From positions 1 through 27,900 of the IMG/VR virus record IMGVR_UViG_3300010354_000482: a stretch of DNA of 27,900 nucleotides. One strand, written 5' to 3'. Below the pieces are notes generated by a model. The model was not told where the DNA came from and made no database searches. It saw only the letters and a program-made list of their open reading frames with translations. How positions within the stretch are numbered: position 1 is the first letter of the stretch; the number at the start of each line of letters is the position of its first letter. Source of the stretch: a virus. The position numbers were made by a program, and so were the translations under genes. Shown here one piece after another: positions 1-27,900 of the stretch.

Positions 1-105
1 ACCAACACCAACCGCCGTGGGCAGGCGTACAACGGCCACGCCACTCACGCTCAGAACGCCGTGGTGGAGGGCAACGCCGCTGCCTACTACCGCACCACCG
101 GCTGA
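1..105 (+). CDS. 3' end of an unidentified GC-rich gene (partial)
   Basis: Frame 1 is open from the window edge to a TGA at 103-105 and gives a 34-residue C-terminus rich in Asn, Ala, His and Tyr, ending YYRTTG. Nearly all third codon positions are G or C, which is what supports this frame as coding; the overlapping frame starting at 17 has no such bias. This codon use differs sharply from the AT-rich genes to the right, so the gene may be highly expressed, recently acquired, or adapted to a GC-rich host. I do not recognise the family and cannot assign a function. The start lies outside the window. Confidence 0.6.
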   Translation, partial: TNTNRRGQAYNGHATHAQNAVVEGNAAAYYRTTG

Positions 106-111
106 GTCGCC

Positions 112-170
112 AGGGGGGCACCCCCTAGGCCACGCCCCCCGCTCTTCGGAGCGGGTCGGGTCGGGGGCGC
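112..170 (+). other. GC-rich tandem hairpins after the first gene
   Basis: Two strong inverted repeats follow the stop codon of the partial gene. AGGGGG (112-117) pairs with CCCCCT (121-126). CCCGCTC (138-144) pairs with GAGCGGG (149-155) around a TTCG tetraloop, and an alternative outer pairing of CGCCCCC (133-139) with GGGGGCG (163-169) is possible. No T-tract follows, so this is not a canonical rho-independent terminator. It could still act as a 3' stabilising or termination structure for the upstream transcript. Confidence 0.45.
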
Positions 171-218
171 TGAAAAGAAAAGCCACAGACACCCCTAATC
201 TATAACGGACCAAAAGCG

Positions 219-262
219 ACCTCTAAATATCTCAGAGGTTCCCAAAGCCAAAAAAATTTTTT
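219..262 (+). other. weak hairpin followed by an A7T6 tract
   Basis: ACCTCT (219-224) can pair with AGAGGT (234-239) around a 9-nt loop. Ten bases later comes an A7T6 tract (250-262), itself palindromic. The T run is too far from the stem for a textbook terminator. It may be a weak terminator or an AT-rich element just upstream of the promoter at 276. Apart from this, the GC-rich hairpins and the promoter, I see nothing in the 106-325 intergenic region. Confidence 0.25.
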
Positions 263-275
263 CCGAAGCCACCCC

Positions 276-304
276 TTGACAAAACCCCGAGAGCCTCATA
301 GAAT
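276..304 (+). promoter_or_regulatory. sigma70-type promoter (probable early promoter)
   Basis: TTGACA at 276-281 is a perfect -35 box. After a 17-bp spacer comes TAGAAT at 299-304 as the -10 box (one mismatch to TATAAT). Initiation would be expected near 311, giving a leader of about 15 nt before the ATG at 326. Host sigma70-like promoters are typical for early genes of T4-like cyanophages. This one would drive the micro-gene run that follows. Confidence 0.8.
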
Positions 305-325
305 ACTTTCATACACATCAGAACG

Positions 326-457
326 ATGCGACTTAAATCCCACGAGTCTCCCAGGTGTCAAGGACGAAACAACAAAAGTCCAAAAAGATCTGCGAGGACT
401 CGACAACTTAAGAAAAAACGTAATCAATTCCTGAAAAAAATCGGAGCAAAACCATGA
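326..457 (+). CDS. 43-aa highly basic hypothetical protein
   Basis: This ATG ORF begins about 15 nt after the predicted transcription start of the upstream promoter. The product is 43 residues with very many Lys and Arg (for example KKKRNQFLKKIGAKP at the C-terminus), one Cys near residue 11, and no hydrophobic segment. The charge suggests nucleic-acid or ribosome binding, but this is inference. Its TGA overlaps the ATG of the next gene in an ATGA arrangement, which supports both being translated. No clear Shine-Dalgarno sequence precedes the start. I do not recognise a family. Confidence 0.55.
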   Translation: MRLKSHESPRCQGRNNKSPKRSARTRQLKKKRNQFLKKIGAKP

Positions 458-621
458 AAACCACAGAACTACACCACGTTTCTTTTACAAAAAAAGAACT
501 TGACCATCTTCTGTATATTCTTGAAAGGGAGGTAAAAAATGATCGAGGTGACACTAAACGGACAAAAAATCTCATCGAAGAGATTAAACTCCAGACAGTG
601 TGGGCGAAGGTTAGTGTCTAA
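454..621 (+). CDS. 55-aa hypothetical helical protein
   Basis: The start codon overlaps the stop of the preceding basic ORF (ATGA), consistent with translational coupling, and GGAGC lies about 11 nt upstream of it. The product is 55 residues, charged, and probably mostly helical through FTKKELDHLLYILEREV (residues 11-27). It has no signal peptide or membrane segment. Its 3' half overlaps the next ORF in another frame. Small proteins of this kind are common in early regions of cyanophages; I cannot name a function. It could be a small regulator or host-takeover peptide, which is speculation. Confidence 0.6.
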   Translation: MKTTELHHVSFTKKELDHLLYILEREVKNDRGDTKRTKNLIEEIKLQTVWAKVSV

Positions 622-787
622 GTGGAACGTTCATGACAGGCGTAAAAAGAAAGAGTCCAAAGATGAACTCGCACTGACTGTCTTTTGTATTGGCATTGTT
701 ATCCTCGCAATCATGTTTTGGCCTGTAACACTTTCTTTGATTGCGATTGCGATTCTTTGGAATATCTTGAAGAATCGCAAAGGATAA
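539..787 (+). CDS. small membrane protein, up to 82 aa (start uncertain)
   Basis: The C-terminal half holds one long or two short hydrophobic segments (about residues 44-76, LALTVFCIGIVILAIMFWPV then SLIAIAILWNIL), preceded by a strongly charged stretch (DRRKKKESKDE) and followed by KNRKG. This suggests an inner-membrane peptide with a cytoplasmic basic N-terminus. The ATG at 539 has an excellent Shine-Dalgarno (GGGAGGT, about 6 nt upstream) but overlaps the previous gene by 83 nt out of frame. A GTG at 614 with GAAGG just upstream would nearly remove the overlap and keep all of the hydrophobic part. I chose 539 because of the stronger ribosome site. Function unknown. Confidence 0.55.
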   Translation: MIEVTLNGQKISSKRLNSRQCGRRLVSKWNVHDRRKKKESKDELALTVFCIGIVILAIMFWPVTLSLIAIAILWNILKNRKG

Positions 788-795
788 TATATAAT
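767..795 (+). promoter_or_regulatory. sigma70-type promoter upstream of the AbrB-like gene
   Basis: TTGAAG at 767-772, a 17-bp spacer and a perfect TATAAT at 790-795 form a good sigma70 promoter. The -35 box lies in the end of the membrane-protein gene. Initiation near 802 would give a leader of about 11 nt before the ATG at 813. No terminator was seen before 3721, so the transcript could extend through the coiled-coil ORFs, the 605-aa gene and the PAAR gene. Confidence 0.65.
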
Positions 796-812
796 GTAGT
801 TTAGTTAATTTT

Positions 813-989
813 ATGAACATGACTCGAAAGAAGTCTCATTTGCTTGAGGTACAACAGGACGAATATGGTGATTACTTCATCGAATTTCCATCTGAAGTTA
901 TTGATGAACTTGGATGGAAGGAAGGTGACATTTTAGAATGGAACGTTCAGGACTCGGGCGAAGTTTTACTCACAAAATCTGACGAATAG
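813..989 (+). CDS. AbrB/MazE/SpoVT-like small DNA-binding protein
   Basis: This 58-residue protein resembles the swapped-hairpin AbrB fold: a short beta strand (LLEVQQDEYGDYFIEFP), then a helix and loop with the hallmark EVIDELGWKEGDILEW (residues 28-43), then a final strand (GEVLLTKS). Proteins of this family bind DNA as dimers and act as transcription regulators or antitoxins. Similar short AbrB-like proteins are, from memory, common in marine T4-like phages. No toxin gene is adjacent, so a regulatory role is more likely than a toxin-antitoxin pair. It follows its own sigma70-type promoter. A second in-frame ATG at 819 is an alternative start. Confidence 0.75.
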   Translation: MNMTRKKSHLLEVQQDEYGDYFIEFPSEVIDELGWKEGDILEWNVQDSGEVLLTKSDE

Positions 990-993
990 TACA

Positions 994-1146
994 ATGGAAG
1001 ATCTAGAGAATATTATCGAAGAACTGAGAGAAGAGATTATTTCCCTCAGAGCGGAAATCGGTGATCTGCGAGAAATTATCGCAAAACAAGAATCCGAGAT
1101 TTCTGAGGTTTCTTGGCGCGTTAGCGCGTTGGAGGAGGAAGTATGA
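994..1146 (+). CDS. 50-aa acidic coiled-coil protein
   Basis: Almost the whole 50-residue product fits a heptad pattern: hydrophobic residues at L4, I8, L11, I15, L18, I22, L25, I29, I36, V39, V43, L46 and V50, with only Q32 breaking the series. It is strongly acidic (16 Glu/Asp against 5 Lys/Arg). This predicts a single uninterrupted coiled coil that must oligomerise to be stable. The ATG follows the AbrB-like stop by 4 nt, and its TGA overlaps the next ATG (ATGA), so the two coiled-coil ORFs are probably coupled. Function unknown; it may be a small structural or adaptor peptide. Confidence 0.65.
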   Translation: MEDLENIIEELREEIISLRAEIGDLREIIAKQESEISEVSWRVSALEEEV

Positions 1147-1295
1147 TTAACATTCTGAAACCTTTTAAAACTCAAGAAGATAAGATCGATGAAATGTATC
1201 GTGATTTAATTTCAAAGAGCGAAGCTATTGCTAAACAGATCAAAGATCTTAGAACAGAACTGAAGCAACTGACGGATAGAACAAATGGCAGTTAA
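1143..1295 (+). CDS. 50-aa coiled-coil protein, coupled to its neighbour
   Basis: The start overlaps the previous stop, with GGAGGA about 6-7 nt upstream, a very strong ribosome site. After a short N-terminus (MINILKPFK) the product shows heptad-spaced hydrophobics I15, M18, L22, I29, I33, L36, L40 and L43. The charge is roughly balanced, unlike the acidic neighbour, so a mixed coiled coil between the two is possible but unproven. The last 11 nt overlap the start of the 605-aa structural gene, which points to coupled expression with a virion component. No family recognised. Confidence 0.65.
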   Translation: MINILKPFKTQEDKIDEMYRDLISKSEAIAKQIKDLRTELKQLTDRTNGS

Positions 1296-3102
1296 TAATG
1301 TCAACTTAGATCAAAATCCTGCTTTAAGTACGGAGATTTTTGATGAAGATTATTTTTATTCAGTCATCAACGTACCGACTTCTATCTTAAATCCTACTGT
1401 TACTAAAACGTTTGAGATTAGTCCAGCAGTTCCTTTACCAGCTCCTGGTGTACCAGCAGTAACAGCAACCTATAGTGTTGGTTTGACCTTAGAAAGTAAT
1501 TCAATTACTACGTCTGGTTGGGCACCAAATAGTCATATCTATACGGTAGGTTCTAAAGATAATAAAATTGCGTTTATGTATGCGGTAAATCCTGCAACAT
1601 CATTTAAACTTGTTAAACAAGGTGATGTTATTAATGGATGTACTGTAGGTAAAATTGCAAACTATTATAAATCGGGAGAATTTCTGTTGTGCATGTGCGA
1701 GATTAGCGGCACGGCAAATTTTGTAGCGGAGCAAACCTACAACGTCAACAATAGTTCTAGTTTACAAATTATCGTCAAAGCGGGCAGAGGTATTAAGACT
1801 CGTATGGCGGTTCTTGGTATTTTTGCAACCGATTATAAAAACATTCAATACTTTACTCAATTTAATAAACCAGATATTGAAGCAGAAATTAAACAACAAC
1901 AAACAAGAGAAACTTTTGGTACAGTTGACAAATATACTGCAGATTTTTCAGTAGGTGAAAAAGTTGATAATTACATGTTTGAATTTCCTGGATTTGAAAT
2001 TTATGATGAATATAAAGTTGTTGAACAAACAGCAAATAAGTCATTAATAGATTTTAGTCAAAGTCCTGCGGAGTTGTCTGCAGCATTAGAAAAACAAAGA
2101 CAAAATCAATTACCTTCTCGTTGGTTATCTGTTCAAAAAGACGTTATTCAACCAGCAAGAGATGCAAAATCATTATTTGAATCTAATCAAAATTTTGAAT
2201 TAGATGCTATGGCACCAGTTGTTGATGGTAATGATATTGATAACAAAATCACAATTACAAGTTGGAGACAGTATCCACAAAACTGTGGACCTGTAACATA
2301 TCCACTATTTTCATTTCAATTGAAAAATAATGATACTCAATATGCAATTGAAATTGATGAATCAAAAGTTATCGATATGCGTTTATTTTATAAACCAGTT
2401 CCACCAGAAGGTACTGGACCACTACCACCATTATCGACTATTGTAACTACACCACCTCCATCTGGATCACCTCCAGGAACTCCAAGTACTTCAACAACTG
2501 TATATACTTACTTCTATCCCTATACAAGTAACTACGTTACTGTAAGTTGTAGTAATCCAAATATTAATGCACCAGCACCTACAATCTCGTATTATAGTGA
2601 TGGTACAATCAATTCACTTACTGCTGGGTCTTTTGGTATTTTTACTTTAGCTGATTACCAATATCCCATTTCCAAAAAAGCAACTTGGAAAATTAAAAGT
2701 TCCACAGATTTAATCAAAACTACTGCAGATCAACAAACTGGACCATTTAATTACGATAACGAATTTACGTTCTTAACAGAAAATTTAAGTACTACAGAAA
2801 CTGAAATTAAAGTTATCGGTACAGTTGGTTTTACTGATAGTGGTTATCTAACCATTCCAAGTTATGATTTAGAAATTACCAATGTTGGTAATTATGAATC
2901 AATAAATGAACACAGAAAATACACTTTCAATGGTATTGAAATCATTTATTATACAGGAAAAACCGCAACATCTTTTACTGGTTGCGTTCGTGGTGCATTT
3001 GGAACTACTCCTAGATCATTTAATCAGTTAAATAGTAGAGTAATCGATTATCAGCGTCCACCTGTTAATCAGTATATTCCTTATCGTTTAGGTCCAAACT
3101 AA
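1285..3102 (+). CDS. probable virion structural (baseplate-region) protein, 605 aa
   Basis: The long AT-rich ORF has beta-rich composition and no signal peptide. A charged helical section around residues 195-310 includes KPDIEAEIKQQQTRETFGT and a stretch rich in Gln and Asp. A Pro/Thr/Ser-rich linker at about 370-412 (PPPSGSPPGTPSTSTT) separates a C-terminal beta domain. The C-terminus contains IEIIYYTGKTATSFTGCVRG, a module that recurs in the giant gp7-position protein. It lies just before the PAAR gene and gp25, so a role in the central hub or spike region is likely by position. It does not resemble what I remember of T4 gp5, gp27 or gp53. Its start overlaps the upstream coiled-coil ORF by 11 nt. 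Confidence 0.75.
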   Translation: MAVNNVNLDQNPALSTEIFDEDYFYSVINVPTSILNPTVTKTFEISPAVPLPAPGVPAVTATYSVGLTLESNSITTSGWAPNSHIYTVGSKDNKIAFMYAVNPATSFKLVKQGDVINGCTVGKIANYYKSGEFLLCMCEISGTANFVAEQTYNVNNSSSLQIIVKAGRGIKTRMAVLGIFATDYKNIQYFTQFNKPDIEAEIKQQQTRETFGTVDKYTADFSVGEKVDNYMFEFPGFEIYDEYKVVEQTANKSLIDFSQSPAELSAALEKQRQNQLPSRWLSVQKDVIQPARDAKSLFESNQNFELDAMAPVVDGNDIDNKITITSWRQYPQNCGPVTYPLFSFQLKNNDTQYAIEIDESKVIDMRLFYKPVPPEGTGPLPPLSTIVTTPPPSGSPPGTPSTSTTVYTYFYPYTSNYVTVSCSNPNINAPAPTISYYSDGTINSLTAGSFGIFTLADYQYPISKKATWKIKSSTDLIKTTADQQTGPFNYDNEFTFLTENLSTTETEIKVIGTVGFTDSGYLTIPSYDLEITNVGNYESINEHRKYTFNGIEIIYYTGKTATSFTGCVRGAFGTTPRSFNQLNSRVIDYQRPPVNQYIPYRLGPN

Positions 3103-3103
3103 A

Positions 3104-3421
3104 ATGATCCCACCAGCACTATCAGCAGGAGTTGATTCACCAGCAGCACTTGGTTGTTGTTTTTATCCTCCATTTCCAGAAGTACCACCAGGACCAGGAA
3201 CTGTAATTAATTGTGGTTTACTTCCATATCATGCTGGAGATGTTTTAACACCAAAACCAGGCTATGGTTGTGATGATCCATGTCCGCCACTTCCAAGAGT
3301 ATGTGTCAATGTAAGTACATGTATTGCAGATGGTAGACCAATTGCTCATATTGGTGATATTTTGAATGCACCTGCTGGTTGTGTTCATGTAAGTGTTCCA
3401 ACACCAGTCCTAATTGCTTGA
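3104..3421 (+). CDS. PAAR-like spike tip protein
   Basis: The 105-residue product has the Pro- and Gly-rich, low-helix composition of PAAR proteins, which cap the membrane-piercing spike of contractile tails (T4 gp5.4 is the phage example). Recognisable PAAR-type pieces are HAGDVL (43-48) and DGRPIAHIGDIL (76-87), ending in AGCVHVSVPTPVLIA. H43, H82, C93 and H95 form a plausible three-His/one-Cys metal site as in known PAAR domains. Seven further Cys residues (18, 19, 37, 56, 60, 67, 73) are unusual. It starts 1 nt after the 605-aa gene and its stop overlaps the -35 box of the next promoter. Confidence 0.8.
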   Translation: MIPPALSAGVDSPAALGCCFYPPFPEVPPGPGTVINCGLLPYHAGDVLTPKPGYGCDDPCPPLPRVCVNVSTCIADGRPIAHIGDILNAPAGCVHVSVPTPVLIA

Positions 3422-3446
3422 CATTTGAGCATTTTCACTCTATAAT
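3418..3446 (+). promoter_or_regulatory. perfect-consensus sigma70 promoter
   Basis: TTGACA (3418-3423), a spacer of exactly 17 bp and TATAAT (3441-3446) match the bacterial sigma70 consensus at all 12 positions. The -35 box overlaps the TGA stop (3419-3421) of the PAAR gene. Initiation is expected near 3453, about 23 nt before the first small ORF. The predicted transcript would end at the terminator at 3721-3748, making a unit of about 300 nt. Confidence 0.9.
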
Positions 3447-3475
3447 TTTCTTATCTCCAGACGAGAACTCAATTT

Positions 3476-3544
3476 ATGACAAAAACTGTTAAGATTTTTG
3501 GTAACTACCACACTTATACTGTTAAAAAACCCTTCAAAAAATAA
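3476..3544 (+). CDS. 22-aa micro-ORF
   Basis: This is the first ATG after the perfect promoter and encodes 22 residues, basic at both ends (MTKTVKIFGNY... KKPFKK). It precedes the 47-aa gene by 21 nt and ends in TAA. No good Shine-Dalgarno sequence is visible, so it could be a leader peptide or untranslated 5' leader sequence rather than a gene with its own product. Its position in a dedicated short transcript is the main support. Confidence 0.4.
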   Translation: MTKTVKIFGNYHTYTVKKPFKK

Positions 3545-3565
3545 TCAACATAGGAGAATTTAATT

Positions 3566-3709
3566 ATGGCAAAGCGTCCCTCACTGACAAACAAGGTTGT
3601 AATCGAGTCTAAACCGAAAAAAACTCGTCAAGGACTGTCTATTCACACAAAATTGTCCGCTTCAAGTCGAAACGGTGCTAAAAAACGTTATCGCGGACAA
3701 GGACGTTAA
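3566..3709 (+). CDS. 47-aa conserved basic phage protein
   Basis: A good ribosome site (AGGAG, about 9 nt upstream) precedes the ATG. The product is small and very basic, beginning MAKRPSLTNKVVIESK and ending KKRYRGQGR, with KKTRQG in the middle and no hydrophobic core. From memory, very similar short proteins starting MAKRPSLTNK are widespread in T4-like cyanophages; their role is unknown to me. Basic, Gly- and Ser-rich sequence suggests RNA or DNA binding (inference). It is the main gene of the transcription unit framed by the promoter at 3418 and the terminator at 3721. Codons are less AT-biased than in the flanking structural genes. Confidence 0.8.
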   Translation: MAKRPSLTNKVVIESKPKKTRQGLSIHTKLSASSRNGAKKRYRGQGR

Positions 3710-3720
3710 TATTTTTTGAG

Positions 3721-3748
3721 ACCAGAGAGTAAAATCTCTGGTTTTTTT
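3721..3748 (+). terminator. rho-independent terminator after the 47-aa gene
   Basis: ACCAGAGA (3721-3728) pairs perfectly with TCTCTGGT (3735-3742) around a 6-nt loop (GTAAAA), and the last stem base starts a run of seven T (3742-3748). It lies 11 nt after the stop of the 47-aa gene. It would end the sigma70 transcript and insulate it from the late structural block. Confidence 0.9.
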
Positions 3749-3806
3749 GTAAAAAAGTGATTTTAAAACTCAAATATATAGTAATAGACTAAAAAAATAA
3801 AGTCGA

Positions 3807-4229
3807 ATGGCACTAAATAAACAACCAAAAACAAAATTAGGGGTAATTTCTAGGTCTTTTAAAGATTTAAGCTTTAATTTTACCAAAAATCCCGTGACTG
3901 GTGATATTAATGTGCTGAAAAATGAGGAAGCTATTAAGCAATCTGTCAAAAATTTGGTCCTGACAAAATACAGAGAAAGGTTATTTAACCCAAATTTGGG
4001 TTCAAACGTTACTAATTACCTTTTTGAGTTGTCTTCTCCAGCTGATGCTAGTTCGATTATATCAGGAATTCGTACTTTATTAACAACTTTTGAGAAAAGA
4101 ATCGAAGTCAAGAAAATAGAAGTCTTTACTTCAGATGAAAGTTATGAATATTTGATTGAAATTTCATACTACATTATTGGTGAACCACTATTACAAACAA
4201 CACAAGTAGTATTAACAAGGGAAATGTAG
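3807..4229 (+). CDS. gp25: baseplate wedge subunit gp25
   Basis: At 140 residues the protein has the size of T4 gp25 (132 aa). gp25 is the conserved wedge and sheath-initiator component, related to type VI secretion TssE. Family features visible are a conserved core around residues 41-70 (AIKQSVKNLVLTKYRERLFN, then PNLGSNVTNYLFE), corresponding to the T4 segment with RPFDPEFGCDLSDQLFE. A C-terminal half of beta strands follows (FEKRIEVKKIEVF, YLIEISYYII). It is the first gene after the terminator at 3721 and precedes gp6 by 1 nt, the usual order in T4-like marine phages. No strong late promoter or Shine-Dalgarno sequence is evident upstream. Confidence 0.92.
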   Translation: MALNKQPKTKLGVISRSFKDLSFNFTKNPVTGDINVLKNEEAIKQSVKNLVLTKYRERLFNPNLGSNVTNYLFELSSPADASSIISGIRTLLTTFEKRIEVKKIEVFTSDESYEYLIEISYYIIGEPLLQTTQVVLTREM

Positions 4230-4230
4230 T

Positions 4231-6153
4231 ATGAAAAATACTAGACCATTGCCAGTCACATCACTAGATTTTGTAGATTTAAAACTGGCAATTAAAGAAT
4301 ATATCAAAAATCAGACAGATTTTAACTCTTATGATTATGAGGGTTCTAATTTGTCTATGCTTATTGATATTTTAGCATATAATTCTCAATTTACGTCCTA
4401 TAACATTAATATGGTCGCAAATGAGTTAGCATTAGAAACTTCTACATTCAGAGATAATGTAGTTTCTCTTGCAAAAAGACTTGGTTATCAACCAAAAACT
4501 TATACTTCATCCAAAGTTGGGGTAACTATTTCCTCTGACAGTGTTGCAGGATATGATTATTTGAAAATTTATCCTGGTGTAGTACTTGCAGCAACCAATG
4601 AAAATAAAGCTTATGGATTTTTAACTGATAAAACACTCAGTACAACTGTATCAAATGGTTCTGCGTCATTTTCTGGTATTACCTTAAAAGAAGGTCAATT
4701 TTTGAATATTAGTTATGTTGTAGATTACAGTGATGAAAATCAACGTTTTATTATTCCTAATGCATATGTTGATAGTGATTCCATTACAGTAACTGTACAA
4801 GGTGAATCATATACTAGAAAAAAAGATATTTTGAATATTGGTCCAGACTCTACAATATTTTTCGTAGACCAAATTCAAGATCAAAAACTTGAAATTATTT
4901 TTGGTGATAATGTAATTGGTAGAAAATTAGAAAATGGAGAAGTAGTTGATATTCAATATATTAGTACTACTGGTTCTTTAGCAAATAATATAAAATCATT
5001 TCTTTTAAATGCAAATATTTACGGAGTAGTTAATAATACTGAAACTTTACTCTCATTGAATTTGTTTACTTTAGAAGTAGACAGTGTTAATTCATATGGA
5101 GGATCCGAATTTGAATCTATTCGTTCTATTAAATATAACGCTCCACGTTATTACTCTTCACAAAAAAGAGCAGTAACATTGGATGACTATGAAGTTATTA
5201 CAAGAACAATTTATCCAAATATTGATTTACTTCGTGTTGTAGGAGGAGAAGATTTAGATCCACCAGAATACGGAAAAGTTTATATTTCTATCAAACCTTC
5301 TGTTGGTGAAACAATTAATAATTATACAAAAAATGCAATTATTAAAGAACTTAAAAAATATACAGTAGGTTCTATTGTACCAGTTATTGTTTCTCCAGAA
5401 TCTATCAATGTTATTATGTATGTTTCAATTGTTTTTGATGCATCTGACACAACTAAAACAACTGATGATATCAAATCCATAATTTTAAATACCATTAGTG
5501 AATATTCTCAATTAGATACAGTAAGATCTTTTGAAGGTGTTTATGACAATAATGATCTTCAGTGTCAACTACTTGATGTTGATGAATCTATTACAGGTGC
5601 TGTTGTAAGACCTCTTCTAAAAAAAGTAGTATATCCTATCGTTTCTCAAGAGTGTAAATATACTTTCTGTTTTAGAAATAAATTAAGAAACAGTTTAGGT
5701 GGATATACTTTTTCTACTCCCGATGGTTTTTATGTAGAGGGAATAGTAGGTAAAGTTTATGTTGTTGATGATAACAATGGAAATTTAGTACTGAAGAAGT
5801 ATGTAGGTACTGTATTAGAGTCTTTAGGTATTGTTGGTTCAATCGATTATGAAACTGGTTGTTTTGAATTTACAATAACACCGACTACTGATGACCCAAT
5901 AAATATCATTAGTAGACCTGACTCTCCAATCATTACTGCACCACCAAATAGTTATATACAAATTGTTCCTCCTGGTGATGGTGGTGGAATTACTGTAATT
6001 GATAAAACTATACAAAAACCAACTCCAGATCAAATTACTGATGATGTGACCGTTCCACCACCAATTCCACCAGGAGTTTCTGGAACGGATCCTAATATTC
6101 AAATTACTATTGATGATACTACACCAGAAACAAATCCTCAACAGTGTTACTAA
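4231..6153 (+). CDS. gp6: baseplate wedge subunit gp6
   Basis: The 640-residue product matches the T4 gp6 type (660 aa), the wedge protein whose dimers form the continuous inner ring of the baseplate. The N-terminus carries the family signature around residues 38-92: GSNLSMLIDILAYNSQFTSY, then NMVANELALETSTFRDNVVS and AKRLGYQP. A central part with SSQKRAVTLDDYEVITRTIYP (about 308-328) is typical of baseplate J/gp6 proteins. From about residue 565 a Pro/Thr/Asp-rich tail (VPPPIPPGVSGTDPN) replaces globular sequence and looks flexible. It lies directly between gp25 and the giant gp7-position gene. Initiation likely uses AAGGGA just inside the end of gp25. Confidence 0.92.
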   Translation: MKNTRPLPVTSLDFVDLKLAIKEYIKNQTDFNSYDYEGSNLSMLIDILAYNSQFTSYNINMVANELALETSTFRDNVVSLAKRLGYQPKTYTSSKVGVTISSDSVAGYDYLKIYPGVVLAATNENKAYGFLTDKTLSTTVSNGSASFSGITLKEGQFLNISYVVDYSDENQRFIIPNAYVDSDSITVTVQGESYTRKKDILNIGPDSTIFFVDQIQDQKLEIIFGDNVIGRKLENGEVVDIQYISTTGSLANNIKSFLLNANIYGVVNNTETLLSLNLFTLEVDSVNSYGGSEFESIRSIKYNAPRYYSSQKRAVTLDDYEVITRTIYPNIDLLRVVGGEDLDPPEYGKVYISIKPSVGETINNYTKNAIIKELKKYTVGSIVPVIVSPESINVIMYVSIVFDASDTTKTTDDIKSIILNTISEYSQLDTVRSFEGVYDNNDLQCQLLDVDESITGAVVRPLLKKVVYPIVSQECKYTFCFRNKLRNSLGGYTFSTPDGFYVEGIVGKVYVVDDNNGNLVLKKYVGTVLESLGIVGSIDYETGCFEFTITPTTDDPINIISRPDSPIITAPPNSYIQIVPPGDGGGITVIDKTIQKPTPDQITDDVTVPPPIPPGVSGTDPNIQITIDDTTPETNPQQCY

Positions 6154-6168
6154 GAGAAAATATAACAG

Positions 6169-9100
6169 ATGAATTACACAAAGGATAAAATCTCTTTACT
6201 GTCAAATGCCGTAGAGTATCAATTTCCTTCTTTTGTACGAGAAGATAATTTATTATTTGTATCTTTTTTAAAGAATTATTATAAATCATTAGAATCTAAA
6301 TATCAACCTTTAGATCTAGTTGACAATTTAATTAAGTATTACAATATTGAATACTTTACTCCTAATAATCTTGTATCATCTACAACTTTGTCTAGTACAA
6401 TTGGTGTAGATGATGCAATCATTAATGTAGCTAGCACAAAAGGTTTTCCAGATAAAGATGGTTTTATTCAAATTGAAAATGAAATAATTTATTATAAATC
6501 TAAAACAAATACTTCATTTACTGGTTGTAAAAGAGGATCATCATCATTCACATTTATTAATAGATCGAAGTCGGATTTAGTATATTCAACATCAACAAAA
6601 TCCACTCATACTTCTGGAAAACAAGTATCTAACTTAGCATATATTTTTGCGAAGGAATTTTTTACACGTATCAAGAGTGAATTAATTCCCAATATTCCAG
6701 AATACGTCAGTTCAGAATTAAATTTTGTTAATATTTTAGAAAACATAAAATCATTCTACCTAAGTAAAGGTAGTTTAGATTCTGTAAAATTTCTTTTTAG
6801 AATTATTTTTAATGAAAAAGAAGTAGTTCTAACTCTACAACCAAGAGGTTCTGGAGCAAATATTATTGTATCTATCTTTAATGGTAGATTGGATAAATAT
6901 CAAATTATTAATGGTGGTAGTGGTTATAGTTCAAACCCTGCAGACTTTCCAGTAATTGATGTATTTGGAAGTGGAGAAGGTGGTTCTATTGAAGTTACTT
7001 CCGTAACAAATGGATCTATCACAGGTATTTCTATTACTGATCCAGGTCAAAATTATAGAGGCGGTGTTGAAATTATTGTAAGAGAGAAACAATACACACA
7101 AGAACAAATTGTAACTGGATTGACAACAGGTTCTATTGGTCAAGTAAAATATTGGGAACCAAGTATCAATAAGCTTACATTGATAAATGTAAGTGGAACC
7201 TTTCATACAAATGAGTTCATTTTAGGTACTACTACACAAAAAAATGCCGATAACAATGTAAAGTGTCAGATTTTAAAATATGAAACTTTACCATACGATC
7301 CTTCAATTGAGTATCCTGTAGATCAGTTATTTACACCATCAAACGCTCTTTATATAAAGAAAAAATATATTAAATGTGAAATAATTAGTGGAAATATAAA
7401 TGATGTTTATAGCGGTCAAGGATATTACTTAGAACAGTTAGAAGATAAAGATTTTAATATAAAAACTACACAAATAAGTGTAGGTATTATTAACAAAATT
7501 TATCAAACAAATGATAAAAATATTGTAGAAATTTCTTTAGAAGATAAATTAAGCACTGAAGATTTTTATTTACCACCAACAACCAATTTAATTGGAATTA
7601 ATGGAACTACAATCACTGTAGATAACACTGTTGGATTCCCTGTAGAAAATGGTATTATTCAGATTGATAATGAGAAAATTATATATGCATCTAAAACTGT
7701 AAACCAATTTATTGGTTGTACTAGAGGATACCTATCAACATCAAGTGTATCACATTCTGGTGGTTCGCTAGTAGATCTTATTGGAAGAAATACTACAGAT
7801 GGTAATAAATTCTATAATTTAAATTTATATACATCAGATAAAGATGTTTTACTGGAGTTAAAATTACTAGGTCTTCCTTCGCAAATCATTCTAGAAGGTT
7901 CTGGTTCTCTTTTCACTGAGAGTGTTCTTGAAGAGCAAACAGATTTTACCAAACAAAATACAGATCCTCATTACTCTAAATGGAGATTAACTTCTGGATC
8001 TACAGGAATTAATTCTGTATATGATTTTGAAAAATCAGTTTATGTAGCAACTTCTTCAATACCAGATTATTCTAATAATCAATCAAGAGCAATTACCAAT
8101 CAAAAAATTGTTCGTAGAATTCCTTTGGTCAAAAAACCATTTAAAAATTCTACTCAGTATGTCAATCTTGGTATATCTAACAGTGGTGTAGAGTTTTTAA
8201 ACAAATCAGGAAAAAAATTATCATATGGTAGTATTAAAGAATTAGTATTTACAAATTTTGGTCAAAATTATCTTGTAACTCAGACTGAAAGTACTAAACC
8301 AAAAATTAAAATTTATTCACAAGGAACAGAACCCGAATTTACCATACAACCTACAGAATTAAAAATTAACGGATCATTTAAATCCATTTCTCTAACTGGT
8401 ATTGATGTAAATGATTTAAAAGATTATACTACTAAACCATCTGTTTTTATAACTAATGCCGTAGGTGATACTACAGGAAATTCTGCAGCAATTGATTGCG
8501 TTTTTGCAAGTGGACAAGTAAAAAAATTAATTATTACATCTTCTGGTTCTGGATATACTAAAATTCCTACAGTAACTATTCAAGGTGGTGGTAAAAACAC
8601 TATTATTACTATTCCACCAGAAAATATTAATATTGAGGGTGGTCTATTTTTTGATACTACTGACAAAGTAACGTTGCCAGTTTCTTATGGTACTACTTAC
8701 ACAAATACACCAGATATACAAGTAGAAGTAAGCACGGGATCTGGTGCTCAAGTAACTGCAGAAGTTTTAAATGGATCACTAACTGCTGTATTAATTGGAA
8801 ACCAAGGAACAGATTACTTAATTCCTCCTGATGTTAAAATCACAGGAACTGGTTTTGGTGCGGAAGCAAAATGTTACATTTCTAATGGTAAAGTAGTAAG
8901 TATTGAAATTATAAATCCTGGATATGGATATATTTACCCACCAGTAATTGATATTGTTCCTTATGGTGAAGGAGCAAGAATAAAAACAGTATTAACGGAA
9001 TGGCAATATAATTTAGGATCAATTCTTCCATTAGATAACTGCGGCGGATATGTTTATGATGGTGCAGAGTCTGATTATATTGATGCAGAATTTTTTAATA

Positions 9101-12100
9101 CTACGGTAGATAGAAATGGGTATTATAACATCCGTGTAAAATCATCTTTAGAAACTGCATATGGAATTACTTCATCTAATCATGCACCTTTAATAGGATG
9201 GGCATATGATGGTAATCCTATTTACGGAAGATATGGATATACAAATCCATTAGATTCTACTTCGGCAATTTCAGAAATTGTTAGTGGTTATAAGTTAATC
9301 ACTTCAATTCCACCAGACAGACCTTCAACTACAACATATCCTTTGGGTTCATTTATTGAGGATTGGGTTTTTGATCCTGCTTTATCAACACTAGATAAAA
9401 ATAATGGAAGATTTTGCAAAACTCCAGAATATCCAAATGGAACATATGCATATTTTGCAACTGTTTCATATCCATATATTTTTGGAGAAAGGTTACAAAA
9501 TGACGTAGATATTTACAACACTAATAGATGTAGATTAAATGATTCTATTCCAAGTCATTTTGAAAGAGTAAAATATCCATCAGACTTATATTATCCAACT
9601 CCAAAAAATTTATCAGATGTTACACGAGTCAAAATTGATTCATTAACTACTGGTGGAGTAGATAGCGTTTACATTGAAAGTTCTGGGTATGGTTATAAAG
9701 TAGGTGAAAAACTAATAGTAGATGATCAGGGTACTAATGGAACTGGATTTACAGCATCTATACAAGCTGTAAAAAATGTAAATGTTCAGAGTGCAACAAA
9801 TGATTCGACTCTAAAAAGAGTTACTGTTGTTACAGATTCAAATCATGGATTAGAAAGTGGTAGTACTATTTTTGTAAGTCCGATAACTTATGACGTAAGT
9901 AATATTTTTGAGACTTACACACTTTCAGTTAGTGGAAGTACCGTATCTTTAAATGGTGATACCACCATTTCAACAATATGGGCAATTAATGATAAAAAAT
10001 ATGTTTTTAATTTAACTAATCCTTTACCATATACAATTTACTTATCTCAAGATATAAATGGGTCATTACCTTTTTATACTTCTAATACTATAATTTCTAA
10101 TTCTTCAGTTACTATAATTACAACTGATTTACCATCAATTTTTTATATTAATGTTTATAATGAATCAACAGATACTATTTTAAGAACTTATCAAATTTTT
10201 AATCAAAAAGAACCATATTTAGGTAAATTTAAAATATTTAAAATTAATAATACATCATTTTACTATGAAATAGATTACGCATATCCACAAACAAATATTT
10301 CAAATATCTATTATTCTACCACAAATAACACTGTATTTGGATCTATTGATAAAATTAAAATTTATGATACTGGTACAAATTATAAAATTTTACCTGCAAT
10401 TACTGGAATAGAAACTGCAAATGGTGATGGAGCAATTCTTCAACCAGATAGTAGTTCTATTGGAAAGATAAAATCTTTAGTATATCAAAATACTGGTGAT
10501 TATTACCATTCAAATAAAACTATTAGTTATCAAATTAAGAATGATGCTGTAATTAAGGTATCAAATAATTTAGAAATTTATGAAATTGAAATCCTCAATC
10601 AAGGATTTAATTATCTTTCTGAGCCAAAAATTTATGTAGAAGGTTATCAAAATTCTACTGATTTCCAATTCCAAACAAAAGTATTGAATGGTAAATTAAT
10701 TTATGTTGAAATTATAAAAGGTGGGTCTTTCTTGGATAAAAATCCAACACTAATTGTTGATAGTTTAAACACAGGTGGTTCTGGAGCAATTGTAAGATCT
10801 AAAGTAAAAAGAAAAGGATTGAATATTGGTACACCAATTTATTATGGACCATCATTTTTACATCCATCTACAATTAAAGCTCAAATTGTAAATTTTGAAC
10901 CAAATGGTTCTATTTTACAAATTAAAGAAGATTACACAATTGGAAAATTTGAGAAAAATGATAACTATATTTTATTTGATCAGTATGGCAACAGTTATGG
11001 CAAAATTGTAAAAGTTAATAGAACAGATATTAGATTTAAATCTGGTTATGTTGTAGATGGACCAAGTTATTTTGCTACAAATAGCGGGTTTTTAAATAGC
11101 AATACACAGAGACTACAGGATGGAAAATTCTATCAAAAATATTCTTATGTAATTAATTACAATCATAATATTAAAGATTGGAAGAGTGATGTCATTAAAA
11201 ATGTACATCCAGTAGGATTTAAGTTGTTTGCAAAAAATAACATTGAATCTTATAAAGCAACTCATGAAGCATCACAAAAAATTATTCGTAATATTTTAGG
11301 ATTTAATTTAAGTCTTAGAGGAAACATATTATTAAAAATTCAAGAATATTTGGACCTTTCTTCTAGATATTCTACTCGTCAACAAATGTTGTATTTGAGT
11401 GGTGATAATACTAATTTCTTAAATGAAGATGATTATGTTTTTGGATCTACTAGTAAAACACTAGGTAAAGTTGTTTCTAAATCTTCAGACTCTGTAGTTG
11501 TAGAAATACTTGATAAAAATGAATTTGTTAAGTTTGAATACTTACTACAAATAAAAGATAGTTATAGTTTTACTAGTTTAACTGATGCAAGACAAAATAA
11601 TACTATACTTTGTGCAAACGGAGTTTTACAGAATCCTATTCAAGCTTATAAAATTTTTGGATCTAAACTAATCTCTACGTATCCACTAGATACAACAGAT
11701 TTAATTTTTGCTCAAACTCTTCAAAATAATACATTTGATATTGTTACGGTTAACTATACTGATAATCAAACTACATTTTTATTAAGTACTTCTGCTGGAG
11801 CATATACTCCTGCGTCAAAAAATAATTTAATTTTTTCTGTAAATGGAACTGTACAAGACCCAACGAATTTTTCAGTTAATGGTAGTAATTTAGTTTTATC
11901 AGAAAGTATTCCTGGTAATATAGAACTATTTGCAATTTATTCTTCATTATTTCAAAAATTAACATTTACTCAAGTTAATTCTACTACTTATGATATATCT
12001 CCTTCGGTATCAAGTAAAAATCAACTTTTAATTTTTGCAAATGGTGTTGAACAAAATATTATAGATCCTACTACGTTTACTCTTAATGGTGCGGGTAATA

Positions 12101-15100
12101 GAATAACATTTTCTTCCGCACCTGCAACATCTGAAGTATTTGGTTGGAAATTGAATGATACTGTTCAATCTGATCAATTAGATTTAACTTACTTAAAAAC
12201 ATATCAAGTAGCTGGTTATAATTTAATTTTTAGAGATAAAAATTTAAATTATGATATTGAAACTAATAATGTAAAAAATCCAGATAGTTATTATGAAATT
12301 GAAAGAAAGAAATTAAATGGATTTGTTTATACAAATGGAACAACTGTATCTGGAATTGGAACTAAATTTAAGATTTCAAATCCAGAGTATTCGACAAGTT
12401 ATGTCGAAGTTTTAAATGAACTAAATTCATTTAATGGAACCACATCAACATTTAAACTTACATATTTGAATGGTGTAGATTTTACATATTCAAATACAGA
12501 TTCATACTGTGTTAATTTAAATAACACAGTATTGACACAAGGAGTTGATTATACTATTAGTGGATCAAATATTATCTTTACAACACCACCTACTAGTGGT
12601 TCTAAGTGTACTGTAACAGTATTTGCTAGTTCTTATACTTCATCTGATTTAGATCCAATAAACAAATCTTTTGATGGTTCTACAACCACATTTCCTTTAG
12701 TTAGAGATGGTATTCCTCTGTATGTTTATAGACAGGGAGATATTTTAGTTCTCAGAAATAACGTTTTACAAAAAATGAGTTCTTCTCATTATTCAATTAA
12801 TGATGATAGAATTACATTTGTAGATCCATTACAACCAAATGAATCTTTAAAATTAATTCATTTTAGAAGACTTTTAGATCCAGTAAATCATCACAATGCA
12901 CTAATTGATGATTTTAAATATTTTGATAGTGTCACTACACAATTTGGTGTTACTTCTAACGGAAGTAATGTAAGTGGAAATTTAATAATGTTTAGAAATG
13001 GTGTTTATCAAAATCCCACAAGTACATATACAAATAACTCAACTAGTATTACTTTTGTTGATGCACCAGATCCTAATGAAGAGATTCATGGAAAATGCTT
13101 TACAGCAAATTCTCAATACATGAATTTTAATAACAGAACAAGTACTGAAGTTACACTCACTGGCAATCCTAATATAACATCTGGATTCTTCTTAGTATTC
13201 TTAGATGGTGTTGTACAAACCTATAATGTAAATACTGCAGAATCTTACGGAGTAACTTATAGTAACACTACTAAAAAACTTACATTTGACGAATCAATTT
13301 CATCATTTACTGATGTTGTTGTTCTTTGGTATTCTCAAGCAGTAGTAACCCTACAGAATAGAACTATTCCAAATACTACTACATTAACATATAATTTAAA
13401 TAACGCAAGTGGTGGTGGATCTTACACACCGACAAATAAAGGTGGACTTTTAGTATTAATTGATAATGTTGTACAAAAATTTACAACAGATTCATTACTT
13501 CCTGGTGCATATACTGTTGGAACAACCACCATTACATTTAATGATATTCAACCTTTAAATGTTGGTTCTACAATCAGATTCATTTATTTTGGAGATGATT
13601 TAAAACATCTTGATGAGATGAATGAAACTGTAAATGATGTAAGAAAGAAATTTAGATTGTTGTCTAATTTTACAAATTTTGTTGGTGCAGAATCAGACTT
13701 ATTTGTTTCTGTAAATGGTGTAATTCAAAATCCAGTATCAGATTACACAGTTTCCAATTCTTATATTACTTTTGATAATCCTCCTGCACTATTTGATGAT
13801 GTTTTTGCCATTGGAATGTATGCTAATGAAAACATGCCATTAACTTTAGTTAGTGGTACTACATATCAATTACCAAGAAATTTAACTACTGTAGAAAGAA
13901 ATTCATTACTTGCTTTCTATAATGGTTCTGCACAACTGGTTAATGCAGGATTTACATTTACAGCAAATAATAGAATCACATTTGACGAACCTTTAGACAC
14001 TGTTTTAGGTGCAACTACATTTGCTTTCTTACTTAATGGTGGTACTCCAATAGATGAGGTAAATGTTCCTTTCAATGGTTCTAAAACACAATTTACTTTA
14101 TTTAAGAATGGAAGTGTTTTCTATCCATTAGACGGTCAAATTTCTCCACAAAATTTATTAGTTACAAAAAATGGTTTACTTTTAGATGGTGGAGTTGATT
14201 ATACTGTTAGTAGTCCTGGTACTAGAATAAACTTTACTACTGCACCAGTACTTACAGATAAAATTGATATCACTTGTCATGGTAATTTTATAAAACTTGA
14301 TACAAAAACAACTACATCTGGAACCACAGTATACAATTTAACAAGAAGTTCTTCTGCATATTATGTAAATGCTTTAATTGACAGACCAAGAAATTATGAA
14401 AATCAAATTTTAGCAATTTATAATGGTCAATTACTCAGTCCATTGAGAGATTACTTCATTGAAAATAATAAAATTAATTTGAAGTTTAATCCTGCAAATT
14501 CTGGTAAATTAGTATTACTTGATTATAGAGGAACCGATTCTGATGTAGAAGTAAAAGATTACTATGATAATGTTTTAGTTGGAGATAAAATTAAAATAAC
14601 TGGTGAAAGTGACTATCGTACTGTAAGTGCAGTTCTTTCCCCAACAGTTTTAACAACTACATCATCACCAACTAATCTACAAGTTAATTTTGTGGGAAGT
14701 GCAAATATTTCTAATGGAATGGTTACTTCTATTACTGTAACAAATTCTGGAAGAAATTATGCAAAAGATACTTATATTGTACCATATGGTTGTGGGTCTG
14801 AAGCATTATGTCAAGTTAATGTTGATGAATATGGTCAAATTCAAACTATTTCACCAATTATTGGTGGTTATAATTATTACACTCAACCAACTTTACTAGT
14901 TACAAATAGTCTCTATGCTATTAACTCTAGACCTTTACAATCAAATCAGGTACAACGTTTGTATAAATTACAATCTAATATTAACAATACTATTGATAAT
15001 AATATTCAGTTAAATACTACTACAAATCTTCCAACATCTCCTTGGTCTTTAACTGTTACTAGTGCATTCGGTGTTGGAGCTGGAGCAATTTTAATTCCTC

Positions 15101-15441
15101 ATATATCAAATGGAAGAGTTGTAAAAGTAACTGTATTAAATGGTGGATCTGGATATGATGATACAGATATTGAAATTAATCTAACTGGAGGTACTACTTC
15201 AGACGGAAGTGGTGCAAAATTTGAGCCAATTCTTAATACAGTTACTGGTGCAATTACTTCTGTAACAATTAAGAATGGTGGTAGTGGTTATGATTCTTAT
15301 AAAGTAATCATAGGTCTTGAAACTATTGAGTATACTCAAACTTCTTCGGGATATTTAAGAGGTTGTACCAGAGGTTCTGGTAATACAATCTCAACATCAC
15401 ATACAACTTCTGAGTATGTAATCTTCGATTCATTGCTATAA
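6169..15441 (+). CDS. giant baseplate/tail structural protein in gp7 position (3090 aa)
   Basis: The ORF fills a third of the window and lies between gp6 and gp8, where T4 has gp7 (1032 aa); it is about three times longer. The N-terminus (SFVREDNLLFVSFLKNYYKS, residues 21-40) resembles phage baseplate proteins of the 'FPxFVxEExxxFVxFLxxYYxFLE' type. Beyond that it is modular: GCxRG modules near residues 70-135, 475-540 and the extreme C-terminus; GxGY beta repeats near 240-305, 780-945 and 2845-3045; a YHYH-like domain around 955-1110; and about 12 'NGV.Q' repeats at about 1804-2790. No enzyme motif was seen. It is likely an elongated baseplate periphery or fibre-attachment protein. Homology to T4 gp7 itself is not evident to me. 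Confidence 0.85.
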   Translation: MNYTKDKISLLSNAVEYQFPSFVREDNLLFVSFLKNYYKSLESKYQPLDLVDNLIKYYNIEYFTPNNLVSSTTLSSTIGVDDAIINVASTKGFPDKDGFIQIENEIIYYKSKTNTSFTGCKRGSSSFTFINRSKSDLVYSTSTKSTHTSGKQVSNLAYIFAKEFFTRIKSELIPNIPEYVSSELNFVNILENIKSFYLSKGSLDSVKFLFRIIFNEKEVVLTLQPRGSGANIIVSIFNGRLDKYQIINGGSGYSSNPADFPVIDVFGSGEGGSIEVTSVTNGSITGISITDPGQNYRGGVEIIVREKQYTQEQIVTGLTTGSIGQVKYWEPSINKLTLINVSGTFHTNEFILGTTTQKNADNNVKCQILKYETLPYDPSIEYPVDQLFTPSNALYIKKKYIKCEIISGNINDVYSGQGYYLEQLEDKDFNIKTTQISVGIINKIYQTNDKNIVEISLEDKLSTEDFYLPPTTNLIGINGTTITVDNTVGFPVENGIIQIDNEKIIYASKTVNQFIGCTRGYLSTSSVSHSGGSLVDLIGRNTTDGNKFYNLNLYTSDKDVLLELKLLGLPSQIILEGSGSLFTESVLEEQTDFTKQNTDPHYSKWRLTSGSTGINSVYDFEKSVYVATSSIPDYSNNQSRAITNQKIVRRIPLVKKPFKNSTQYVNLGISNSGVEFLNKSGKKLSYGSIKELVFTNFGQNYLVTQTESTKPKIKIYSQGTEPEFTIQPTELKINGSFKSISLTGIDVNDLKDYTTKPSVFITNAVGDTTGNSAAIDCVFASGQVKKLIITSSGSGYTKIPTVTIQGGGKNTIITIPPENINIEGGLFFDTTDKVTLPVSYGTTYTNTPDIQVEVSTGSGAQVTAEVLNGSLTAVLIGNQGTDYLIPPDVKITGTGFGAEAKCYISNGKVVSIEIINPGYGYIYPPVIDIVPYGEGARIKTVLTEWQYNLGSILPLDNCGGYVYDGAESDYIDAEFFNTTVDRNGYYNIRVKSSLETAYGITSSNHAPLIGWAYDGNPIYGRYGYTNPLDSTSAISEIVSGYKLITSIPPDRPSTTTYPLGSFIEDWVFDPALSTLDKNNGRFCKTPEYPNGTYAYFATVSYPYIFGERLQNDVDIYNTNRCRLNDSIPSHFERVKYPSDLYYPTPKNLSDVTRVKIDSLTTGGVDSVYIESSGYGYKVGEKLIVDDQGTNGTGFTASIQAVKNVNVQSATNDSTLKRVTVVTDSNHGLESGSTIFVSPITYDVSNIFETYTLSVSGSTVSLNGDTTISTIWAINDKKYVFNLTNPLPYTIYLSQDINGSLPFYTSNTIISNSSVTIITTDLPSIFYINVYNESTDTILRTYQIFNQKEPYLGKFKIFKINNTSFYYEIDYAYPQTNISNIYYSTTNNTVFGSIDKIKIYDTGTNYKILPAITGIETANGDGAILQPDSSSIGKIKSLVYQNTGDYYHSNKTISYQIKNDAVIKVSNNLEIYEIEILNQGFNYLSEPKIYVEGYQNSTDFQFQTKVLNGKLIYVEIIKGGSFLDKNPTLIVDSLNTGGSGAIVRSKVKRKGLNIGTPIYYGPSFLHPSTIKAQIVNFEPNGSILQIKEDYTIGKFEKNDNYILFDQYGNSYGKIVKVNRTDIRFKSGYVVDGPSYFATNSGFLNSNTQRLQDGKFYQKYSYVINYNHNIKDWKSDVIKNVHPVGFKLFAKNNIESYKATHEASQKIIRNILGFNLSLRGNILLKIQEYLDLSSRYSTRQQMLYLSGDNTNFLNEDDYVFGSTSKTLGKVVSKSSDSVVVEILDKNEFVKFEYLLQIKDSYSFTSLTDARQNNTILCANGVLQNPIQAYKIFGSKLISTYPLDTTDLIFAQTLQNNTFDIVTVNYTDNQTTFLLSTSAGAYTPASKNNLIFSVNGTVQDPTNFSVNGSNLVLSESIPGNIELFAIYSSLFQKLTFTQVNSTTYDISPSVSSKNQLLIFANGVEQNIIDPTTFTLNGAGNRITFSSAPATSEVFGWKLNDTVQSDQLDLTYLKTYQVAGYNLIFRDKNLNYDIETNNVKNPDSYYEIERKKLNGFVYTNGTTVSGIGTKFKISNPEYSTSYVEVLNELNSFNGTTSTFKLTYLNGVDFTYSNTDSYCVNLNNTVLTQGVDYTISGSNIIFTTPPTSGSKCTVTVFASSYTSSDLDPINKSFDGSTTTFPLVRDGIPLYVYRQGDILVLRNNVLQKMSSSHYSINDDRITFVDPLQPNESLKLIHFRRLLDPVNHHNALIDDFKYFDSVTTQFGVTSNGSNVSGNLIMFRNGVYQNPTSTYTNNSTSITFVDAPDPNEEIHGKCFTANSQYMNFNNRTSTEVTLTGNPNITSGFFLVFLDGVVQTYNVNTAESYGVTYSNTTKKLTFDESISSFTDVVVLWYSQAVVTLQNRTIPNTTTLTYNLNNASGGGSYTPTNKGGLLVLIDNVVQKFTTDSLLPGAYTVGTTTITFNDIQPLNVGSTIRFIYFGDDLKHLDEMNETVNDVRKKFRLLSNFTNFVGAESDLFVSVNGVIQNPVSDYTVSNSYITFDNPPALFDDVFAIGMYANENMPLTLVSGTTYQLPRNLTTVERNSLLAFYNGSAQLVNAGFTFTANNRITFDEPLDTVLGATTFAFLLNGGTPIDEVNVPFNGSKTQFTLFKNGSVFYPLDGQISPQNLLVTKNGLLLDGGVDYTVSSPGTRINFTTAPVLTDKIDITCHGNFIKLDTKTTTSGTTVYNLTRSSSAYYVNALIDRPRNYENQILAIYNGQLLSPLRDYFIENNKINLKFNPANSGKLVLLDYRGTDSDVEVKDYYDNVLVGDKIKITGESDYRTVSAVLSPTVLTTTSSPTNLQVNFVGSANISNGMVTSITVTNSGRNYAKDTYIVPYGCGSEALCQVNVDEYGQIQTISPIIGGYNYYTQPTLLVTNSLYAINSRPLQSNQVQRLYKLQSNINNTIDNNIQLNTTTNLPTSPWSLTVTSAFGVGAGAILIPHISNGRVVKVTVLNGGSGYDDTDIEINLTGGTTSDGSGAKFEPILNTVTGAITSVTIKNGGSGYDSYKVIIGLETIEYTQTSSGYLRGCTRGSGNTISTSHTTSEYVIFDSLL
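9040..9500 (+). other. YHYH-like domain inside the giant protein, with altered signature
   Basis: Residues about 957-1110 contain the layout of YHYH domains: HAPLIGWAYDGNPIYGRYGY (residues 1006-1025), then LDKNNGRFCKTPEYPNGTYA and YPYIFG. The signature tetrapeptide itself reads YAYF (residues 1093-1096, nt 9445-9456), so both central-motif His/Tyr positions differ from YHYH. The domain function is unknown; loss of His suggests that any metal-related role is gone. Confidence 0.65.
11580..14540 (+). repeat. about 12 degenerate protein repeats ('NGV.Q' type) in the giant gene
   Basis: The translated region shows a recurring unit of about 70-100 residues with the pattern L-hydrophobic-V.NGV.Q.P...YT..g..ITF..AP..... 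. Examples are ILCANGVLQNP, LIFSVNGTVQDPTNF, LLIFANGVEQN, ILVLRNNVLQK, LIMFRNGVYQNP, FLVFLDGVVQ, LLVLIDNVVQK, LFVSVNGVIQNP and LLVTKNGLLLDGGVDYTV. Several units are preceded by FNG.TTTF-type strands. Similar beta modules are known in phage tail and fibre proteins. The copies are clearly diverged at protein level. Confidence 0.75.
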
Positions 15442-15447
15442 TAAATA
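15440..15447 (+). promoter_or_regulatory. T4-like late promoter box before gp8
   Basis: AATAAATA starts within the TAA stop (15439-15441) of the giant gene. T4-like cyanophage late promoters are described by the consensus NATAAATA. With T4 spacing, initiation would fall near 15453, leaving a 23-nt leader that contains TAGGAA about 8 nt before the gp8 ATG. The sequence is AT-rich, so a chance match is possible, but the same arrangement recurs at 17018 and 27030. Confidence 0.6.
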
Positions 15448-15475
15448 ACTTTAAGAAATAGTAGGAACCAAGTAA

Positions 15476-17017
15476 ATGGCATCATTAGTAACAGATCAAT
15501 TTAGAATTTTTTCTGCTAAGCAATTTATCAACTCTTTGTCTGTTCCCACAGGTGTTTCTGACTCTGTTGCAGGAACTCAAAGACAAAAATTATATGTTTT
15601 TGTAGGAAGATCTAGAGATTGGAACTCAGAAAGATATTCTGGTGTAAGTACAGATCAACTTCCACCAACACCAGAGGATTCATTTAATGATTTAAGTGAA
15701 ATCTATGATGATATGATTGCAATGAAAAGAATCAGTGCAACTGATCTTCGTCAGGTAATTAAAAGAAAAACCTGGAAGGCGGGTAAAATTTATGATATGT
15801 ATAAGCATAATTATTCTTCTACCAATACTGCTTCCAGTGGTGCTACAAAATTGTATGATTCTGACTTCTATGTTATTAATAGTCAGTATCAAATTTTAAA
15901 GTGCATTTATAATGGTCAGTCTCCAGAAAATATTACGGGTATTGCAACTGCTTCTAACGCAGAACCTATTGCTAGTGCTGGTCAAACTTCAATCATTACA
16001 ACTTCAGATGGTTATAAGTGGAAGTTTATGTATCAGTTGACAATTGATGAAGTTTTAAAATTTGTATCTAGTGACTTTGTTCCAGTATCTTCTGATGCAA
16101 CTGTGGTAAGTGCTGCAGTTAATGGTGCTTTAGATACTGTTTTAATTACTCAGAGAGGTTCATCTTTAACACCAGGAACTTATTATGCTAAGGCAGTTGG
16201 TGATGGATCTAACGGTGTTATTAGAATTGTTGTAGATAATACTGGAATTTATAACGGAAAAATTTCTACTGCAAATATTCAAACACCTGGAACAAATTAC
16301 ACTTATGCTAAAGTTGATTTGACGCAAGTATTCAGTAATATTGCGTGTACGACTTCTGCTAACATGGGTGTTAGTACTAATGGTACATCATATCTAGAAG
16401 TAATCATTCCTCCTACTGGTGGACATGGTTCCACTCCAGATGTTGAACTTGGTGGTTATAGAGTAATGGTAAACTCAAAACTAGAATTCTTAGATGGTTC
16501 TGGTGACGTTCCTGTTGATATGCAATTTAGAAGATTTGGTCTAATTGCAAATCCAATTGAATATGGAAGTACAACTCAATCTACAGATTCAACACGTTCT
16601 GCTTGCAAGGCAATTAAATTCAGTGATTCTTTTACCAGTAATTTTACTCCTGGTGAAGTAATTATTCAATCCACAACAAATGCAAGGGGTGTTGTAATTC
16701 ACTGGGATAGTATCAACAAAATTTTACGTTACTATCAGAATGAATATAGTGGTGTATATCAAAACGCCTTGATTAATTTTAGTGGATCAAATACTATTAC
16801 TGGACAAACAAGTAATACTGTTGGTGTTCCATTAACTTCATATACATCTGGTAGTAATGGTGCTCCATCATCTCTTACTGGTATTATTTTCAATACTGGT
16901 TATGCAAATCCAGAAATTAATAAGTATGGTGGTTCTATTATCTACTATGAAAATAGAAAACCAATTGCAAGATCTAGTGACCAAATTGAAGACATTAAAT
17001 TAGTCGTTGAGTTCTAA
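15476..17017 (+). CDS. gp8: baseplate wedge subunit gp8
   Basis: The first 200 residues align by eye with T4 gp8, a baseplate wedge protein of 334 aa. VFVGRSRDW (41-49) matches the T4 FITFGRSEPW segment, PTPEDS (64-69) matches YPTDS, KRKTW (96-100) matches PRRDW, and DGYKWKFMYQL (178-188) matches DGYVWEYLFEI. At 513 residues the protein is longer than T4 gp8. The extra C-terminal part contains beta modules like those in neighbouring structural proteins (FTPGEVIIQSTTNARGVV, about 392-409). The ATG has TAGGAA about 8 nt upstream. It follows the gp7-position gene, as gp8 does in T4. Confidence 0.88.
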   Translation: MASLVTDQFRIFSAKQFINSLSVPTGVSDSVAGTQRQKLYVFVGRSRDWNSERYSGVSTDQLPPTPEDSFNDLSEIYDDMIAMKRISATDLRQVIKRKTWKAGKIYDMYKHNYSSTNTASSGATKLYDSDFYVINSQYQILKCIYNGQSPENITGIATASNAEPIASAGQTSIITTSDGYKWKFMYQLTIDEVLKFVSSDFVPVSSDATVVSAAVNGALDTVLITQRGSSLTPGTYYAKAVGDGSNGVIRIVVDNTGIYNGKISTANIQTPGTNYTYAKVDLTQVFSNIACTTSANMGVSTNGTSYLEVIIPPTGGHGSTPDVELGGYRVMVNSKLEFLDGSGDVPVDMQFRRFGLIANPIEYGSTTQSTDSTRSACKAIKFSDSFTSNFTPGEVIIQSTTNARGVVIHWDSINKILRYYQNEYSGVYQNALINFSGSNTITGQTSNTVGVPLTSYTSGSNGAPSSLTGIIFNTGYANPEINKYGGSIIYYENRKPIARSSDQIEDIKLVVEF

Positions 17018-17025
17018 AATAAATA
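17018..17025 (+). promoter_or_regulatory. T4-like late promoter box before the DUF4815-type gene
   Basis: AATAAATA lies immediately after the gp8 stop (TAA 17015-17017). Predicted initiation near 17031 leaves about 27 nt of leader before the ATG at 17058. It matches the NATAAATA late-promoter pattern and repeats the stop-adjacent placement seen before gp8. Confidence 0.6.
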
Positions 17026-17057
17026 AAACAAGAAAAAACCTAGCGGTTGATAGTTAA

Positions 17058-20000
17058 ATGCAAGACACAAATTTAAATGTAACTCCTTACTTTGATGATT
17101 ATCAAAGGGAAAAACAATTTTATAAAGTATTATTTAAGCCTGGTTATCCAGTACAAAGTAGAGAATTAACTACATTACAATCTATTCTACAGAATCAGGT
17201 TGAAAGATTTGGTCAGCATATTTTTAAAGATGGGTCCATGGTTATTCCTGGACAAATTGCATTCGACATTAACTATCAAGCTGTAACTATTCAACCTTTA
17301 ATTAATGGTACTGAGGTAGAAACATATAGAACTCAATTAGTTGGTCAAAAACTAACTGGATCTATTTCTGGAGTAACTGCTCTAATTTTATATACAATTA
17401 GTGAAGAAGAATCCGATAAAAAATTAATTACATTATATGTAAAATATATTAGTGGTGGAAATTTTGATATAAATGGAAATCAGTACACTAAATTTGCTGA
17501 CAATGAGAATTTAATCGATTCTACTCTTTCTGTAGTTGCATCTACATCTTTAACAAATGCAACTAGTTATGTTGGTTCTATTGCTCATATTGAATCTGGA
17601 GTTTATTTCTCTCGCGGATATTTTATTGAAGTAAATGCCCAAAGTATTATATTAGATCAATATGAAAATGCACCATCATATAAAGTAGGACTTAAATTAC
17701 AAGAAAGTATTATTTCATCATCCGATGATGAATCTCTAAAGGATAATTCATTAGGTTATTCTAATTTTTCTGCACCAGGCGCTGATAGATTAAAAATTGA
17801 TGCAGAATTAGTAAAAATAGGATTAGATGAAGAGCAAGATAAAAACTTTATTGAATTACTTCGTCTAAGACAGGGTATTGTAGAATATAAAATTGATAGA
17901 AGCACTTATGCCGAGTTAGGAAAAAATATTGCAAGAAGAACATACGAAGAATCTGGAAACTATTCAGTAACTCCTTTTAAACTGACTAAAAAAGAAACTT
18001 TAAATAATCTGTTTAATAACGGAACTTATGAGTTAAATAGTTCTTCAAAATTTTCTGGTAAGACGATTGTAAACGGCACACCATCTACTAGTGAAGAAAT
18101 TAATGGAAATGATTATTTTACTGTGGAAATTTGTCCTGGAAAAGCATATGTAAAAGGTTATGAAGTAGAAACTGTAGCAACTAATTTTATTGATATTGAA
18201 AAATCTAGAACCACATTATCAAAGAATAATGAAGGTGCAGTAGTTTCTCACGGTAACTATTTTGAATTGGAAAATAGTTCTGTAAAAGGATCTATTACAG
18301 GTGGTTCTTTTACAGAAGTATATTTTTATGATAAAGTAATTGGAAGTCCAACAAATTCTAATTTGATTGGAAAAGCAAAATGTTATGGTCTAATTACGGA
18401 TACAAAAACCAGACTCTATATTTTAGATTTTAATACTTTCACATTTATCACATATAACAATAATAACAATACATTAGATTTTGCTGTACAGGCAAATGAT
18501 TATGTATTTGGTTCTTTGTCTGGAGCTTCAGGAATAGTATCAGCTAATCCTGGTGGTAATACAGTTCAATTACAACAGGTATCTGGAAACTTTATTGATG
18601 GAGAAACTTTAACAAATAGTAGAAATTCTACTAGCGTAGTTTTAACTTCTACAAATGATTTTACGACAGAACGTATTAGATCTGTATCAACTCAACCATT
18701 AACTGATCCAAACCCTCAGTTTTCTGCAAATATTTCTTTAGATAGCATTCCTTTGTCGGGAAGTAGCTTTGTAGTTTCTGGTGGTACAACTCTATCTGGT
18801 GTTAATACCAGTTTTCTCACTGAATTGTATGTAAATACAACCTTACAATTTGGTTCTACCACAACTACAATTTCTACAATTACAAATAATTCCGTAGCAA
18901 CTTTAAGTTCTGCAGTAAACAATCAGTCATATAGTACTGTTTCCAAGTTAATAGCAACATTAAAAACATCTGGATCAGAATATTTTAGTCTAACACAAAA
19001 CAAATATGTAAGTAGTCTTAGTGATGTAAGTTTTTCTGTATTAAAAGATTATATTGTAACTTTTAATAATGGAACAGGAACTCTAGTTACTGCTACTGGT
19101 GAAGTTGCATCGGGGAATGTTTTAATCCAGACATCTACTACTAGTATGACTGGTAGTATTGGAGCTTCTAATATTATTACTTGTAGTAATACAACTTTTA
19201 GCGGAAATGCTACTGTTTATGCAAAAGTATTAGTTTCTAATCCAACTGTAAAACAAAAAACACTTAATCCTTGTACAGTTCTCAAAGTAAATAAAACAAA
19301 AGGTACTTTAAATACAGTATATGGAACTAGAAGAGATGACTATGAAATTTCTCTTGCTAAACCAGATGTAATTAAAATTTATGCAATACACCAGGCAACA
19401 AGTTCTGCCTATGTAGATGCAGATTTATTTGATTCTATTATAGTAACTAATGCTACTAATTTTAATGTAGGGGATACTCTTTATAGTTTACAAAATTCTG
19501 CTAAAGCTAAAATTGTATCTAAATCTGGAAATACTTTAAGTATAATTTATTTTAATAATATTTCTTTTTCTAGTTCTACTGGAAATAACATTGTTAAAAA
19601 TTTTACTACTGATGCAGAAACTACAGTAACATCGGTATCCTTTGGTACTTATATTGATATTACTAACTCTTTTGAGTTAGACAAAAATGTTAGTGATGAA
19701 ATTTATGATATTTCTAAATTAGTAAGAAAAAATGGTTATGCTGCACCACAGTATGATTTTATTGTCATTTATGATTATTACTCACATGGAAGTGGTGATT
19801 ATTTTAACGCAACTTCTTATCCATCTAATCAAATTTCATACGAAACTTTTGGATCTTATAACGATTATAATTTAACTGATATCATTGATTTCAGATTAAC
19901 TGCTTCAACATCAAATATCAATACAAGTGGTTCTGGAACTTTATCCAGTCCATTAATTTTGAACAGCGTTACTTTAAGTAAACTAACAAGACCTTTAGTT

Positions 20001-23000
20001 TCTAAAAACTTAGAGTATCCTGGAACAACTGTAACATATGATTACAGTCATTATATTGGTAGAATTGATACTTTAGTATTTGATGAAAATGGTAAATTTA
20101 AGGTAATTAAAGGAAATCCTTCATTAACTCCATCATATCCACAAGTATTAAATGATAATTTACCTATAGCATCATTTGTAATGCCTCCATATGTTATGGA
20201 TGTAAATGATATCTATGTTCAAAATTATGATAATAGAAGATATACAATGTCAGATATTGGTCTTCTTGATAGAAGACTATCTAATGTCGAATATTATACT
20301 TCATTGAATTTATTAGAGGTTGATACAAACACCTTAACTATTACTGATGATAATGGTTTTAATAGATTTAAAAATGGATTTGTAGTTGATTCTTTCCAAG
20401 ATTTTACTGTATCCGATCTAACAAATATAGATTATAAAGCATCTATAGATGTTATTAATACTGAAGTAAGACCATCACATTATACAAATAATGTAGATTT
20501 GGAATTTATTGCATCAAGTTCTACAAATTATAAAAAAACAGGATCTTTAATAACTCTAAATTATACGGATGAAGTGTATGTAGATCAGCCATTTGCATCA
20601 AAGGCAGAAAATGTAAATCCATTTAATGTATTTTCATGGGTTGGTAGAATTGATTTGACTCCATCTTCGGATAACTGGGTATCTACAACAAGACAAGCAG
20701 ATAATATTATTAGAGTGGAAGGTAATTTTGAAAAAACTGCGAGGGAATTAGGTGCTGGTGCTACAGGTGTCACACCTACACAATGGGGAGCATGGAGGAC
20801 TTTATCTAGTTCAACTACTGGTGGCGCAGGGCGCGGAAGAAGACAAATTACAACAACCACAACACAACAAAGAACAGGAACATTTACTGTATTAACAGAA
20901 GAATTCTCAAATACATCTTTAGGAGATACTGTTCTAAGTACAACTACTTCTCTTTATATGAGAGAAAGAACTATTGGTATTACAGCAACTAGAATGAAAC
21001 CAAATTATAGATTATATCTATTTTTGAATAATACCAATATGACAAACTATACTATTGCGTCATTAATTGAAATTTATAAAGGTGGTGAAAATGGAACAAA
21101 TGCGAGAGAATTTTTAGTAGGAGAAAAAGTTAAATTTGCAAATACAAATATAACTGCAACCGTAATTTCTCCATCTGATTCTGGTTTTGCTAATAATCCA
21201 TATGATCAAAATACCTTACCATCAACTTATACAGGTACATATGGTTATGTTGCTTTATCAATGCCTTCTATAATCGATACACCAATTCCAGTTTCAAGTT
21301 TTTCTGAAAATGAGACTATTACTGGAGTTACTAGTGGAGCGATAGGCAAATTTAAAGTAAAGAAAATAGTTTGCGATAAGAGTGGTCAATGGTTTGGAAA
21401 TGTTATAATTCCAGATCCAAACTTAAATGCAAATCCAAGATTTGCAAATGGTCAAACTACATTTAGACTTACTACATCAAGTACAGATTCAAGAGTTCCT
21501 GGAACTATTGATACTGATGCTGAAATAGTGTTTAGTTCTTCTGGGTCAACACAAGTTGTACAAAAGAATGTAGTTTCAGTGAGAAATGCAGTTCCTGAAA
21601 GAAGAACTACTACAGAAACACAAACAACTACCAGTATAACATGGGTAGATCCTCTTGCACAATCTTTCTTGATTGATAGGCCAGGCGGAGTCTTCATGAC
21701 AAAGGTAGATTTGTATTTCCAAGCAAAAGATACATCAATTCCAGTAAATGTTCAAATTAGAACAATGGAAAATGGTTCTCCTACTCAAACAGTAGTTCCA
21801 TTTAGTGACGTATCTGTATTACCATCAAATGTTAATATTTCCGATAACGCAACTTCTGCAACAACTTTCACTTTCCCATCCCCAGTATACTTATCACAAG
21901 GTCAAGAATATGCTCTAGTAGTTTGGACTAACTGTGATAATTATAAGGCATGGATTGCGAGGTTGGGTCAAACTGATGTTGCTACAAATAGGTTAATTAG
22001 TGAAAATCCTTATGCTGGTGTATTATTTAAGTCTCAAAATGCTTCAACATGGACCCCAGATCAATATGAAGATTTGAAATTTAAAATGTATTATGCAAAA
22101 TTCAATAATTCTACATCATCAGAACTCTTCTTTGAAAATAAAACAATTGCTGAAAATGCATTAAGAAAAGATCCTATTACTATGATTTCTGGTAATAGTG
22201 TAATCACTATTGCACAACCAAATCATTGTATGCATACGACTTCTAACAAAGTAACTATTAGTGGTGTTAGGTCAGAAGTTCCATCTACCACTATATCTGG
22301 ATCAACTTTAACAAACACACAAAATACTGCACCTATTACAATTATATTAACTAATGCAGCAAATCTGCATACTCAAATAGGAAATACCAGCATTTCTGCT
22401 ACAAATCCAGGTTATATTAAAATTGGTGATGAAATTATTGCTTATTCTGCAATCAATTCAAATACTGTAACTATTCCTGCAAATGGAAGAGGAATTAATT
22501 CTACAACAATAATATCACATTCTTCTGGTGAAGTTGTTGAATGCTATAATTTAAATGGTATTCCACTTACAGAAATTAATAAAACTCACAATTCTGTAAT
22601 TCCTATTACTTTAGATACCTTTAATTTGCAACTAAACTTTAGTGCAAATAATAATCTAACTTCTGGTGGAGATTCTGTCTTTTCAACTAGAAATATTCAG
22701 TATGAACATGTTACCGCAAATATTGCTACAATGGCAGTAACTGGAACTGATATTAGTGCAAAATTAAATTCTATTACTGGTACTAGTATTTCTTCCAATA
22801 CTACTTTACAGCCATCATATCAAAGTGTAACCAATGAACCAATTTCTCTAGAAAGAATCAATGATCTTGGGAAACCAAGATTGGTTGCATCTGCACCAAA
22901 TGAGTCATCATTTAATAACAATAATAAATCTATAAAATTAAATCTACAACTATCAAGTGATTCTGATAATTTATCACCCGTAATTGATCTTGATAGATGC

Positions 23001-23414
23001 AGTTTAATTACAACATCTAATCGAATTAATAAATTAACAAATACTAGTAGTTCTCTATCTCCATCAAATACAAAAAATGAATCAAATTATGTAACTAAAA
23101 CTTTTACATTAGAAAATTCTTCTACTGCTCTAAAAGTTTTATTTGAAGGTGTAAGATTTAATACAAATGGAATTAGAGTATATGTTAAAATTGGTCGTGA
23201 TGACGCTCTAAGTTTTAATAATACTTCTTACATTGAACTAACACCATCATCTTATCCTTCTTCTTCAAATTATACCGAATATAAAGAATTTGAGTATGAA
23301 GCAAAAGGATTACCTTCATTTAAATCTTACTCTGTGAAAATTGAAATGGATTCTGATAATCAAGCTTTAATACCAGTAATTAGAAAATTTAGAGCTATTG
23401 CACTTGCAGTTTAA
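17058..23414 (+). CDS. giant DUF4815-type baseplate/tail protein (2118 aa)
   Basis: The N-terminus has the hallmarks of DUF4815 phage proteins: LNVTPYFDDYQREKQFYKVL (6-25), PGYPVQSRELTTLQSILQNQ (28-47), FSRGYFIEV (about 185-193) and CPGKAYVKGYEVE (about 360-372). A second conserved block at about 1528-1685 includes DPLAQSFLIDRPGGVF, KVDLYFQAKD and NASTWTPDQYEDLKFKMYYA. This block is familiar from baseplate and tail proteins of large myophages. The C-terminal 100 residues form a beta domain ending VIRKFRAIALAV. It occupies the place of the T4 genes 9-12, so it probably contributes to outer baseplate or fibre attachment. Shared modules occur near residues 480-525, 800-835, 1416-1450 and 1778-1830. 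Confidence 0.85.
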   Translation: MQDTNLNVTPYFDDYQREKQFYKVLFKPGYPVQSRELTTLQSILQNQVERFGQHIFKDGSMVIPGQIAFDINYQAVTIQPLINGTEVETYRTQLVGQKLTGSISGVTALILYTISEEESDKKLITLYVKYISGGNFDINGNQYTKFADNENLIDSTLSVVASTSLTNATSYVGSIAHIESGVYFSRGYFIEVNAQSIILDQYENAPSYKVGLKLQESIISSSDDESLKDNSLGYSNFSAPGADRLKIDAELVKIGLDEEQDKNFIELLRLRQGIVEYKIDRSTYAELGKNIARRTYEESGNYSVTPFKLTKKETLNNLFNNGTYELNSSSKFSGKTIVNGTPSTSEEINGNDYFTVEICPGKAYVKGYEVETVATNFIDIEKSRTTLSKNNEGAVVSHGNYFELENSSVKGSITGGSFTEVYFYDKVIGSPTNSNLIGKAKCYGLITDTKTRLYILDFNTFTFITYNNNNNTLDFAVQANDYVFGSLSGASGIVSANPGGNTVQLQQVSGNFIDGETLTNSRNSTSVVLTSTNDFTTERIRSVSTQPLTDPNPQFSANISLDSIPLSGSSFVVSGGTTLSGVNTSFLTELYVNTTLQFGSTTTTISTITNNSVATLSSAVNNQSYSTVSKLIATLKTSGSEYFSLTQNKYVSSLSDVSFSVLKDYIVTFNNGTGTLVTATGEVASGNVLIQTSTTSMTGSIGASNIITCSNTTFSGNATVYAKVLVSNPTVKQKTLNPCTVLKVNKTKGTLNTVYGTRRDDYEISLAKPDVIKIYAIHQATSSAYVDADLFDSIIVTNATNFNVGDTLYSLQNSAKAKIVSKSGNTLSIIYFNNISFSSSTGNNIVKNFTTDAETTVTSVSFGTYIDITNSFELDKNVSDEIYDISKLVRKNGYAAPQYDFIVIYDYYSHGSGDYFNATSYPSNQISYETFGSYNDYNLTDIIDFRLTASTSNINTSGSGTLSSPLILNSVTLSKLTRPLVSKNLEYPGTTVTYDYSHYIGRIDTLVFDENGKFKVIKGNPSLTPSYPQVLNDNLPIASFVMPPYVMDVNDIYVQNYDNRRYTMSDIGLLDRRLSNVEYYTSLNLLEVDTNTLTITDDNGFNRFKNGFVVDSFQDFTVSDLTNIDYKASIDVINTEVRPSHYTNNVDLEFIASSSTNYKKTGSLITLNYTDEVYVDQPFASKAENVNPFNVFSWVGRIDLTPSSDNWVSTTRQADNIIRVEGNFEKTARELGAGATGVTPTQWGAWRTLSSSTTGGAGRGRRQITTTTTQQRTGTFTVLTEEFSNTSLGDTVLSTTTSLYMRERTIGITATRMKPNYRLYLFLNNTNMTNYTIASLIEIYKGGENGTNAREFLVGEKVKFANTNITATVISPSDSGFANNPYDQNTLPSTYTGTYGYVALSMPSIIDTPIPVSSFSENETITGVTSGAIGKFKVKKIVCDKSGQWFGNVIIPDPNLNANPRFANGQTTFRLTTSSTDSRVPGTIDTDAEIVFSSSGSTQVVQKNVVSVRNAVPERRTTTETQTTTSITWVDPLAQSFLIDRPGGVFMTKVDLYFQAKDTSIPVNVQIRTMENGSPTQTVVPFSDVSVLPSNVNISDNATSATTFTFPSPVYLSQGQEYALVVWTNCDNYKAWIARLGQTDVATNRLISENPYAGVLFKSQNASTWTPDQYEDLKFKMYYAKFNNSTSSELFFENKTIAENALRKDPITMISGNSVITIAQPNHCMHTTSNKVTISGVRSEVPSTTISGSTLTNTQNTAPITIILTNAANLHTQIGNTSISATNPGYIKIGDEIIAYSAINSNTVTIPANGRGINSTTIISHSSGEVVECYNLNGIPLTEINKTHNSVIPITLDTFNLQLNFSANNNLTSGGDSVFSTRNIQYEHVTANIATMAVTGTDISAKLNSITGTSISSNTTLQPSYQSVTNEPISLERINDLGKPRLVASAPNESSFNNNNKSIKLNLQLSSDSDNLSPVIDLDRCSLITTSNRINKLTNTSSSLSPSNTKNESNYVTKTFTLENSSTALKVLFEGVRFNTNGIRVYVKIGRDDALSFNNTSYIELTPSSYPSSSNYTEYKEFEYEAKGLPSFKSYSVKIEMDSDNQALIPVIRKFRAIALAV

Positions 23415-23416
23415 TT

Positions 23417-23647
23417 ATGGAATTAAAAGTAGAAGGACACTCAAATTTATATAGAGACTCGGAAACTGGCGCGATTGTTGTAAAAGACAAAAATTCGTAT
23501 CAAAACTATATGGACAATCTCAGGTCGAGACTCTATAATAAGACAGTACAGGAATCACTGGTTGATGACGTTAAAAAATTAAAAAATGATATGAAAAACA
23601 TCAACCAGTTATTACAAAAAATTATGGAGAAACTAGATGATAGATGA
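23417..23647 (+). CDS. 76-aa conserved hypothetical phage protein
   Basis: The gene begins 2 nt after the giant DUF4815-type gene and overlaps the next ORF by 11 nt. The product has an N-terminal part of VEGHSNLYRDSETGAIVVKD type (residues 5-24) and a C-terminal helical, Lys-rich coiled-coil-like segment (VKKLKNDMKNINQLLQKIME, about 52-71). From memory, similar short proteins with 'LYRD..TGAI' N-termini occur at this place in marine T4-like phages; their function is not known to me. Position between a baseplate protein and the neck genes suggests a small virion or assembly factor (inference). Confidence 0.75.
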   Translation: MELKVEGHSNLYRDSETGAIVVKDKNSYQNYMDNLRSRLYNKTVQESLVDDVKKLKNDMKNINQLLQKIMEKLDDR

Positions 23648-23819
23648 TCTTCCTCTTAGTAAACAATTTGAATATAATAAATTATGCAGAGATATTGATA
23701 CATTAACTGATTTAAATGATCTAAGGGATTTGTCAAAAAAATTTCTTTTGTTGTATCTCAGTCAACAACATGTAGTCTCAAAATTAGCAGATTGGGATTT
23801 TAAATTAGATAAAAAATAG
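23637..23819 (+). CDS. 60-aa conserved hypothetical phage protein
   Basis: The start overlaps the previous gene by 11 nt, with GGAGA about 9 nt upstream. The 60-residue product is predicted mostly helical, with SKQFEYNKLCRDIDTLTDLN (8-27) and FLLLYLSQQHVVSKLADWDF (36-55). No membrane segment or signal peptide is convincing, because the Leu-rich stretch is short. It ends just before the terminator at 23829, so it closes the transcription unit begun by the late box at 17018. Function unknown. Confidence 0.7.
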   Translation: MIDDLPLSKQFEYNKLCRDIDTLTDLNDLRDLSKKFLLLYLSQQHVVSKLADWDFKLDKK

Positions 23820-23828
23820 TTGTTTTTA

Positions 23829-23862
23829 TAGTCTCCTTATAAATATTAAGGAGACTATTTTT
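23829..23862 (+). terminator. perfect 11-bp hairpin terminator before gp13
   Basis: TAGTCTCCTTA (23829-23839) pairs perfectly with TAAGGAGACTA (23847-23857) around a 7-nt loop, followed by five T (23858-23862). It starts 10 nt after the stop of the 60-aa gene and fits a rho-independent terminator. Upstream T-rich sequence (23823-23827) may make it weakly bidirectional. Confidence 0.85.
23838..23845 (+). promoter_or_regulatory. late promoter box within the terminator hairpin
   Basis: TATAAATA is an exact T4 late-promoter match and covers the last two bases of the left stem and most of the loop. With T4 spacing, initiation would be near 23851, inside the right stem arm. The resulting transcript would lack the left arm and so could not form the terminator. 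It would have a leader of about 33 nt with AGG about 8 nt before the gp13 ATG. Confidence 0.55.
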
Positions 23863-23863
23863 G

Positions 23864-23871
23864 TATAAATA
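23864..23871 (+). promoter_or_regulatory. second exact late promoter box, close to gp13
   Basis: A second TATAAATA lies 26 nt after the first. Predicted initiation near 23877 would leave only about 7 nt before the gp13 ATG at 23884, close to a leaderless mRNA. Either box could be the working one; the upstream box gives the more usual leader. Confidence 0.55.
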
Positions 23872-23883
23872 TAGGTCAAATAT

Positions 23884-24681
23884 ATGGCAGCACCAAGTTC
23901 TAGAGCTCAACTAAAAGAATATTGTCTTAGGAAGCTTGGCAAGCCTGTTATCGAGATCAACGTAGATGATGATCAAATTGAAGACTTAATTGATGATACC
24001 TTACAATTGTACAGGGAAAGAAGTTATGATGGAGTTGAAAGAGTTTACTTGAAATATAAGTTAACTTCTCAAGATATCGCTAACGCAAAGGCTAATACAG
24101 CAACTGTCTATCCAAGTGGTTTATCATTTTCTGAAGCCACTGGTGGATTTTTAACTCTACCAGATCATATTTTGGGAGTGAATGGAATTTTTAAAATCTC
24201 TAATGCATATGTAAACAATATGTTTGGTTTTAGATATCAATTTTTCTTAAATGATTTTTATAATTTTTATGCATATGATATTCTAAATTATTACATTACT
24301 ATGTCATATTTGGAAACTCTAGACTTTATGTTGGAGGGGAATAAAAGTATTAGATATCATAAAACTCAAAATAAATTAATTATTGATTTGGATTGGGATC
24401 GTATTCAACCAAATGATTGGTTGGTAATTGAATGCTTTAGAGCATTAGATCCCACACAATATACAAAAGTCTATAATGAAATTTTTATTAAAAAACATTT
24501 AACTTCTTCTATCAAAAAACAGTGGGGTCAAAACCTCATTAAATTTGAAGGTATTCAAATGCCTGGTGGTGTTACTTTTAATGGAAGACAACTATATGAT
24601 GACGCAATTGAAGAATTGCGAGAACTAGAAGAAAAAATGTCTAGTACATATGAAGTTCCACCACTAGATATGATCGGGTAA
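23884..24681 (+). CDS. gp13: neck protein gp13
   Basis: The 265-residue product resembles T4 gp13 (309 aa), a head-completion/neck protein that joins capsid and tail after DNA packaging. Recognisable family stretches are YCLRKLGKPVIEINVDDDQI (13-32), DLIDDTLQLYRERSYDGVER (34-53), HKTQNKLIIDLDW and IKKQWGQNLIKFEG. The C-terminal run GGVTFNGRQLYDDAIEELRE also belongs here. The protein starts with the usual 'SRAQLKEYCLRKLG' type N-terminus. It follows a terminator and two late promoter boxes, so it begins a new late unit with gp14, gp15 and gp16. No strong Shine-Dalgarno sequence is seen. Confidence 0.9.
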   Translation: MAAPSSRAQLKEYCLRKLGKPVIEINVDDDQIEDLIDDTLQLYRERSYDGVERVYLKYKLTSQDIANAKANTATVYPSGLSFSEATGGFLTLPDHILGVNGIFKISNAYVNNMFGFRYQFFLNDFYNFYAYDILNYYITMSYLETLDFMLEGNKSIRYHKTQNKLIIDLDWDRIQPNDWLVIECFRALDPTQYTKVYNEIFIKKHLTSSIKKQWGQNLIKFEGIQMPGGVTFNGRQLYDDAIEELRELEEKMSSTYEVPPLDMIG

Positions 24682-24687
24682 TCAAAT

Positions 24688-25554
24688 ATGAAAAATGTAT
24701 ATTTCACATTTGGAACCAAATCAGAACAAAGACTATATGAGGATTTAATCATAGAGTCTTTGAAAATTTATGGTATGGATGTATATTATCTTCCAAGAGA
24801 AATTGTAAAAGAAGATGAAATATTTGAAGAAGATATCCTTTCTAAATTTGATGAAAATTACATGATTGAAATGTATTTGGGAACATATGATGGTTTTGAA
24901 GGTGATGGATCATTGTTTACTAAATTTGGTGTGAGAATTAGTGATGAAGCAACTTTTATTGTTTCAAAAAGAAGATGGGAAGATTTAGTATCATCATCTT
25001 ATAATCTTGTTTCTTCACATAGACCAAATGAAGGAGATTTAATTTATTTTCCACTAACTAAGGGATTATTTCAAATTAAATTTGTTGAACATGAAATTCC
25101 TTTTTGGCAATTAGCTAATGTTGCTACTTACCAGTTAAGAGCAGAATTAATTGAGTACTCACAAGAGAGACTTGAGACAGGAGTTGAAGAAATTGATTTA
25201 ATTCCAGAAGAAGCTGGTATTAGTTTGAAACTTATTATGACAACTGGTTCTGGTGATTTTGAACGTCTGGAAGAAGTTACGGGTGGTACAAGTGGTGCAA
25301 CTGGAAAGGTTGTTGCTTGGAATGCTCCAACAAAAACTCTAGAAATAATTGATGTTACTGGAAAATTTTTACCAAATGAGACTATAACTGGTAGTTGGAG
25401 TGGAGTTAGTAGAGTATTATCTACATATAATACTCTAGATATCGATTTATTAGATTACGCAGAAAACAAACCGATTGAAATTGCATCTGATGCAATCCTT
25501 GACTTTAGTGAAGGTAATCCATTCGGTGAATTTGGAGACATGGGAGTATTCTGA
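24688..25554 (+). CDS. gp14: neck protein gp14
   Basis: The 288-residue product fits T4 gp14 (256 aa), partner of gp13 in the neck. Residues 1-170 carry family-typical sequence: YEDLIIESLKIYGMDVYYLP (12-31), ISKFDENYMIEMYL-like acidic region, YDGFEGDGSLFTKFG, RRWEDLV, RPNEGDLIYFPLT and FEIKFVEHE-like PFWQL. Between about 185 and 250 there is an extra beta module, EEVTGGTSGATGKVVAWN followed by VTGKFLPNETITGSW, that also appears in the giant baseplate proteins. The C-terminus ends with AILDFSEGNPFGEFGDMGVF, typical of this family. Its TGA overlaps the gp15 ATG by one base. Confidence 0.88.
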   Translation: MKNVYFTFGTKSEQRLYEDLIIESLKIYGMDVYYLPREIVKEDEIFEEDILSKFDENYMIEMYLGTYDGFEGDGSLFTKFGVRISDEATFIVSKRRWEDLVSSSYNLVSSHRPNEGDLIYFPLTKGLFQIKFVEHEIPFWQLANVATYQLRAELIEYSQERLETGVEEIDLIPEEAGISLKLIMTTGSGDFERLEEVTGGTSGATGKVVAWNAPTKTLEIIDVTGKFLPNETITGSWSGVSRVLSTYNTLDIDLLDYAENKPIEIASDAILDFSEGNPFGEFGDMGVF

Positions 25555-26612
25555 TGTTAGGAACACATTTTTACAACGAAACAATAAGAAAGACTATTGT
25601 TGCATTTGGAACTCTTTTTAATAACATTGAGTTACAAAGAAAAGATGGTCAGGGTAATTTAGTTCAAACTATGAAAGTGCCCTTGGCATATGGACCGAGA
25701 GAAAAGTTTTTAGCTCGTGTTCAAAATGCGCCAGATTTATTAGAAAATCAAAAAACGCAAATTACATTACCTAGAATTGCGTTTGAGATGGTAGGTATTT
25801 CATATGATAATACCAGAAAAACAAATACACTTCAGATGGTTAGTGCCCCTGGAGCAAACAATGAAACTAGAAAAAGACAATATGTTCCAGTTCCATATAA
25901 TTTAGATTTTGAACTTAGCATCATTTCAAAAAATAATGATGATATGCTTCAAATTGTTGAACAAATTTTACCATATTTTCAACCAACTTTTACATTGACA
26001 ATTAATATGAGTCCTGAAATGGGTGATAAAAAAGATACTCCCATTACATTAAACAATATTAATATTCAAGATGATTATGAAGGTGATTATATTAAACGTA
26101 GAAGTTTAATCTATGTTTTAAGTTTTACAGCAAAAACTTATTTCTATGGTCCAATTTCTGCAACAGATGGTATCATTAAACAAGTCAATATCGATTATTA
26201 TACAAATATCAATGCTGCATCAAGAGAAGTAAGATATACTGTAGAACCTGCAGCATTACAAGATTATAATAATGATGGAACTGCACTTGATTCATCAGTT
26301 GCAGTTAATACAAATAGTAACACCATTACATTAAATAATCACGGATTTATTACTGGAGATTTTGTACAGTATCGTGATAATGGTGCAACTACTATAGGTG
26401 GTTTAATGGACACAGGAACTTATTATATTATTAAAATAGATAATAATAGTTTCCGTCTTGCAACAACAAAGAGAAATGCTTTAGATAATTATTCTGTAGA
26501 TATTACATCTACAGGTTCTGGAACTACTCATAAATTCTCTGTAATTAATGCTTTAGATGATGATTTAGTAGAACCAGATGATAATTTTGGTTTCAATGAG
26601 GAATGGTCATAA
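25554..26612 (+). CDS. gp15: tail sheath stabilizer/completion protein gp15 with added domain
   Basis: gp15 forms the hexameric tail terminator that stabilises the sheath and joins the tail to the neck. The N-terminal 240 residues match the T4-like type: MLGTHFYNETIRKTIVAFGT (1-20), NIELQRKD, VPLAYGPREKFLARVQ, TLPRIAFEMVGISYD and KRQYVPVPYNLDFELSI. The product has 352 residues against 272 in T4. The surplus lies at about 248-331: NTITLNNHGFITGDFVQY, then YYIIKIDNNSFRLATT, ending GSGTTHKF. This is a 'HGF.TGD.V.Y' beta module known in many phage and bacterial surface proteins. It overlaps gp14 by 1 nt. Confidence 0.88.
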   Translation: MLGTHFYNETIRKTIVAFGTLFNNIELQRKDGQGNLVQTMKVPLAYGPREKFLARVQNAPDLLENQKTQITLPRIAFEMVGISYDNTRKTNTLQMVSAPGANNETRKRQYVPVPYNLDFELSIISKNNDDMLQIVEQILPYFQPTFTLTINMSPEMGDKKDTPITLNNINIQDDYEGDYIKRRSLIYVLSFTAKTYFYGPISATDGIIKQVNIDYYTNINAASREVRYTVEPAALQDYNNDGTALDSSVAVNTNSNTITLNNHGFITGDFVQYRDNGATTIGGLMDTGTYYIIKIDNNSFRLATTKRNALDNYSVDITSTGSGTTHKFSVINALDDDLVEPDDNFGFNEEWS

Positions 26613-26614
26613 TT

Positions 26615-27034
26615 ATGAATAAAAATTTTTCAAATTTAGATGATACTTTTAATGTTTCAGAAACTTCTATAGAAGTTTCTTCTAAAACAGAAATTGTACA
26701 ACCAGATACTACCAAAAATGATACTACATCAGATTATGAGTATACTAGAGCACAATATTATTCTATATTGTCAAAAGGACAAGAAGCATTAGATTGTGCT
26801 TTAGAAGTTGCTCAAAATTCAGATCATCCACGAGCATATGAAGTAGTTGGTCAATTATTAAAACATAATGCTGATATTGCTGATAAGTTGATTGATCTTC
26901 AGAAAAAAATGAAAGAATTAAACAAAGAAGAAGTTGCAAAAGGTCCAACTACAATTACAAATAATTCTTTGTTTGTTGGGTCTACAGCAGAACTTCAGAA
27001 ATTGTTAAAATCGCAAAAACAGAATAACGAATAA
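26615..27034 (+). CDS. gp16: terminase small subunit gp16
   Basis: With the start at 26615 the product has 139 residues; the T4 small terminase has 164. It shows the central helical hairpin of the family: QALDCALEVAQNSDHPRAYE-like segment around 56-76 (GQEALDCALEVAQNSDHPRA), then VVGQLLKHNADIADKLIDLQ (77-96) and KKMKELNKEE. This corresponds to the T4 stretch with NADSPRHMEVFATLMGQM. The end TNNSLFVGSTAELQKLL parallels NATVFMGSPTEL in T4. gp16 regulates the gp17 motor during DNA packaging. I chose 26615 over an ATG at 26603 because it gives a 2-nt gap after gp15 and keeps GAGGAA as ribosome site; at 26603 that site would abut the start codon. Confidence 0.9.
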   Translation: MNKNFSNLDDTFNVSETSIEVSSKTEIVQPDTTKNDTTSDYEYTRAQYYSILSKGQEALDCALEVAQNSDHPRAYEVVGQLLKHNADIADKLIDLQKKMKELNKEEVAKGPTTITNNSLFVGSTAELQKLLKSQKQNNE

Positions 27035-27037
27035 ATA
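27030..27037 (+). promoter_or_regulatory. T4-like late promoter box overlapping the gp16 stop
   Basis: AATAAATA overlaps the TAA stop (27032-27034) of gp16. Predicted initiation near 27043 leaves about 15 nt before the ATG at 27058. It is the third case in the window of a NATAAATA box placed on or beside a stop codon. Confidence 0.55.
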
Positions 27038-27057
27038 ATCAATAAACGGTAAGTTCA

Positions 27058-27321
27058 ATGCAAGTTTTAAAATTATTAAATCAGGAAACTAATTTAACTG
27101 CTTCAAGTAATGTTGGTAGTGCTACTTTAGTGAGAGTATTCAATAATCAGAATGCTGTGTCAGCATTGTTAGTAAAAGATTCTAGCGATACCACTATTCT
27201 TGGTTCTTTCACTATGAAAGAATATGAGGTTGCATATATTCAGAAAACTGCCGATCAACTATTATCTGCATCTGTAGGTGGTGTTAACGTTAAAGTAACT
27301 AAAATTGCATTTGCAAACTAA
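27058..27321 (+). CDS. 87-aa conserved hypothetical, probable small virion protein
   Basis: The 87-residue product is predicted mostly beta-stranded (VGSATLVRVFNNQNAVSALL at about 20-39, then ILGSFTMKEYEVAYIQKTAD), with alternating hydrophobic residues and no signal peptide or membrane segment. Short proteins of this composition ('LNQETNLT..SNVG.ATLVRV') are, from memory, frequent in cyanophages next to structural genes. It has its own late box upstream, and its stop overlaps the start of the next gene by one base, so the two are probably co-translated. A role in the virion is inferred only from context. Confidence 0.7.
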   Translation: MQVLKLLNQETNLTASSNVGSATLVRVFNNQNAVSALLVKDSSDTTILGSFTMKEYEVAYIQKTADQLLSASVGGVNVKVTKIAFAN

Positions 27322-27900
27322 TGGCACAGTATAGCAAACACTACGAAGATTTCCTACCACAGGAAAAAACAAACTTTGAAGTAGTGATGATTGCCGATAA
27401 CTTCGGTAATCTTACTGCTGGAACTGGAGCAACTGCCGTTGATGCTTTCGGTCGTTTGAGAGTTGCCGAGACATTTACTCTTGGTGACTATAAGCACCTT
27501 TATGCTATTGATCCTAACTTCCGTGATCTAAAACAAAACGGAGGTGACGTTCAATATAATCAAAATAAAGCATGTGCTGTGTTGACAACAACATCTGATG
27601 TTGCTTCCCGTGTTGTTCACCAAACAAAGTTTTATCATCATTACCAGCCAGGCAAATCACAACTTATCTTTTCTTCGGTATGCTTTGGTTATGCTCAACA
27701 GAATGTAACCAAGAGAACTGGATACTATGATGACAGAGATGGCATTTACTTTGAGCAAGTTGGTGGTGCTACTGCTGACGGCACAACAAATGGCACACTC
27801 AACTTTGTAGTTCGTTCCTATGCTGGTGGTAGTGCCAGCGAAGCAACAGTAGGAACTTACAAGAGAAGGGTGCCACAATCCGAATGGAATATTGATCCCT
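27321..27900 (+). CDS. probable virion structural protein (3' end cut by window)
   Basis: The frame starting at the ATG in TAATG (27321) stays open for 193 codons to the window end. The N-terminal part holds VDAFGRLRVAETFTLGDYKH (about 46-65), a stretch typical of a phage structural family with 'AFGRLRVS.P.TLFD' motifs, followed by QTKFYHHYQPGKSQLIFSSV. The rest seen here is mixed and Gly/Tyr-rich. Codons are visibly richer in G and C (GCC, GGC, TTC, AAC) than in the genes before it, which suggests high expression or a separate origin. The large terminase gp17 often lies shortly after gp16 in related phages; this sequence is not gp17. Confidence 0.75.
   Translation, partial: MAQYSKHYEDFLPQEKTNFEVVMIADNFGNLTAGTGATAVDAFGRLRVAETFTLGDYKHLYAIDPNFRDLKQNGGDVQYNQNKACAVLTTTSDVASRVVHQTKFYHHYQPGKSQLIFSSVCFGYAQQNVTKRTGYYDDRDGIYFEQVGGATADGTTNGTLNFVVRSYAGGSASEATVGTYKRRVPQSEWNIDP

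Follow-up and report, generated by a model that had tools for sequence, protein, structure and literature searches.

Anatomy of the border upstream of gp13

The window (the whole stretch of viral DNA analysed, 27.9 kb) contains a border between two gene units, the first ending with phrog_27081 and the second opening with the neck gene gp13. Between these genes lie a hairpin, a T-tract and two exact copies of a T4-type late promoter box, one of them partly in the hairpin loop and partly in its stem:

23637-23819, + strand: last gene of the upstream unit (phrog_27081); 8 nt separate the end of its stop codon from the stem
23828-23839, + strand: left arm ATAGTCTCCTTA, from stem search, folding and covariation; the nested box begins with its last two bases
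23838-23845, + strand: candidate nested T4-type late promoter box TATAAATA, two left-arm bases plus six loop bases; predicted start near 23851
23840-23846, + strand: hairpin loop TAAATAT, 7 nt, from stem search
23847-23858, + strand: right arm TAAGGAGACTAT, holding the predicted late start and followed by TTTTG
23857-23863, + strand: T-tract ATTTTTG, the last two stem bases plus the tail
23864-23871, + strand: second TATAAATA, also a candidate late box, 26 nt downstream of the first and directly behind the T-tract; predicted start near 23877
23884-24681, + strand: gp13, the neck gene for head-tail adaptor Ad2, which opens the downstream unit
24688-26612, + strand: gp14 (neck) and gp15 (tail sheath stabiliser), downstream unit

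The C-terminal stretches of gp14 and gp15 resemble tail-fibre or endosialidase beta-barrel domains and vary among relatives, so that the two appear as neck proteins with fibre-like additions.

The hairpin (23828-23858) is a perfect 12-bp stem with only four G-C pairs and a folding energy of -15.9 kcal/mol. A sequence-only reading of this DNA had described a perfect 11-bp stem at 23829-23857 followed by a T-tract; the perfect pairing and the T-tract are borne out, and the stem is one pair longer than proposed. The T-tract is short, with five T broken by a G (TTTTTG), and its tail score, counted from 23859, is -4.56, a value reached or passed at 0.5% of window positions. The window therefore has, in modest form, the stable stem followed at once by a T-tract that characterises intrinsic terminators. 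Folding of the RNA from 23815-23890 gave -19.2 kcal/mol (z = -4.1), with none of 200 shuffles as good, and perfect stems of at least 12 bp with loops of 3-10 nt arose at 0.05 per dinucleotide-shuffled window (60 shuffles), which together make chance a poor explanation, and a chance hairpin was rejected. A known structured RNA was likewise rejected, as neither the window nor seven relatives matched any Rfam family at the gathering score. Two other perfect stems, each of 11 bp (12504-12532 and 25410-25437), lie within coding sequence; the own-genome search covered the 27.9-kb window.

Late boxes and predicted RNA starts

TATAAATA occurs at just two sites in the 27.9 kb, 23838 and 23864, against 7.2 expected by shuffling. 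The shorter ATAAATA has seven sites (24 expected), all on the plus strand, and five of them lie at gene borders (15441, 17019, 23839, 23865 and 27031). This depletion, strand bias and placement indicate that the box is avoided elsewhere and positioned like a T4-type late promoter. The T4 late box spans -13 to -6 (PMC1524935), a spacing from which we infer a start for the nested box near 23851, inside the right arm; the predicted start of the second box, near 23877, is 7 nt before the gp13 ATG. Both exact boxes named by the sequence-only reading are present, the first overlapping the loop and stem end and the second recurring in relatives. The proposal that RNA from the embedded box would escape the hairpin also holds up in prediction, with folds of -20.1 kcal/mol for read-through RNA and -3.5 kcal/mol for RNA begun at 23851. 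On these sequence features, the box at 23838-23845 is likely a nested late promoter. No gp55-type late sigma factor was seen in the 27.9-kb fragment; gp55 (phrog_234) is present in 9 of 12 relatives' records, including G001, G006, G007, G011 and G012.

Comparison with nested hairpins of T4

We took a census of the 32 TATAAATA sites of T4 with the same program as for the window. It returned a strong nested hairpin at gene e, in a register nearly that of the window (box -9 to +20 in e, -10 to +20 in the window), another at a second site, which from the encoded protein start we take to be I-TevII, and a third case with a weak 7-bp stem and a 22-nt loop. Gene e and the window share a late box in a hairpin loop, a late RNA (predicted, for the window) that lacks the left arm, and the presence of two late boxes; by analogy, the window element would work like the nested promoter of gene e. 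The genes served are different, e being a late gene inside an early RNA whereas the window serves a structural neck gene. T4 I-TevI, I-TevII and segB and Aeh1 mobE likewise have a late promoter sited so that late transcripts cannot form an inhibitory hairpin, but these are homing endonuclease genes under translational control, and I-TevII has no T-tract. The nested geometry is therefore not wholly new, as it was already known from gene e and the I-Tev genes. A published description of the nested element was not found in the literature searched, which is weak evidence of novelty because many subscription papers lay outside its scope. The PeSL (promoter-early stem-loop) cassettes of the T4-type phages RB49 and phi1 reportedly combine a promoter and a stem-loop terminator compactly between genes; they are said to carry early sigma70 promoters in hyperplastic regions, whereas the window's box is of the late type, sits in the hairpin loop and occupies a fixed structural-gene border.

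The hairpins of T4 gene e and the I-Tev genes hide the ribosome site of read-through RNA, a mechanism reviewed for T4 (PMC3014915, PMC2988022). A translational switch of this kind at gp13, in which read-through RNA is silenced, late RNA is translated and termination is minor or absent, would account for the shared geometry and for clades A-D of the gp13 leaders, where the right arm carries AGGAG/CGGAG about 8 nt before the gp13 ATG and so places the Shine-Dalgarno sequence in the stem. We nevertheless consider it unlikely as the explanation of the window element. The window hairpin ends 25 nt before the gp13 ATG (about 17-25 nt across the window and L378-L397), leaving a normally spaced ribosome site uncovered, its GGAG lies about 30 nt upstream of the ATG, and the stem holds neither the Shine-Dalgarno sequence nor the start codon. 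With its ribosome site outside the stem, the window element does not belong to the class that sequesters that site. We also considered, and set aside, an arrangement like the split ribosome site of T4 gene 25 (PMC3014915), as only a weak fold forms between GGAG and the ATG.

The tails point the same way. The e hairpin, which hides its Shine-Dalgarno sequence, and that of I-TevII score -2.2 and lack the T-tract seen at gp13 elements, whereas most gp13 elements score -4.2 to -5.6. Across 111 distinct gp13 leaders, T-runs are longer with strong folds than with weak ones, in a comparison that mixes related sequences. Judged by stem, tail and position, the window hairpin would likely terminate transcription from upstream, and termination is the best single reading of it; the sequence-only reading, which proposed a terminator, is supported in part. 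In clades A-D, where the right arm is the gp13 Shine-Dalgarno sequence, termination and hiding of the ribosome site may both act.

T4 also has a tandem layout (e.g., genes 8/9) of hairpin, T-tract and then TATAAATA, which the second box of the window reproduces; the T4 box stands behind the hairpin, whereas the window has a further box inside it. At several borders of the T4 genome (L461 7187, L464 15837), a terminator-like hairpin and T-tract directly precede late boxes. The T4 wac-13 border (L453 195-225) has a G+C-rich hairpin, GGGGCCGCAAGGCCCC, before gp13, with no late box or T-tract.

Conservation in the window's own group

When gp13 upstream regions were compared, the nearest gp13 relatives (L001-L010) showed no element directly 5' of gp13, giving a first impression of non-conservation that synteny overturned. 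Gene order in these relatives is a large gene, phrog_473, phrog_27081, the element, Ig-like/fibre genes and gp13. The element thus remains behind the same upstream gene and does not adjoin gp13 because inserted genes intervene; the window is without the Ig-like/fibre genes that separate the two in its relatives.

Among 26 distinct leaders of the window's group, the first box is found in 18, the second in 19 and both in 12, and the first box together with at least 10 of 12 paired positions is found in 12. The second box recurs 25-27 nt after the first, and the right-arm core TA[AG]GGAGA is kept in many relatives, even with a left arm that no longer pairs. The boxes are therefore more faithfully kept than the stem in this group. 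L378 retains both stem and T-tract; L382-L388 retain the stem with CTCTCT in place of the T-tract. Most of clades A-E also keep the T-tract. In six relatives (L082, L084, L398, L418, L420 and L431) the box and right-arm core persist although the arms pair poorly, so that the window's group can do without the stem. What speaks chiefly against strict conservation of a terminator is this loss of stem or T-tract in close relatives. The wider retention of the boxes could also mean that two tandem late boxes drive gp13, the hairpin being dispensable and of little consequence, an account that we regard as quite improbable given that several clades have independent stem sequences with strong covariation (below) and that chance would very rarely yield a fold of this quality.

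Covariation and position specificity of the hairpin

We assembled 22 distinct loop-type elements for covariation analysis, three of which (L153, L154 and L377, the last being the L155 contig) came via a pattern that fixes the inner stem and most of the others through protein similarity. Standard pairs fill 94.7% of the pair cells. Double-sided changes number 24, whereas shuffles give 6.7 +/- 1.9 (none of 500 as many) and slid controls at most 7. The position is specific as well: a hairpin overlaps 98 of the 394 distinct TATAAATA contexts, in almost every case 5' of gp13 or the syntenic gene. In the window register, 44 of 332 distinct boxes reach 10 of 12 pairs, compared with 1.4% when flanks are shuffled, and among the other boxes tested in G002, G003 and S-SCSM2R none had such a strong nested stem. 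The idea of a generic trait shared by all late promoters was rejected, as nested stems are rarely seen away from gp13 or its syntenic border. By the measure of this covariation, the hairpin is under selection in several clades.

A hairpin that shields the upstream message at its 3' end, or that serves as a nuclease site, with the box in its loop to save space, would suit a stem 8 nt behind the upstream stop codon and the long stems without a T-tract in L382-L388, but the terminator-like T-tract in most members makes it very improbable.

The same design in other T4-like phages

To survey the design more broadly, we scanned 2.9 million viral contigs with sequence patterns, which do not name the gene. 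The core CCTTATAAATANTAAGG returned 51 stretches of two classes: six pair over 5-9 more bases and are immediately followed by a late gene, and 45 have 0-2 more pairs and lie mostly in coding sequence. Retrieval by gp13 protein similarity yielded further nested hairpins 5' of gp13, with stems TCTCCTTA/TAAGGAGA, TCTCCGTA/TACGGAGA and ACTCCGTA/TACGGAGT. An independent pattern scan with TCCGTATAAATANTACGGA (stem TCTCCGTA/TACGGAGA) found 18 stretches, 16 of them directly 5' of gp13. Cyanophages show a third geometry, TATAAATACCTCTAGgaaaCTAGGGGTATTTTTTT, in which the box enters the left arm; their form, TATAAATACCTCTAG(N4)CTAGRGGTATT, stands directly 5' of the gp13 start in the loci read, and the isolate S-SCSM2R carries it ahead of the gene annotated as neck protein. 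A DNA similarity search of isolated phages with the 65-bp element gave only weak, chance-level matches.

One clade has hairpins of -12 to -23 kcal/mol whose loop carries TATACATA where other clades have TATAAATA. TATACATA occurs 43 times forward and twice in reverse in that clade, against 4 to 2 in TATAAATA-using clades, and a strand bias confined to its own clade suggests that it is probably the late box there; the gp55 of these phages may have altered specificity. Comparison of gp13 upstream regions, the check put forward with the sequence-only reading, thus finds box and stem conserved with strong covariation in several phage groups, and the contrary pattern, a stem kept with its box lost, was seen only as this swap to a late-box-like TATACATA.

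The TATACATA clade comprises L333-L367, with the box upstream of gp13 (e.g., L355 9970), and in L333 and L342 TATACATA also precedes a gene resembling the portal gene. Upstream of gp13 in L016, L017, L051, L058 and L068 are CATAAATAC...AGGGG leaders that look like the cyanophage element, except that the hairpin is reduced or missing; these are possibly precursors or decayed copies of it.

A proposed composite border element between late units

We somewhat favor a model in which the window carries a composite border element between two late units, a hairpin terminator for read-through RNA and a nested late promoter for gp13-gp14-gp15. Read-through RNA from the baseplate/fibre unit would hold both arms, fold the hairpin and most likely stop at the T-tract. 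The late machinery, with a gp55-type sigma, would open the nested box and begin RNA near 23851 in the right arm; this RNA could not form the hairpin and would carry the gp13-gp14-gp15 message. The second box would offer an alternative late start in the ordinary T4 terminator-then-box layout, from which the gp13 RNA would have almost no leader. Where the right arm doubles as the gp13 Shine-Dalgarno sequence, as it does in other phages, read-through RNA would also have its ribosome site masked by the hairpin. From such termination and late starts we infer an effect on gp13 dosage.

More tentatively, and rating it slightly less likely than not, we propose that this is a widespread, unrecognised element of T4-like phages: a late promoter within a hairpin that terminates only RNA from upstream, fixed before the neck operon, with the right arm serving as the gp13 ribosome site in most clades. 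The element would have persisted or evolved anew on different stems, using the TATACATA box in one clade, and would insulate neck-protein dosage from the variable fibre genes upstream.

If true, this would show how compact phage genomes end one unit and begin the next using the same bases, would account for hairpins at gp13 borders in otherwise unrelated leaders and would extend the principle of T4 gene e from lysis timing to assembly genes. In abundant aquatic T4-like phages, late promoters have been poorly predicted, and prediction failed in pelagimyophages (PMC7029224); the element would provide a sequence-defined, testable handle on late gene dosage in such phages.

In L378-L397 and L422, the second late box, where present, lies exactly at -15 (once at -16) relative to the Ig-like gene, a placement that predicts starts about 2 nt before the ATG and hence a nearly leaderless late mRNA.
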